Shown here: positions 1 to 64,000 of the stretch, piece by piece | Position numbering within the stretch: the first letter of the stretch is position 1 | How the letters are laid out: every line of letters starts with the position of its first letter | Assembly (NCBI RefSeq): GCF_001308875.1 | Contig: NZ_KQ465111.1 | Span: 62,001 to 126,000, forward strand | Source: Lysinibacillus sp. ZYM-1 | Lineage (GTDB): Bacteria > Bacillota > Bacilli > Bacillales_A > Planococcaceae | DNA length: 64,000 nt | Reading direction: 5' to 3' | Notes under the pieces: generated by a model | The model's input: the letters and a program-made list of their open reading frames with translations, nothing else | Databases searched by the model: none | What the model was told of the DNA's origin: nothing | Position numbers and translations under genes: made by a program

Positions 1-453
1 TTTACGAAATCACTTGCTAGTCGTCTCGATCAGCTGAGTGAAATTGTTGTTAAGGAGGCTGAACAAGGCGATATTTTACAAAATGGTGTGGCCTATATTG
101 CCCCAGGTGGTTATCATTTAAAACTTAGAAAAGTAGGGACAACGTTTGGCATTGTTCTGGATAACCAAGAAGCACCGAGATCAGGCCATAGACCATCTGT
201 AGATGTGATGTTTGAAAATGTTAGTCAATATAAAGATTTTGATAAAGTAGCAGTGATTATGACAGGTATGGGGCATGATGGTTCGAATGGACTAAAAGCA
301 TTAAAAAAGACCGGTAATGTCATTGCTATTGCTGAGTCAGCAGAAACTTGCATTGTATATGGTATGCCAAAAGCAGCGGTAGAAACGCAACTAATTGATG
401 AAGTTGCCGATGTAGATGATATAGCACTAACAATAATGAAATATTTGCCTTAA
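1..453 (+). CDS. cheB: Chemotaxis receptor methylesterase/deamidase CheB, C-terminal part
   Basis: The reading frame is open from base 1, so the gene begins upstream of the window. What remains (about 150 residues) is the C-terminal half of the methylesterase domain, which removes methyl groups from chemoreceptor glutamates during adaptation. Visible family motifs are FTKSLASRLD near the start, YIAPGGYHL, and MTGMGHDGSNGLKAL, whose Asp belongs to the Ser-His-Asp catalytic triad. The receiver domain and the catalytic Ser lie outside the window. cheA follows after 15 bases, as in the Bacillus fla/che operon. Identity is secure from the motifs and the neighbours. Confidence 0.93.
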   Translation, partial: FTKSLASRLDQLSEIVVKEAEQGDILQNGVAYIAPGGYHLKLRKVGTTFGIVLDNQEAPRSGHRPSVDVMFENVSQYKDFDKVAVIMTGMGHDGSNGLKALKKTGNVIAIAESAETCIVYGMPKAAVETQLIDEVADVDDIALTIMKYLP

Positions 454-468
454 AAGGGGTGTCCTCTT

Positions 469-2541
469 ATGGAAGTCAATCAATATTTAGAGATGTTTAT
501 CGAAGAAAGTAAAGAGCATTTACAAGCATGTAGTGAACATTTATTAGAACTAGAAAAAAATCCAGATGATTTGGCAATTGTTGGGGAAATATTCCGCTCT
601 GCCCACACTTTAAAAGGTATGTCTGCCACAATGGGTTTTGAAGATTTAGCAGATTTAACGCATAAAATGGAGAATGTTTTAGATGCCATTCGTAACGAAA
701 AAATCCATGTAACACCTGAAATTTTGGATGTGGTCTTTGAATCTGTTGACCATCTGGAAGAAATGGTCATGGATATTGCAAACGGTGGAGACGGCAAGCG
801 TGACGTGTCGGCAACAGTTGCACAACTTAAGCGCATTGAATTAGGCGAAGAAGCAGTAGCACCTGAGGTGGTTGCAACAGTTGCAGTATCAGCTGTAGAA
901 AGTGTTTTAGAATATGATAGCTTTGAACAAACAGTTATCACACAATCGTCGGAACAAGGTTTCCAAGCTTACGAAATTTCAGTAAAATTACGTGAAGATT
1001 GTCTCTTAAAGGCTGCGCGTGTATTTATGGTGTTTGAGATTTTAGAAAAAGATGGAGAAGTTATTAAATCTAGTCCATCTGTTGAAAAGCTTGAAGATGA
1101 ACAATTTGATCAACAGTTTTATGTAGCATATGTTACAAAAGAATCTGCGGAAGATATGCAGAAAAAGATAATGAAAGTTTCTGAGGTTGAAGAAGTTATC
1201 GTAACAACAATCGACCAAAAGAAATTCAGTGAAAGAGAATATGAAGTACAACAAGAAGTGGCTGCAACTGCAACTGTGTTGGCTGAAGTAGAATCTACAT
1301 CTGCTGCTGTACCTGCTAAAGTAGAACCAGTCGCGCAACCTGCAAAAACAGCAGCACCTGCAAAGACTGAAAAAAATCACGCGCCTGTAGGGAATAAAAC
1401 AATTCGTGTAAATATTGAACGTCTTGATATTTTAATGAACTTGTTTGAAGAACTTGTTATTGACCGTGGTCGACTACAATCTATCGCTACAGAAGTAAAT
1501 CATGGTGAGCTAAATGAAACTGTGGAGCGAATGAGCCGTGTAATGGGTGACCTGCAAACAATAATTTTAACAATGCGAATGGTGCCAGTTGAAACAGTGT
1601 TCAACCGCTTCCCTAAAATGATTCGTCAGCTATCACGAGATTTAAACAAGAAAATTAACCTTGAAATCATTGGTGCTGAAACTGAACTAGATCGTACGGT
1701 TATCGATGAAATTGGTGATCCACTTGTACACTTAATCCGAAATTCTGTGGATCACGGAATTGAGAATCCTACAGCTCGTCGTGCAAAAGGTAAGCCAGAA
1801 GAAGGAACAGTTGTACTACGTGCTTACCATAGTGGAAACTACGTCTTTATCGAAATTGAAGATGATGGTGCAGGAATTAATCGTGATAAAGTACTGGCGA
1901 AAGCTATTTCAAAAGGTATTGTTACACAAGAACAGTCTTATTCAATGTCTGATAATCAAATTAATGAGCTTATTTTAGCTTCAGGATTCTCGACTGCCGA
2001 TGTCATTTCTGATGTTTCTGGCCGAGGGGTAGGATTGGATGTTGTGAAAACAACGATTGAATCACTTGGTGGTAATATTTCAATTGAATCGACACAAGAT
2101 GTTGGATCCATCTTCTCTATCCAATTACCACTAACATTATCAATAATTTCTGTAATGCTTGTGGAGATTGAAAAAGAAATTTATGCTATTCCATTATCGT
2201 CTATTATTGAAACATCTATTATCCGTTCATCAGAGATTATGAATGCGCATAATCAAAAAGTAATCGACTTCCGTGGCAAGGTTGTACCATTGGTATTCTT
2301 AGAGGAAATCTTTGAAGTACCTCGTACAGAGCCACAGGATGAGGAATTCCATTCAGTAGTTATTGTTCGCAAAGGTGAAAAGCTTGCTGGTTTAGTTGTG
2401 GATTCCTTCATTGGTCAACAAGAAATTGTCTTGAAGTCATTAGGAAATTACTTAACAAATATCTTTGCCATTTCAGGTGCAACTATTTTAGGAAACGGTA
2501 AAGTAGCCTTAATTGTGGATTGTAACGCATTAATAAAATAG
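469..2541 (+). CDS. cheA: Chemotaxis histidine kinase CheA
   Basis: This 690-residue kinase phosphorylates the chemotaxis response regulators in the receptor-CheW array. Domains in order: a phosphotransfer (Hpt) domain with phospho-acceptor His46 in SAHTLKGMS; a response-regulator-binding P2 region at about 165-250; an Ala/Pro/Val-rich linker at about 262-305; a dimerisation helix pair at about 310-370; an ATPase domain with N-box HLIRNSVDHG near 421, G1 box DDGAGI near 465 and G2 box GRGVGLD near 518; and a CheW-like domain from about 560 to the end. Length and layout are normal for Bacillus CheA. It lies between cheB and cheW and is co-transcribed with them. Confidence 0.97.
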   Translation: MEVNQYLEMFIEESKEHLQACSEHLLELEKNPDDLAIVGEIFRSAHTLKGMSATMGFEDLADLTHKMENVLDAIRNEKIHVTPEILDVVFESVDHLEEMVMDIANGGDGKRDVSATVAQLKRIELGEEAVAPEVVATVAVSAVESVLEYDSFEQTVITQSSEQGFQAYEISVKLREDCLLKAARVFMVFEILEKDGEVIKSSPSVEKLEDEQFDQQFYVAYVTKESAEDMQKKIMKVSEVEEVIVTTIDQKKFSEREYEVQQEVAATATVLAEVESTSAAVPAKVEPVAQPAKTAAPAKTEKNHAPVGNKTIRVNIERLDILMNLFEELVIDRGRLQSIATEVNHGELNETVERMSRVMGDLQTIILTMRMVPVETVFNRFPKMIRQLSRDLNKKINLEIIGAETELDRTVIDEIGDPLVHLIRNSVDHGIENPTARRAKGKPEEGTVVLRAYHSGNYVFIEIEDDGAGINRDKVLAKAISKGIVTQEQSYSMSDNQINELILASGFSTADVISDVSGRGVGLDVVKTTIESLGGNISIESTQDVGSIFSIQLPLTLSIISVMLVEIEKEIYAIPLSSIIETSIIRSSEIMNAHNQKVIDFRGKVVPLVFLEEIFEVPRTEPQDEEFHSVVIVRKGEKLAGLVVDSFIGQQEIVLKSLGNYLTNIFAISGATILGNGKVALIVDCNALIK

Positions 2542-2567
2542 GTGAATGAATAAGAGAGGTGTAAAAG

Positions 2568-3014
2568 ATGACAAACGCAGTGGAACAAGAAAGTATTAAA
2601 GTAATTGTATTTCAACTAGCCAATAAAGAATATGCTATCCCGGTGTCTCATGTTCAAGGGATAGAAAAGCTAATGCATATCACGCGCGTACCGAAAACGG
2701 CGAAATATGTGAAAGGCGTTATCAATCTTCGCGGTGTAGTAACGCCGATTGTAGATTTACGTGAACGCTTTGAATTACCTATTTCAGAACATGAGGAAAC
2801 AACACGCATTATCATTATCTCGCTAGAAGATATGGAAGTAGGCTTTGTTGTAGATTCAGCGAACGACGTAATTGATATTCCTGCAAGTGCAATTGAACCA
2901 CAACCAGAAGTCGTTGGCTCACTTGAGGAAGAATTTATTTCAGGTGTTGCTAAAGTTGAGAAACGATTATTAATCTTATTACATTTAGAAAAAGTATTAA
3001 ATCCACTAAAGTAG
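2568..3014 (+). CDS. cheW: Chemotaxis coupling protein CheW
   Basis: This 148-residue single-domain scaffold links chemoreceptors to CheA. The CheW fold is recognisable from FQLANKEYAIPVSHVQGIEK at the N-terminus, KGVINLRGVVTPIVDLR in the middle and FISGVAKVEKRLLILLHLEKVL at the end. A good ribosome site (AGAGAGGTG) lies just before the ATG. It sits 26 bases after cheA and 9 bases before cheC, so it belongs to the same transcript. No oddities. Confidence 0.96.
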   Translation: MTNAVEQESIKVIVFQLANKEYAIPVSHVQGIEKLMHITRVPKTAKYVKGVINLRGVVTPIVDLRERFELPISEHEETTRIIIISLEDMEVGFVVDSANDVIDIPASAIEPQPEVVGSLEEEFISGVAKVEKRLLILLHLEKVLNPLK

Positions 3015-3023
3015 GGATCGATC

Positions 3024-3656
3024 ATGACATTTAATCAAAAGATTACCTCACTACATTTAGATGTATTAAAAGAAATTGGAAACATAGGTGCTGCGCATGC
3101 CGCGACAGCACTTTCCAATTTACTTGGGAAAAAAATTGATATGCGTGTTCCAAAGGTAGAAATGGTATCCTTTAACGATATGATGGAATTGGCTGGCGGA
3201 TCAGAAAACGTGGTCGTTGGTATTTACCTTCGCATTGAAGGTGATGCAGAAGGAAGTATGTTCTTTATACTACCGATTGAACAAGCAAACCGTTTTATCC
3301 GTCGTCTTATTTACGATGAAACATTTGATTTTAAAAAGCGACCTGTTTCAGAGCTAGGATTATCAGCCATGCAAGAAATGGGGAATATTTTATCAGGTTC
3401 CTATTTATCTGCCTTATCGGACTTTACCAATTTGAAAATTTATCCGACTGTGCCTGGGCTAAGTGTGGATATGTTTGGTGCAATTATTAGTATTGGTTTA
3501 ATAGAATTATCACATGTGAGTGATAATGTTATTGTCATAAATACATCCATTTTTGAAGAAGGTGTAGAAGACCATGAAACTGTGAGAGGTCATTTCTTCC
3601 TACTACCAGATCCCGACTCATTTGATGCTATTTTTAAAGCATTAGGGGTTTCCTAA
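3024..3656 (+). CDS. cheC: CheY-P phosphatase CheC
   Basis: This 210-residue protein of the CheC/CheX/FliY phosphatase family dephosphorylates CheY-P and, in Bacillus, binds CheD. Both family active-site signatures (D/S-x3-E-x2-N) are present: D-VLK-E-IG-N near residue 15 and S-AMQ-E-MG-N near residue 115, so both half-sites look functional. The stop codon overlaps the cheD start by one base (TAATG), suggesting translational coupling. The presence of cheC and cheD together marks the Bacillus-type adaptation system, which E. coli lacks. Confidence 0.95.
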   Translation: MTFNQKITSLHLDVLKEIGNIGAAHAATALSNLLGKKIDMRVPKVEMVSFNDMMELAGGSENVVVGIYLRIEGDAEGSMFFILPIEQANRFIRRLIYDETFDFKKRPVSELGLSAMQEMGNILSGSYLSALSDFTNLKIYPTVPGLSVDMFGAIISIGLIELSHVSDNVIVINTSIFEEGVEDHETVRGHFFLLPDPDSFDAIFKALGVS

Positions 3657-4162
3657 TGATACTAAGCAGTAGTAGTGGGCAAGTGATTAAAGTGGGAATT
3701 GCACAAATGGATGTAGTAAAGCTACCTAACACAATTCGAACTTCTGGTCTGGGTTCTTGTGTTGGCGTTATTTTATATGATGAGTCAAAAAAAATTGCTG
3801 GTTTAATCCATGTGATGCTACCAGATTCAAGCTTAGGGAGATCTGAGTCGATCAATGTGGCAAAATTTGCAGATACGGGAATAGCAGCAATGATTGATCT
3901 ATTGAAATTAGAGGGCGTTCAAAAATTTAAATTAAAGGCGAAAATTGCTGGGGGCGCACAGATGTTTCAATTTACTTCAGATAAAGATTCGATGCGCATC
4001 GGTCCTCGTAATGTAGAAGCTGTCAAAAATGAATTGAAAAGACATGGAATTCCTTTAGTAGCCGAGGATACTGGTGGAAATAGTGGTAGAACGATTGAAT
4101 TTAATCCTGCCACATCGTTATTACATATTCGAACAGTTAACCAAGGAGTGAGCGAAATCTAA
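3656..4162 (+). CDS. cheD: Chemoreceptor glutamine deamidase CheD
   Basis: CheD converts receptor glutamines to glutamates and forms a feedback pair with CheC. The 168-residue protein shows the expected Thr-Cys-His triad: Thr29 and Cys35 in T-x5-C (TSGLGSC) and His52 in GLIHVMLPDS. The six- and seventeen-residue spacings match those I recall for Thermotoga CheD. The gene overlaps cheC by one base and the following membrane-protein gene by one base (TAATG at 4160-4164). It is the last recognisable chemotaxis gene here; in B. subtilis sigD would follow. Confidence 0.96.
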   Translation: MILSSSSGQVIKVGIAQMDVVKLPNTIRTSGLGSCVGVILYDESKKIAGLIHVMLPDSSLGRSESINVAKFADTGIAAMIDLLKLEGVQKFKLKAKIAGGAQMFQFTSDKDSMRIGPRNVEAVKNELKRHGIPLVAEDTGGNSGRTIEFNPATSLLHIRTVNQGVSEI

Positions 4163-4533
4163 TGTTTGGTTCCATATTTTATAACCTATGGGGAGCATTA
4201 ATGGCCTTTACTATTTATTTTTTTAGTACATTTCAAAAGCCTTATACGCCCCTACGAATCATTATCGGATCTTTTGTTACTGCAATCATCGTATTCTTTG
4301 TGATGTATATCGTACGTTTATTAATTGCTTACATTTTATATACGCCTGAGGTGGATGAGGAAGCAGTTGAAGATGAAATAGTAGAAAATGAACAAAGTGC
4401 TCCTGAAGGAACGAATCAAGAAGGAACAACGGCTAATTCAACTGTTGAATTTCAAGATGAGAACTCAGAGGAAATTGCACAAGTAGTCCGAACGATGATG
4501 AATAGAGAAGAAGAACAACAAGTGAATGCTTAA
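4162..4533 (+). CDS. Small hypothetical membrane protein after cheD
   Basis: The product has 123 residues. Two hydrophobic segments are visible, at about 5-20 (LWGALMAFTIYFFS) and 29-57 (IIIGSFVTAIIVFFVMYIVR), followed by a strongly acidic, polar C-terminal tail (EEAVEDEIVENEQ onward). I do not recognise a named family. The start overlaps the cheD stop by one base, so it is translationally coupled to the chemotaxis operon and probably has a motility-related or envelope role; that role is inference from context only. An intrinsic terminator follows directly. Confidence 0.75.
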   Translation: MFGSIFYNLWGALMAFTIYFFSTFQKPYTPLRIIIGSFVTAIIVFFVMYIVRLLIAYILYTPEVDEEAVEDEIVENEQSAPEGTNQEGTTANSTVEFQDENSEEIAQVVRTMMNREEEQQVNA

Positions 4534-4539
4534 AACAGG

Positions 4540-4566
4540 GAGTCGCCATGAGCGGCTCTTTTTTAT
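4540..4566 (+). terminator. Intrinsic terminator ending the chemotaxis operon
   Basis: A 7-bp stem (4540-4546 with 4552-4558, one G-U pair, loop CATGA) is followed by a run of T from 4557 to 4564. It lies 7 bases after the stop of the small membrane-protein gene. Its position implies that at least part of the fla/che transcript ends here and does not reach sigD, 7.7 kb downstream. Confidence 0.8.
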
Positions 4567-4817
4567 TTGGTCATTTCGGGAATCTTATTATATGAAAAAC
4601 TTAAGTAAAATTTATTTTTTTTATATTATTCATATAGAAGTCTTCGTGTTAGCATATTTGTACAAAGGAAAAAGCTATTATTCAGAAAACTACAAATCAC
4701 TGAAATACTTGTGTGGTCCATAACGAATGGCTTGTCCTAGAAGTCCATAAGAAGAAAAGGGTGAAAAGGTAAAAGAAGGGCTTACATGTGCAAAATAGTC
4801 TCATATGAGGAATGGTG
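4567..4817. other. AT-rich gap before the amidohydrolase cassette
   Basis: About 250 bases between the che terminator and the first, broken cassette gene. It contains an AT-rich stretch (4590-4640) and no confident promoter. A 65-codon open frame crosses the terminator and this region, but it has no recognisable protein features or ribosome site, so I do not call it a gene. I see no insertion-sequence ends or obvious direct repeats. Confidence 0.5.
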
Positions 4818-6028
4818 ATGAAGCAAGAGTATTGGTTAATGAATGTGCTTCTTGAAAAGAGCTATGATCACATTGTCGGAACAAAAACAGTGCTTTGTCA
4901 TCTTTTCATTAAAGAGGGGATCATAGCTAAAATCATATCAGCAGATCAACCATTCTATACCAGTATCACTACAATTGACGGAAAAGTGAAATTACTTATG
5001 CCGAGTTTTCTTGAAAAACATGTTCATCTGGATAAAACATTCATGGGTAATCCTTGGGTTGCTATAAATCAGGAAGAATTGATTGTTGACCAATGTGCAT
5101 TGGAACAGCATATTTTAACAACATTAGAGATGACTACTGAAAAACGGGCAATGCTTTTATTGGATAAATTATTATTGAATGGTTCTACACATATTCGAAC
5201 ACATGTAGATATATATCCTGAAATTGGACTTGAGAAAGTGATAGGGATTTTGCAAGCATTCAATAATTTCTCTGGGAAACTCTCTGGTGAAATGGTTGCA
5301 TTCCCACAGCATGTCCATTTAAGAACAAAATCAAAGAAATTGGTGAGGGAAGCCTTACACCTTGGAACAGAAATAGTCGGTGGTGTTGATCCAGCGACGA
5401 TTGATGGCAATATTGAAGAATCACTATTCCAGATGATGGATTTAGCCGTAGAGGCGAATGCAAGTGTAGATATCATCTCCATGATAGAGACTATTTAGGT
5501 ATCTATACCATGAAACGGTTGGCAGCATTCACAATTGATGCTGGCTAGCAAGGGCGTGTAAACATTAGTCATGCTTTTGCATGAGGGGAAATTCCATTAG
5601 ATGAAGCGGAAGAAGTAGCAGATATTTTAGCAGAAGCGGGCATTTCGATTACCACTGCTGTCCAATATAATATTGCCATGCCACCAGTTCCATTGTGAAA
5701 GAGAAAATGGGTAAAAGTCGCGGTGGGTAGCGATAATATCTATGATGCTTGGAGACCTTTTGGTAATGGTGATTTGCTTGAGCGAGTGGGGCGTTTGGCC
5801 AATCGATTTCATTTAACAGATGAATATGCTTTAGATCAATCATTAGATTTTATTACGAAGGGGATAACGTTGTTAGATAGTGAAGGTAAAAGAAAGTGGC
5901 CCCTGCTAGGTCATGAAGACAACATGGTATTAGTGGATGCCAGCTGTGCTGCAGAAGCCATTGCTCGACGGGCTCAACGAATTGCAGTCTTCTTTCAAGG
6001 AAATATTGTGGCAGGAACCTTAGATTAA
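4818..6028 (+). pseudogene. Decayed amidohydrolase (cytosine deaminase-like), cassette copy 1
   Basis: This is a degraded fourth copy of the amidohydrolase repeated downstream. The intact start is ATG 4818 behind GAGG at 4807-4810, beginning MKQEYWLMNVLLE like its paralogues. The metal-binding motif HVHLDKT and the RTHVDIYPE and GGVDPATIDG segments are present. One base is missing near 5472 (between the Asp codon and CAT CTC CAT GAT), shifting the frame. The shifted frame then carries three stops: TAG 5546-5548 (a Trp codon in the paralogues), TGA 5582-5584 and TGA 5696-5698. The remainder (GSDNIYDAW onward) is open to the normal C-terminus at 6028. Four independent lesions make a sequencing error unlikely; the copy appears genuinely inactive. 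Confidence 0.9.
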
Positions 6029-6271
6029 GTATTTGAATAAAATACAGAATTTTCTGGTAATCAGACGACTATACTATCTTTCTATCAAAGGTTTGGCAGC
6101 AAGAAGAACCATTTAGTTTCTAGTTTTTATATTCACTTGTTTTTGAGTATTAGAGAAACGTTTGAGAGGTTCAGCTATACATCACTCTATGTGCCAATCG
6201 ATAGATTTTTACTCAAATGATTTTAATTCAACTTAGAAAAGCTTAGCGAGCAAAGGGGAGAAAGTGGAGTT
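6029..6271. other. Gap between pseudogene and transporter
   Basis: About 240 AT-rich bases. A promoter for the transporter and the deaminase/hydrolase genes could lie here (TATACT-like hexamers occur near 6070 and 6175), but none has a convincing -35 at the right spacing, so I do not call one. No terminator, repeat or small gene is evident. Confidence 0.4.
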
Positions 6272-7681
6272 ATGACGACAGTACAGTCCAATGACCTTCA
6301 AAATAAAAAAAAGAAAAAAAGAGATATAAATGTTTTTGTTCTGATTTTATCTATGCTAGTAATTGCAACGATCATTACCTATATTGTACCGACTGGTGAA
6401 TATACACGATCAGAGGTGGATGGCAGAAGTGTCGTGGTACCAGATACGTATCATGCGATTGAATCGTCACCAATTAGTTTGATGGGCCTCATTTCGTCTA
6501 TTCATACAGGTATGGTTGATTCAGCTCCTATCATCTTTTTTGTCTTAATTATTGGTGGAACACTAGGGGTATTATCAGCAACTGGGGCGGTTGAGGCATT
6601 GATTGCCACAGCCTCACGGAAATTTGCTAAAAAAGAAAAATGGTTGATTCCAATTATTATGCTGTTTTTTGCACTCGCAGGAACACTCATTGGCATGGCT
6701 GAGGAAACACTGGCTTATATTGGTATTTTAGTGCCAATTGCCATTGCACTAGGTTTTGATGCCATTACAGGAGCAGCTATTGTATTGGTCGGTGCATCTG
6801 TAGGATTTATGACAGCAGTTTTGAATCCATTTACAGTCGGAATTGCACAAGGGATTGCACAATTACCACCTTTTTCAGGAATTGGTTACCGTATTGTATT
6901 GTTTATAATTACGTATTTGATTTCTGTTTGGTACATTCAACGCTATGCGTTAAAAGTAAAACGAGATCCTGCTAAAGGTTTTTTTCCAGAAGGAAAGTAT
7001 GGCAAATTAGAAGATACAGGTAATGTCCAATTGAGCACTACGCACAAGATTGTGCTAGGATGTTTCCTAGTAAACTTTATTGTGTTAATCATCGGTGTTA
7101 TTAAGTTCAGTTGGTATATTACTGAGATTGCTGGGATTTTTACATTGCTTGCAATCGTCATTGCTTTTGCGGGAAAACTTTCTGCTAACCAAGCAGTAAA
7201 TGCATTTATACAAGGTTCAGGTGGCATTCTTTCAGGGGCGTTAATCATCGGTGTAGCTAGAGCGATTGTTGTGGTGTTAACAGATGGCCATGTTATTGAT
7301 ACATTATTATTCCATGCCTCGTCCTTAATCCACCATTTCCCACCTGTACTAAGCGCTGCGGGCATGTACATTTTACAGTTTATCCTTCACTTTTTTGTAC
7401 CTTCTGGTAGTGGACAAGCAGCCTTAACAATGCCAATTATGGCACCACTGGCTGATCTTGTGGGGGTAACGCGTCAGACAGCTGTGCTTAGCTTCTCGAT
7501 GGGGGATGCCATTGGGAATATTATCTTCCCAACCAATGGACCACTCATGGCGGCACTTGCCTTAGCGGGTATTCCATGGGTACGTTGGTTGAAATGGATT
7601 TGGCCACTGGTTGCCATTCAAATCATCATAGGTTTAACTGCCGTCATCGTTGCGCATTTTATCAATTATGGTCCGTTTTAA
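6272..7681 (+). CDS. YfcC-family (DcuC/ArcD superfamily) membrane transporter
   Basis: The 469-residue protein has a Lys-rich cytoplasmic N-terminus (KKKKKR) and about 12 hydrophobic segments. Family hallmarks visible are IVPTGEYTR after the first membrane span, GMAEETLAYIGILVPI, GFMTAVLNPFTVGIAQGIAQLPPFSGI, FVPSGSGQAALTMPIMAPLADL and FPTNGPLMAALALAGI. These are the paired hairpin loops of the C4-dicarboxylate/amino-acid uptake superfamily that contains YfcC. Known members move dicarboxylates, basic amino acids or peptides; the substrate here is unknown. Its place directly before a deaminase and three amidohydrolases suggests that it imports their substrate or a related nitrogen compound. That substrate link is inference. 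Confidence 0.88.
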   Translation: MTTVQSNDLQNKKKKKRDINVFVLILSMLVIATIITYIVPTGEYTRSEVDGRSVVVPDTYHAIESSPISLMGLISSIHTGMVDSAPIIFFVLIIGGTLGVLSATGAVEALIATASRKFAKKEKWLIPIIMLFFALAGTLIGMAEETLAYIGILVPIAIALGFDAITGAAIVLVGASVGFMTAVLNPFTVGIAQGIAQLPPFSGIGYRIVLFIITYLISVWYIQRYALKVKRDPAKGFFPEGKYGKLEDTGNVQLSTTHKIVLGCFLVNFIVLIIGVIKFSWYITEIAGIFTLLAIVIAFAGKLSANQAVNAFIQGSGGILSGALIIGVARAIVVVLTDGHVIDTLLFHASSLIHHFPPVLSAAGMYILQFILHFFVPSGSGQAALTMPIMAPLADLVGVTRQTAVLSFSMGDAIGNIIFPTNGPLMAALALAGIPWVRWLKWIWPLVAIQIIIGLTAVIVAHFINYGPF

Positions 7682-7720
7682 ATCAATATACACCCGCAAT
7701 TTTTTAGGAGGGAATAGGAT

Positions 7721-8119
7721 ATGAAACAGCATGATTTTATGAGAAAAGCGCTTGATTTAGCTAATGAAAATGCTATTTCACAACACGGGGCACCATTTGG
7801 AGCCCTTGTGGTTAAAAATGGGCAAATTATTGGTTCTGGTGTTAATGAGGTTGCTATAACTAACGATTTGACGAATCACGCGGAGATTCAAGCTATTCGT
7901 CAAGCTTGCCATACTTTGCAAACAACTAGTCTAGAAGGCTGTGAGATGTATGCAAGTACAGAACCGTGTTCCATGTGTTTAAGTGCAATCTATTATTCAA
8001 AAATATCAACAGTTTATTATTTTCATGCTAGTAATCCTAGCCAAGATTATGTCTATCACCAACTGTCTTTACCACATCAAGATAGGGATATTCAGATGGT
8101 ACAACTTGAAGAAAAATAA
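7721..8119 (+). CDS. Zinc-dependent nucleoside/nucleobase deaminase (CDA superfamily)
   Basis: The 132-residue protein has both zinc-site motifs of the cytidine/guanine deaminase fold: HAE at 53-55 (His ligand plus catalytic Glu) and PC-SM-C at 82-86 (two Cys ligands). APFGALVVKNGQIIGSG, TNDLTNHAEIQAIR and EPCSMCLSAIYYSKI resemble Bacillus GuaD, but the protein is some 25 residues shorter and lacks most of the C-terminal tail GuaD uses over the active site. It may therefore act on a different heterocycle. A strong ribosome site (AGGAGG) precedes the ATG. It is followed 14 bases later by an amidohydrolase gene, so the two are probably co-translated. Confidence 0.87.
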   Translation: MKQHDFMRKALDLANENAISQHGAPFGALVVKNGQIIGSGVNEVAITNDLTNHAEIQAIRQACHTLQTTSLEGCEMYASTEPCSMCLSAIYYSKISTVYYFHASNPSQDYVYHQLSLPHQDRDIQMVQLEEK

Positions 8120-8133
8120 AGGAGGTTCAAATA

Positions 8134-9357
8134 ATGGCACCATCGGCATACTGGTTAACAAATGTACGATTAGAAACAGGTTTTCATTACGATCACGATA
8201 CTGTGATAGGAACAGAAACAGAGCTTTTTAATGTACAAATCGAAAACGGAAAAATCAAGCAAATTATAAGTGGGAATCAGCCGTTTGAGACGGATTTACC
8301 TCAACGAAATGCGCAAAGCTATCTAATGCTACCATCTTTTAGAGATATGCATATTCATATTGATAAAACATATTTTGGTGGACCATGGAAGGCACCTACC
8401 ATTCCAACAGAGGGCCTTATAACAAGATTAAAAGAGGAAGAGGTACTCCTCCCTAGTTTATTGCCTGTTGCAGAGGAAAGAGCGAAAAAACTATTAGATC
8501 TACTATTAAGTGCCGGCTCAACACATATTCGTACGCATTGTAATATCGATCCATTTATCGGTTTGAAAAATCTAGAAGCAGTCTTAAAGGCCAAAGAGGC
8601 TTACAAAGAAAAAGCTGTTATAGAGATTGTAGCATTCCCACAACATGGGCTATTACGTAGTGATTCGGTTTCTTTGGTAAGAGAAGCATTGCGTAATGGG
8701 GCTTCTTTAGTTGGAGGTGTTGATCCAGCAACAATCGATGAGAACATTGAGAAATCATTACAAACGGTGATGGAATTAGCGGTGGAAGCAAATGCAAACA
8801 TTGATCTCCATATTCATGATCCTGGTCACCTCGGTATTTTTACTTTTAAGCGATTAGCAGCGTTAACGGAAGAAGCAGGTTGGCAAGGAAGAGTGACAAT
8901 TAGTCATGCGATGGCCCTTGCAGATGTTCCTACTATTGAAGCGAGTGAAGTAGCGGAATTACTAGCACATCTTGGCATAGCTATTACCTCCTCTGTGCCA
9001 ATTGAACACACCATACCTATCCCTCTCTTAGATCATAAAGGGGTAAAAATATCTCTTGGTGATGATAGTATTACCGATCATTGGTCTCCGTTCGGTCAAG
9101 GAGATAGTCTAGAAAAGGCAGGAACGCTCGCCGAACGTTTTGGTTTAAGTGATGAACGTTCACTTGGTCAAAGCCTAAAATATATTACGGGAGGCATTAC
9201 ACCTCTAAACAAGGAAGGTCAACAAATATGGCCGAATGTTGGAGATGAAGCAAATGTTGTTTTTGTTGAAGCAACTTGTTCTGCAGAAGCAGTAGCGAGA
9301 AGAGCGAGAAGGGTTGCAGTGCTCTTTAAAGGCAATATAGTTTCTGGTGAACTTTAA
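8134..9357 (+). CDS. Amidohydrolase, cytosine deaminase-like, cassette copy 2
   Basis: The 407-residue metal-dependent hydrolase resembles bacterial CodA and AtzC. Candidate metal ligands are His73 and His75 (HIHIDK), His226 (DLHIHDPG), His258 (TISHAM) and Asp310 (GDDSITDHW). The position of the CodA catalytic Glu (two residues after the His-x-x of the third ligand) is Asp229 here. This is the most divergent intact copy: RTHCNIDP replaces RTHVD-YP of the other copies, and GDDSITDHW replaces GCDNIFD-W, so its substrate pocket may differ. The start is ATG 8134 behind AAAGGAGG. It follows the deaminase gene closely. The substrate is unknown. Confidence 0.85.
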   Translation: MAPSAYWLTNVRLETGFHYDHDTVIGTETELFNVQIENGKIKQIISGNQPFETDLPQRNAQSYLMLPSFRDMHIHIDKTYFGGPWKAPTIPTEGLITRLKEEEVLLPSLLPVAEERAKKLLDLLLSAGSTHIRTHCNIDPFIGLKNLEAVLKAKEAYKEKAVIEIVAFPQHGLLRSDSVSLVREALRNGASLVGGVDPATIDENIEKSLQTVMELAVEANANIDLHIHDPGHLGIFTFKRLAALTEEAGWQGRVTISHAMALADVPTIEASEVAELLAHLGIAITSSVPIEHTIPIPLLDHKGVKISLGDDSITDHWSPFGQGDSLEKAGTLAERFGLSDERSLGQSLKYITGGITPLNKEGQQIWPNVGDEANVVFVEATCSAEAVARRARRVAVLFKGNIVSGEL

Positions 9358-9384
9358 TATTGAGAAAGAAAGGAACCATTTAAA

Positions 9385-10605
9385 ATGCAAGCTACTTTTT
9401 GGCTAACAAATGTACGACTTGAAACAGGTTATCATTTCGAAAACGGTATGGTTGCACATACCAATACGTCTTGCTCACATCTCTTAATCAAAGATGGAAA
9501 AATTGCAGACATCGTTTCTGCTGAAATTCAATTGAATGATGATTTCCCAAAAAAAGATATGAAGCAACTATTAGCGCTACCTTCTTTCATTGAAAAACAT
9601 TGTCATTTGGATAAAACACTTTTAGGTGATCAATGGCGTGCGGTCACATCTGTTAACAATATTTTCGAACGCCTTGATATTGAAAAAGAGGTACTTCCTA
9701 CTTTACACACCACAACACAACAACGTGCTGAAGAATTACTTGCACGTTATGTACAGTCTGGGGTTACCCATGTTCGAACCCATGTAGATCTGTATCCCGA
9801 GGTAGGTTTAAAAAATTTAGAGGAAGTTCAAAAAGCTTTACGAACTTTTGAAGGCCAGTTGTCATATGAAATCGTAGCCTTTCCACAGCACGGGCTATTG
9901 CGAACAAAGGCAGCAAATATAGTAAGAGAGGCGCTTCGCATGGGCGTAGGCTTTGTAGGTGGTGTTGATCCAGCTACTGTTGACGGGGATATTGAGGCTT
10001 CCTTACAACAAATGGTGGAACTCGCTATAGAGGGGAATGCTGGGATAGATCTGCATTTACATGATCCAGATCAATTAGGTACCTTTACCATGAAAAGATT
10101 AGCTCAATTAACAAAGGAGGCTGGTCTGCAAGGTAAGGTAGCAATAAGCCATGCATTTGGGCTAGGCGATGTTTCACGATCTGAAGCTGAAGAAATGGCT
10201 GACATATTAAGTGATGCAGGAATTACTATTGTGACAAGTGTGCCAATTCGTAGAAAATTTCCTCCAGTTGGATTATTACACAGCAAAGGGGTGCCAGTTG
10301 CAATCGGTTGTGATAATATTTTTGATGTTTGGTCACCATTTGGGAACGGTGATCTTTTAGAAAGAGCGGGCCGTTTAGCTACCAGCTTAGGGTGGAGAGA
10401 TGAGCACTCATTAGCCCAAACCTTACATTTTATTACAGGTGGTAAAACGCCACTTAATCAAGCTGGTGAGCAACAGTGGCCAAAAGTGGGGGATAGTGCA
10501 AATATAGTTTTAGTGGATGCTTCTTGCTCTGCTGAAGCGATTGCTCGCAGATCTCAACGTAAGGTATCCATATTCAATGGCAACGTCGTTTTTAGTTTGA
10601 TTTAA
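9385..10605 (+). CDS. Amidohydrolase, cytosine deaminase-like, cassette copy 3
   Basis: A 406-residue paralogue of the previous gene, 27 bases downstream. Candidate ligands are His72 and His74 (HCHLDK), His224 (DLHLHDPD), His256 (ISHAFG) and Asp310 (GCDNIFDVW). Asp227 again occupies the place of the CodA catalytic Glu. Conserved blocks shared by all copies are FWLTNVRLETGYH at the N-terminus, IVAFPQHGLLRT, GGVDPATVDGDIEASL and the C-terminal SAEAIARRSQRK. The ribosome site is moderate (AAAGGA). A terminator-like hairpin follows, so expression of the last copy may be reduced or separately driven. Predicted cytoplasmic, since no signal peptide is visible. Confidence 0.85.
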   Translation: MQATFWLTNVRLETGYHFENGMVAHTNTSCSHLLIKDGKIADIVSAEIQLNDDFPKKDMKQLLALPSFIEKHCHLDKTLLGDQWRAVTSVNNIFERLDIEKEVLPTLHTTTQQRAEELLARYVQSGVTHVRTHVDLYPEVGLKNLEEVQKALRTFEGQLSYEIVAFPQHGLLRTKAANIVREALRMGVGFVGGVDPATVDGDIEASLQQMVELAIEGNAGIDLHLHDPDQLGTFTMKRLAQLTKEAGLQGKVAISHAFGLGDVSRSEAEEMADILSDAGITIVTSVPIRRKFPPVGLLHSKGVPVAIGCDNIFDVWSPFGNGDLLERAGRLATSLGWRDEHSLAQTLHFITGGKTPLNQAGEQQWPKVGDSANIVLVDASCSAEAIARRSQRKVSIFNGNVVFSLI

Positions 10606-10621
10606 AGCAATATCTTTAAAG

Positions 10622-10665
10622 GGATGGTACTATTTCACTTCAGTAAAATAGCCATCCTATTTTTA
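10622..10665 (+). terminator. Intrinsic terminator between cassette copies 3 and 4
   Basis: A stem of 6 + 6 bp (10622-10627 with 10652-10657, and 10630-10635 with 10646-10651) has a two-base bulge (TA) and a 10-base loop, followed by TATTTTT. It lies 16 bases after copy 3 and 30 bases before the start of copy 4. Confidence 0.75.
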
Positions 10666-10694
10666 GTATTTGAGATGAAAAAGGTGAAGAAATC

Positions 10695-11924
10695 ATGCAA
10701 GAATCTATTTATTGGATCACAAATGTCCTATTAGAAAGTGGCTATCACTATGAGGAAAATATCGCTATAGGGACAAAAACTGAAAAAGTTCATATTTTAA
10801 TTAATCAAGGCATTATTACTGACATTGTTTTAGCTGATACGCCATTGGATAATTTTCTTCCTCAAAAAGATGGGAACAATTTATTAATCTTACCCTCTTT
10901 TTTAGAAAAACATTGTCATTTAGATAAAACGTTAATTGGGGATTCTTGGAGAGCGTGTCGCCAAGTGTCCAATCGGATAGAACGTTGCAACTTTGAAAAA
11001 AATTTATTGCCTACATTAGCAACTTCAACGAAAGAAAGAGCAGAGGCCCTCTTACAGGTATTATTAAATGCTGGTTCAACGCATGTGCGTACGCATGTTG
11101 ATATTTATCCGGAAGCAGGGCTTAGTTATTTAGAAGCTGTGCAACAAGCATTAGCAACCTATGATGGTAAATTATCACATGAGATTGTAGCTTTTCCACA
11201 GCATGGCTTATTGCGTACAAATTCTAAAGATTTAGTGAGAGCGGCTTTACGTGAAGGAGCTAATTTAGTAGGTGGAGTGGACCCAGCTGTAATTGATGGT
11301 GATATTGAGGCATCATTACAGCAAATGATGGACATCGCTGTGGAAGCGGATGTAGGGATTGATTTACATCTACATGATCCAAGTCATCTTGGGATTTTTA
11401 CGATGAGACGATTAGCCGCATTAACAGAAGAAGCAGGCTGGCAAGGAAGGGTAACAATTAGCCATGCATATGGTCTAGGGGAAGTTTCTTTAGCAGAGGC
11501 AGAAGAGGAAGCTGACATGCTAGTAGCCTCAAATATTTCCATCATCACAAGTGTTCCAATTCATGGACCGATGCCACCGATTGATTTATTAACAAGAAAG
11601 GGAGTGCCTGTTGCCATAGGTTGTGATAATATCTTTGATTCATGGTCTCCTTTTGGAAATGGCGATATTATTGAGCGAGCAAGCTGTATGGCAGAGCGAT
11701 ATAATTGGATTGACGAGCAATCATTAGCGCAAACGCTAGGTTTTATTACAAATGGAAAGACACCATTAGATCGAAAAGGGAAACAAGTTTGGCCAAAAAT
11801 AGGTGATGAAGCGAGCATGGTCTTTGTCGAAGCAAGTTGTTCTGCAGAATTAATAGCTAGAAGGTCTAGACGCCGCGCTGTTATGTACAAAGGAAAAGTA
11901 GTAGCAGGTAAACTGAACTCATAA
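10695..11924 (+). CDS. Amidohydrolase, cytosine deaminase-like, cassette copy 4
   Basis: A 409-residue paralogue. Candidate ligands are His73 and His75 (HCHLDK), His225 (DLHLHDPS), His257 (ISHAYG) and Asp311 (GCDNIFDSW), with Asp228 where CodA has its catalytic Glu. It shares more local motifs with copy 3 and the pseudogene than with copy 2. The ATG is preceded by GGTGAAG. Because a terminator stands just upstream, this gene depends on readthrough or a weak local promoter that I could not identify. It is followed by a clear terminator, the end of the cassette. The substrate is unknown. Confidence 0.85.
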   Translation: MQESIYWITNVLLESGYHYEENIAIGTKTEKVHILINQGIITDIVLADTPLDNFLPQKDGNNLLILPSFLEKHCHLDKTLIGDSWRACRQVSNRIERCNFEKNLLPTLATSTKERAEALLQVLLNAGSTHVRTHVDIYPEAGLSYLEAVQQALATYDGKLSHEIVAFPQHGLLRTNSKDLVRAALREGANLVGGVDPAVIDGDIEASLQQMMDIAVEADVGIDLHLHDPSHLGIFTMRRLAALTEEAGWQGRVTISHAYGLGEVSLAEAEEEADMLVASNISIITSVPIHGPMPPIDLLTRKGVPVAIGCDNIFDSWSPFGNGDIIERASCMAERYNWIDEQSLAQTLGFITNGKTPLDRKGKQVWPKIGDEASMVFVEASCSAELIARRSRRRAVMYKGKVVAGKLNS

Positions 11925-11986
11925 CCCTCTAAAAAGAACTAACTAACATTAAAAAATAAAAGCGTAATAATTTAGACATATATTTG

Positions 11987-12030
11987 AACTGTATCCTAGG
12001 TTAATCTATAACAAGGATGCAGTTTTTATT
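11987..12030 (+). terminator. Intrinsic terminator ending the amidohydrolase cassette
   Basis: An 11-bp stem (11987-11997 with 12014-12024, one mismatch) with a 16-base loop leads into a T run at 12023-12029. It separates the cassette from the sigD promoter about 50 bases downstream. Confidence 0.8.
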
Positions 12031-12076
12031 TGTCATTACAAAAATAAAGGAATATCTTAGAGACTAAGAGAAACAA

Positions 12077-12105
12077 ATGAAATTATAGTCGATTCTTGTT
12101 ATAAT
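12077..12105 (+). promoter_or_regulatory. Candidate sigma-A promoter for sigD
   Basis: ATGAAA (12077-12082, 4 of 6 consensus) and a perfect TATAAT (12100-12105) are separated by 17 bases. A TG at 12097-12098 gives an extended -10. The next gene is sigD, with a leader of about 175 bases. In B. subtilis sigD is served mainly by the long fla/che transcript; here terminators at 4540 and 11987 isolate it, so a dedicated promoter is expected. Confidence 0.65.
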
Positions 12106-12286
12106 ATAGGAAAGATGGCAATAGCTTATCGAGTTTTGTACTCCTTTAGCTTACAGCTAGAATAGCTCGAATATGGATTTTTTTACAAATGGCAATGGAG
12201 AAATCCTTATAAAAGGAAAGTTTTATGAGCGCAATTAGTCAGTAGCAAACGGGCGCGTAAAGGCGTTTTTTAGAGAGGTGGATTTC

Positions 12287-13057
12287 ATGACACAACCAAT
12301 TCTTAACGATGAGCAAAAACTGTGGAATCGCTGGATACATGAGCGTGATCCAGATGCTGGTGATTTACTCATAAAAAAATATATTTCTTTAGTATCTTAT
12401 CATGTTCAACGTATTAGTGCGGGATTACCAAAGAGTGTATCGCGAGACGATTTAACGAGCTTAGGTATGATAGGACTTTTTGATGCATTAAATAAATTTG
12501 ATATTAATAGAGATTTAAAATTTGATACATATGCTTCGTTTAGAGTAAGAGGAGCCATTATAGATGGGTTGCGTAAGGAAGACTGGCTACCACGTTCAGC
12601 GAGAGAAAAAGCCAAAAAATTAGATGCTCAGATTGAGCAATTAGAGCAAAAATATATGCGTCATGTTACACCTGAGGAACTTGCGGAGCATATGGAAGTA
12701 CCTGTAGAGGATGTTTATCAGACAGTACAAGAGCATTTTTTTTCCAATGTTCTTTCCATTAATGAACAACAAGACCAAGAAGAGGCTGATGGAAAGTCGT
12801 TTGTGATCCGAGATGATACAACAAAAACACCTGAGCAATCAGTTGTTAAGTCTGAGTTACTGGATGATTTAGCTGAAAATATTCAGAAACTTAATGAAAA
12901 AGAACAATTGGTTCTTAGTTTGTTTTACACGGAGGAACTGACTTTGACTGAAATTGGTGAAATGCTTGAATTATCGACATCACGTATTTCACAAATCCAT
13001 TCCAAAGCGCTTTTAAAGTTACGAAAGTTATTATCTAGTGAAATGATTAATGCGTAA
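12287..13057 (+). CDS. sigD: Flagellar/motility sigma factor SigD
   Basis: This 256-residue sigma-28-type factor directs transcription of late flagellar, chemotaxis-receptor and autolysin genes. Region 2 is visible in DDLTSLGMIGLFDALNKFD and FDTYASFRVRGAIIDGLRKEDWLPRSAR, region 3 in TPEELAEHMEVPVEDV, and region 4 in LNEKEQLVLSLFYTEELTLTEIGEMLELSTSRISQIHSKAL. I choose ATG 12287 rather than the upstream in-frame GTG 12278, because that GTG lies inside the ribosome site AGAGGTGG. Length matches B. subtilis SigD (254). It is separated from cheD by the 7-kb cassette but still followed by a swrB-like gene. Confidence 0.95.
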   Translation: MTQPILNDEQKLWNRWIHERDPDAGDLLIKKYISLVSYHVQRISAGLPKSVSRDDLTSLGMIGLFDALNKFDINRDLKFDTYASFRVRGAIIDGLRKEDWLPRSAREKAKKLDAQIEQLEQKYMRHVTPEELAEHMEVPVEDVYQTVQEHFFSNVLSINEQQDQEEADGKSFVIRDDTTKTPEQSVVKSELLDDLAENIQKLNEKEQLVLSLFYTEELTLTEIGEMLELSTSRISQIHSKALLKLRKLLSSEMINA

Positions 13058-13080
13058 ATATCCTTAAGGGAGAGATTCCA

Positions 13081-13389
13081 ATGAGTTTAAAAGGGATTGA
13101 ATTGCAAATTGCTATTCCCAAAACATTTGAAGCGGGGAAAATGGCTGATCAAGCACAGCAACAAGCGTTAGCTCAACAAGCACATGCAAATGAAGCGTTA
13201 AAAAAAGAAATAGAACGCAAGCAAAAAATTGTGAATACATCAGAAGGTACGGATGAAATAAGTGAGGATGAAGATGCGGGTGGCGAATATTTAACGGGTA
13301 TTTACAAAAAGAAAAAAAAGAAACAGGATCAGCAAGAAAAACAGGCACAACATCCGTTTAAAGGGAATTTCGTGGATTTTAGTGGATAG
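13081..13389 (+). CDS. Small hypothetical protein between sigD and swrB
   Basis: A charged, soluble-looking protein of 102 residues. The N-terminus (LKGIELQIAIPKTFEAGKM) is followed by a Gln/Ala-rich helical stretch at about 20-50, an acidic segment, a Lys-rich run (YKKKKKKQ) and a C-terminal motif HPFKGNFVDFSG. I recognise no catalytic domain. Similar small genes occur in this position in other Bacillaceae as far as I recall. A ribosome site (AAGGGAGA) precedes the ATG. It lies 23 bases after sigD and 9 bases before the swrB-like gene, so it is co-transcribed with motility genes; its function is unknown. Confidence 0.7.
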   Translation: MSLKGIELQIAIPKTFEAGKMADQAQQQALAQQAHANEALKKEIERKQKIVNTSEGTDEISEDEDAGGEYLTGIYKKKKKKQDQQEKQAQHPFKGNFVDFSG

Positions 13390-13398
13390 GAGTTTACA

Positions 13399-13974
13399 AT
13401 GACAACCATACTAATAGCGGTACTATTCTTTTTACAGCTACTTTCATTTTACTTCCTTATTATTTTAAATACGAAGCTTGCAAAATTTAAGGATTTAGAA
13501 AAGAAGCAAGAACGCTTAATGAGTGAAATGGACGATACTATTAGTGTCTATTTAGCAGAAATGAAAGATGAAAATGACCGTCTTATTAAAGAGCTACAAA
13601 ATGTTTCACCGTCAGAGTTAGCAGCGACTAGCGTTCAACAAACTGCAAGTTTTGAGACTCAAAAGGAGCGAGCTTCCTCGCTAGCTGAGGTAGAGGCGAA
13701 AAATGAGAATCCTCTAAGCTTAGATAAAGATGCTCGAATCTATGTACCTAAAACTATTGTGGCCAATGCATATTCTCGTCAACAACAAACAACAACCACA
13801 GTAGTCTCAACACCTTCACCTTTGAAAGTGGAACAAAAGGAACGGGTTAAAGAGCTTACAACGGAGCAACAAGCACTAAGTTTAGCAAAGCAGGGTAAAT
13901 CAGCAGAGGAAATAGCGAAACAGCTGCAAAAGGGAAAAACAGAAATCGAGCTTTTACTGAAATTTCATCACTAA
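13399..13974 (+). CDS. swrB: SwrB-like motility protein (N-terminal membrane anchor)
   Basis: The 191-residue protein has one N-terminal membrane segment at about 4-24 (LIAVLFFLQLLSFYFLIIL), a coiled-coil-like stretch (KLAKFKDLEKKQERLMSEMDD), a low-complexity middle and a short C-terminal helix-turn-helix-like end (SLAKQGKSAEEIAKQLQKGKTEIELLLKF). This layout and the place between sigD and rpsB match B. subtilis SwrB (YlxL), which promotes flagellar export-apparatus maturation and swarming. Sequence conservation in the middle is low, so the name rests largely on layout and position. Confidence 0.75.
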   Translation: MTTILIAVLFFLQLLSFYFLIILNTKLAKFKDLEKKQERLMSEMDDTISVYLAEMKDENDRLIKELQNVSPSELAATSVQQTASFETQKERASSLAEVEAKNENPLSLDKDARIYVPKTIVANAYSRQQQTTTTVVSTPSPLKVEQKERVKELTTEQQALSLAKQGKSAEEIAKQLQKGKTEIELLLKFHH

Positions 13975-13978
13975 ATTG

Positions 13979-14007
13979 TTGCGAATCAGGAAAAGCTGTG
14001 ATATAGT
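13979..14007 (+). promoter_or_regulatory. Candidate sigma-A promoter for rpsB
   Basis: TTGCGA (13979-13984) and TATAGT (14002-14007) are 17 bases apart, a near-consensus arrangement starting 5 bases after the swrB stop. It leaves a leader of about 115 bases before rpsB, long enough for autogenous control, but I cannot assign a known leader family. Confidence 0.65.
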
Positions 14008-14130
14008 TGCAAATGGTGTTATTAATACACACGCATTTTGATGTAGTAAGTGGTGCTCTAAGATTAGGGTAGCTTGTTGCAGATGATAAATGCGGAGGAT
14101 AAAAACCAAACATACTAGGAGGAAATTCAC

Positions 14131-14850
14131 ATGTCAGTAATTTCTATGAAACAATTACTTGAAGCTGGTGTACATTTCGGTCACCAAACTCGTCGTTGGA
14201 ACCCAAAAATGAAGAAATATATCTTCGTAGAACGTAATGGGATCTACATCATCGACTTACAAAAAACTGTTAAAAAATTAGAGGAAGCTTATGACTTCAT
14301 GCGTCAAGTTGGTCAAGACGGTGGTAAAGTTCTTTTCGTTGGTACGAAAAAACAAGCACAAGAAGCGATCAAAGATGAAGCTGAACGTTCAGGCAACTAC
14401 TACATCAACCAACGTTGGTTAGGTGGTACTCTTACTAACTTCGGTACAATTCAAAAACGTGTTGCACGTATGAAACAAATCGAAAAAATGGAAGAAGAAG
14501 GAACATTCGAAGTTCTTCCTAAAAAAGAAGTAATCCAACTTAAAAAAGAACACGAACGTCTAATCAAATTCTTAGGCGGTATCCGTGATATGCACGATCT
14601 TCCAGACGTAATGTTCGTGGTTGACCCACGTAAAGAACGTATTGCGGTTGCTGAAGCTCGTAAATTAAACATCCCTCTAGTAGGTATTGTTGATACAAAC
14701 TGTGATCCAGATGAAATTGACTACGTAATCCCTGCTAACGATGATGCTATTCGCGCTGTTAAACTTTTAACTGCTAAAATGGCTGACGCTTTAATCGAGT
14801 CAAAACAAGGTGAAGAAGAAGCTCCAGCTGTAGAAGCTGCTGCTGAGTAA
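14131..14850 (+). CDS. rpsB: 30S ribosomal protein S2
   Basis: The 239-residue small-subunit protein has the typical start [25 protein letters not shown] and the S2 signatures [21 protein letters not shown] and [37 protein letters not shown]. Its acidic C-terminal tail is normal in Bacillus. Codon choice is strongly biased, as expected for a ribosomal protein. A consensus ribosome site (AGGAGG) precedes the ATG. tsf follows as in most bacteria, with a terminator hairpin between them that probably tunes the S2:EF-Ts ratio. Confidence 0.98.
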
Positions 14851-14861
14851 TTCACGTTTAC

Positions 14862-14902
14862 AAAAAGGTGATAAGTGGCTCAAAACCCTTATCACCTTTT
14901 TT
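14862..14902 (+). terminator. Intrinsic (probably partial) terminator between rpsB and tsf
   Basis: The 9-bp core GGTGATAAG (14867-14875) pairs with CTTATCACC (14888-14896), extended by A-T pairs at the base, with a 12-base loop and six T (14897-14902). No separate tsf promoter is visible in the 50 bases left before tsf, so termination is probably incomplete. Confidence 0.8.
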
Positions 14903-14952
14903 AGAACCTATCATTAAAACTTTGTTCAACCAATTTGAGGAGGAAACACTAA

Positions 14953-15840
14953 ATGGCAAACATTACTGCACAATTAGTAAAAGAATTACGTGAAAAAACT
15001 GGCGCTGGTATGATGGATTGTAAAAAAGCGTTAGTACAAACTGATGGTGACCTAGAAGCTGCAATCGACTTCCTACGTGAAAAAGGTCTTTCTTCAGCTG
15101 CTAAAAAAGCTGACCGTATCGCTGCAGAAGGTACAACTTACATTTTAGAACAAGGTAACGAAGCAATCATCCTTGAAGTTAACGCTGAAACTGACTTCGT
15201 TGCAAAAAACGACAAATTCCAAGTATTAGTTTCTTCTTTAGCAGATCAATTACTTACTGCTAAACCAGCATCAGTTGAAGCTGCATTAGAGCTTACAAAT
15301 GCTGATGGTGTAAAAATTGAAGATCAAATCTCTACAGCTGTTGCAACAATTGGTGAAAAAATTACACTTCGTCGTTTTGAAATCAAAACAAAAACTGATG
15401 CAGATGCATTTGGTGCTTACTTACACATGGGCGGCCGTATCGGAGTATTAGTAACTTTAGAAGGTTCTACTGATGCTGCAGCAGCTAAAGATGTTGCTAT
15501 GCACATTGCTGCAATCAACCCAACTTATGTTTCTCGCGATGAAGTTTCTGCTGAAGAAGTTGAACGTGAGCGTAAAATATTAACTGAACAAGCACTTAAC
15601 GAAGGCAAACCAGAAAACATCGTTGCTAAAATGGTTGAAGGTCGTCTCGGTAAATATTTCGAAGACGTTTGCTTACTTGATCAAACATTCGTTAAAAACT
15701 CTGATCAAAAAGTACGTGATTTCGTAGCTTCAACTGGTGGTTCAGTAAACGGCTTTGTACGTTATGCTGTTGGTGAAGGTATCGAAAAACGTGAAGATAA
15801 CTTTGCAGAAGAAGTAATGAGCCAAGTTAAAGGTAACTAA
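14953..15840 (+). CDS. tsf: Translation elongation factor Ts
   Basis: This 295-residue protein is the guanine nucleotide exchange factor for EF-Tu. The UBA-like N-terminus ([22 protein letters not shown]) and the core motif [15 protein letters not shown], which contacts EF-Tu, are both clear, as are the two dimer-interface subdomains and the C-terminal module. Length is standard (293 in B. subtilis). The strong ribosome site GAGGAGG and biased codons indicate high expression. A terminator follows. Confidence 0.98.
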
Positions 15841-15890
15841 TTTAGCTGGCATTTGATCCTAATCAAATAATATCTAGATTATCTAGACAA

Positions 15891-15928
15891 AAAAATGGGG
15901 AACACAACATAGCGTGTTCCCTATTTTT
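15891..15928 (+). terminator. Intrinsic terminator after tsf
   Basis: GGGAACAC (15898-15905) pairs perfectly with GTGTTCCC (15914-15921) around an 8-base loop. It is extended by A-rich bases upstream and TATTTTT downstream, so it may work in both directions. Confidence 0.85.
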
Positions 15929-16056
15929 CCGAAATGAACAGAAAAAACGTGATAATTTTCTATTCTGCCTTATTCACAACTAGTATTTATTGTTAGATAT
16001 ACTATAATGGAAAAGGGAATAGAGATTTTTTAAATAAAGTCTTACGGAGGTTTACA

Positions 16057-16782
16057 ATGAGTGTACCGCAATATAAACGAGTAGTTATTAAACTAAGTGG
16101 TGAAGCGTTAGCTGGAGAAGCGGGCTTCGGTTTATCACCAAAAATAATCAAGGCTGTTGCAGAAGAAGTAAAAGAAGTAGTGGATCTTGATGTAGAAGTT
16201 GCTGTTGTTGTAGGTGGCGGTAATATATGGCGTGGGAAAATAGGTAGTGAAATGGGGATGGATCGTGCTGCAGCTGACTATATGGGCATGCTTGCAACAG
16301 TAATGAACTCCCTAGCTTTACAAGATGCTCTTGAAAAATTAGGCATTGAAACACGTGTTCAATCTTCTATTGTGATGACTCAAGTAGCGGAGCCATACAT
16401 TCGTCGTAAAGCAGTTAGACATCTTGAGAAAAAGCGTGTCGTTATCTTTGCAGCAGGGACAGGGAATCCGTTCTTCTCAACTGATACGACGGCAGCATTA
16501 CGTGCAGCAGAAATTGATGCAGATGCGATTTTAATGGCTAAAAACAACGTCGATGGCGTTTATTCAGCAGATCCAAAGGTGGATTCAACAGCCATTAAAT
16601 ATGAAACACTCACATACTTAGATGTTATCCAACAAGGCTTACAAGTAATGGATTCAACAGCTTCTACTTTATGTATGGATAACGATATTCCACTAATTGT
16701 TTTCTCAATTACGGAACAAGGTAACATTAAACGTGCTGTACAAGGCGAAAAAATCGGAACAGTTGTTAGGAGGAATGCATAA
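16057..16782 (+). CDS. pyrH: UMP kinase
   Basis: The enzyme phosphorylates UMP to UDP in pyrimidine nucleotide synthesis. The 241-residue protein belongs to the amino-acid-kinase fold: [12 protein letters not shown] and [11 protein letters not shown] bind phosphates, [19 protein letters not shown] is the UMP-site helix, and [20 protein letters not shown] and [14 protein letters not shown] are diagnostic. A TATAAT at 16003-16008 could be its -10, but no good -35 accompanies it. The stop overlaps the frr start (TAATG), so both are translated together. Confidence 0.97.
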
Positions 16783-17339
16783 TGGCTAAACAAGTATTAG
16801 AACAAACAAAAGAAAAAATGAACAAAACAATTGCAGCTTTCTCACGTGAACTATCTTCAATTCGTGCAGGTCGTGCTAACGCATCATTGTTAGATCGTAT
16901 TATGGTTGATTATTATGGTGCTCCAACACCGATCAATCAACTTGCGGGTGTTTCAGTACCGGAAGCTCGTTTATTAGTGATTACACCTTACGATAAAACA
17001 ATTTTAGGTGAAATTGAAAAAGCAATTATGAAATCAGATATCGGTATCACACCAACAAATGATGGTTCTATCATTCGCTTAATGATTCCTGCTCTTACTG
17101 AAGAGCGTCGTAAAGATTTAGTAAAGCAAGTGAAAAAAGAAGCAGAAGATGCAAAGATCGCTGTACGTAATGTTCGTCGTGATGCGAATGATGACTTAAA
17201 AAAACTTGAAAAAGCTGGCGAAATCACAGAAGACGATTTACGTGGATATGGTGAAGATATCCAAAAATTAACAGATGAATTCATTGTCAAAGTGGATCAG
17301 GTAACGAAAGATAAAGAAAAAGAAATTTTAGAGGTGTAA
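16782..17339 (+). CDS. frr: Ribosome recycling factor
   Basis: This 185-residue factor splits post-termination ribosomes together with EF-G. Diagnostic segments are [19 protein letters not shown], the [18 protein letters not shown] domain and the long helix [29 protein letters not shown]. It overlaps pyrH by one base and is followed by a terminator. Length is typical. Confidence 0.97.
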
Positions 17340-17383
17340 ACAAGACGTTTTACATGTCTATGATGGAACTTTTTGATGAGATG

Positions 17384-17416
17384 AAGGCGTCCTATACTTT
17401 ACAGGACGTCTTTTCT
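17384..17416 (+). terminator. Intrinsic terminator after frr
   Basis: AAGGCGTCCT (17384-17393) pairs with AGGACGTCTT (17403-17412, one wobble) over a 9-base loop, leading into TTTTCTC. It ends the pyrH-frr transcript. Confidence 0.8.
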
Positions 17417-17581
17417 CTTTACCGTTCAAATATGAGCTGAATCTTAGGGAGAGAAGCATAGATGAAATATACAATGTTATGCATCTCACAAACATTGATT
17501 TTTTAACAAACTAATTCTTTAAAAATGTGTATAGTTCTAAAATACGCTAGTACATACATAGTCAATTTAGAGGGGAAAAAA

Positions 17582-17611
17582 AAGACAAAAAGCGCTTTTG
17601 TTTGTTATGAT
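17582..17611 (+). promoter_or_regulatory. Candidate promoter for uppS-cdsA
   Basis: AAGACA (17582-17587) and TATGAT (17606-17611) are 18 bases apart, with TG at 17603-17604 making an extended -10. It lies in the otherwise empty 235-base gap between the frr terminator and uppS. The -35 is weak, so confidence is limited. Confidence 0.4.
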
Positions 17612-17652
17612 AGGTTAGTATACGTCCGATTAGTTGTAGTGGGGGAGTTAGC

Positions 17653-18447
17653 ATGTTTAAAAAGCTATTAGGTAAACAAATAAATATGGATACACTATCA
17701 TTGGAGGAGCGTGTGGCCCTTTCTAAAAGCGAGCCGATTCCTGCCCATGTAGCGATTATTATGGACGGAAATGGACGTTGGGCGAAAAAACGAGCTATGC
17801 CACGTGTTGCTGGTCATCATGAAGGAATGAAGACAGTACGTAAGATCACGAGATTTGCTTCAGATTTAGGTATAAAGGTATTAACTGTATATGCATTTTC
17901 CACTGAAAACTGGAAACGACCAAAACCTGAAGTTGATTTTCTAATGCGGCTACCGGTCGAGTTTTTAGGTTCCTTTTTACCAGAAATGATGGAACGCAAT
18001 GTACGTGTCGAAATGATTGGAGACCCATCATTATTACCTGCCCATACACAAAAAGCGTTGTATGAGGCAATGGAAGAAACGAAGCATAATACAGGTCTTA
18101 TTTTAAATTTTGCGCTGAATTATGGAAGTCGTTCTGAGATGGTCAATGCCATGAAAATGATGCTTCAAAAAGTGCAGGACGGTCAATTAACGATGCAAGA
18201 CTTAACAGAAGAATGCTTAACTTCTCATTTAATGACGGCCCATTTGCCTGAACCAGATTTATTAATTCGTACAAGTGGTGAAGTACGCTTAAGTAACTTT
18301 ATGCTTTGGCAGCTTGCCTATACAGAATTTTGGTTTACAGATACATTGTGGCCAGATTTTAGTGAGGAAAACTTACTGGAAGCGGTGGAAAACTATCAAA
18401 AACGTAATCGCCGTTACGGTGGGTTGAAGGGAGAAGAAACAACTTGA
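17653..18447 (+). CDS. uppS: Undecaprenyl diphosphate synthase
   Basis: This cis-prenyltransferase adds isopentenyl units to farnesyl-PP to make the C55 lipid carrier for peptidoglycan and teichoic acids. The 264-residue protein shows the active-site motif IIMDGNGRWAKKR with Asp38, the helix VYAFSTENWKRP, and the C-terminal DLLIRTSGEVRLSNFMLWQLAYTEFWF. About 25 residues precede the conserved core, as in other Bacillus enzymes. The stop overlaps the cdsA start by four bases. Confidence 0.97.
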   Translation: MFKKLLGKQINMDTLSLEERVALSKSEPIPAHVAIIMDGNGRWAKKRAMPRVAGHHEGMKTVRKITRFASDLGIKVLTVYAFSTENWKRPKPEVDFLMRLPVEFLGSFLPEMMERNVRVEMIGDPSLLPAHTQKALYEAMEETKHNTGLILNFALNYGSRSEMVNAMKMMLQKVQDGQLTMQDLTEECLTSHLMTAHLPEPDLLIRTSGEVRLSNFMLWQLAYTEFWFTDTLWPDFSEENLLEAVENYQKRNRRYGGLKGEETT

Positions 18448-19244
18448 AACAACGAATTATCACGGCAATAATTGCAGCAGCACTTTTTATACCATTCGTT
18501 ATTTATGGGAAAGTACCATTTGCCATACTTGTGCTAGCAATGGCTATTGTCGGTTTTTATGAAATACTAAAAATGAAAGGGATTTCCATTTTTTCTGTGC
18601 CTGGCTTCTTAGGGCTAATCACCCTAATTTTGCTTGTTATACCAAAGGGCTGGAGTGACAAGGTTGTAGAAATAATAGGTTATTCGTCCAATCTAATGGT
18701 AGTCTATGGCCTGATGATGCTACTACTTATTTATGTGGTATTAGTAAAAAATAAAATAACTTTTGATGAAGTTGGCTTTATTTTATTAGGTACATTTTAT
18801 GTGGGATTAGGATTCCATTACTTAATTGAAACAAGAAATATTGGCTTAGAGTACGTAGTCTATTGTTTATTAGTTGTTTGGACTACAGATTCAGGTGCCT
18901 ATTTTGTCGGAAGAAAATTCGGTAAGAATAAGTTATGGCCTGAAATCTCACCAAAGAAAACTATTGAAGGCTTCATTGGTGGAATTGTCATTGCCGTCAT
19001 TTTTGCTGTCGGTATGCAACTCATTTACCCATTCGCAAATGGTTATATGTCACTTGTCATCGTAACGATTTTTGCCTCCATTATTGGTCAGATGGGTGAC
19101 TTGGTAGAATCCGCAATTAAGCGTCATTTTGATGTAAAGGATTCGGGTAATATTTTACCTGGGCATGGCGGGATTTTAGATCGCTTCGATAGTCTATTGT
19201 TCGTCGTGCCTCTCCTCCATTTCTTACATTTGTTTAGTAATTAA
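18444..19244 (+). CDS. cdsA: Phosphatidate cytidylyltransferase
   Basis: An integral membrane enzyme that makes CDP-diacylglycerol for phospholipid synthesis. The 266-residue protein has about eight hydrophobic segments and the CdsA signature near the C-terminus, KRHFDVKDSGNILPGHGG followed by ILDRFDSL. The start is TTG 18444, overlapping the uppS stop (TTGA), with an AAGGGAGAAG ribosome site inside uppS. It is therefore translationally coupled to uppS. Confidence 0.96.
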   Translation: MKQRIITAIIAAALFIPFVIYGKVPFAILVLAMAIVGFYEILKMKGISIFSVPGFLGLITLILLVIPKGWSDKVVEIIGYSSNLMVVYGLMMLLLIYVVLVKNKITFDEVGFILLGTFYVGLGFHYLIETRNIGLEYVVYCLLVVWTTDSGAYFVGRKFGKNKLWPEISPKKTIEGFIGGIVIAVIFAVGMQLIYPFANGYMSLVIVTIFASIIGQMGDLVESAIKRHFDVKDSGNILPGHGGILDRFDSLLFVVPLLHFLHLFSN

Positions 19245-19307
19245 TCTGAATTTTATAAGACAACTTGTTAATACATTTGCTTAGATAGAAAAAGGGGACA
19301 ATGTGTT

Positions 19308-20453
19308 GTGAAAAAAATTAGTTTATTAGGCGCAACTGGTTCAATCGGTTGGCAAACTTACGATATTTTAAAAGAACAACGTGAAGCATTTCAATTAGTA
19401 GCTTTCTCTTCAGGAAAAAACCTAGAGAAAACGCGAGAAATGATTGATAACTTGAAGCCCGAGTTAGTTTCTGTGCAGCTAGAAGAAGATGCGCTTCAGC
19501 TTGCTAAGGAGTATCCTACTATCCACTTTACCTTTGGCGCAAAAGGACTTGTCGAGGTTGCCACACATCCAGATTCGACAGTTCTTGTCAACGCTGTTTT
19601 AGGAAGTGTTGGACTGGAATCCACTTTAGCAGCCATCCGCATGGGAAAAACAATTGCTATTGCTAATAAAGAAACACTGGTGACGGCCGGTCATTTAGTA
19701 ATGGCTGAAGCGAAGAAATACAAAGCAACTATTTTACCTGTTGATAGTGAGCATTCAGCTATCTTCCAATCAATGAATGGCGAAAATCCAAAAAATATTG
19801 AACGATTGATCATTACTGCTTCAGGTGGTAGCTTCCGCGATAAAACACGGGATCAATTAAAACATGTGACTGTCGCTGACGCACTTAATCACCCGAATTG
19901 GTCTATGGGCGCAAAGATTACGATAGATTCAGCAACAATGATGAATAAAGGATTAGAAGTTATTGAAGCGCACGTATTATTTGATATGCCATATGAAAAA
20001 ATAGATGTACTTTTGCATAGAGAAAGTATTATTCACTCTCTAGTTGAGTATCATGATACTAGTGTCATTGCTCAACTAGGTACACCAGATATGCGTGTTC
20101 CTATCCAATATGCTTTAAGTTATCCAGATCGTATCCCATTACATAATGGTCAGCGACTGAATTTAGCGCAAATTGGTCAGTTACATTTTCAAGAAATGGA
20201 CTTTGAACGTTACCCAGCTTTACGTTTAGCATACGAGGCTGGTCGTACGGGTGGTACTATTTTAACAGCGATGAATGCAGCAAACGAAGCAGCAGTTGCA
20301 GCTTTTTTACAAGGGAAAATTACATTTCTTGAAATCGATGAGACCATTGAACGTGTGATGCAAGCACATCAAAACATTGCAGTACCGGATTTACAAACGA
20401 TTTTACAGGTGGACAGTGAGACAAGAAAAATAGTGTTAGACATGGTAAAATAA
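19308..20453 (+). CDS. dxr: 1-deoxy-D-xylulose-5-phosphate reductoisomerase
   Basis: The first committed enzyme of the MEP isoprenoid pathway, NADPH-dependent. The 381-residue protein has the dinucleotide motif [12 protein letters not shown], the ANKETLV segment, [11 protein letters not shown] with metal-binding Asp and Glu, and [19 protein letters not shown]. The start is GTG 19308 behind AAAGGGGAC; the nearby ATG 19301 is out of frame. It lies between cdsA and rseP as in B. subtilis and supplies precursors for UppS. Confidence 0.97.
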
Positions 20454-20499
20454 CGAGAGCAATATATCGTTAACTAATCGCTTTTAAAGGTGGGGTATT

Positions 20500-21762
20500 A
20501 TGCAAACAGCCATTGCATTTATTTTAATATTTGGTATGCTCGTTTTCTTCCATGAACTTGGACACTTCTTATTCGCCAAACGTGCAGGTATTCTAGTACG
20601 TGAATTTGCCATCGGAATGGGTCCTAAAATTTATGGGAAAACGCATGGAGAAACAATGTATACTATTCGTTTATTGCCAATTGGGGGATATGTACGAATG
20701 GCTGGCGAGGATATGGATGGCACTGACTTACAGCCGGGCTACAGAATTGGACTAATTGTCGATGAGGATAATATTGTTAAAAAAATTATTTTCAATCAGA
20801 ATAATAAGCAATTACCAGATTTATTATTTTTAGAAGTTGAGCGTGCTGATTTAGAAAAGGAATTGTTTGTAGAGGGTTATGATGAAGAAGAACGTTTAGT
20901 TCGTTATCAAGTAGCCAGAGATTGTGTGCTTGTGGAAAATGGTCGAGAACTTGTCATTGCGCCACATGATCGTCAATTCAACGCAAAAACAGTTGGTCAA
21001 CGAGCGATGACTATTTTTGCAGGTCCATTTTTCAACTTTATTCTTGCGTTTGTTATTTACTTAGTGATTGGATTAATTCATGGAGTACCAACAAATGAGC
21101 CAATTATCACTGAAGTAGTAGAAAATAATCCGGCTGCACAGGCAGGGATGCTAGCAGGTGATAAAGTTACAGCCATTGATGGACAAGCCGTTGACAAGTG
21201 GCAGGATTTAGCCGCTATTATTCAAGATCATCCAAACGAAGATGTTACGGTGACTGTAGATCGAGATGGACAATCTATCAACTTAAATATGACCGTGAAG
21301 GAAATCCAACAGGATGGAAAAAAATATGGTCAAATTGGTGTGCTCTACGATAGCCCGAGAGAATTTAATCCACTAAAAGCTGTTGTCTACGGGGCACAAG
21401 AAACCTATAATATGACTGTAAAAATATTTGAGCTTCTAGGTATGCTGATTACTGGTAAGTTTACAATAGATGCCCTTTCTGGTCCTGTAGGTATTTATAA
21501 AGCAACAGAGCAAGTAGCTCAGTATGGTATTATGAACTTAATGAATTGGGCTGCAATGCTAAGTATCAATCTAGGGATTATGAACTTACTTCCGTTACCT
21601 GCACTAGATGGTGGACGTTTATTGTTCTTTGGTTTTGAAGCTCTACGTGGGAAACCAATTGACCGTCAAAAAGAAGGAATTGTTCATTTTGTAGGAATCG
21701 TTCTACTCATGATTTTAATGGTTGTCGTTACATGGAATGATATACAGCGATTTTTCTTTTAA
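20500..21762 (+). CDS. rseP: Site-2 intramembrane zinc metalloprotease RseP/RasP
   Basis: The 420-residue membrane protease cleaves anti-sigma factors and leftover signal peptides within the membrane. The zinc motif HELGH (His18, Glu19, His22) lies in the first membrane helix and the third ligand Asp370 in LLPLPALDGG. A PDZ domain sits between (about 190-275: ITEVVENNPAAQAGMLAGDKV). Four membrane segments are visible. The length matches B. subtilis RasP (about 420). Confidence 0.95.
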   Translation: MQTAIAFILIFGMLVFFHELGHFLFAKRAGILVREFAIGMGPKIYGKTHGETMYTIRLLPIGGYVRMAGEDMDGTDLQPGYRIGLIVDEDNIVKKIIFNQNNKQLPDLLFLEVERADLEKELFVEGYDEEERLVRYQVARDCVLVENGRELVIAPHDRQFNAKTVGQRAMTIFAGPFFNFILAFVIYLVIGLIHGVPTNEPIITEVVENNPAAQAGMLAGDKVTAIDGQAVDKWQDLAAIIQDHPNEDVTVTVDRDGQSINLNMTVKEIQQDGKKYGQIGVLYDSPREFNPLKAVVYGAQETYNMTVKIFELLGMLITGKFTIDALSGPVGIYKATEQVAQYGIMNLMNWAAMLSINLGIMNLLPLPALDGGRLLFFGFEALRGKPIDRQKEGIVHFVGIVLLMILMVVVTWNDIQRFFF

Positions 21763-21810
21763 TCAAGACTAGCTATTTCTTAATTTACAATTAAACGGAA
21801 TTTTATTTTC

Positions 21811-21853
21811 TAGCTTTGAGCGCAATTTCTATGAAACATTGCGCTCAAAGCTA
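21811..21853. repeat. Perfect 16-bp inverted repeat between rseP and proS
   Basis: Bases 21811-21826 and 21838-21853 are perfect inverted complements around an 11-base loop. The stem is strong enough for a terminator, but the downstream side is AATTTGTTTATG rather than a clean T run. It probably ends the uppS-rseP transcript, with weaker certainty than the other terminators here. Confidence 0.6.
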
Positions 21854-21910
21854 AATTTGTTTATGCTATTGAGAGTATAAACTTATCTATTAAAAAAGGT
21901 GGAACACTGA

Positions 21911-23617
<1,707 letters not shown>

Positions 23618-23681
23618 TCACTTATCATATGATGGTTTTAAATGGAATTGAATGCTTCTAATAGAGGCTTTCATGTAATTT

Positions 23682-23690
23682 TGATAAAAT
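23682..23690 (+). promoter_or_regulatory. Candidate extended -10 element before the polC leader
   Basis: TG-A-TAAAAT (23682-23690) is an extended -10 hexamer without a good -35 (TAGAGG at 17-base spacing, 3 of 6). The start site it predicts, about 23697, falls at the first base of the structured element that follows, which is the main reason for listing it. Confidence 0.35.
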
Positions 23691-23696
23691 AGGAAT

Positions 23697-23807
23697 AAAT
23701 GAATTCGCGACAATTCTGCGGGACAGTGAGCCAAGCGAGAAATAACAGATAGTATAGACTCTCTGTTAAGCTTGAAGAGCGCCCGCAGTAAGGGAGCGAA
23801 TTTTTTT
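23697..23807 (+). ncRNA. Structured RNA element with terminator-like end, upstream of polC
   Basis: A set of nested perfect stems is visible: AATTCGC (23702-23708) with GCGAATT (23796-23802); CTGCGGG (23716-23722) with CCCGCAG (23782-23788); AAGC (23733-23736) with GCTT (23770-23773); TAACAGA (23743-23749) with TCTGTTA (23762-23768). The outer stem runs directly into seven T (23801-23807), like an intrinsic terminator. The whole element could be a roughly 110-base small RNA, or an attenuator in the polC leader. It lacks the T-box sequence and resembles no riboswitch I know. Function unknown. Confidence 0.5.
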
Positions 23808-23890
23808 CTGGAATTCTCGTCCTATGTTTAAGAAGAATTAGAATATGAGGCTTCACGGACTGCCTCCTCCTGAAAGTAGGTGTCGATAGA

Positions 23891-26800
23891 TTGGAACAGC
23901 AACAAGAGGCAAGAATGAGATTTCGAATGCTCTTGCAACAACTAGAGTTAACAGATGATGTATACATGTCATTTTTTGATGAAGGTGAATTATCACGCCT
24001 AACGGTCCATAAAAAGGATAGACTTTGGCATTTTACCATTCAATTACGAGATATACTGCCATTTCCGCTTTATCAGCTTTTCCGTACCCATTTAACGGAG
24101 AAGTTTTCAGCAATCGCACAAGTTTATACAACATTTGAGACACAAGAGAAAAGTGTAACAGAGGAACTTGTTCAAGCTTATTGGTTAAATGTCGTAGAAC
24201 AAATTGATGAGATGGCACCAACGCTGAAAAATTGTCTTATCTCTCAAGTGCCGATGTGGAATGGTCAGAAAATCACATTGTCCTGTATGCAGGAAATGGA
24301 ATTTATGATGTTAAAAACGAAGTATGCAGACAAACTAGCAGAAAGTTATTGTCAATTCGGTTTTCCAAAAATGGCGATAGACTTTGTGCTCCAAGAACAA
24401 ACGGAAGAAATGATTGCTGCTCAGGAAGCGTTTATGGAACAAAAACGTATGGAGGAAGCGGCTTTATCTCAGCAAGCGATGCAGGATTTCCAAAAACGTG
24501 AGCAAGAGAAGAAAGATAATCCAGCGATTGCGAACCTTGGTGATCGTCCATTCCAGCTTGGTATGCATATTAAAGACGATGAAATTATGGAAATTAAACG
24601 TATTGTAGAAGAAGAACGACGTGTCATTGTTGAAGGCTTTGTCTTTGATACGGAGATTAAAGTACTGAAAAGTGGCCGTTCTTTATTACAAATTAAAATT
24701 ACAGACTATACGGATTCCATCATCGTCAAAATGTTCTCCCGTGATAATGACGATGCCGAATTGATGCAACACTTAAAAAAAGGTATGTGGGTTAAAGTTC
24801 GAGGCTCTGTACAGACGGATACATTTATTCGTGATTTAATCGTCATGGCTAATGATATTAATGAAATAAAAAAGGAAACACGTCAGGATCTAGCGCCAGA
24901 GGGCGAAAAGCGAGTAGAGCTACATTTGCATACACCAATGAGCCAAATGGACGCTGTGACGCCGGTCGATCGTCTTATTGCACAGGCGGCAAAATGGGGT
25001 CATCCAGCAATAGCTATTACAGATCATGCTGTTGTACAATCCTTCCCTGAGGCGTATGCGGCAGGGAAAAAACATGGCATTAAAATAATTTATGGCCTGG
25101 AGGCTAATTTAGTCGACGATGGAGTACCTATTGCATATGCACCAGAGCATCGTTTATTAGCGGATACCACTTATGTTGTCTTTGACGTGGAAACGACGGG
25201 ATTATCAACTGCCTACGATACAATTATTGAACTGGCCGCAGTAAAAATTAAAGATGGCCATGTCATCGATAAATACGAAAGCTTTGCAAACCCACATCAT
25301 CCCCTTTCAGCAACTACCATTGAATTAACTGGTATCACAGATGATATGGTTCGCAATGCTCCAGAAGTAGAGCAAGTTATTAAAGAGTTTCATGCATTCA
25401 TTGGTGATGGAATTGTTGTCGCTCATAACGCATCCTTTGATATTGGCTTCTTATATACAGGCTATAAAAAGTTTGGTCTTGAAGGAACGACACATCCAGT
25501 CATCGATACATTAGAGCTAGCTAGATTACTGTATCCAACGATGAAGAATCACCGCTTGAATACACTTTGTAAAAAATTCAATATTGAGTTAACACAACAT
25601 CACCGAGCGATTTATGATACTGAGGCGACAGGCTATTTACTTTTACAATTATTAAAAGATGCCGATGAGTTAACCATTAAATACCATGATGATTTTAATA
25701 AACATATTGGTGGTGGCGACGCCTATAAAAAAGGCCGACCAATGCATTGTACTATTTTAGCTGTCGATAATGCGGGCTTGAAGAATTTATTTAAAATAGT
25801 TTCGCACGCCCATACAAAGACATTCTATCGAGTTCCTCGTGTGACACGGGCAGTACTAGAGCAATATCGAGAAGGTTTACTGGTCGGATCCGGTTGTAGT
25901 AACGGTGAATTATTTGAAACGATGATGAATAAATCACCTGAGGAAGCTGAGCAAGTGGCTCGATTCTATGATTACATTGAAGTACAGCCGAAAGCAGTAT
26001 ATGCACCATTAATTGAGCGCAATGTCGTGCGTGACGAATGGACATTAGAAGATATTATTCGAAAACTTGTCAAGTTAGGGAAGAAGCTTGATAAACCAGT
26101 TGTGGCAACTGGGAATGTTCATTATTTAGATCCGACAGATGCTATGTTTAGACAAATACTCATTGGTTCTCAAGGTGGCGCGAATATCTTAAATCGATCC
26201 AAGCTACCTGCGGTTCATTTTAGAACAACGGATGAAATGCTCAAAGAATTTGATTTTTTAGGACCAGATCTTGCTAAAGAAGTTGTTGTGACGAACGCAC
26301 ATAAAGTTGCTGCGAGCATTGGCGATGTAAAACCGATTAAAGATGATCTATATACTCCAAAAATTGAAGGCTCAGATGATGAAGTAACCAACTTAACCTA
26401 TGAAATGGCTCATCGTATTTACGGTGAGGAGTTACCTGAAATCGTGAAAGCACGAATTGAAAAAGAATTAAAATCGATTTTAGGACATGGTTTTGGGGTA
26501 ATTTATTTAATTTCTGCGAAGCTGGTGAAGAAATCATTAGCTGATGGTTATTTAGTAGGTTCTCGTGGTTCCGTTGGTTCCTCATTAGTCGCAACCTTTA
26601 TGGAAATTACGGAGGTCAATCCATTACCTCCTCATTATATTTGTCCGAATTGTAAACATTCCGAGTTTTTTGATGATGGTTCGGTCAGCTCAGGTTTCGA
26701 CTTGCCAAATAAAGACTGTCAGGAATGTGGAACACCTTATAAAAAAGATGGACAAGATATTCCATTTGAAACCTTCTTGGGCTTTAAAGGGGATAAAGTA

Positions 26801-28222
26801 CCCGATATCGATTTAAATTTTTCTGGTGAATATCAGCCGAAAGCTCATAACTACACAAAGGTACTATTTGGAGAAGATTATGTTTACCGTGCTGGAACAA
26901 TCGGTACGGTTGCAGAGAAAACAGCATATGGCTATGTAAAAGGCTATGCAAATGATCATAATTTACACTTCCGAGGTGCAGAAGTTGATCGTTTAGTTCA
27001 AGGTTGTACAGGAGTAAAACGTACATCGGGACAACACCCTGGAGGAATTATTGTAGTACCCGATTACATGGATATTTATGATTTCTCTCCGGTGCAGTTC
27101 CCTGCAGATGCGCAGGATGCTGAATGGCGGACAACCCATTTTGACTTCCACTCGATTCATGACAATATTTTGAAACTGGATATACTTGGACACGACGATC
27201 CGACGGTTATTAGGATGTTACAGGACTTATCTGGAATAGATCCAAAAACAATACCAACAGATGATCCTGTCGTGATGAAAATTTTTAGTTCACCAGAAAC
27301 GTTAGGTGTCACGGAAAAACAAATTGGCTGTAAGACAGGAACATTAGGTATTCCTGAATTTGGTACTCGTTTCGTACGTCAAATGCTGGAAGATACAAAG
27401 CCTTCCACATTCTCGGAGCTTGTGCAAATTTCAGGGTTATCCCATGGAACAGACGTATGGCTTGGTAACGCACAGGAATTAATTCAAAACGGTACATGCG
27501 TGCTGAAAGAAGTAATTGGTTGTCGTGATGATATCATGGTGTATTTAATATACCAAGGTCTAGAGCCATCGCTGGCATTTAAAATCATGGAGTCTGTCCG
27601 TAAAGGAAAAGGATTATCAGAGGAATTTGAAGCAGAGATGCTCGCTAATAAAGTACCAGGCTGGTATATCGAGTCATGTAAAAAGATAAAATATATGTTC
27701 CCGAAAGCCCATGCTGCAGCATATGTGTTAATGGCAGTTCGTATTGCTTGGTTTAAGGTGCATTTTCCGATCCTATACTATGCAGCATATTTCACAGTCC
27801 GTGCTGATGACTTTGATTTAATTGTCATGGTTCAAGGTTCACAAATGATTCGAGCGCGTATTGACGAAATCAATATGAAAGGTTTAGATGCCTCTACAAA
27901 AGAGAAAAACTTATTAACAGTAATGGAGCTAGCACTGGAAATGTGTGAACGTGGCATGAGCTTCCAAAAAGTTGATTTGTACCGTTCTCAGTCAAGTGAA
28001 TTTATCATTGATGGCAATACATTAATTCCACCTTTTGATGCTATTCCAGGGCTTGGTACTAACGTTGCCAAAACGATAGTAGCTGCTCGAGAAGAAGGGG
28101 AATTTTTATCGAAGGAAGATTTACAGCAACGAGGCCGTGTTTCGAAAACACTGATTGAATACATGGACCAACTTGGCTGTTTAGAAGGCATGCCTGATGC
28201 TAATCAACTATCTCTTTTTTGA
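23891..28222 (+). CDS. polC: DNA polymerase III alpha subunit, PolC type
   Basis: The 1443-residue replicative polymerase of low-GC Gram-positives has a built-in proofreading exonuclease. In order: an N-terminal domain; an OB fold at about 235-330; a PHP domain starting near 342 ([15 protein letters not shown]) split by the 3'-5' exonuclease at about 428-600 ([11 protein letters not shown]); a zinc finger near 918-955 (CPNC and CQEC); the polymerase catalytic motif PDIDLNFSG near 970; and a helix-hairpin-helix region at the end. I accept the TTG start at 23891, because [18 protein letters not shown] aligns with the B. subtilis N-terminus. The initiator and leader structure suggest moderate, possibly regulated translation. 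Confidence 0.97.
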
Positions 28223-28378
28223 GGATGAATGAGCTGCTTATTGATTCAAGGTTTGATCTGCAAGAACATTGTAATTTCAAAATCCTGTCACAATATGGGT
28301 ATCTTTAAAGAGGGAAATTTGCATTATACCCAGAACTATGCTATTCTAATGGTAATAATTTGTTGATATTTTTCCAGC

Positions 28379-28410
28379 AAAAGAGTGGGGCTTTCCCGCT
28401 CTTTTCTGTT
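28379..28410 (+). terminator. Intrinsic terminator after polC
   Basis: An 11-bp stem (28379-28389 with 28395-28405, one wobble) has a five-base loop GCTTT and ends in TTTT. It closes the polC transcript. Confidence 0.8.
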
Positions 28411-28458
28411 GTTATACCGTAGCAAAACAAATTTTGACTAACAGCAGGTAAGACCGTA

Positions 28459-28495
28459 AAATTTCACCAAAGCAACCTGGTGGAATTTCTGTTTT
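28459..28495 (+). terminator. Second hairpin with T-rich tail upstream of rimP
   Basis: AAATTTCACCA (28459-28469) pairs with TGGTGGAATTT (28478-28488, one wobble) over an 8-base loop, followed by CTGTTTTATT. It may be a backup terminator for polC or a leader hairpin of the rimP-nusA-infB operon. No convincing rimP promoter was found (TAGAAT at about 28545 lacks a well-spaced -35). Confidence 0.5.
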
Positions 28496-28567
28496 ATTAT
28501 GGTTCCTTACACCAGCAAGTTACCGTAATGAATGATTTACACGCTAGAATAGAAACAGGAGGAAATA

Positions 28568-29038
28568 ATGAGCAAAGTACCATCTTTAATTGAAGAGCTC
28601 GCTAAACCAATAGTAGATGAGTTAAATCTAGAGTTAGTGGATATAGAGTTCGTAAAAGAAGGGCGTAACTGGTTTTTACGCGTCTATGTTGATACCCCAG
28701 AAGGTGGAATTGACATTGACCAATGTGCTCAAGTTAGCGAACGACTAAGTTTGTTATTGGATGAAAAGGATCCAATTACACAAAACTATTATTTAGAAGT
28801 TTCATCACCTGGAGCGGAGCGTCCATTAAAAAAGGATGCTGATTTTGAAAAAGCAATTGGCAAGTATATTTATGTAAAAACCTATAAACCCATTAAGGAC
28901 ATGAAGGAATTCCAAGGCTACTTAACGTCATACGAGGAACATACATTAGTGATGGAAGTGCGCATTAAAACGCGTAAAATTACAGTAACAATTGAACAAG
29001 AAAAAATCGCTTTGGCACGACTAGCCATCGATTTTTAA
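28568..29038 (+). CDS. rimP: Ribosome maturation factor RimP
   Basis: A 156-residue 30S assembly factor. The N-terminal domain (LELVDIEFVKEGRNWFLRVYVDTPEGGIDIDQCAQVSERLS) and the YYLEVSSPGAERPLKKDADF segment are diagnostic, followed by a C-terminal SH3-like domain. It heads the conserved rimP-nusA-rnpM-rplGB-infB-ylxP-rbfA operon. A strong ribosome site (CAGGAGG) precedes the ATG. Confidence 0.96.
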   Translation: MSKVPSLIEELAKPIVDELNLELVDIEFVKEGRNWFLRVYVDTPEGGIDIDQCAQVSERLSLLLDEKDPITQNYYLEVSSPGAERPLKKDADFEKAIGKYIYVKTYKPIKDMKEFQGYLTSYEEHTLVMEVRIKTRKITVTIEQEKIALARLAIDF

Positions 29039-29068
29039 GCACAATGCATATTTAGGAGTGAAAACAAA

Positions 29069-30208
29069 ATGAGTAGTGATTTGTTAGATGCGCTGAATGC
29101 GCTAGAAGAACAAAAAGGAATTTCAAGAGATGTGTTAGTTGAAGCAATTGAAGCGGCATTAGTTACAGCTTACAAACGCAACTTTAACCAAGCACAAAAT
29201 GTTCGAGTGGACTTAAATTTAGATAAAGGCTCTATTCGCGTGTTTTCACGTAAAGATGTTGTGGAAGAAGTAGAAGATGATCGTCTACAAATTTCTTTAG
29301 AAGATGCTAAGGTTATTAATCCTGCTTACCAGCTAGAAGATATCGTGGAGCAAGAAGTAACGCCACGCAACTTCGGCCGTATTGCTGCACAAACAGCTAA
29401 ACAGGTTGTAACACAACGCGTACGTGAAGCGGAACGTGGTTTAATCTACGAGCAATATGTAGATCGTGAAGATGATATCGTAACAGGTGTTGTTGAACGT
29501 CTAGACGCGCGAAATATCTATGTAGGTTTAGGAAAAGTAGAGGCTGCATTGCCAATCAACGAACAAATCCAAGGCGAAACTTATCATCCACATGACCGCA
29601 TCAAAGTGTACATTACAAAAGTTGAACGTACAACACGCGGTCCACAAGTGATTGTATCTCGCACACATCCTGGTTTATTACGCCGATTATTTGAGATGGA
29701 AGTACCTGAAATTTATGAAGGGATTGTAGAGATTAAATCGATTGCTCGTGAAGCTGGCGATCGCTCCAAAATTTCTGTCTATGCGCACAATGAAGAAGTT
29801 GATCCAGTAGGTTCTTGTGTTGGCGCTAAGGGTGCTCGTGTACAAACGATTGTTAACGAATTAAACGGTGAAAAAATTGATATTGTAGAATGGTCTGAAG
29901 ATCCAGTTGTATTCGTTGCAAATGCACTTAGCCCATCGAAAGTTTTAGATGTTCAAGTGAACGAAGAAGAAAAATCTACAACGGTTGTTGTACCAGATTA
30001 TCAATTATCACTAGCTATTGGTAAACGTGGACAAAATGCACGTTTAGCAGCGAAGCTTACTGGCTGGAAAATTGATATTAAAAGTGAGACAGATGCTCGT
30101 GAATTAGGCATTTATCCTTCTGCTACAAGCACTTTCGTACCTGCTGAGGATGAAGAAAGTGATTTTGATGAAGTGGCAGTAGACTTATATCAAGACGACG
30201 AAGAATAA
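29069..30208 (+). CDS. nusA: Transcription elongation/termination factor NusA
   Basis: This 379-residue factor binds RNA polymerase and nascent RNA, modulating pausing and intrinsic termination. An N-terminal polymerase-binding domain ([26 protein letters not shown]) is followed by an S1 domain at about 135-200 and two KH domains ([21 protein letters not shown] and [25 protein letters not shown]). The acidic repeats of proteobacterial NusA are absent, as normal for Bacillus. An unusually long hairpin separates it from rnpM. Confidence 0.97.
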
Positions 30209-30223
30209 GTAAGAAAGCCCGTG

Positions 30224-30286
30224 TGACGAGTTACCTGACAGTATTCAGTGGGCCCCCTACGCCGACTGAATACTGTCAGAGCGTCA
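30224..30286. repeat. Long hairpin between nusA and rnpM
   Basis: A perfect 15-bp inverted repeat (30235-30249 with 30265-30279) encloses a GC-rich 15-base loop and is flanked by a second stem, TGACG (30224-30228) with CGTCA (30282-30286). No T run follows, so it is not a normal terminator. Inside a cotranscribed operon it could be an RNase processing site, a stability element or a small palindromic mobile element. Confidence 0.75.
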
Positions 30287-30344
30287 AGTAGAGCATGACT
30301 TGTCCACCTCTTACGACAAGCTTCAGAGAGGAATGGTGATTCTT

Positions 30345-30623
30345 ATGGCTGTTAACAAAAAAGTACCTCTTCGTAAATGTGTAGCAACTGGAGAAATGCT
30401 ACCTAAGAAAGAAATGATACGTGTTGTTCGTTCAAAAGAGGGCGAAGTAAGTGTAGATGTCTCCGGGAAAAAACCTGGGCGTGGTGCCTATGTCTCTAAA
30501 TCAGAGAAGGCAATCGATATCGCTCGTAAGAAAAATGTATTGGGGCACCAACTTGATGTGAAAATCCCTGAAGAAATTTACGAGGAGCTTATTTTGCTAA
30601 TTCGTAGGGAGTCAATTTTATGA
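30345..30623 (+). CDS. rnpM: RNase P modulator RnpM (YlxR)
   Basis: This 92-residue RNA-binding protein of the YlxR/DUF448 family has been reported to bind RNase P RNA and modulate its activity. Diagnostic motifs are KVPLRKCVATGEMLPKKEMIRVVR and KKPGRGAYVSKS. I choose ATG 30345 because translation from it starts MAVNKKVPLRKC like B. subtilis YlxR; in-frame starts upstream (TTG 30300, ATG 30333) either precede the ribosome site or sit on it. Its stop overlaps the next start by four bases (ATGA). Confidence 0.9.
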   Translation: MAVNKKVPLRKCVATGEMLPKKEMIRVVRSKEGEVSVDVSGKKPGRGAYVSKSEKAIDIARKKNVLGHQLDVKIPEEIYEELILLIRRESIL

Positions 30624-30928
30624 TAAATCAAGCAATATTTAATTTGCTTGGAATTGCGGCAAGAGCCCGTAAAGTAATTTCAGGAGAAGAGTTAGTTGTA
30701 AAGGAAGTCCGCAATGGCAATGCTAAGATAGTACTGCTTGCAAACGATGCTTCTAAAAACTCAAGTAAGAAAATTCAAGATAAGTGCACGTACTACAACG
30801 TTGAGTATCATGTAATTGGAGATCGTTACGATCTAGGACATGCTACAGGTAAGGAGGCCCGAGTGGCTTTAGCGATTACCGATAAAGGTTTTGCAAGTAA
30901 ATTGTCTAGTCTACTCAACGAAAAATAA
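30620..30928 (+). CDS. rplGB: L7Ae-family RNA-binding protein YlxQ
   Basis: This 102-residue protein of the ribosomal L7Ae/L30e family binds kink-turn [40 protein letters not shown] and [16 protein letters not shown] are characteristic. Coupled to rnpM through a four-base overlap and to infB 14 bases downstream. Its exact ribosomal role is not settled for this family. Confidence 0.92.
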
Positions 30929-30942
30929 TCGGGGGTGAGCAG

Positions 30943-33233
<2,291 letters not shown>

Positions 33234-33234
<1 letters not shown>

Positions 33235-33512
33235 TGATCGTTTATGCAGAGGTTGAATTCATCATTCAAACTGCCCATTCGTTAAAAGAAAAACGTGCTG
33301 TCTTACAGCGCATGATTACTCGCACAAAGCAGAAATTTAATGTTTCTATTGCAGAAATTGACCATCAAAACGTATGGCAGCGCACAAAATTAGCACTTGT
33401 AGCTGTTTCTTCATCGAAAGAAGCAGCTGAACGGGAAATTAATCACGCGCTCCACTATTTAGAGTCAAATCCGTCATGGGAACAGCTTAATGTGTGGCGA
33501 GACTATTTATAA
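33234..33512 (+). CDS. ylxP: DUF503 family protein YlxP
   Basis: The product has 92 residues. IVYAEVEFIIQTAHSLKEKRAVLQRMITR and NVSIAEIDHQNVWQRTKLALVAVSS are typical of DUF503. It starts on the last base of the infB stop (TAATG) and precedes rbfA as in B. subtilis. A ribosome-assembly link has been suggested for the family because of this constant position; no biochemical role can be read from the sequence. Confidence 0.92.
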
Positions 33513-33581
33513 AGGTAGTTGAGATAGCTAAACAGCATGAAATGCTCAACTATCTGTACATCGAAATAGAGGTGACAAACT

Positions 33582-33923
33582 ATGTCTCTACGTTCAAACC
33601 GTGTTGCTGAGCAAATGAAAAAAGAGCTTGGTGATATTCTTGGCCGTAAAATTAAAGATCCGCGTGTTGGGTTTGTTACTGTTACAGGTGTTGAGGTAAC
33701 TGGTGATTTACAGCAAGCGACCATTTATATTACTTCTTTAGGCAATGAACGTGAACGCGAGGAAACGCTTAAAGCTTTAGTAAAAGCTTCTGGCTTCATT
33801 CGATCAGAAATTGGTTCACGTATTCGTTTACGACGCACACCAGAATTAATCTTTGAATTTGATTCTTCGATTGAGTATGGAAATCGTATTGATACATTGT
33901 TAAGAGATTTACACAAAGAATAA
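33582..33923 (+). CDS. rbfA: 30S ribosome-binding factor RbfA
   Basis: This 113-residue KH-like protein is needed for 16S rRNA 5'-end processing and cold adaptation. [48 protein letters not shown] and the C-terminal [21 protein letters not shown] are diagnostic. It is followed by a terminator, so truB starts a new unit or depends on readthrough. Confidence 0.96.
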
Positions 33924-33926
33924 GCT

Positions 33927-33973
33927 GATAAAAGTCTGCCACTTGCATGTTCATGCAGGCAGGCTTTTTATCT
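33927..33973 (+). terminator. Intrinsic terminator after rbfA
   Basis: GATAAAAGTCTGCC (33927-33940) pairs with GGCAGGCTTTTTATC (33958-33972, one wobble and one extra T). The loop contains a small secondary stem (TTGCATG/CATGCAG). T-rich right arm. Confidence 0.8.
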
Positions 33974-34047
33974 TCATTAAGGAGATTTTTTACCTACAAT
34001 TTTGCCACGGCATAATTGATTTTAAAAGGTAATTTGGGAGGATCTAT

Positions 34048-34959
34048 ATGAACGGTATTTTACCGCTATGGAAAGAAAGAGGCATGACAAGCCATGATTG
34101 TGTCTTTAAATTACGCAAAATTTTGCGCACAAAAAAGGTTGGACATACAGGTACACTTGATCCTGGTGTGGAGGGTGTACTGCCAATTTGTATTGGCCAA
34201 GCAACTCGAATAGCAGAATATTTAACAGAGGCAGGTAAAACCTATGAAGCTATTATTTCGATTGGCCGTACAACGACAACAGAGGATGCAGAAGGCGAAA
34301 CAGTTGCACAAGATCATACAGTCAAAAAGTTTTCTCGTGAGCAGTTGCTAGAGGTTTTATCTTCATTAACAGGCGTTATTAAACAAACACCACCAATGTT
34401 TTCTGCAGTAAAGGTAAATGGTAAACGCCTCTATGAATACGCTCGAAAAGGGGAAACAGTTGAAAGACCGACTCGCCAAGTTACCATCTATAATTTAGAG
34501 CTTCTCAATGATAGTGAATCCTACGAGGGACAAGAAATTACATTCCCTGTTCGTATTGCTTGTAGTAAAGGGACCTATATCCGTACCTTAGCTGTCCAAA
34601 TTGGTGAGGCTCTGGGCTATCCAGCACATATGAAGGAGCTCGTACGCACTGCCTCAGGTACCTTTACACGCGATAACTGTTTTACCCTAGCACAGGTTGC
34701 GGAACTGATGGATGCAGAGCAGGTCAATACCTGTATTTTACCTGTCGAATATGCATTAGCAGACTATCCATATATTGAGATTACTTCTGCCAATGAAAAA
34801 GAAATTTTCAATGGACAAGTGCTTCCAGCAGATACAATGTTAAAGATACATGATAAAATTGTCTTTGGAATCAATGGAAAGGCAGTTGCGGTTTATCAAG
34901 CTCACCCTACAAAGGAAGGTTTGATGAAACCACACAAAATGTTTCCGACGATAGAGTAG
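34048..34959 (+). CDS. truB: tRNA pseudouridine-55 synthase TruB
   Basis: The 303-residue enzyme makes pseudouridine 55 in the T loop of tRNAs. Catalytic Asp38 lies in VGHTGTLDPGVEGVLPICIG; most relatives have GHTGTLDPxAxGVL. KTYEAIISIGRTTTTEDAEG, PPMFSAVKVNGKRLYEYARKG and ACSKGTYIRTLAVQIGEALG are further family motifs. A C-terminal PUA-like extension is present. Preceded by GGGAGG and followed 12 bases later by ribF. Confidence 0.96.
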   Translation: MNGILPLWKERGMTSHDCVFKLRKILRTKKVGHTGTLDPGVEGVLPICIGQATRIAEYLTEAGKTYEAIISIGRTTTTEDAEGETVAQDHTVKKFSREQLLEVLSSLTGVIKQTPPMFSAVKVNGKRLYEYARKGETVERPTRQVTIYNLELLNDSESYEGQEITFPVRIACSKGTYIRTLAVQIGEALGYPAHMKELVRTASGTFTRDNCFTLAQVAELMDAEQVNTCILPVEYALADYPYIEITSANEKEIFNGQVLPADTMLKIHDKIVFGINGKAVAVYQAHPTKEGLMKPHKMFPTIE

Positions 34960-34971
34960 GAGGATTTTTCA

Positions 34972-35922
34972 ATGGAGGTCATTCATTTAAAATACCCGCA
35001 TCAATTACAGCAACGAGAAAGCATGCAGCCCTATTCATTAGCACTTGGCTTTTTCGATGGTGTACATAGAGGGCATCAGGCAGTTATCAAGGCAGCAAAG
35101 GGAGAGGGAGACAAGCGGCAAATTCCGAATGCAGTGATGACATTCGATCCGCACCCCTCAATAGTCCTTGGAGGGCGTAACGAAAAGGTTTTTTATATTA
35201 CACTCTTACAGCAGAAATTGCAGCTTTTTGAAGAACAAGGTGTGGATACAGTTTTTGTTGTTCATTTCACATCTGATTTTGCTAAGCTATCACCAGCAGC
35301 ATTTATTGACACATTTATTCGTGGATTAAATATTCAACATGTTACAGCAGGCTTCGATTACTCGTTTGGGGCATTTGGTAAAGGAACAATGGAAGATATG
35401 CGTGCATTAAGCAATGGTGATTATGGTGTAACAATTGTTGAGAAGAAAACGGATGATGTCGAGAAAATCAGCTCAACTCGTATTCGCCAACTTTTACAAG
35501 AGGGCGATATGGAAGCGGCGAGGACATTATTAGGGAGACCATTTGAAATCAACGGAATTGTTGTACATGGTGATAAACGCGGTCGTACAATTGGCTTCCC
35601 AACAGCGAATGTCCAAGCTTTAGAAGGAACTTTTATTCCAGCAAGTGGCGTTTACGCTGTTCGTCTGTTAGTCCAAAATACTTGGTATGACGGTGTCTGC
35701 AATGTAGGTTACAAACCAACCTTTAAAGATCCAAACGATAAGCAATTATCCATTGAAGTTCATATTTTAAATTTTGATAAGAATATCTATGGCGAAGAAG
35801 TACATGTAGCTTGGTATAAACGTATTCGAAGCGAAAGAAAATTTGACGGTATTGATGCCTTAAAAACGCAAATCGAAAAAGATAAACAAGAAGCTATACA
35901 ATACTTTATCGAGCTACAATAG
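34972..35922 (+). CDS. ribF: Bifunctional riboflavin kinase / FAD synthetase
   Basis: The enzyme converts riboflavin to FMN and then FAD. The 316-residue protein has an N-terminal nucleotidyltransferase domain (LALGFFDGVHRGHQAVI, VMTFDPHPS, STRIRQLLQEGDMEAA) and a C-terminal flavokinase domain (GIVVHGDKRGRTIGFPTANV, YKPTFKD, SIEVHILNFDKNIYG). This is the gene called ribC in B. subtilis. It forms a pair with truB upstream. Confidence 0.96.
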   Translation: MEVIHLKYPHQLQQRESMQPYSLALGFFDGVHRGHQAVIKAAKGEGDKRQIPNAVMTFDPHPSIVLGGRNEKVFYITLLQQKLQLFEEQGVDTVFVVHFTSDFAKLSPAAFIDTFIRGLNIQHVTAGFDYSFGAFGKGTMEDMRALSNGDYGVTIVEKKTDDVEKISSTRIRQLLQEGDMEAARTLLGRPFEINGIVVHGDKRGRTIGFPTANVQALEGTFIPASGVYAVRLLVQNTWYDGVCNVGYKPTFKDPNDKQLSIEVHILNFDKNIYGEEVHVAWYKRIRSERKFDGIDALKTQIEKDKQEAIQYFIELQ

Positions 35923-35946
35923 TGTCAACTGAACAACAGTTCTTAC

Positions 35947-35975
35947 TTGCTTGACCCAATAATTTATGGTAACAT
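35947..35975 (+). promoter_or_regulatory. Candidate promoter for rpsO
   Basis: TTGCTT (35947-35952) and TAACAT (35970-35975) are 17 bases apart, with TG at 35967-35968 forming an extended -10. It leaves a leader of about 90 bases before rpsO. Confidence 0.4.
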
Positions 35976-36073
35976 TCATAAGTGCATAATGCTTAACCTT
36001 AGCTCGGTAAAACGATGACTCCAACGTTTACTGTGCTAATGGGGATAAAAAAAATTTTAGGAGGTCCATACAA

Positions 36074-36343
36074 ATGGCTATTACAAAAGAACGTAAAAAC
36101 GAAATTATTGCTGAGTACCGTACTCACGAAAGTGACACTGGTTCACCAGAAGTACAAGTTGCAGTATTAACAGCGGAAATTAACGCTCTAAATGCTCACT
36201 TACGTACACACAAAAAAGATTTCCACTCTGAGCGTGGTCTTCTTAAAATGGTAGGTCGTCGTCGTCACTTATTAAAATATCTTCGTGAAACAGACGTACA
36301 ACGTTACCGTGAACTAATCAACCGTTTAGGCTTACGTCGCTAA
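36074..36343 (+). CDS. rpsO: 30S ribosomal protein S15
   Basis: An 89-residue primary rRNA-binding protein. [53 protein letters not shown] is the S15 signature region. TTTAGGAGG precedes the ATG. In B. subtilis pnpA follows directly; here a DoxX-family gene and two long gaps intervene. Confidence 0.98.
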
Positions 36344-36352
36344 TGACAAGCG

Positions 36353-36392
36353 GACTGTAGACAAACTTATGTTTTGTCTACAGTCTTTTTTT
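36353..36392 (+). terminator. Intrinsic terminator after rpsO
   Basis: A perfect 13-bp stem (36353-36365 with 36373-36385) has a seven-base loop and runs into seven or more T. Confidence 0.92.
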
Positions 36393-36751
36393 ATTGAAAA
36401 ACAAAAACTGTCTTTTAGGATTGTTATTTGTTCGTCTATAATTATACTTTGTTCGATAATAAGCCATAACTTTTTTACGCAACGGTGAACGAGCTAGAAA
36501 AAACATTCTCTACCTGATAAAAGGGTGATATATTCTAATCACATTTCGCAACCAAATTCAAATAGTCATGCGATAATCTAGCTTCATTGTCAATACGACA
36601 AAAGAAATCGAGTTGAATGCAATGAACTAATTGAATAGTGGTTGTTTTTTTGTAAATGAATCGTCATTCATAAAAGGTTCACCATCTATAACAACTTACT
36701 TCAGCTTGTGAAATGTGAAAACAAAATATTATGGTGAGAAGGTGTAGTTAG
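36393..36751. other. Gap between rpsO terminator and doxX-like gene
   Basis: About 360 AT-rich bases without a gene. A promoter-like pair, TTGTTA (36421-36426) and TATACT (36443-36448) with 16-base spacing, could drive the DoxX gene through a 300-base leader. A small hairpin, GTGAT-ATATTCTA-ATCAC, lies near 36525-36542. Nothing else is recognisable. Confidence 0.4.
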
Positions 36752-37276
36752 ATGTTTAACAAATTATTAAGAGAGAATAACATTGTTGCAGGGATTTTGA
36801 CAGTTATTCGTATCTACCTAGGCTGGCATTGGCTAACAGCAGGTTGGGGAAAAGTGATGAATGGATTTGATGCAACCGGTTTTTTAGCAGGTGCTATAGC
36901 AAATCCAGTGACTAGCGGCGAAGATCTAGCCTATCCACTATATGTAAAGTTTATTGAATCGTTTGCCTTACCCAATGCTGAAATAATTAATATTCTGATA
37001 CCTTGGGGAGAATTTTTAGTAGGCCTAGGATTAATTCTTGGATGTTTAACAACATATGCTGCATTTTTTGGAATGGTCATGAACTTTGCGTTCTTATTTG
37101 CAGGTACTATATCTAGTAACCCTTGGGATATTTTACTCGCAATCTTTCTTGTAGCAGCCGGCTTCAATGCAGGTAAATTTGGACTGGATCGCTTCGTTAT
37201 ACCAGCTTTTAGAAATAAGTTTCAGAAGGTAAAAAACAAAGAAAAAGTTGTTCAAGCGGTGTCTAAAACTACATAA
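36752..37276 (+). CDS. DoxX-family membrane protein
   Basis: The 174-residue protein has four hydrophobic segments and the DoxX-type start (VIRIYLGWHWLTAGWGKVM), plus IPWGEFLVGLGLILGCLTTYAAFFGMVMNFAFLFAG. The C-terminal 25 residues are basic. DoxX-family proteins have been linked to thiosulfate oxidation in archaea and to redox or thiol homeostasis in bacteria; no specific role can be read here. It has a ribosome site (GAGAAGGTG) and its own terminator, and appears to be a single-gene unit inserted between rpsO and pnp. Confidence 0.85.
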   Translation: MFNKLLRENNIVAGILTVIRIYLGWHWLTAGWGKVMNGFDATGFLAGAIANPVTSGEDLAYPLYVKFIESFALPNAEIINILIPWGEFLVGLGLILGCLTTYAAFFGMVMNFAFLFAGTISSNPWDILLAIFLVAAGFNAGKFGLDRFVIPAFRNKFQKVKNKEKVVQAVSKTT

Positions 37277-37307
37277 TTTACATAAAGAAGACTATAAATT
37301 AGTCTGT

Positions 37308-37353
37308 AATGCCTCGTAAATATTAAATTTGCGGGGCATTCATTTTAATCTTT
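37308..37353 (+). terminator. Intrinsic terminator after the DoxX-family gene
   Basis: AATGCCTCGTAAAT (37308-37321) pairs with ATTTGCGGGGCATT (37327-37340, two wobbles) around a five-base loop, followed by CATTTTAATCTTT. Confidence 0.7.
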
Positions 37354-37427
37354 CCCTATGACATGCTTAAACTTTACTACATACTTAACTTTCTTTATAC
37401 TAGTAGGATGTTGTATGAAGAGTACCG

Positions 37428-37436
37428 TGTTATAAT
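37428..37436 (+). promoter_or_regulatory. Candidate extended -10 promoter for pnp
   Basis: TG-T-TATAAT (37428-37436) is a perfect extended -10; no good -35 sits upstream at 16-18 bases. It would give pnp a leader of about 295 AT-rich bases (37443-37736). A TATAAT at 37714-37719 is rejected as the promoter because its start site would fall in the ribosome site. The rest of this gap shows no gene. Confidence 0.4.
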
Positions 37437-37736
37437 AAATCTATTGTGTAAAGCCTGCACTTGAAATAATAATGTGAAGAAGCAAGTATATCTATTTACA
37501 TACATTACTTTTCGTCAGGAATGAATCAATTTAAGTAAATTCCATATAACAAAAGTATAAAAATGCTTTTTCAATAAAATATAGAAATAAATCTTAAATA
37601 AATTGGCAATAACTGAATTTAAATGTATGATTATTTCATGAAATATTTTTAAGCATAGAACAAGCATTTTTGGTACACTTACAAATAGTACATACAGACG
37701 AAGTAAGTGTTTTTATAATAGAGAGGGGTTCATTGA

Positions 37737-39851
37737 ATGAACGAAAAGAAAGTCTATTCCTATGAATGGGCTGGCCGTCCACTTGTAATTGAAGTAGGAC
37801 AGTTAGCAAAACAAGCAAACGGGGCTGTATTAGTACGCTATGGCGATACTTCTGTATTATCTACAGCCACAATGTCAAAAAAACCAAAACCACTTGATTT
37901 CTTCCCATTAACAGTAAACTATGAAGAACGTCTATATGCTGCAGGTAAAATTCCTGGCGGCTTTATTAAGCGTGAAGGGCGTCCATCTGAAAAAGCTATA
38001 TTGGCAAGCCGTTTAATTGACCGTCCAATTCGTCCGATGTTCCCAGATGGTTTCCGTAACGAAGTTCAAGTAATCTCTATGGTCATGTCAAACGATTCTG
38101 ACTGTACGTCTGAAATGGCAGCAATGGTTGGTTCTTCTTTAGCGTTAGCTATTTCTGATATTCCATTTGATGGCCCAATCGCAGGTGTACAAGTTGGTTA
38201 TATTGATGGAGAGTTCGTTGTAAACCCAACTGTGGAACAATCGAACCAATCAACGATTCATTTATCTGTAGCAGGGAATAAAGATGCTATCAACATGGTT
38301 GAAGCAGGCGCACTTGAAGTGCCAGAAGAAGTGATGTTAGAAGCGATTATGTTTGGTCATGAAGAAATTAAAAAGATCATCGCATTCCAAGAGCAGATTG
38401 TGGCTGAGGTAGGGAAAGAAAAGTTACCAGTGACATTATTTGAAATTGATGAAGCGATCCAAGCTGATATAAAAGTTGCTTGTGAGACTGATATGCATGA
38501 TGCTATTCAAACTGCGGAGAAACATGCTCGTGATGAAGCGATTCAAGCTGTAAAAGATCGTATTATTGCTTCCTATGAAGAGCAAGAAGCAGATGAAGTC
38601 ACTATGAAGCAAGTTTATACAATTCTTGATAAGATGGTAAAAGATGAAGTACGTCGTCAAATCACTGAAGATAAAATTCGTCCAGATGGTCGTAAGCTAG
38701 ACGAGATTCGACTACTTTCTTCTGAAACAGGCATTTTACAACGTACACACGGTTCAGGTCTATTTACACGTGGACAAACTCAAGCACTTTCTATTTGTAC
38801 GTTAGGCGCACTTGGTGATGTGCAAATTATTGACGGTTTAGGTGTCGAAGAATCAAAACGCTTCATGCACCACTATAACTTCCCTCAGTTCTCTGTAGGT
38901 GAAACAGGGCCAATCCGTGGACCAGGCCGTCGTGAAATTGGTCATGGTGCACTAGGGGAACGCGCACTTGAAGCAGTAATTCCTGATGAATCTGTTTTCC
39001 CATATACAATTCGTTGTGTATCAGAAGTACTTGAATCAAATGGTTCAACATCTCAAGCTTCTATTTGTGCATCTACATTAGCTATGATGGATGCGGGTGT
39101 ACCATTAAAAGCACCAGTTGCAGGTATTGCAATGGGTCTTATTAAAAAAGATGAGCATTATTCTATTTTAACGGATATTCAAGGTATGGAAGATCACCTA
39201 GGTGATATGGACTTTAAAGTTGCTGGAACAGCTAAAGGTGTAACAGCTCTACAAATGGACATTAAAATCGATGGTTTATCTCGCAATATTTTAGAAGAAG
39301 CACTGACACAAGCTAAAGTGGGTCGTATGCATATTCTAGAATCAATGCTTGCTACTCTTGCAGAGCCACGTAACCAATTATCTGAATTTGCACCAAAAAT
39401 CGTGATCGTAAAAATCAATCCAGATAAAATTCGCGATGTTATTGGACCTGGTGGAAAACAAATAAACAAAATTATTGAAGAAACGGGCGTTAAGATTGAT
39501 ACAGAACAAGATGGTACAATCTATATTTCTTCTGCGAATGAAGAAATGAATGCTCGCGCAAAACAAATTATTGAAGATATCGTACGTGAAGCTAAAGTAG
39601 GCGAATACTACTTATCAACAGTGAAGCGTATTGAAAAATTCGGTGCGTTTTGTGAAATTTTCCCAGGTAAAGATGGTTTGCTTCACATCTCTGAAATTCA
39701 AGAGGAACGTACAAAGCAAGTGGAAGACGTCTTAAAACTTGGCGATCAATTACTAGTGAAAGTAATTGAAATTGACAAGCAAGGTCGTGTGAATTTATCT
39801 CGTAAAGTTGTGTTACAAGAGGAAAAAGAACGCGCTGAACAACAAAAATAA
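37737..39851 (+). CDS. pnp: Polyribonucleotide nucleotidyltransferase (PNPase)
   Basis: This 704-residue phosphorolytic 3'-5' exoribonuclease takes part in mRNA decay and competence. Two RNase PH domains (first: [19 protein letters not shown]; second: [19 protein letters not shown] and FDYNFPQ-like [12 protein letters not shown]) flank an alpha-helical domain at about 215-305. A KH domain ([24 protein letters not shown]) and an S1 domain ([21 protein letters not shown]) complete it. Strong ribosome site GAGAGGGG. Length agrees with B. subtilis PnpA (705). Confidence 0.97.
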
Positions 39852-39860
39852 TAACGATGA

Positions 39861-39888
39861 AAGGCTGCGTCTAATGCGCAGCCTTTTT
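39861..39888 (+). terminator. Intrinsic terminator after pnp
   Basis: AAGGCTGCG (39861-39869) pairs perfectly with CGCAGCCTT (39877-39885), seven-base loop, then TTT. Confidence 0.88.
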
Positions 39889-39933
39889 AGATAGTTTATC
39901 AAAATAGAGAAATCTACATTTGGGGGAGATTTT

Positions 39934-41157
39934 TTGGTTCAAGTACATACATGTCAGAACGGTGTTCGTATTGTGTCAGAGCAAATTGACCATGTAAGAT
40001 CTGTGGCTTTGGGTATTTTTGTAAATGCAGGCTCACGCTATGAGCTACCTGAAGAGAATGGCATCACACATTTCATAGAGCATATGTTGTTTAAAGGAAC
40101 AGCAACTCGTTCAGCTCGTCAAATTGCAGAAGAATTTGATCGGATAGGAGGAGAATTAAATGCCTTCACATCTAAAGAAAATACGTGTTATTATGCAAAA
40201 GTTTTAGATCATCATGCGGAGCTAGCTGTCACGATATTGGCTGATATGTTTTTTAATTCTACTTTTGCAGAAGAAGAATTAGAAAAAGAACGCCAAGTGG
40301 TATTAGAGGAAATTTTAATGAGTGAAGATGCTCCTGATGATGATGTACATGAGAAGTTGTGGAGTGTCATGTATCCAAATGATGCACTCGGCCGTCCGAT
40401 ATTGGGCAGTGCAGCTACTTTAAAAACATTTACAGCAGATGCTATTCGACATTATATGGCCAAACATTACGGTCCTGAGTCAGTGGTTATTTCCATTACG
40501 GGCAATATTTCGCCACAGCTCATGGCAACGATTGAACGGTTATTTGGACAATATCAGCCATCTCCATTTGCAGTTGCGCCTGTGCTGACAAATCCTTCAT
40601 TTCATCCAGGAGAGATTTCGAAAGTACGAGATACCGAGCAAGCACATTTAGCTATATCCTATCCAGCTATTGGTGTAAAGGACCCTGATATGTACAGCTT
40701 TATTGCGTTGAATAATATTATTGGGGGCAATATGAGTTCACGATTGTTTCAAGAAGTACGTGAAGAACGGGGACTTGCTTATTCTATTTTCTCCTACCAA
40801 TCCTGTTATGCAGATGTTGGAGCGTTTACAATTTACGGTAGTACTAGCCGTCAGCAATTAGCACAGCTACAACATACGATTGATGCTACTTTACTGGACA
40901 TTGTTGCAGGTGGTGTCACAGAGGAGGAGCTTGATAATGCGAAAGAGCAGCTGAAAGGCAGCTTTGTTCTTGGGTTAGAGGGAACTGGTTCACGTATGAA
41001 TCGTAATGGTACAAGTGAGCTAGTCCATCGTAAGCATCGTACAGTAGACGAGGTATTAGCTTCTATAGATGCTGTATCGATGGAGTCAGTGGATCGATTG
41101 ATTGCTAACATTTTGAAAGCAGAGCCGGCCATTTCTATTATTGGGCCAAGTGAATAA
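39934..41157 (+). CDS. mlpA: M16 family zinc peptidase MlpA (YmxG)
   Basis: The 407-residue processing-peptidase-like enzyme has the inverted zinc motif HFIEH (His46, Glu49, His50) and a downstream Glu-rich helix (EELEKERQVVLEEI) supplying the third ligand. The C-terminal half carries the substrate-binding RGLAYSIFSYQS segment. The start is TTG 39934 behind GGGGGAG. In B. subtilis MlpA influences extracellular protease production. There ymxH follows; here a haem operon and an ABC operon intervene. Confidence 0.93.
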   Translation: MVQVHTCQNGVRIVSEQIDHVRSVALGIFVNAGSRYELPEENGITHFIEHMLFKGTATRSARQIAEEFDRIGGELNAFTSKENTCYYAKVLDHHAELAVTILADMFFNSTFAEEELEKERQVVLEEILMSEDAPDDDVHEKLWSVMYPNDALGRPILGSAATLKTFTADAIRHYMAKHYGPESVVISITGNISPQLMATIERLFGQYQPSPFAVAPVLTNPSFHPGEISKVRDTEQAHLAISYPAIGVKDPDMYSFIALNNIIGGNMSSRLFQEVREERGLAYSIFSYQSCYADVGAFTIYGSTSRQQLAQLQHTIDATLLDIVAGGVTEEELDNAKEQLKGSFVLGLEGTGSRMNRNGTSELVHRKHRTVDEVLASIDAVSMESVDRLIANILKAEPAISIIGPSE

Positions 41158-41197
41158 AAATACCTTCATCGTGATGTGGAAAAGGATTAATTCCAAT

Positions 41198-41243
41198 AAA
41201 GGAGGTGTCTCAATTGATTTTTGGGACACCTCCTTTTCTTTTT
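41198..41243 (+). terminator. Intrinsic terminator after mlpA
   Basis: A stem of about 14 bp (41198-41211 with 41223-41236) runs into TTTTCTTTTTT. The left arm happens to contain a perfect Shine-Dalgarno sequence (AAAGGAGGTG). Confidence 0.85.
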
Positions 41244-41264
41244 TAATACATTATCAATTAAACA

Positions 41265-41293
41265 TTGTAATTCTCAATTAACTTTGATAGTAT
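41265..41293 (+). promoter_or_regulatory. Candidate promoter of the haem uptake operon
   Basis: TTGTAA (41265-41270) and TAGTAT (41288-41293) are 17 bases apart. The predicted start, near 41300, lies inside the Fur box, which fits iron-dependent repression. Confidence 0.6.
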
Positions 41294-41297
41294 AAAT

Positions 41298-41316
41298 GAT
41301 ATTGAAAATCATTTTC
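41298..41316 (+). promoter_or_regulatory. Fur box
   Basis: GATATTGAAAATCATTTTC matches the 19-base Fur consensus GATAATGATAATCATTATC at 16 positions by my count. It lies just downstream of the predicted -10 and 27 bases before the isdE-like gene. Iron-bound Fur would block transcription, so the operon should be induced by iron starvation. Confidence 0.85.
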
Positions 41317-41342
41317 ATTTACATGGAGGATATATATAAGAG

Positions 41343-42341
41343 ATGAAAAAATGGCTATATGTAAGTTCGCTGGCATTATCACTAGCACTAGTTGGATGTG
41401 CAGAACAAGAAGAAAAAGGTGCGGATAAAGAAATTCAAAAAGAAGCAGTAACAACGCAACAAGAAACAGCAGATAAATCTACTGTACAAAAAGATGAATT
41501 ACAAGATGGTGTAGATGAAGAAACCTTCCAAAAGGCATTAGCAAACTTTCCTACAACAGCTCCAGAAAAAATTGTGACGACATCGGTTCCATTAACAGAA
41601 ATGTTACATCTTATTGGGATAACACCGGTAGGGGTACCAACATCAACAAATCCAATACCAACAGACTTTAATTCAATTACAAAAATTGGTTCACCAATGT
41701 CGCCTGATTTAGAGGTCATCTCAAGCTTACAAACAGACCTAATACTTGGAGCGTCTTCTCTACAAAGTTCGCTTGATCAAGCACTTCAGGGAATGAATCT
41801 ACCAACAGCTTATTTACCTACAGATTCATATGATGACTTGAAGTTAAGCTTTAAAGTGCTAGGTACGTATTTTGGTAAAGAAGAAAAGACGAATGAAATC
41901 TTACAAAATCTTGTAGCAAAAGAAAAAGAGCTGGAAGTGAAGGCGGATGGAAAAGAATTACCATCTGTAATGCTCGTCATCGGTACATCTGATTCCTTTA
42001 TGGTAATGAACGACAAATCGTACTTAGGAAGCTTAGTGGAACGATTGGGCGCAGATAATATTGCGAAATCGGTATTAAAAGCGGAGTCAACGTATTCACC
42101 GATGAATCTAGAAGATATTGTTGTGGCAGACCCAGACATTGTGTTTGTATTAGCATCAGGCGATCATGGAGCAAATGAAGATAAATTTAAACAAGAAATT
42201 GAAAAAAATAGTGCTTGGAAACAATTATCAGCCTACAAAAATGACAAAATCCATATGCTTGATTACAGTACATTCGGTGTCACATCTATTACAAATGCTG
42301 AGACAGCACTGACAACGATTGCAGATTATTTCTATAAATAA
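41343..42341 (+). CDS. isdE: Haem/iron ABC transporter substrate-binding lipoprotein (IsdE-like)
   Basis: The 332-residue lipoprotein has a signal peptide with lipobox LVGC (Cys19), then a polar, acidic linker and the class III binding-protein fold from about residue 65. VGVPTSTNPIP, GSPMSPDLEVI and LASGDHGANED recall IsdE; the Met119 and His275 they contain could be the haem-iron ligands (Met and His in Staphylococcus IsdE). A siderophore cargo is the alternative, but the HugZ-like gene at the operon's end supports haem. The stop is 17 bases before the permease gene. Confidence 0.82.
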   Translation: MKKWLYVSSLALSLALVGCAEQEEKGADKEIQKEAVTTQQETADKSTVQKDELQDGVDEETFQKALANFPTTAPEKIVTTSVPLTEMLHLIGITPVGVPTSTNPIPTDFNSITKIGSPMSPDLEVISSLQTDLILGASSLQSSLDQALQGMNLPTAYLPTDSYDDLKLSFKVLGTYFGKEEKTNEILQNLVAKEKELEVKADGKELPSVMLVIGTSDSFMVMNDKSYLGSLVERLGADNIAKSVLKAESTYSPMNLEDIVVADPDIVFVLASGDHGANEDKFKQEIEKNSAWKQLSAYKNDKIHMLDYSTFGVTSITNAETALTTIADYFYK

Positions 42342-42358
42342 GTTCGTGAGGTATAGGT

Positions 42359-43351
42359 ATGATTCATACAGCAAGAAGTCGCATGATTATTATCACGACC
42401 TTTGTGGTAACCATATTAGCTGCAGTAATAGCAATTGGATTAGGCAGTGTTCATATTTCCATTCCTGATATTTTATCAACCATTGTCAATGGACGTAATA
42501 ATGAGGGTGTTTATACAACCATTATATGGGATATCCGACTTCCACGCGTGTTATTAGCATTAATCATTGGTGCAAGTATAGCTATTTCTGGGGCATTACT
42601 GCAGGCAGTCATGGGGAATCCGTTAGCTGACCCAGGGTTAACAGGAGTAACAAGTGGTGCCGCAGCATTTGTATTGCTCATCCTTTTAGCGAATCCTGAA
42701 TTAACACATTTAATTCCACTTGCAGCCTTTACCGGTGGTTTGATTGCTGCTGCAATTGTCTATGCACTCGCTTGGAGACGTACAGGTATTACTCCTATCA
42801 CGATTATTTTATCGGGAGTTGCAGTTAATGCGCTGTGTGGTGGTGTCATTGGATTCTTGTCAATTCTTTATAGTGACCGCCTACCGTCGGCAGTGCAATG
42901 GATGAATGGTAGTCTTGCTGCAAAAGGAAATGCATCCTTGCATATGATTTATGTGTACGCCATTATAGGTTGGATACTGTCAATCTTTGCAATTCGCAAA
43001 GCCAATATTATTCGTTTGGGGGATCAAGTTGCTACTAATTTAGGGGAAAGTGTAACACGTATTCGTATTATGTTATCAATTTTAGCTGTCTTTCTAGCAG
43101 CGATTTCGGTTGCTGCCGTGGGGATGATTAGCTTTGTCGGTTTAATCGTACCGCATATGGCGAGATTATTAGTTGGTTCCGATTATAAATATATGTTGCC
43201 TATGAGTATGGCCATGGGGGCAATTGTATTATTGATTGCCGATACTGGCGGACGGACATTATTTGCACCACTTGATATTCCAGCAGGTATTTTAATGGCG
43301 GTCATCGGTGGACCTTACTTCTTATATTTAATGAGAAAGAGGGCGTTTTAA
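42359..43351 (+). CDS. FecCD-family haem/iron ABC transporter permease
   Basis: The 330-residue protein has about ten membrane segments. Family motifs are RLPRVLLALIIGASIAISGALLQAVMGNPLADPGLTGVTSGA, VAAVGMISFVGLIVPHMARLL (ATPase-coupling loop) and the C-terminal PAGILMAVIGGPYFLYLM. Equivalent to IsdF/HmuU in haem systems. One base overlaps the ATPase gene (TAATG), so subunits are translated together. Confidence 0.93.
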   Translation: MIHTARSRMIIITTFVVTILAAVIAIGLGSVHISIPDILSTIVNGRNNEGVYTTIIWDIRLPRVLLALIIGASIAISGALLQAVMGNPLADPGLTGVTSGAAAFVLLILLANPELTHLIPLAAFTGGLIAAAIVYALAWRRTGITPITIILSGVAVNALCGGVIGFLSILYSDRLPSAVQWMNGSLAAKGNASLHMIYVYAIIGWILSIFAIRKANIIRLGDQVATNLGESVTRIRIMLSILAVFLAAISVAAVGMISFVGLIVPHMARLLVGSDYKYMLPMSMAMGAIVLLIADTGGRTLFAPLDIPAGILMAVIGGPYFLYLMRKRAF

Positions 43352-44133
43352 TGTTAAAAGTTGAACAGCTATCCATCAGCTATGAACAAAAGGAAGTTGT
43401 CCATAATTTTTCTTTTGAAGTTGAACAAGGAGAGATTCTATCGATTATTGGGCCGAATGGCTCTGGAAAATCGACGATATTAAAGGCGATTGCACGGATG
43501 CAGCCGTACAATACTGGAAGCATCCTGTTTGAGGGAGAAAATATGCGTCGATTATCTTCTAAGGAAATTGCACGCAAAATGTGTATGCTTAGTCAACAAA
43601 ATCAAGCGCCAAGCGATATTTCCGTCAAAAACCTAGTAGCATATGGTCGTTATCCACATAAAAAATGGTTTGAGCGTCTCAATGCGGACGATGAATCCGT
43701 TATTGATTGGGCTTTAGAAAAAACCTATCTTTCACACTATAAAGAAAAACCAATTGCTGCTTTATCGGGTGGTGAGGCACAACGGGCATGGATTGCCATG
43801 GCTTTAGCTCAGCGACCACAAGTTTTATTGTTGGATGAGCCAACGACCTTTTTAGATATTGCCCATCAACATGAAGTACTAGAATTGGTAAGAGAGCTAA
43901 ACCGTGACATGGGCATGACGGTTGTTATGGTACTCCATGATTTAAACCAAGCCTCTAGTTACAGTGATAAAATTGTCGTCGTAAAGGATGGAATACGAGC
44001 ACAAATGGGCACTCCTAATGAGGTCATGACAGAACAAATGATCCAACAAATCTATCGGATGGAAGCGGAAATACAATATGTATCTTGGGATAAAGCTCCA
44101 AGGATTCAATTAAAAAATACTGTCAGAGTATAG
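43351..44133 (+). CDS. Haem/iron ABC transporter ATP-binding protein
   Basis: The 260-residue ATPase belongs to the FecE/HmuV type. Walker A GPNGSGKST at 34-42, signature LSGGEAQRAWIAMAL and Walker B VLLLDEPTTFLDI followed by the His switch (VLHDLNQ) are all intact. It overlaps the permease gene by one base and is 11 bases ahead of the HugZ-like gene. It would energise import by the two preceding proteins. Confidence 0.94.
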   Translation: MLKVEQLSISYEQKEVVHNFSFEVEQGEILSIIGPNGSGKSTILKAIARMQPYNTGSILFEGENMRRLSSKEIARKMCMLSQQNQAPSDISVKNLVAYGRYPHKKWFERLNADDESVIDWALEKTYLSHYKEKPIAALSGGEAQRAWIAMALAQRPQVLLLDEPTTFLDIAHQHEVLELVRELNRDMGMTVVMVLHDLNQASSYSDKIVVVKDGIRAQMGTPNEVMTEQMIQQIYRMEAEIQYVSWDKAPRIQLKNTVRV

Positions 44134-44144
44134 GAGGAAGTAGT

Positions 44145-44639
44145 ATGCAAAAAGCAATTGATATCGAACAAGTAAAACAGGACTATGAAGCTTTTATACA
44201 AAGTAAAAAAAATTGTGTATTAAGCTTTGTAGATAGTAAAGGCAAGCCTTTTAGCAGTACCACACCCTTTGTACGTCTTAACGGGAAATTTTATGTTTAT
44301 ATTAGTCGTGTTGCAGAGCATTATCAATTGATGGACCAAGCAGAATTGGTCGATTTAATTTGTGTAGCGGATGAAGCTGTAACAGCCAATCCATTTGCCC
44401 CAGAACGAGCACGTTGGCAATGTCAGCCTAAAAATTTAGGAAATGAAGGCCATGAGGAAATATTTACGGCATTCGATCAACTATTTAATGCCAAAATGAT
44501 GGAATTATTACGCTCACTTGATTTCTCTTTATTCGAATTGACGCCATTAGAGGGACGTTATGTTATTGGATTTGGGAAAGCCTTTACGATTGATATTGCC
44601 AATGATACATTAATCCATGTAGTAATTGATAAAAAATAG
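44145..44639 (+). CDS. HugZ/HutZ-family haem utilisation protein
   Basis: The 164-residue protein has the split-barrel flavin-like fold used by HutZ/HugZ haem-degrading proteins: VLSFVDSKGKPFSSTTPFVRLNGKFYVYIS at the N-terminus, ERARWQCQPK in the middle and the C-terminal GRYVIGFGKAFTID. The GFGxAF segment is typical of this branch as opposed to pyridoxamine-phosphate oxidases. It probably releases iron from imported haem. Last gene of the Fur-controlled operon. Confidence 0.8.
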   Translation: MQKAIDIEQVKQDYEAFIQSKKNCVLSFVDSKGKPFSSTTPFVRLNGKFYVYISRVAEHYQLMDQAELVDLICVADEAVTANPFAPERARWQCQPKNLGNEGHEEIFTAFDQLFNAKMMELLRSLDFSLFELTPLEGRYVIGFGKAFTIDIANDTLIHVVIDKK

Positions 44640-44665
44640 GTTGCCCTTAAGGCAACCTATTTTTT
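44631..44665. terminator. Bidirectional terminator between convergent haem and ABC operons
   Basis: A perfect 15-bp stem (44631-44645 with 44651-44665) with loop CTTAA has A6 on one side and T6 on the other, so it can serve both the plus-strand haem operon and the minus-strand permease gene at 44675. It overlaps the stop codon of the HugZ-like gene. Confidence 0.92.
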
Positions 44666-44674
44666 GATGAACGT

Positions 44675-45289
44675 TTAGAATATTTCACGCGACATAAATA
44701 AATGAAGACATTTTTGGAAAATAACAAAGCTGCTGATAATACTAATAAGCGTTGGAATTAACAAGATGAAGAGGTTCCCTGCTACTAGTGATAAATAATA
44801 ATGAATTACCGAATTAAGAAGTATAATTAACACTATAGCTGTAAGCATTCTTAAAGTCCGCATTTTCTCTGTTTCCTCGAGATGCTGAATATAAAATTGA
44901 CTACATAGAAGAAAAAAAGCACTACTTATAAAACCAAAATACATGGCACAATGCTCTATAAAATTTTCAGATGATTCAGACTGTGAAAAGTACAATGGCG
45001 CAATTAGAATAAAGAGACCAGAAATAAAGCCATAGCAAAAAAGGAAATCAGACTGTAACTGGATCTTCTTTGATAGGGGCAAGCTATTAACATAAAGTTC
45101 CCATTTTACTTGACGATCCCCTTTATATAAATTTTCAACGAGAGTGGCAGAAACAACTACAACAAATAAACCAATCGAAGGGCTATCTACAATAGACAAG
45201 CGTATTAAATAAAGCACAAAACAGACAGTGATTGCAAAAAGGATAGCCCATTTTTGTACAACAATTCTTTGTAATAATAATGCACGCAT
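44675..45289 (-). CDS. ABC-2 type membrane permease, second subunit
   Basis: This 204-residue hydrophobic protein has about six membrane spans and no catalytic motif. I choose the ATG at 45289 (MRALLLQRIVVQKW) because AGGAGTG lies six bases upstream; the longer open frame would run back through the upstream permease gene. YVNSLPLSKKIQLQSDFLF resembles the ANTLPIPKGDIVLSKYIL segment of its neighbour, as expected for paired ABC-2 subunits. Third gene after the ATPase in a reverse operon with a YtrA-type regulator. Substrate unknown; such systems often respond to cell-wall-active peptides. Confidence 0.78.
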   Translation of the reverse strand: MRALLLQRIVVQKWAILFAITVCFVLYLIRLSIVDSPSIGLFVVVVSATLVENLYKGDRQVKWELYVNSLPLSKKIQLQSDFLFCYGFISGLFILIAPLYFSQSESSENFIEHCAMYFGFISSAFFLLCSQFYIQHLEETEKMRTLRMLTAIVLIILLNSVIHYYLSLVAGNLFILLIPTLISIISSFVIFQKCLHLFMSREIF

Positions 45290-45299
45290 TGAATCACTC

Positions 45300-45929
45300 C
45301 TAGAATTCTTTCCTTTTATAAATTGCTGTAGAAATGAGTGAGGATAGCCATAGCAACAGAAGCCCAGCAAAAGGTGTAAGATAGATAAATTGCTTTACAT
45401 CTAAAAATGACCTAGTAATATCTGGTATATACTCTTTAAATACCCCCAATAAAAAGCCAGGGATAAAACAAAGTGCAATCAGTACCATTCTTCCTTTGAT
45501 GGAGCCAAATTTAATATAGATAGGTAATAAAACGGCTAACAGGCAGAGCGTAGATGTCACAATCATAATAAATGTGAAAAAAAACTCTGTAGTAATCTCA
45601 TTATTGGTCAAATGATTAATGAGAAAAACCATTGGTAGGGCAACTACAAGACCCATCATCATCAATAAAACACTTAGAATGTACTTACTAAGCACAATAT
45701 CCCCTTTAGGTATTGGTAAGGTATTAGCATATTTATCCCAGCTACTTTGTTCATCATAGGCAAGGGCAGTGATGGCTTGAATTGTGACGATAAAGACAAT
45801 AACGGCTAACAGCATAGAACTTTCTCGCATAAAAATAGCCATGATAAGTAGAAATATTAAGACAAATGCCTGTGCCTTCATTTGACGCTGAATGGTCATA
45901 AAATCTTTTACTATAAGACCTATCATCAT
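45300..45929 (-). CDS. ABC-2 type membrane permease, first subunit
   Basis: The 209-residue protein has about six membrane spans. The start ATG 45929 (MMIGLIVKDFMTIQRQMK) overlaps the ATPase stop by one base and follows AAAGGGTG; an in-frame GTG at 45938 lies in that ribosome site. ALAYDEQSSWDKYANTLPIPKGDIVLSKYI is a conserved segment in ABC_trans/YtrC-like permeases. It works with the ATPase upstream and probably pairs with the next permease. Confidence 0.82.
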   Translation of the reverse strand: MMIGLIVKDFMTIQRQMKAQAFVLIFLLIMAIFMRESSMLLAVIVFIVTIQAITALAYDEQSSWDKYANTLPIPKGDIVLSKYILSVLLMMMGLVVALPMVFLINHLTNNEITTEFFFTFIMIVTSTLCLLAVLLPIYIKFGSIKGRMVLIALCFIPGFLLGVFKEYIPDITRSFLDVKQFIYLTPFAGLLLLWLSSLISTAIYKRKEF

Positions 45930-46771
45930 CAAACACACCCTTTCACAAAAAATAGCATAATATCTTCTATAGAAGGCCTTTCAAGTCTGAAAGCCTCATT
46001 TACTTCTTTTTTAAGTACTAATGCATCGACTCCAAATGCCCCATTGCGCTTTTTTATAATCGCATGTTCGGGTAATTCGCTTACTTCCTCACGACTTCCT
46101 TTGAAAATGCCATACTCATATAAAAGGGTATCCTTACTTTCACTCAATAAAATTTCTCCATTATGAATAAGGGTGATATAATCCGCTATCTTTTCTAAAT
46201 CGCTTGTTATATGGGAAGAAAATAAAATACTATGGGTTTCATCCTGCATAAACGCTAAAAATAAATCCAAAATTTCATCGCGAATAATAGGGTCCAGACC
46301 ACTTGTTGGTTCATCTAAAATTAGGAGCTTAGGATGATGTGACATGGCTAATGCAATCGATAGCTTCATTCTCATTCCTCGTGATAGTTCCTTGATTTTC
46401 TTCCTCTTTGGGACGTTAAATTGAGCTAATCGTTCAAAGTAATAGTCTGTATCCCACGTTTTAAATACCTGTTTCATTATTTTGTCGAGCTGCGTCGCAT
46501 TGAGCGTTTCTGGCACATGTAATTCGTCAAAAACTACGCCAATGTCACTTTTTATCGATTGTTCATGTTCGACATGATCTTTGTCAAAAATTAATATTTC
46601 GCCATATTCCTTTTTTAATAAATTAAGCATGCATTTAATCGTTGATGATTTACCAGCGCCGTTTTCTCCGACGAAGCCCATCACCGTTCCTTGAGGTACA
46701 GAAAAACTGACATCCTTAAGTGAAAATCCTTCAAAGCCTTTATGTAAGTCATGAATTTCAATGGCATTCAT
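45929..46771 (-). CDS. ABC transporter ATP-binding protein (YtrB-like)
   Basis: The 280-residue ATPase has Walker A GENGAGKSS, signature LSRGMRMKLSIALAM (Arg in place of the usual second Gly), Walker B LLILDEPTSGLDP and the H-loop LFSSHIT. It sits directly after the GntR regulator (one base between stop and start) and overlaps the permease gene. Systems of this make-up in Bacillus are induced by antibiotics acting on lipid II. The inducer here is unknown. Confidence 0.9.
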   Translation of the reverse strand: MNAIEIHDLHKGFEGFSLKDVSFSVPQGTVMGFVGENGAGKSSTIKCMLNLLKKEYGEILIFDKDHVEHEQSIKSDIGVVFDELHVPETLNATQLDKIMKQVFKTWDTDYYFERLAQFNVPKRKKIKELSRGMRMKLSIALAMSHHPKLLILDEPTSGLDPIIRDEILDLFLAFMQDETHSILFSSHITSDLEKIADYITLIHNGEILLSESKDTLLYEYGIFKGSREEVSELPEHAIIKKRNGAFGVDALVLKKEVNEAFRLERPSIEDIMLFFVKGCV

Positions 46772-46772
46772 C

Positions 46773-47150
46773 TTAATGATCCTCCTCTAACATTAAAGTT
46801 ACCAAATCTTGTACTTCCTCATTGGAAAGACCAGCTGTTTTTGCTAATCTTACGGCCTTTTGTAAATGATCCTCCACCTGTCGTAAGAGCTCCTCACGTA
46901 GAAAATCCTGGTTACGTTCCGTTACAAAGCTTCCTTTTCCTGCGACTGTTTCAATAAAACCGTCACGTTCTAAATCGGCATAGGCACGTTTGGTAGTCAT
47001 CACGCTTATTTTTAAATCCTTTGCTAAAACACGAATGGATGGTAGTGCATCACCTGCATGTAATTTATTTGCAAGAATAGCTTCTTTGAGTTGAATGGTG
47101 ATTTGCTCATAAATCGGTTTATCACTGGCATTGCTTAAATGGATATGCAC
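46773..47150 (-). CDS. GntR-family regulator, YtrA subfamily
   Basis: The 125-residue repressor has an N-terminal winged helix (KPIYEQITIQLKEAILANKL, GDALPSIRVLAKDLKISVMTTKRAYADLERDGFIE, GKGSFV) and the short helical tail of the YtrA subfamily, too small for a ligand-binding domain. The start is GTG 47150 behind AGAGGTGA. First gene of the reverse ABC operon; it most likely represses its own operon through the palindrome over the promoter. Confidence 0.9.
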   Translation of the reverse strand: MHIHLSNASDKPIYEQITIQLKEAILANKLHAGDALPSIRVLAKDLKISVMTTKRAYADLERDGFIETVAGKGSFVTERNQDFLREELLRQVEDHLQKAVRLAKTAGLSNEEVQDLVTLMLEEDH

Positions 47151-47169
47151 AAATAGTCACCTCTTATAA

Positions 47170-47210
47170 CTGTATATATACACTATATACAGATGAAGAT
47201 GGAAATGCAA
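47170..47210 (-). promoter_or_regulatory. Promoter and palindromic operator of the YtrA-type operon
   Basis: On the minus strand TTGCAT (47210-47205) and TATAGT (47187-47182) are 17 bases apart. A perfect inverted repeat, CTGTATAT (47170-47177) and ATATACAG (47185-47192) with 7 bases between, overlaps the -10 hexamer, where a GntR dimer would block RNA polymerase. Confidence 0.75.
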
Positions 47211-47292
47211 CATATTCCTACTTTTGGTAGGGGGCACGATTTACAAAAACTCGGCATATATTGAGGTAACGGCTTAAGGAGGGAGATGAGGC

Positions 47293-47556
47293 ATGCTACT
47301 ATCTGAGATGGTGGATAAGGAGTTAATTCAAATTGAGGGTGGTGTACATTTTGGCATCCTGGCTCATACAGAATGCCTATTAGATGTGCAAACAGGAAAA
47401 ATACATGGTTTTGAGATTGTCAAAGATAAATTACCTTTCCAAAAAAAGAAAATGAAAGTTAGTGAAATGATACCTTGGCACGAAATCATTTTAATTGGCG
47501 AAGATCGAATCTTATTTAACAAGACATCTACAGTACAGTCAGAATATTTACAGTGA
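47293..47556 (+). CDS. ymxH: PRC-barrel sporulation protein YmxH (YlmC/YmxH family)
   Basis: An 87-residue PRC-barrel protein: LLSEMVDKELIQIEGGVHFG and LLDVQTGKIHGFEI are the family hallmarks. In B. subtilis ymxH lies between mlpA and the dipicolinate synthase genes, and the downstream side of that order is kept here. Ribosome site AAGGAGGGAG. The function is not settled for the family, though it is associated with sporulation. Confidence 0.85.
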   Translation: MLLSEMVDKELIQIEGGVHFGILAHTECLLDVQTGKIHGFEIVKDKLPFQKKKMKVSEMIPWHEIILIGEDRILFNKTSTVQSEYLQ

Positions 47557-47565
47557 GGTGAGCTT

Positions 47566-48345
47566 TTGGAAAACGAAAAGTGGCTGGTTATCGGTGAAGA
47601 CTCAAGATTAAAAGAATTAGCAACAATGTTAAGAAGTCCATCGAGAACAGTGTTTTATAAAAGAACAACAGTTTGGAACGAGGAGTTAAATAAACTTGTT
47701 TTGGAATTTCAACCAAATAAAATCATTCTACCTATCCTTCCATTAAAGATAGAAGTAGAACAGCTCTATGGTATATCTCAGGTTAAATTTTATACAGGTC
47801 GTTTAACAATGCACTGGAAGCATCTGCTAGAAAAAAATGAATCCCTTTGCTATTTGCAACAAGAATCGTTTATTTGGCAAAATGCTCGATTAACGGCGGA
47901 GGGATTTATCGCCACGTTTTACGGACTCGAGCAAAAATGTATTTACGGACAAAACTTTACAATTGCAGGTTTCGGGCGTATCGCCAAAATGCTCGCCTCT
48001 TTACTAGTTAAGATGGGTGCAAACGTTCATATTGTTGCACGTTCTGTTGTACAAGTGAGTGAGGCCAAAGCATACGGCTATAAAGCCACGAACTTAGATG
48101 ATCGTTCATGGTCAATTAATGAAGGTATATTTATTAATACAATTCCAGCTAAATGGATTACAGAATCATTTAAAGAGCATGTTCCAGCAGTTTTATATGA
48201 TTTAGCCTCAGAGCCAGGCTGTTTAGATATAGATGCTGAGCAACTTCAAACATATGTACTGTTGCCATCATTGCCTGGGAAATACTTTGCACATGATGCT
48301 GCTGAAATTTTGTGCAAAGCAATAGAGGAGGAAGAAAATTGTTAA
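47566..48345 (+). CDS. dpaA: Dipicolinate synthase subunit A (divergent, short)
   Basis: DpaA works with DpaB to make dipicolinic acid for the spore core. At 259 residues this copy is nearly 40 residues shorter than the roughly 297 of B. subtilis SpoVFA, mostly in the N-terminal domain. Retained motifs are LTAEGFIATFY, the nucleotide-binding GFGRIAKMLASLL, NTIPAKWI, DLASEPGCLD and LPGKYFAHDAAEIL. The start is TTG 47566 behind GAGGTGAG. Position between ymxH and dpaB supports the assignment strongly. Confidence 0.88.
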   Translation: MENEKWLVIGEDSRLKELATMLRSPSRTVFYKRTTVWNEELNKLVLEFQPNKIILPILPLKIEVEQLYGISQVKFYTGRLTMHWKHLLEKNESLCYLQQESFIWQNARLTAEGFIATFYGLEQKCIYGQNFTIAGFGRIAKMLASLLVKMGANVHIVARSVVQVSEAKAYGYKATNLDDRSWSINEGIFINTIPAKWITESFKEHVPAVLYDLASEPGCLDIDAEQLQTYVLLPSLPGKYFAHDAAEILCKAIEEEENC

Positions 48346-48929
48346 CGGGGAAACGAATTGGCCTAGGTATTACAGCTTCCCATTGTACGTATGAAGATGT
48401 CATACCTAAAATTCAAAATTTTATTGATGTCGGGGCAACGGTTATACCAATCATTACCCATTCCGTGTTACATGCAGCTACACGTTTTGGTACAGGGGAG
48501 GAATGGATTGCAAAAATAGAAGCTTTAACTGGAGAAAAGGTTATTTCTTCTATAAAAGAGGCGGAACCATTTGGACCATCTAATCCACTTGATGCAATGG
48601 TGATTGCTCCAATGACGGGTAATAGTATTAGTAAGTTTGCAAATGCGGCAACAGATAGCCCCGTACTTATGGCGGCAAAGGCAACTTTGCGTAATGGATC
48701 ACCTGTAGTATTGGGTATTTCAACGAATGATGCACTCGGGCTAAATGGTATAAATATAATGAAATTGTTAAATGCCAAAAATATTTATTTTATTCCATTT
48801 GGTCAAGACTCTCCTCACTCTAAACCGAATTCCCTAATTGCTGATTTTGAACAAATGGTTGATACTGTACATGCAGCAATTACGCAGAAAACGCAATTAC
48901 AACCGCTGTTGATACAATATTTCAAATAA
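48339..48929 (+). CDS. dpaB: Dipicolinate synthase subunit B
   Basis: This 196-residue flavoprotein-fold subunit converts dihydroxyflavodipicolinate precursor to dipicolinate with DpaA. GKRIGLGITASHCTYEDVIPKI, TRFGTGEEWIAKIEALTG, MVIAPMTGNSISKFANAATDSPVLMAAKATLRN and STNDALGLNGINIM closely match SpoVFB. I choose TTG 48339, directly behind GAGGAGGAAG; it overlaps the end of dpaA by seven bases. The upstream in-frame ATG lies before the ribosome site. Confidence 0.95.
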   Translation: MLTGKRIGLGITASHCTYEDVIPKIQNFIDVGATVIPIITHSVLHAATRFGTGEEWIAKIEALTGEKVISSIKEAEPFGPSNPLDAMVIAPMTGNSISKFANAATDSPVLMAAKATLRNGSPVVLGISTNDALGLNGINIMKLLNAKNIYFIPFGQDSPHSKPNSLIADFEQMVDTVHAAITQKTQLQPLLIQYFK

Positions 48930-49011
48930 ATCATAGATTACACACAATTTTCAGTATTTTTGTGATACAATAGCACACATTATGGAACTTGTATTCAAGG
49001 AGAGATGACAG

Positions 49012-50049
49012 ATGACTAAGCAGTTAACAGTTGCAGTTGTTGGGGCAACAGGAGCAGTAGGTTCAAAAATGATGGAGCAATTAATAAAACGTAAATTTCC
49101 GATTGGAAACATAAAATTTCTAGCTTCTGCACGTTCAGCAGGTAAATCAATCGAGTTTAATGGTCAAACATATACAATTGAAGAAGCGACACCTGAAGCT
49201 TTTGAAGGCGTCAATGTCGCTTTATTCTCAGCTGGAGGTTCCGTATCAGCTGTGCTTGCACCCGAGGCAGCAAAGCGTGGTGCGGTAGTTATTGATAATA
49301 CGAGCCATTTCCGAATGGATCCAGAGGTACCACTTGTTGTACCTGAAGTGAATAGAGGCGACCTGGCGAAGCATAAAGGGATTATTGCAAACCCAAACTG
49401 CTCAACAATTCAAATGGTGGCTGCGCTTGAACCAATTCGTAAATCATTTGGTTTAACAAAAGTGATTGTTTCAACGTATCAAGCAGTTTCAGGTGCAGGT
49501 ATTACTGCTATTCAAGAATTAAAGGCACAAAGCGCAAACTGGGAAGCAGGTAAGGATGTAGAAGCAAATATTTTACCATCTGGTAGTGATAAACGCCATT
49601 ACCCAATCGCTCGTAATGTCATTCCACAAATTGATAAATTCACAGATAATGGATTTACATACGAAGAAATGAAAATGATTAATGAGACGAAAAAAATTAT
49701 GCATGCACCAGAGCTAAAAGTAGCTGCTACTTGCGTTCGTGTGCCAGTCGTTTCAGGTCACTCTGAGTCTGTTTATATTGAGGTTGAGAAAGAAACATCA
49801 ATCCAAGAGATTTTTGAAGTATTACGCAATGCACCAGGTTTGGAATTACAAGATGATATTGCAACACAAACTTACCCTATGCCTATTTATGCAGAAGGGG
49901 AAGACGCTACTTTTGTAGGACGTATCCGTCAAGATTTAGACAATAAAAAAGGATTCCATCTATGGATCGTTTCTGACAATCTATTAAAAGGTGCTGCATT
50001 AAACTCTATCCAAATTGCAGAAGCAATGCTTGAGGATAACTTACTATAA
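49012..50049 (+). CDS. asd: Aspartate-semialdehyde dehydrogenase
   Basis: The 345-residue NADPH enzyme makes aspartate semialdehyde for lysine, diaminopimelate, threonine and methionine synthesis. The nucleotide motif VVGATGAVGSKMMEQ and catalytic Cys130 in ANPNCSTIQ are clear, as is RVPVVSGHSESVY. In sporulating cells it also feeds dipicolinate synthesis. Followed 13 bases later by dapA with no dapG between. Confidence 0.97.
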   Translation: MTKQLTVAVVGATGAVGSKMMEQLIKRKFPIGNIKFLASARSAGKSIEFNGQTYTIEEATPEAFEGVNVALFSAGGSVSAVLAPEAAKRGAVVIDNTSHFRMDPEVPLVVPEVNRGDLAKHKGIIANPNCSTIQMVAALEPIRKSFGLTKVIVSTYQAVSGAGITAIQELKAQSANWEAGKDVEANILPSGSDKRHYPIARNVIPQIDKFTDNGFTYEEMKMINETKKIMHAPELKVAATCVRVPVVSGHSESVYIEVEKETSIQEIFEVLRNAPGLELQDDIATQTYPMPIYAEGEDATFVGRIRQDLDNKKGFHLWIVSDNLLKGAALNSIQIAEAMLEDNLL

Positions 50050-50062
50050 GAGGGGTGTAAGG

Positions 50063-50962
50063 ATGAATTTAGGTCGAATTGGAACGGCTATGATTACGCC
50101 GTTCAAAGATGATGGCACGATAAATTATCCAGAATTAGAACGTATTATTAATCATTTGATCGACAATGGTACAGATTGTATTGTTGCTTGTGGTACGACT
50201 TCTGAAAATCCAACAATGTCTACTGAGGAAAAAATAGAGGTTGTTCGCTTTACAGTAGAAAAAGTAGCTGGTCGCGTACCAGTTATTGCAGGTACAGGAG
50301 ACAATGAAACAGCATACTCCATAGCGATGACCCATAAAGCAGAAGAAAATGGAGCAGATGGCATAATGCTTGTAGCTCCATACTACAATAAGCCTAATCA
50401 GCGTGGGATATTTGCTCACTTTGAAACGATTGCTAAACAAACAAGTCTCCCAGTTATGCTTTATAATGTCCCTGGGCGTACAGGTGTGAATGTTGCCTAT
50501 GAAACTTCTGTTGCATTAAGCAAGATTCCTAATATTGCTTGGATTAAAGAAGCAAGCGGCAATTTAGATCAGATGGGTGATGTTATTGAAAATGTTGATC
50601 CAGATGATGATTTCTTAGTGTATAGCGGAGATGATGGTTTAACATTGCCATTAATGGCAATTGGCGGGGCAGGCATTATTTCAGTAGCTGCGCATGTTGT
50701 AGGCAATGATATGCAATTAATGATTAAAGCGTTTGAAGAAGGAAATCATAAGCTAGCAGCCAAAATTCACCGAGCATTATTACCTCTAGTACGCGCGCTA
50801 TTCGCTCAACCGAACCCTTCACCGATTAAATATGCGATGACAAAACTTGGCTTTGATACACTCAATGTTCGTTTGCCAATGATGGAAATGACAGATGAAG
50901 AGAAGGCAAACTTTGACCGCATTTGGGATACGTATCAAGAAAAAGCGAGAACTTTTAGATAA
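50063..50962 (+). CDS. dapA: 4-hydroxy-tetrahydrodipicolinate synthase
   Basis: The 299-residue Schiff-base aldolase condenses pyruvate with aspartate semialdehyde. Lys162 in AWIKEASGNLDQM forms the Schiff base, Tyr134 lies in LYNVPGRTG and the GTTSE pyruvate motif is at about residue 44. I choose ATG 50063 behind GAGGGGTG; the longer open frame would run into asd. Together with dpaA/dpaB and asd it completes the route to dipicolinate. Confidence 0.97.
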   Translation: MNLGRIGTAMITPFKDDGTINYPELERIINHLIDNGTDCIVACGTTSENPTMSTEEKIEVVRFTVEKVAGRVPVIAGTGDNETAYSIAMTHKAEENGADGIMLVAPYYNKPNQRGIFAHFETIAKQTSLPVMLYNVPGRTGVNVAYETSVALSKIPNIAWIKEASGNLDQMGDVIENVDPDDDFLVYSGDDGLTLPLMAIGGAGIISVAAHVVGNDMQLMIKAFEEGNHKLAAKIHRALLPLVRALFAQPNPSPIKYAMTKLGFDTLNVRLPMMEMTDEEKANFDRIWDTYQEKARTFR

Positions 50963-50967
50963 ATAAG

Positions 50968-51004
50968 AAACGAGGCTGATAATTCTAATCAGCCTCGTTT
51001 TTTC
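50968..51004 (+). terminator. Intrinsic terminator after dapA
   Basis: AAACGAGGCTGAT (50968-50980) pairs perfectly with ATCAGCCTCGTTT (50988-51000), seven-base loop, then T run. Confidence 0.9.
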
Positions 51005-51222
51005 ATTCAGAAATCCATAATTCCTCATCCTTAAAAATACTTTAATAACTCTATTTCTATAAGTAATCCAATATCTGTTTTTCCATCTACTAACAATAAG
51101 CAAAAGAAAGAAAATCTATTTCCAATGCGAAACATGTATTTTTAATTTGTGCTAAAGCTTTGCAAACCGTATAATAAATGTTAAGTGGTTGCTGTTCGGG
51201 ATATTTTTTAGGAGGAAATAAA

Positions 51223-52890
51223 TTGACAAAAAAGAAAAATGAATTAATTCGTATCATCCCTCTTGGGGGTGTGGGCGAAATTGGAAAAGCAATGTACGTA
51301 GTAGAAATTGATGAAGAGCTATTTGTAGTAGATAGCGGCTTAATGTTCCCAGAGGACGAGATGCTAGGCATAGATATCGTTATCCCTGACATTACGTACT
51401 TAGAAGAAAATAAAGAGCGTGTGAAAGGTATTTTCTTAACACACGGTCATGAAGATGCAATTGGCTCTATTGCCTATATATTGCAAAAAATAAAGGCACC
51501 CGTGTACGGTTCAAAATTAACAATTGCTCTAGCAAAGGAACATTTAAAAGAATTACCTGCACCACATCAGGTAAAGTTTTTTGAAGTAACAAACCGTAGT
51601 CGTATGAATTTCAACTCAACGTATGTAACATTCTTCCACACAACACATAGTATTCCCGATTCGTTAGGGGTTGTGTTCCATACATCTGAAGGCGCGATTG
51701 TTCATACAGGAGAGTTCAAATTCGATCAATCAGCGACAGGTAAATTTAAACCTGATCTAGCGAAAATGGCTCAGTTAGGGGAAGACGGTGTCTTTATCCT
51801 ATTATCCGAGTCTTGCGAAGCTGAAAGACCAGGATATACGACATCGGAAATTGTGATTGAAGAACAATTATCAAAAACATTCCACTCAGCACCAGGTCGT
51901 ATTTTAGTAGCAGTTTATGCATCGAATTTTATCCGAATTCAACAAGTATTCGCTCAAGCTCAGAAATCATTCCGTAAAGTAGTGATTGTAGGTAAGCCAT
52001 TAGAAAAAGCTGTAGATTTAGGTGTACAACTTGGCTATTTAACTGTTGAAGAGGATACAATTATTCCAATTTCAGAAATGCAAAAGTATCAAGATGATGA
52101 AATTATCATTATTGCAACAGGTAATAAAGGAGAGCCTCTAGATGCTTTAGAAAAAATCGTTCGCAAGCACCATCGTGACATTAAAATTAAACAGGGTGAT
52201 ACTGTTTTAATTACGTTTACACCTTCTCCAGGCATGGAAGTACAAATGGCTAACACGATGAACTCCATTTCTAAAGCTGGGGCTGAGATTCTGACTTCTA
52301 GTAAAAATGTTCATGTGTCAGGTCATGGTAGCCAAGAAGATTTAAAACTTATGTTAAATTTAATGCAGCCAAAGTACTTTATTCCTGTTCAAGGTGAGTA
52401 CCGTATGCTTATTGCTCACTCTAAATTAGCACAACAACTGGGTATGCAAAAATCACAAATATTTATCGCCGATAAAGGGGATATTGTCGAATATAAAAAT
52501 AATAAAATGCGCATGAGTGGTCGTGTACAAGCTGGTAACGTCTTAATAGATGGTATTGGTGTAGGCGATGTGGGTAATATTGTTCTTCGTGATCGTAAAT
52601 TATTATCACAGGATGGTATTTTCATTGTGGTCGTGACATTAAATCGTGCTCAAAAGAAAATTGCATCTGGTCCCGAAATTTTATCACGAGGCTTTGTATA
52701 TGTTCGTGAATCAGAAGAGTTAATGGTCGAGGCATCAGATATCGCGAGGAATGTTATTGAAAAATATGTAGGGAAAGATACATTTGAATGGACGAATATT
52801 AAGCAGGAAATTCGTGATACTTTGAATACGTATTTATTCCAGAAAACAAAGCGTCGCCCAATGATTATTCCAATCATAATGGAGTATTAA
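51223..52890 (+). CDS. rnjB: Ribonuclease J2
   Basis: This 555-residue metallo-beta-lactamase/beta-CASP ribonuclease partners RNase J1 in RNA decay and maturation. The TTG at 51223 behind TTTAGGAGGAAA is the likely start, and the length then equals B. subtilis RnjB. The metal motif reads H74-G-H76-E-D78-A79, with Ala where active RNase J1 has His. SDSxxAERPGYT-like SESCEAERPGYT, VSGHGSQEDLKLM and the C-terminal KTKRRPMIIPIIMEY are conserved. The position after dapA agrees with rnjB rather than rnjA. Confidence 0.93.
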   Translation: MTKKKNELIRIIPLGGVGEIGKAMYVVEIDEELFVVDSGLMFPEDEMLGIDIVIPDITYLEENKERVKGIFLTHGHEDAIGSIAYILQKIKAPVYGSKLTIALAKEHLKELPAPHQVKFFEVTNRSRMNFNSTYVTFFHTTHSIPDSLGVVFHTSEGAIVHTGEFKFDQSATGKFKPDLAKMAQLGEDGVFILLSESCEAERPGYTTSEIVIEEQLSKTFHSAPGRILVAVYASNFIRIQQVFAQAQKSFRKVVIVGKPLEKAVDLGVQLGYLTVEEDTIIPISEMQKYQDDEIIIIATGNKGEPLDALEKIVRKHHRDIKIKQGDTVLITFTPSPGMEVQMANTMNSISKAGAEILTSSKNVHVSGHGSQEDLKLMLNLMQPKYFIPVQGEYRMLIAHSKLAQQLGMQKSQIFIADKGDIVEYKNNKMRMSGRVQAGNVLIDGIGVGDVGNIVLRDRKLLSQDGIFIVVVTLNRAQKKIASGPEILSRGFVYVRESEELMVEASDIARNVIEKYVGKDTFEWTNIKQEIRDTLNTYLFQKTKRRPMIIPIIMEY

Positions 52891-52932
52891 TGAAAACAGC
52901 TCATCGTGAAGGCTTTGAGGAAAAGTAAATGG

Positions 52933-52973
52933 AAAAGGATTTTCTCCCAATTGCGGTGGAAAATCCTTTTTTT
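52933..52973 (+). terminator. Intrinsic terminator after rnjB
   Basis: AAAAGGATTTTC (52933-52944) pairs perfectly with GAAAATCCTTTT (52959-52970), then TTT. Confidence 0.88.
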
Positions 52974-53043
52974 GAAATATTCGAGTTCTACATGGTATGA
53001 TTCGCTACATATATAAAATGGATTGCAGAAGAAGGTGATAGAG

Positions 53044-55335
53044 ATGGCGGTTAGTAAAAGAAAAAAGGTTACTAAAAGCAAAGCAACAACAGAAAAAAAA
53101 GAAATGCATCCGCTTATGTATGAAATTCTAGGACTGCTCTTAATTGCGCTGGCAGTCATCATGATTTTTGAATACGGTATGATTGGGCGTACGCTACAAA
53201 CAATCGCAATGTTTCTTTTAGGAAATTTACATTTTGCGGTTCCGTTTATGCTGATATTCGTTGCGTTATTAATGATGATTGGACGTAAAAAAGTAGGTAT
53301 TAAAGACCGATTAATACTTGGTATGGTGCTTATTATTATGAGCTTAACGATTTTTAGTCATGGCATATTATTTGAACAATTATCGAAATCAGGTGGCCTT
53401 TTATCTGATTCTGTTCTACGTGAATCATGGCGAATTTTAATTAATACAGAGGGTATTATTCATCGCAGTAATGCACTAGGCGGTGGAATGCTTGGTGCCC
53501 TATTATTTAGTGGCCTACACGTATTATTTGAAGCATCAGGTGCAAGGGTCGTTGCTTGGGTTATTTTCTTTATAGGACTGATTCTGGTCACTGGTAAAGC
53601 ATTAGTGCCTTATTTAGCTGAAAGAACGCCAGATCTATTTGGTAAATGGAAAAAGAAACATCGAGACAAGAAAAAAAATGCACCTAAAAAACCAAGTAAT
53701 CGTCGTTCAAGGGCAGAAAGTGTGGATGAGATTGCAGCGGTCAATCAAACTACTGATATGTCTGAGCAAGAAGAAGAAATACCTCATGAACCAATTATCT
53801 CTGCATTTACGCAAAATGTGTCTCAGGAAAGAGCCATATTTGATCATACAGACATGGTGGAAACTGAACAGGATGAAGCAGTGGATGAGGTTCACATACA
53901 GGGCACAGATGCTGTAGAAAACGCTGACTACCAGCTTCCATCTTATAATCTATTACAATTACCACCACAACATGACCAAAGTGGAGAATATTCAGTAATC
54001 CAGGCAAATGCTAAAAAGCTTGAACAAACATTGCAAAGCTTTGGTGTAAAGGCAAAGGTCACACAAGTTCATTTAGGACCAGCTGTTACAAAATATGAAA
54101 TTTTACCTGATATCGGAGTCAAGGTAAGTAAAATAGTGAATCTGCAGGATGATCTGGCGCTAGCACTGGCTGCCAAAGATATTCGCATGGAGGCGCCAAT
54201 CCCTGGCAAATCTGCCATTGGCATTGAAGTACCAAACAGTGAGGTAGCCATTGTCACTTTACGTGAGGTATTAGAATCGAAAGATGGTGCTAAGCCGGAA
54301 GCATTGTTGCAGGTAGCATTTGGACGAGATATTACGGGACAGGCTGTGCTAGCAGAGCTCAATAAAATGCCCCATCTATTAGTAGCGGGTTCAACGGGCA
54401 GTGGGAAAAGTGTTTGTATAAATGGCATTGTTGTATCCATACTAATGCGTACAAAACCGCATGAAGTAAAGCTAATGATGATTGACCCGAAAATGGTGGA
54501 GTTAAACGTTTATAACGGTATTCCCCATTTATTGGCACCAGTTGTGACAGATGCACGAAAGGCTTCGCAAGCCTTGAAAAAAGTTGTTTCAGAAATGGAA
54601 CGTCGTTATGACCTGTTTTCCCATACTGGAACGCGAAATATTGAGGGCTATAATACGCATGTACAAAAAGTTAATGAGCAAACAGACGAAAAGCATCCTA
54701 AGCTACCTTATATTGTAGTCATTGTGGATGAGTTAGCAGATTTGATGATGGTCGCATCTAGTGATGTGGAGGATTCGATTACACGTCTAGCCCAAATGGC
54801 ACGTGCGGCTGGAATCCATTTGATTATTGCAACGCAAAGACCAAGTGTAGATGTTTTAACAGGTGTCATTAAAGCTAATATTCCGTCTAGAATTGCTTTT
54901 GCAGTTTCTTCAGCCATTGATTCGAGGACGATTTTAGATATGGGTGGAGCAGAACGATTACTCGGACGTGGAGATATGTTATTTTTACCTGCGGGTGCTT
55001 CCAAACCTAAAAGGGTACAAGGTGCCTTTTTATCCGATCAAGAGGTTGAGGCTGTCGTGAATTTTGTTATAGAACAGCAAAAGGCACAGTATCAGGAGGA
55101 GATGATTCCTACCGAAGAAGAAACCATTTTAGAGGAAACAGATGAATTATATGACGAAGCAGTGCAATTAGTTGTCAGTATGCAAACAGCATCTGTATCT
55201 ATGCTTCAGCGTCGTTTCCGAATAGGCTATTCAAGGGCTGCACGTATTGTTGATCAGATGGAACAACGCGGGATTGTCGGGCCTCCTGAGGGCAGTAAAC
55301 CTCGTCAAGTTCTTATTCATCAATACGACAATTAA
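53044..55335 (+). CDS. spoIIIE: DNA translocase SpoIIIE/FtsK
   Basis: This 763-residue translocase pumps chromosomal DNA across the sporulation septum. There are about four N-terminal membrane segments (residues about 25-180), an acidic variable linker, an alpha/beta motor domain (Walker [14 protein letters not shown], Walker [40 protein letters not shown]) and a C-terminal gamma winged helix ([29 protein letters not shown]) that reads orienting DNA sequences. I choose ATG 53044 after GAAGGTG; the longer frame starts before it. B. subtilis tepA, usually between rnjB and spoIIIE, is absent here. Confidence 0.95.
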
Positions 55336-55430
55336 ACACAAAATGGATGGGCCTTTCTGTATTTATGTCCATTTATTTGCAACGAAATTGAACAAAGGAT
55401 GAATTCTATAACAGATTTTATTTAAAACTG

Positions 55431-55459
55431 TTTATTTCATTCTGCAAAAATGTTATATT
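55431..55459 (+). promoter_or_regulatory. Candidate promoter of the ymfC-type regulator gene
   Basis: TTTATT (55431-55436) and TATATT (55454-55459) are 17 bases apart; TG at 55451-55452 makes an extended -10. Confidence 0.5.
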
Positions 55460-55486
55460 TATGAACGATTAGTAGGAATGTTGTAC

Positions 55487-55500
55487 ATCAGATGTCTGAT
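55487..55500. promoter_or_regulatory. Candidate GntR operator upstream of ymfC
   Basis: ATCAGA-TG-TCTGAT is a perfect 6-bp inverted repeat about 20 bases after the predicted transcription start, followed by an extra CTCTGAT half-site. Its place in the leader of a GntR gene suggests autoregulation. Confidence 0.45.
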
Positions 55501-55522
55501 CTCTGATTTGGTGGTGATATAT

Positions 55523-56251
55523 GTGACTATTAAAGCAGATCATCGTCATCTCTATCTTCAAGTAATCGATCGTTTAAAATCTGACATTGAGGCCGGCATT
55601 TTTAAAGAAAATGAAAAGCTGCCTTCAGAATTTGAATTATCGAAATCACTAGGAGTCAGTCGAGCAACACTTAGAGAAGCTCTTCGACTGTTGGAAGAGG
55701 AAAATGTGATTGTGCGCCGACATGGGGTTGGGACTTTTGTCAACCCTAAGCCGTTGTTTACATCAGGCATCGAGCATTTATCGAGCATTTCTTCTATGAT
55801 CGAGGCAGCAGGTATGGAGCCAGGTTCCCGTTTTTTAAAGGCAACTGAGCACGTACCTTCTGAGGAAGATTTAAAACGCTTCCAATGTGATGGCGACGAT
55901 AAAATACTCACGATTGAACGTGTCAGAACAGCGGATGGTGAGCCAGTAGTTTACTGTATAGACAGGCTACCCGCAAGCTTCCTGCCTACTGACTTTGTTG
56001 AAAAGAAAGAAGTTTCACTGTTCTCTGCTCTAGAGCAATCTGGCAAAATTCATGTAGCTTATGCTGTAACATATATTGATCCAGTCGGGTATCATGAACA
56101 AGCCTCACCGATTTTAAATTGTGGACGGGAAACAGCTCTTCTAGTGTTAAAGCAGTTGCATTACGATGACCATGATCAAGTAGTGCTCTATTCAAAAAAT
56201 TATTTCCGAGCTGATAAATTCAGCTTCCATGTAGTTCGTAAACGGGTGTAG
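55523..56251 (+). CDS. ymfC: GntR-family regulator YmfC
   Basis: The 242-residue HutC-subfamily regulator has an N-terminal winged helix ([57 protein letters not shown]) and a C-terminal UTRA ligand domain ([22 protein letters not shown]). The GTG at 55523 behind GGTGGTGA is the best start, giving [13 protein letters not shown] as in B. subtilis YmfC. It precedes the nucleoside-type transporter and may control it; the ligand is unknown. Confidence 0.88.
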
Positions 56252-56305
56252 AACATTTCTAAATTTTTTTCCTGCTAATTACAATACCTTTGGGGGGTTA
56301 ATTAA

Positions 56306-57388
56306 ATGAAAAAACGTAAATTTGGTTTAGTATTAACATCAGTATTAGCGGCAAGTGCAATTTTAGGTGCTTGTGGTGCAAAAGACGAAAAACCTGCAAA
56401 AGAAAATGATAATGCTTCAGGCGGAGAAAAATCAGAAGAAGCATTCTCAGTAGCAATGGTTACTGACGTAGGTGGCGTTGATGACAAATCATTCAACCAA
56501 TCTGCATGGGAAGGTGTTCAAACTTACGGAAAAGAACACGATCTTAAAAAAGGTGATGGTGGTTTTGACTACCTACAATCAGCTTCAGATGCTGATTATG
56601 AAACAAACTTAAACAACTTAATTCGTCGTGACTTTAACTTAGTATATGGTATTGGTTTCATGATGGCTGATGCAATCGATGCAGTAGCTTCAGAAAACCC
56701 AGATAATCACTTTGCTTTAATTGATGCTGAAGTTGAAGCGGACAACGTAGTGAACGTACTGTTCAAAGAGCAAGAAGGTGCTTTCTTAGCAGGTGTTGCT
56801 GCAGCTAAAATGTCTAAAACAGGTAAAATCGGCTTCGTAGGTGGCGTTGATATCCCAGTTATTAACCGCTTCCACGCTGGTTTTGTTGAAGGGGCTAAAG
56901 CAGCCGACCCAGATATTGACATCCAAGTAAAATACACTGCTGCATTCGATAAAGCAGATCTAGGAAAAATCACTGCTAACAGCATGTACTCTTCAGGTGT
57001 AGATGTAATCTTCCACGCTGCTGGTGCAACTGGTAATGGTGTATTCTCTGAAGCAAAAGAGCGTAAAGCAAAAGATCCAAATGCAGATGTATGGGTAATC
57101 GGTGTAGATGCTGACCAATACGAAGAAGGTAAAGTAGACGATAAAACAAACGTAACATTAACTTCTATGTTAAAAGGTGTTAATACGGCAGTAGTAGATA
57201 TTTCAAACAGAGCGAAAAATGGTGACTTCCCAGGTGGAGAAACACTTGTGTATGGTTTAGCTGAAGATGGTGTTAAACTTGCAGATTCTCGCGGTGCGAT
57301 TCCAGAAGATGTACAAAAAGTAATCGATGAATATAAAGATAAAATTGCTAAGGGTGAAATCAAAGTTCCAGAAAAAGTGGAAAAATAA
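56306..57388 (+). CDS. BMP-family nucleoside-binding lipoprotein (NupN-like)
   Basis: The 360-residue lipoprotein has a signal peptide with lipobox ILGAC (Cys near residue 23) and an acidic linker. The BMP (purine nucleoside receptor A-like) fold is visible from AMVTDVGGVDDKSFNQSAWEGV, IGFMMADAIDAVASENPD, GKIGFVGGVDIPVINRFHAGFVEGAKA and VWVIGVDADQYEEG. Related proteins in B. subtilis (NupN) and Treponema bind purine nucleosides. The ATPase and two permeases follow after a terminator and a 430-base gap. Confidence 0.9.
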   Translation: MKKRKFGLVLTSVLAASAILGACGAKDEKPAKENDNASGGEKSEEAFSVAMVTDVGGVDDKSFNQSAWEGVQTYGKEHDLKKGDGGFDYLQSASDADYETNLNNLIRRDFNLVYGIGFMMADAIDAVASENPDNHFALIDAEVEADNVVNVLFKEQEGAFLAGVAAAKMSKTGKIGFVGGVDIPVINRFHAGFVEGAKAADPDIDIQVKYTAAFDKADLGKITANSMYSSGVDVIFHAAGATGNGVFSEAKERKAKDPNADVWVIGVDADQYEEGKVDDKTNVTLTSMLKGVNTAVVDISNRAKNGDFPGGETLVYGLAEDGVKLADSRGAIPEDVQKVIDEYKDKIAKGEIKVPEKVEK

Positions 57389-57399
57389 TTCAACTCTTG

Positions 57400-57442
57400 A
57401 TCATCATAAGGGACTTTTAAGAAGGACCTTATGATGATTTTT
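57400..57442 (+). terminator. Terminator between the binding-protein and ATPase genes
   Basis: ATCATCATAAGG (57400-57411) pairs perfectly with CCTTATGATGAT (57427-57438), then a short T run. Partial termination here would make binding protein more abundant than the membrane subunits. Confidence 0.85.
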
Positions 57443-57822
57443 CAATCTATCGTTATATTTAGATTATTCGCAATTCTCTATTTAGCTAGATTTATATGAA
57501 CCTTATAGAGGTAGATTAATAATTTTCATAATGATGGTAACAAGTTAATAGAAGAAAGGTTTCTAACGATGACCTTTCCTGTATTAATTTAGCAAAACAC
57601 CTACCTCTATAGGTGGGATTATATTAGTAAATAAAAGATAGCCTCTGGTATTGAAAGCAATCATAGAATTAGTTGTAAATGAAAACGCTAACGGTCATCT
57701 AATCTACTACATTTCATATACCGGACGTATTGCCAATCTGTACCATAAGTCATAGTAGATGCAGATACTATACGCTAAGGCGAAATTACTTAATAAAAGT
57801 GCCTATTAAGGGAGTGACAATA
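57443..57822 (+). other. Leader region of the nucleoside transporter ATPase gene, with competing stems
   Basis: A 380-base stretch with no gene. TATAGAGGTAG (57504-57514) is a perfect complement of CTACCTCTATA (57601-57611), while the latter also falls within a local hairpin CACCTA/TAGGTG (57598-57603, 57610-57615). A third hairpin, GAAAGGT/ACCTTTC (57554-57560, 57572-57578), lies between. TTGAAA (57651-57656) and TGTAAA (57674-57679) form a weak promoter pair 17 bases apart. I do not recognise a purine riboswitch core. Confidence 0.45.
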
Positions 57823-59370
57823 TTGGAACATGTGATTGAAATGCTAGGAATCCGTAAAGAATTCGGTAATTTCGTGGCGAATAATAACATCACCCTCCAA
57901 CTGAAACAAGGCGAAATCCATGCATTACTTGGTGAAAATGGTGCAGGTAAATCGACTTTGATGAACGTCCTTTTTGGTTTGTATCAACCAGAGGGTGGCG
58001 AAATTCGCGTTCGTGGGAAAGCTGTAAAAATTACAAACCCAAATGTTGCCAATGATTTGGGGATTGGTATGGTGCATCAGCACTTTATGTTGGTAGAAAA
58101 TTTTACAGTAACAGAAAATATTATATTAGGTTCTGAGCCAACTAAAATGGGGATCGTCAATATAAAAGATGCGGCGAAAAAAGTACATGCCCTTTCTGAG
58201 AAATATGGCTTGGATGTTGATCCAAATGCTAAAATAGAAGACATCACTGTTGGTATGCAACAACGTGTTGAAATATTAAAAACATTGTATCGTGGTGCCG
58301 AAATTTTAATCTTTGATGAACCGACAGCCTCTTTAACACCGCAAGAAATTACAGAATTAATTCAAATTATGCGTCGTCTTATTGCGGAGGGGAAATCCAT
58401 TATTTTGATTACCCACAAGCTAAAAGAAATTATGGAAGTGTCCGATCGTGTAACGATTATCCGTAAAGGTGAGGGGATTGGTACAGTTGTAACCGCTAAC
58501 ACAAACCCTGATCAATTAGCTGAAATGATGGTTGGTCGACAAGTTGAATTTAAAACAGAAAAAACAGATGCGAATCCAACTGATGAAGTATTAGCCATTC
58601 ATGACTTAGTAGTAACAGATTACCGGAATATTGATAAAGTAAAAGGCCTTAACTTAAAGGTTCGCAAGGGAGAAATCGTCGGTATAGCCGGTATTGATGG
58701 AAACGGTCAGTCAGAATTAATCGAGGCGATTACAGGTCTACGTAAAGTTAAAAGTGGTACTGTTGAACTAAATGGTAAAAATATCACCAATTTAAAGCCT
58801 CGTAGTATTACAGAAGAAGGCGTTGGACATATTCCACAAGATCGTCATAAGCATGGTTTAGTCCTGGATTTCCCAATTGGTCATAATATTGCGCTGCAAA
58901 CGTATTACCAAGCTCCTATTGCTAAAGGCTTTGTGATGGACTATAAAAAAGTGTCAGAGAAAGCCCGTCAAATTATTAAAGAATACGATGTACGTACAGG
59001 TAATGGTGAAATGACACCTGCTCGTGCATTATCTGGTGGTAACCAACAAAAGGCAATTATTGGTCGTGAAATTGACCGTAATCCAGATTTATTAATCGCT
59101 GCTCTACCAACACGTGGTCTTGACGTAGGGGCGATTGAATTCATTCACTCGCGTCTCATTGAACAACGTGATAAAGGAAAAGCCGTTCTGTTAATTTCGT
59201 TTGAATTAGATGAAGTTATGAATGTTTCGGATCGCATAGCCGTTATTTATGATGGTCAAATTGTGGATGAATTAAATCCTAAAGAAACAACAGAACAAGA
59301 GCTAGGATTATTAATGGCAGGTCAAAGTAAAAAAAATAACAAGCATGATGCGAAGGAGGGGAACGACTAA
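57823..59370 (+). CDS. Nucleoside ABC transporter ATPase with two nucleotide-binding domains (NupO-like)
   Basis: The 515-residue protein has two tandem ABC domains as in sugar and nucleoside importers. First domain: Walker A GENGAGKST, signature region ITVGMQQRVEILK, Walker B EILIFDEPTASL. Second: degenerate Walker A GIDGNGQSE, signature LSGGNQQKAIIGREI and LPTRGLDVGAI. I choose TTG 57823 (MEHVIEMLGIRKEF) after AAGGGAGTG. The stop overlaps the next start by one base. Confidence 0.92.
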   Translation: MEHVIEMLGIRKEFGNFVANNNITLQLKQGEIHALLGENGAGKSTLMNVLFGLYQPEGGEIRVRGKAVKITNPNVANDLGIGMVHQHFMLVENFTVTENIILGSEPTKMGIVNIKDAAKKVHALSEKYGLDVDPNAKIEDITVGMQQRVEILKTLYRGAEILIFDEPTASLTPQEITELIQIMRRLIAEGKSIILITHKLKEIMEVSDRVTIIRKGEGIGTVVTANTNPDQLAEMMVGRQVEFKTEKTDANPTDEVLAIHDLVVTDYRNIDKVKGLNLKVRKGEIVGIAGIDGNGQSELIEAITGLRKVKSGTVELNGKNITNLKPRSITEEGVGHIPQDRHKHGLVLDFPIGHNIALQTYYQAPIAKGFVMDYKKVSEKARQIIKEYDVRTGNGEMTPARALSGGNQQKAIIGREIDRNPDLLIAALPTRGLDVGAIEFIHSRLIEQRDKGKAVLLISFELDEVMNVSDRIAVIYDGQIVDELNPKETTEQELGLLMAGQSKKNNKHDAKEGND

Positions 59371-60416
59371 TGTCAAATCGTGTCATTAATATACTCGTTC
59401 CTATCATCTCTATCATTATCGGTTTAATTGTAGGGGCTATTGTCATGGTAGTCAGCGGCTATGACCCAGTAGAAGGTTATATCGCTCTTTGGAACGGTAT
59501 TTTTGGAGATTCATATTCAATTGGGAACACAATTCGTCAAATTACACCATATGTATTGGCAGGTCTTGCAGTAGCATTCGCCTTCCGTACAGGGTTGTTT
59601 AATATTGGTGTTGAAGGTCAGCTTATTTTAGGTTGGCTAGCAGCAGCTTGGGTAGGTTATGCATTTGAGCTACCTAAAGTCATTCACTTGCCATTGGCAT
59701 TGCTTGCTGCTGCAGCTGCAGGTGCATTCTGGGCCTTTATTGCAGGTTTCTTAAAAGCGAAATTTAAAGTTCATGAAGTTATTGCGACAATTATGCTTAA
59801 CTATACTGCGTTGTATATTGCGAACGCAGCGATTAAAAAATTGTCAGATGGTAGCTTTAAAACAGAACGTATCCATGAATCAGCTTCATTACGTTCTCCG
59901 TTTTTAAGAGAGCTTACAGACAACTCAAGTCTTCACTATGGGATCATTGTGGCACTGTTAATGGTTGTAGTTATGTGGTTCATTTTGGAAAAAACAACTC
60001 GTGGGTATGAGCTGAAAGCAGTAGGTTTCAACAAAAATGCTGCTGATTATGCTGGTATGAGTGTCAATAAAAATATTATTTTAGCTATGACGATTTCAGG
60101 TATGTTTGCGGGTCTTGGTGGTGCGATGGAAGCTTTAGGTACGTTCCAAAACGCATCCATTAAACCTGGCTTTACAGGAATCGGTTTTGACGGTATCGCC
60201 GTTGCGCTACTTGGTGCAAATACACCACTAGGGGTAGTGTTTGGGGCATCATTATTCGGTTCACTAAAATATGGTGCATTAAATATGCCAAATGCTGCAG
60301 GTATACCAGAAGAAATCGTATCGATTATCATTGCGTTGATTATTTTCTTCGTAGCATCTGGCTATATCATTCGAGTAGGCTTACAAAAGTTGAGCAAGAA
60401 AAAGGAGGGACAATAA
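59370..60416 (+). CDS. Nucleoside ABC transporter permease (NupP-like)
   Basis: This 348-residue BPD_transp_2-family permease has about eight to ten membrane spans. RTGLFNIGVEGQLILGWLAAAW, KFKVHEVIATIMLNYTALYI and GFTGIGFDGIAVALLGANTPLGVVF are typical of the larger permease of BMP-type transporters. It overlaps the ATPase gene by one base and is followed after one base by its partner. Confidence 0.93.
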   Translation: MSNRVINILVPIISIIIGLIVGAIVMVVSGYDPVEGYIALWNGIFGDSYSIGNTIRQITPYVLAGLAVAFAFRTGLFNIGVEGQLILGWLAAAWVGYAFELPKVIHLPLALLAAAAAGAFWAFIAGFLKAKFKVHEVIATIMLNYTALYIANAAIKKLSDGSFKTERIHESASLRSPFLRELTDNSSLHYGIIVALLMVVVMWFILEKTTRGYELKAVGFNKNAADYAGMSVNKNIILAMTISGMFAGLGGAMEALGTFQNASIKPGFTGIGFDGIAVALLGANTPLGVVFGASLFGSLKYGALNMPNAAGIPEEIVSIIIALIIFFVASGYIIRVGLQKLSKKKEGQ

Positions 60417-60417
60417 C

Positions 60418-61377
60418 ATGAGCTTTTTAGAAATGTTATATTTCATCATCCCTTCAGCGATTCTTTATGCAACACCTTTGATTTTTACTGCTATCGGTGG
60501 TGTATTCTCTGAACGTTCTGGTGTTGTCAACATCGGGCTAGAAGGCTTAATGATTGTTGGTGCTTTTGTTGGTATATTTATCAATTTAGAATTCGCTTCA
60601 TCATTAGGTGCTGCAACAGTTTGGGTGGCCATGCTAGCAGCTTTCGTAATCGGTGCGATTTTCTCACTTTTCCATGCGGTTGCTTCTATTTCCTTCCGTG
60701 CCGATCAAACGGTATCGGGGGTAGCCATCAACTTACTGGGCTTAGCAGCTACTGTATTCTTAGTAAAAATGATTTATGATAAAGGTCAAACGGATATGAT
60801 TGACCAACCGATTCGTCGTTTTGGTATCCCTTATTTAGAGGATATTCCATTCTTTGGTCGTTTATTGTTCCATGATGTTTACAGTACGTCGATTTTAGCT
60901 TTTGCTGTAGCGATTGGTGCATGGTTTATCATTTATAAAACACCATTTGGCTTACGTCTACGCGCAGTTGGTGAACACCCAATGGCAGCAGATACAATGG
61001 GAATTAACGTAAATAAAATGCGCTATATTGCTGTTATGATTTCTGGTGCGCTAGGTGGTCTTGGTGGTGCGGTCTATGCACAAACTATTACGCACGACTT
61101 CTCACATGCAACAATTGCTGGTCAAGGCTTCATGGCCATTGCTGCAATGATTTTCGGGAAATGGCATCCAATTGGTGCGCTTGGTGCAGCCTTATTCTTC
61201 GGTTTAGCCCAAACGTTAAGTATTGCAGGGAACCAAATTCCTTTCATCGAAGAAGTTCCCGCTGTCTATCTACAAATTTTACCATATGTTTTAACAATCT
61301 TTGCTTTAGCAGGCTTTATTGGTAAAGCGAATGCTCCTAAAGCAAGTGGACAACCATATATTAAAGGTAAACGCTAA
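60418..61377 (+). CDS. Nucleoside ABC transporter permease (NupQ-like)
   Basis: This 319-residue BPD_transp_2-family permease is smaller than its partner. FTAIGGVFSERSGVVNIGLEGLMIVGAF, FRADQTVSGVAINLLGL and QGFMAIAAMIFGKWHPIGALGAALFFG are diagnostic. It forms the heterodimeric channel with the preceding protein. A terminator follows. Confidence 0.93.
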   Translation: MSFLEMLYFIIPSAILYATPLIFTAIGGVFSERSGVVNIGLEGLMIVGAFVGIFINLEFASSLGAATVWVAMLAAFVIGAIFSLFHAVASISFRADQTVSGVAINLLGLAATVFLVKMIYDKGQTDMIDQPIRRFGIPYLEDIPFFGRLLFHDVYSTSILAFAVAIGAWFIIYKTPFGLRLRAVGEHPMAADTMGINVNKMRYIAVMISGALGGLGGAVYAQTITHDFSHATIAGQGFMAIAAMIFGKWHPIGALGAALFFGLAQTLSIAGNQIPFIEEVPAVYLQILPYVLTIFALAGFIGKANAPKASGQPYIKGKR

Positions 61378-61391
61378 AAAAAGTCATGATC

Positions 61392-61423
61392 AAAGACTGA
61401 GTGAATTATGCTCAGTCTTTTTT
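61392..61423 (+). terminator. Intrinsic terminator after the nucleoside transporter operon
   Basis: AAAGACTGAG (61392-61401) pairs perfectly with CTCAGTCTTT (61411-61420), nine-base loop, then T run. Confidence 0.88.
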
Positions 61424-61551
61424 CCGTATTGAATTCGTATAATTTTTAATTTTTCCCATACATACTTTGGATTCTTTTTGCAATTATAGACAGTAGACAT
61501 GTATAGTATGTGTAGTACATCGTTATATTAAGAAGGATAGGAGGGTTTCAT

Positions 61552-62823
61552 ATGTTCAAAACTATACCTTTTGCAAAAGGTGTCAATTTGCATATCCGAC
61601 AAACGACCCAATTTAAAACCGTAAATTTTTCAATTAAATGGAGAAGAGCATTAACAGCTAAAAGTGCATCGGAACGTACTGTATTAACCAATGTACTGCA
61701 GCATAGTAATGCTAAATATAAAACAACTGCAGCTTTTCGAAGCTTTTTAGATGATCTATATGGCACTGTTTTATATTTTGATACGTCTAAGCGAGGCAAT
61801 GAACATACAGTGTTGATGAATGTTGAGACTGTTAATGATCATTATTTAGCGAATACAAGTGTGTTAAACGACGTTCTTGGTTTATTGCACACGGCGATTT
61901 TTGAGCCTAATTTAGAAAACGAAGTGTTTAAGGAATCCATTGTTGAACGTGAAAAGAAAACAGTTATACAGCGAATTGAATCTATTTTTGATGATAAATC
62001 TCGCTTTGCTCAATTCCGCTTACAACAAATCCTAAGACCAAATGAACCTGCATCTATTTCGGCGAATGGTAGTATCGAGGAAATTCAAAAACTTACACCT
62101 ACCTCCTTATTTGAGGCTTATCAATCAATGTTAGCTAACGATAAAATAGATATTTATGTTGCTGGAGACATTAATGAAGAGGAAATCGTAGCGAAATTAA
62201 AAAAAGCGCTACCATTTAGTGATCGTACTCCAGAAGAAGTGCCAGCCGTTCCTCCGCAACAGCATCCTCAAAATGATTATGTTCGAGAACAGCATGAAAT
62301 GAAGCAAGGCAAGCTCCATATTGGTTTTAGCACACCTGTTAGATTTGGAGATGCTGATTTTGCTAAAATGCAGATTTTTAATGGCATTTTTGGGGGCTAT
62401 CCTCATGCAAAATTGTTTATGAATGTGCGTGAGAAAGAGAGTCTTGCTTATTATGCATCAAGCTCCTATGCATCGCATTACGGTCTGCTGTTTGTTGTTT
62501 CTGGTATTGAAGCCAAAAATGAAGAAAAAGCATTGTCGTTAATTAAAGAACAACTTGCCGTCATGCAGGCTGGTAACATAACAGATTTAGAGTTGGAACA
62601 AACAAAGGCTATGCTCACAAATCAGTTAAAAGAGTCCTTAGATTCTGCACGTGGACAAATTGAAATTTTCGACCAATATAAAGATTTACCCGAGGATTTC
62701 TCAGTAGAAACTTGGGCAAATAAGTGGAAAGCTGTGACGAAGGAAGATGTTGTTGACATGGCAAAGCAAGTGCAGCTTGAAGCGGTCTATTTCTTATGTG
62801 GAAGGGAGCAAGCCGCACAATGA
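61552..62823 (+). CDS. ymfF: M16-family peptidase-like protein YmfF (no zinc motif)
   Basis: The 423-residue protein has the M16 fold (IKWRRALTAKSASERTVLTNVL, RFAQFRLQQI, VREKESLAYYASSSYASHYGLLFVVSGIE). The place of the zinc motif reads VLTNVLQHSNAKYKT, lacking HxxEH, so it is the non-catalytic partner of YmfH. Ribosome site ATAGGAGG. The stop overlaps the ymfH start by four bases (ATGA). Confidence 0.9.
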   Translation: MFKTIPFAKGVNLHIRQTTQFKTVNFSIKWRRALTAKSASERTVLTNVLQHSNAKYKTTAAFRSFLDDLYGTVLYFDTSKRGNEHTVLMNVETVNDHYLANTSVLNDVLGLLHTAIFEPNLENEVFKESIVEREKKTVIQRIESIFDDKSRFAQFRLQQILRPNEPASISANGSIEEIQKLTPTSLFEAYQSMLANDKIDIYVAGDINEEEIVAKLKKALPFSDRTPEEVPAVPPQQHPQNDYVREQHEMKQGKLHIGFSTPVRFGDADFAKMQIFNGIFGGYPHAKLFMNVREKESLAYYASSSYASHYGLLFVVSGIEAKNEEKALSLIKEQLAVMQAGNITDLELEQTKAMLTNQLKESLDSARGQIEIFDQYKDLPEDFSVETWANKWKAVTKEDVVDMAKQVQLEAVYFLCGREQAAQ

Positions 62824-64000
62824 AAACAATTGAATTTAAGCAATTAGATGAAACACTTTATTATGAAAAGCTAGAAAATGGTTTAGATGTTTATATATTA
62901 CCGAAAAAAGGTTTTTCTAAAACGTTTGTTACATTTACAACGAAATATGGTTCTATTGATCGCACTTTTGTGCCGATTGGTCAAACGGAAAGTATAACTG
63001 TACCAGATGGGATCGCTCACTTCTTAGAGCATAAGATGTTCGAAAAAGAAGATGGCGATGTTTTCCAAAAGTTCAGTGAATATGGAGCTTCTGCTAACGC
63101 CTTTACATCCTTTACGCGTACGGCCTACTTATTCTCCTCTACAGATAATATTTACAAAAGTACAGATACTTTATTGAATTTTGTACAAGAGCCATACTTT
63201 ACAGAGGCTACTGTAAACAAAGAAAAAGGAATTATTGGACAAGAAATTACGATGTATGATGATCAACCAGATTGGCGCTTATATTTTGGCACGATTGAAA
63301 ATATGTATCATCACCATCCTGTAAAAATTGATATTGCTGGTACAATTGAATCGATTGATGGCATTACGGCCGATCATTTATATACGTGCTACAATACATT
63401 TTATCACCCATCTAATATGTTATTATTTGTGATTGGTGCAGTAGACCCAGAGGAAATGATGGCTTTTATTCGTGATAATCAGGGTAAAAAAGAGTTCCCA
63501 GAACCTACGCCAATTCAACGTTTCTTTGATGAAGAACCAACAGAGGTAGCGATTAAAGATCGGACATTAAACATGGATGTACAAAAGCCCAAAGTTTATA
63601 TTGGACTGAAAGCAAAAGAAACAAATTTGTCAGGTCGAGAAATGTTAAAGCATGAGCTATCTGTTCAAATTGCTCTGGAACTTATTTTTGGACGTACATC
63701 TAATTTTTATGAACGTGTCTACGAGGAAGGCTTAATTGATGAGACGTATGCTTTTGATTTTACGTTAGAAAAAGGTTTTGGATTTGCTATGATTGGTTCT
63801 GATTCTTCAGAGCCTGATAAATTAACATCAGCGATAACAGAAGAATTAGCCAAATTTGATGGACAGTCACAATTTGAAAGTGCTGATTTAGAACGAATTA
63901 AACGTAAAAAAATTGGTTTCTTCTTACGCGCTTTGAATTCTATTGAATTTATCGCAAACCAATTTACTCGTTATTCCTTTAATGATATGAATTTGTTTGA
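62820..64000 (+). CDS. ymfH: M16-family zinc peptidase YmfH, 5' part
   Basis: The gene starts at ATG 62820, overlapping the ymfF stop, and stays open to the window edge (about 393 residues). MKTIEFKQLDETLYYEKLENGLDVYILPKKGFSKTF-type start is family-typical. The zinc motif HFLEH is intact (IAHFLEHKMFEKEDGDVF), with the downstream Glu in KEKGIIGQEITMYDDQPDWR. It is therefore the catalytic half of the YmfF/YmfH pair. The C-terminus lies outside the window. Confidence 0.92.
   Translation, partial: MKTIEFKQLDETLYYEKLENGLDVYILPKKGFSKTFVTFTTKYGSIDRTFVPIGQTESITVPDGIAHFLEHKMFEKEDGDVFQKFSEYGASANAFTSFTRTAYLFSSTDNIYKSTDTLLNFVQEPYFTEATVNKEKGIIGQEITMYDDQPDWRLYFGTIENMYHHHPVKIDIAGTIESIDGITADHLYTCYNTFYHPSNMLLFVIGAVDPEEMMAFIRDNQGKKEFPEPTPIQRFFDEEPTEVAIKDRTLNMDVQKPKVYIGLKAKETNLSGREMLKHELSVQIALELIFGRTSNFYERVYEEGLIDETYAFDFTLEKGFGFAMIGSDSSEPDKLTSAITEELAKFDGQSQFESADLERIKRKKIGFFLRALNSIEFIANQFTRYSFNDMNLF

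Follow-up and report, generated by a model that had tools for sequence, protein, structure and literature searches.

What do the genes between cheD and sigD do in Lysinibacillus sp. ZYM-1, and do they belong together? In the 64,000-nucleotide stretch analyzed here (hereafter, "the window"), cheD (3656-4162) and sigD (~12278-13057), both placed from the list of open reading frames (ORFs), are separated by one broken and three intact amidohydrolase genes, a DcuC/YfcC-family transporter gene and a gene for a deaminase of the CDA fold, all on the + strand. A first-pass annotation had read these genes as an accessory cassette for uptake and stepwise deamination and hydrolysis of a nitrogen-containing ring compound. 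We give a roughly even chance to a narrower version, an accessory nitrogen-scavenging cassette in which AtzC-type aminohydrolases (AH1, AH2 and AH3) would act as unlike partners with the deaminase and, where present, the transporter.

The cheD-sigD interval and its boundaries

ORFs and family searches agree on the gene content first described: a pseudogene, a transporter, a deaminase and three intact amidohydrolases in one direction. As the ORFs were called mechanically from the longest start, gene overlaps are approximate. On the che side, an intrinsic terminator on the + strand (4537..4561), found by two scans, had been taken as the boundary of the cassette itself; the same hairpin is present in 14 of the 20 cassette-free genomes fetched, so it is older than the cassette and belongs to the upstream che genes. 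A conserved 123-aa ORF (4162-4533), absent from the first-pass annotation, lies between cheD and this terminator.

On the sigD side, sequence comparison identifies a conserved + strand block (12041..12137) with a promoter-like site at 12077-12105, part of which is matched in all 20 cassette-free genomes fetched. Just before it, a T-tailed inverted repeat (11987..12029, + strand) is visible by eye, with 11 pairs (11987-11997 with 12014-12024), a 16-base loop and then T's. A terminator for the cassette here is plausible; neither scan reports the repeat, and both allow loops of at most 8 bases. A promoter scan of 3500-13500 returned 27 sites versus 33.0 +/- 6.0 in shuffled sequences and therefore gives no signal for a cassette promoter.

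Comparison across the genus establishes the cassette as an accessory insertion, as had been proposed; it occurs in one Lysinibacillus group and lies after the che terminator and before the sigD promoter region. The cheD-sigD gap measures 4.0-8.9 kb in 7 of 32 genomes and 0.54-1.08 kb in the other 25; among the 20 of these 25 that were fetched for scars and terminators, three short gaps retain an amidohydrolase scar. Deaminase, AH1 and AH2 form the constant core of the seven cassettes. AH3 occurs in two and the transporter in three, and the transporter is thus not the fixed component it was first taken to be.

Decay and selection within the cassette

The first gene, AH0 (4812..6028, + strand; ORFs and profile search), is broken into two open pieces (4812-5498 and 5723-6028), with its halves in different frames and two TGA and one TAG in the second half. 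The pieces score 240.6 and 116.2 bits against NF005312, below its cut-off of 447. An AH0 homologue is intact in one related genome (G010) and reduced to a 74-codon remnant in another (G004). The intact cassette genes are under purifying selection: dN/dS is 0.066-0.103 for AH1-3 and the deaminase and 0.037 for the transporter, compared with 0.026 for sigD and 0.044 for cheD, four of the comparisons being rough because dS exceeds 1. This selection argues that the cassette is more than a chance assembly.

Three AtzC-type amidohydrolases

AH1 (8134..9357), AH2 (9385..10605) and AH3 (10695..11924), all on the + strand, exceed the cut-off of 447 bits for NF005312 (PRK06846), with 595.6, 550.5 and 553.5 bits; the model is named "amidohydrolase", with no specific function. 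AH3 is 61% identical to AH2. All three had been labeled CodA-like, a label we replace. Their scores against the CodA model NF006685 are 97.6, 113.3 and 95.4 bits (cut-off 483), far under what the cytosine deaminase models require, and although they share with CodA the fold, the metal site and the glutamine after strand 3, they have His at the position of CodA Glu217 and Ser or Asn at that of Asp314.

In sequence as well as in fold (AH2 model with pLDDT 94.9, compared by Foldseek), the solved structures closest to these enzymes are 6nbo, then AtzC, then cytosine and 5-methylcytosine deaminases. With AtzC (PDB 4cqb, 2qt3) and 6nbo the window enzymes have in common the fold, the metal ligands, Gln160, His219, Lys65, Trp309 and His249. 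Following the residue roles given in PMC4577212, the AtzC metal ligands H60, H62, H217 and D303 and the base H249 are all kept in AH1-3. In 144 aligned rows, which include the window's three enzymes, H60, H62, K65, H217 and H249 are invariant, Q160 is present in 140, and H219, D303 and W309 are present in 141 each (a 103-row alignment took AH ORFs of at least 380 aa, and class-wide additions were of at least 300 aa). The AtzC Asn304 position holds Asn in AH2 and AH3 versus Ser in AH1.

An AtzC-type active site would also suit a recently assembled cassette for degrading xenobiotic s-triazines. We regard this as very improbable, given that AH2 is just 26-30% identical to AtzC and 6nbo and that the family is old and found in many genera.

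PMC12828455 describes the glutamine after strand 3 as the mark of the CodA cluster, in which the substrates tested have a C-N-C-O unit in common, and reports release of ammonia, amines or chloride by the two clusters studied. As for reaction class, we infer that AH1-3 should leave the ring closed and cleave an amine off its C=N-C=O unit. The ring-hydrolysis step of the original proposal is thus dropped: AH1-3 are predicted aminohydrolases, and no ring-opening enzyme is recognized in the cassette.

Deaminase and transporter

The 132-aa deaminase (7721..8119, + strand) most resembles B. subtilis guanine deaminase GuaD (1wkq; 37% identity), with which it shares the CDA fold and the zinc motif HAE...PCxxC; the H53, E55, C83 and C86 columns are invariant. 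It is shorter by the C-terminal tail of ~20-24 residues, which full-length relatives keep. We accepted neither TadA (72 bits versus a cut-off of 150 for NF008113) nor a canonical guanine deaminase, as the tail is missing; by its sequence, the protein is a tailless relative of guanine deaminase. The same genome encodes another GuaD-like protein of ~150 aa.

The transporter (6272..7681, + strand; profile search) scores 351.5 bits against Pfam DcuC (cut-off 23.1) and stays below the YfcC model NF008611 (339.1 bits versus 500). It would carry the cassette's substrate. In all eight fetched loci of YfcC relatives, an amide hydrolase adjoins the transporter: seven TIGR01891 amidohydrolases (three checked as Pfam M20) and one beta-aspartyl-peptidase.

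Transporter types at related amidohydrolase loci conflict, with NCS1/NCS2 nucleobase-type at some and Opp-, EamA- or YfcC-type at others, which weighs against our proposal. Two further readings draw on them. The first is salvage of modified or free nucleobases, in which the amidohydrolases and deaminase would deaminate imported purines or pyrimidines. It draws on the kinship with guanine deaminase, on two loci (L222, L223) in which LysR-AH neighbors an NCS2 uracil/xanthine transporter (over cut-off), on xpt-pbuX (over cut-off) adjoining a pair in L126, and on an NCS1 allantoin-permease relative in L121, L122, L128 and L153 (checked in L122, where it is below its cut-off). However, His replaces CodA Glu217, the deaminase lacks its tail in a genome with a second GuaD-like protein, and the cassette's own transporter is not nucleobase-type in profile searches; we consider this reading possible but rather unlikely.

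The second reading, which we judge improbable, has amino-acid-linked heterocycles (creatinine-like or arginine-derived imidazolones, or histidine derivatives) lose an amine, or an amino-acid amine, by AtzC-type chemistry. Counting up to four genes away from an AH gene, 21 of 50 loci have OppA-type binding proteins, 18 have Opp-type permeases and 14 have EamA proteins, with permeases named by look and the OppA family checked in one locus (L074), where it fell below cut-offs. The amide hydrolases beside YfcC relatives fit as well, as do L146 and L148: a single AH1-type gene comes after hutU, hutI and a gene resembling hutG (below cut-off) in L146 and after homologues of these in L148. Against it, the hut adjacency was observed in one genus and for an AH1 relative at 48%, and a link to ergothioneine was rejected.

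Unlike pairs and linkage outside the locus

The cassette's Ser-type and Asn-type enzymes exemplify a pairing common in the family and a point of difference from AtzC. We counted 52 tandem runs in 70 related loci; in 49 of them, enzymes with Ser or Thr at the CodA-D314 position occur together with enzymes that have Asn or Gly there, versus a mean of 27.8 and a maximum of 41 mixed runs in 2000 label shuffles; the loci were picked from amidohydrolase matches and are related by descent, so that 49/52 represents far fewer independent events, and pair counts apply to the matches listed. The 49 include four N-S-S triplets of one family, whose middle gene has His for Gln160. The three exceptions are N-N runs, each with one partner carrying Asn for the metal Asp. 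The L212 run lies outside the 52, its AH genes having been displaced by antisense ORFs. In a tree with added sequences of 380-450 aa and above 36% identity, whose deep forks are weak, each of the 11 AH1-clade genomes is also found in the AH2 clade of 15; in the four genomes with only an AH2 orthologue, an S-G pair lies beside or near AH2 every time.

The suggestion that the cassette genes form a functional unit is supported. By the annotation's own terms, the proposal would have fallen had the genes never been found together elsewhere, but they are: a deaminase homologue adjoins an AH2 orthologue in G188 and G145 (the longer, 155-aa type in G145), and LysR-AH1-AH2 forms a unit in other genera.

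The annotation had also named a characterized pathway of known substrate as what would undo its proposal. The ergothioneine/hydantoin-propionate pathway was tried and rejected: 10 of the 11 loci with an ErtD over cut-off lack an AH gene up to six ORFs away from it. The remaining locus, in G188, where ErtD and ErtE cluster next to an AH gene, at first looked decisive. In open-licence PMC literature we found no pathway matching this gene set, in line with the original impression, and no occurrence of "PRK06846"; the portions of open papers covered give no native role for AtzC relatives.

Discussion

Our proposal builds on the gene families, active-site residues, insertion, unlike pairing, selection and linkage outside the locus, all obtained by computation. 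AH1, AH2 and AH3 would be mononuclear-metal amidohydrolases of the AtzC type. On a small heterocycle with a C=N-C=O unit, metal-bound hydroxide would take the place of ammonia or an alkylamine at a ring carbon of that unit, the ring staying closed. AH1 (Ser-type) and AH2/AH3 (Asn-type), differing at the CodA specificity residue, may catalyze two successive steps or make up a single complex. The short deaminase would take off a further exocyclic amino group, and the transporter, where present, would bring the compound in; this order of steps we infer. Of the route first proposed, a small nitrogen-containing cyclic substrate probably stands, and ring hydrolysis and a fixed transporter do not.

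A bolder claim, unlikely but specific, is that the S-type plus N/G-type pair is an undescribed catabolic module across several Bacilli families. It would free cyclic acyl-amidines, such as creatinine-like or arginine-derived imidazolone rings, of amines that may be amino-acid amines, the two enzymes working in sequence or as a heteromer.

AtzC is a known xenobiotic-degrading enzyme, N-isopropylammelide isopropylaminohydrolase. Its active site is shared by a large family whose members sit in conserved unlike pairs next to regulators and transporters, and this makes the native role of AtzC relatives testable. Ser, Asn or Gly occur naturally at the position changed in the CodA structures titled D314S, D314G and D314A, and this natural choice offers a panel for specificity work. 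If the module is real, the unlike S-type and N/G-type pair would be a natural reservoir of AtzC-type chemistry.

Content and distribution of the cassette

Between the che genes and sigD, all on the + strand, lie a broken amidohydrolase, AH0 (4812-6028), a transporter of the DcuC/YfcC family (6272-7681), a deaminase with the CDA fold (7721-8119) and the intact amidohydrolases AH1 (8134-9357), AH2 (9385-10605) and AH3 (10695-11924). Pfam and NCBIfam searches bear out in outline the gene families named in the first-pass annotation: the transporter matches Pfam DcuC, with a score under the YfcC cut-off, and AH1, AH2 and AH3 all surpass the 447-bit cut-off of NF005312 (PRK06846).

The cassette is an insertion between the che genes and sigD. 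Both cheD and sigD were detected in all 32 genus genomes, and the spacing between them, a comparison that the annotation had proposed, marks the cassette as accessory: a gap of 4.0-8.9 kb separates the two genes in 7 genomes, against 0.54-1.08 kb in the other 25. Deaminase-AH1-AH2 is common to all seven cassettes, while the transporter occurs in three (G000, G004, G010) and AH3 in two (G000, G010). As for AH0 at the upstream end, G010 keeps an intact gene, the window has a broken copy and G004 a remnant. Of the 20 short-gap genomes examined, 3 (G016, G007, G008) still carry AH2 3'-end remnants at 71-78% identity, so the cassette was formerly wider spread, and it is undergoing loss in the genus. 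Four named records matched by the deaminase alone, at 78-87% identity, belong to L. fusiformis, L. capsici, L. boronitolerans and L. cavernae.

The terminator at 4540, previously read as a cassette boundary, belongs to the che genes: the hairpin (4537-4561) is also present in 14 of the 20 cassette-free genomes fetched, and part of the block before sigD (12041-12137) in all 20. Because both recur without the cassette, the terminator of the che genes and the promoter region of sigD predate it. The cassette thus occupies a ready-made gap and would not have to disturb sigD expression. In B. subtilis there is a single fla/che operon, whereas in this genus a terminator often sets the che genes apart from sigD. 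A 123-aa ORF between cheD and the terminator (4162-4533) is conserved with and without the cassette and had no match in Pfam or NCBIfam.

Identity of the enzymes

AH1-AH3 are AtzC-like rather than CodA-like, as they had been called. By sequence, AH3 is nearest to 6nbo (E 2.5e-54) and AtzC, with cytosine deaminases after these; the AlphaFold model of AH2 (pLDDT 94.9) ranks 6nbo, AtzC, then cytosine and 5-methylcytosine deaminases by fold. Differences between AtzC and CodA described in PMC4577212 include Asn304/Asp314 and His219/Glu217. In AtzC numbering, all three enzymes have His at 219; position 304 is Asn in AH2 and AH3 and Ser in AH1. Across 144 aligned rows no metal or base residue varies apart from D303, replaced by Asn in 3. 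According to a 2025 study, a glutamine after strand 3 marks the CodA cluster, AtzC included, whose members hydrolyse C-N-C-O ring compounds (PMC12828455). By analogy, AH1-AH3 would share this reaction class, acting on ring compounds with a C-N-C-O unit. As to the proposed ring hydrolysis step, no ring-opening enzyme was recognised within the cassette.

The deaminase retains the zinc motif and fits best to B. subtilis guanine deaminase ("domain-swapped" per its PDB title), compared with which its C-terminus is about 20-24 residues shorter; every one of the seven cassettes shows this early end, as does one of the two homologues in genome G188. The tail of the B. subtilis enzyme helps form the active site, and with that tail missing, guanine deamination by the cassette enzyme appears doubtful.

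Genomic neighbours and substrate hints

Transporter hints around amidohydrolase loci conflict, with nucleobase permeases (NCS2 in L222 and L223, xpt-pbuX in L126, an NCS1 relative in four loci) set against amino-acid/peptide systems (Opp-type and EamA genes, together with YfcC relatives, which had an amide hydrolase as neighbour at each of the 8 loci fetched). Ergothioneine, the most specific substrate lead, failed its linkage test. Across 261 genomes of the order, ErtD has ErtE-like and IclR-type neighbours at 11 loci (L242-L252), and an SSS transporter accompanies them at 7 of these.

The suggested search for the gene set elsewhere did find LysR-AH1-AH2 units and deaminase-AH2 neighbours outside the cheD-sigD locus. 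The LysR-AH1-AH2 unit is present in G413 (L210; 76% and 72%) and, plus an ankyrin-repeat gene, in L117, L127 and L151. A deaminase homologue adjoins an AH2 orthologue in G188 and G145 (L139, L141), that of G145 being a longer type. The short deaminase (at least 63% identity) is found in 9 of 261 genomes, namely the 7 cassettes, G188 and G221; in G221 it follows an ankyrin gene on a 3.6-kb contig that carries no amidohydrolase gene. The ankyrin-repeat gene, which by eye resembles a lipoprotein gene, is a repeated neighbour of these amidohydrolases, in 9 of 50 loci; it is seen at L115, L116, L117, L120, L127, L137, L139, L149, L151 and L271, adjoining the short deaminase in the last. At L146 and L148, hutU, hutI and a hutG-like gene precede a single AH1-type gene (families checked in L146, assigned via shared clusters in L148).

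A conserved pair of unlike amidohydrolases

The NF005312 cut-off is surpassed in at least 61 of the 261 genomes of the order; at least 7 of 14 control genomes also match, at least one above the cut-off, so the family is wider than this group. Class-wide, AH2 has a match at E 1e-70 or better in at least 47 of 398 genomes. We typed amidohydrolases as S, T, N or G by the residue (Ser, Thr, Asn, Gly) at the CodA-D314/AtzC-304 position, the one changed, per their titles, in the CodA D314G, D314A and D314S structures. The 50 loci examined (11 from the genus, 39 from other genera) hold 41 adjacent same-strand pairs: 28 S-G, 9 S-N, 3 N-S and 1 N-N, with a 4-base overlap in 20 of the 28 S-G pairs. Neighbours of many S-G pairs include ABC genes of the Opp type and EamA as well as a two-component system, and the window's genome has such an S-G pair on another contig (C9, L074).

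Adding 20 class-wide loci gave 52 tandem runs, outside which the window's own S-N-N run lies. S/T is mixed with N/G in 49 of them, against a mean of 27.8 and a maximum of 41 in 2000 label shuffles, which ignore descent. The tree contains a few old amidohydrolase lineages, and the pairing is therefore a conserved architecture, not 49 events. Departing from the pattern are four N-S-S triplets, each with His in place of Gln160 in its middle gene, and three N-N runs, each with one partner carrying Asn for the metal Asp. At L216, L218 and L229, distant partner amidohydrolases with this Asp-to-Asn change adjoin an intact amidohydrolase, which suggests, from the residue change, that these partners may be a non-catalytic subunit.

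The cassette is an accessory catabolic cassette, ordinary in kind, built from a conserved enzyme pair that occurs in several families of Bacilli; its interesting part is this amidohydrolase pair.
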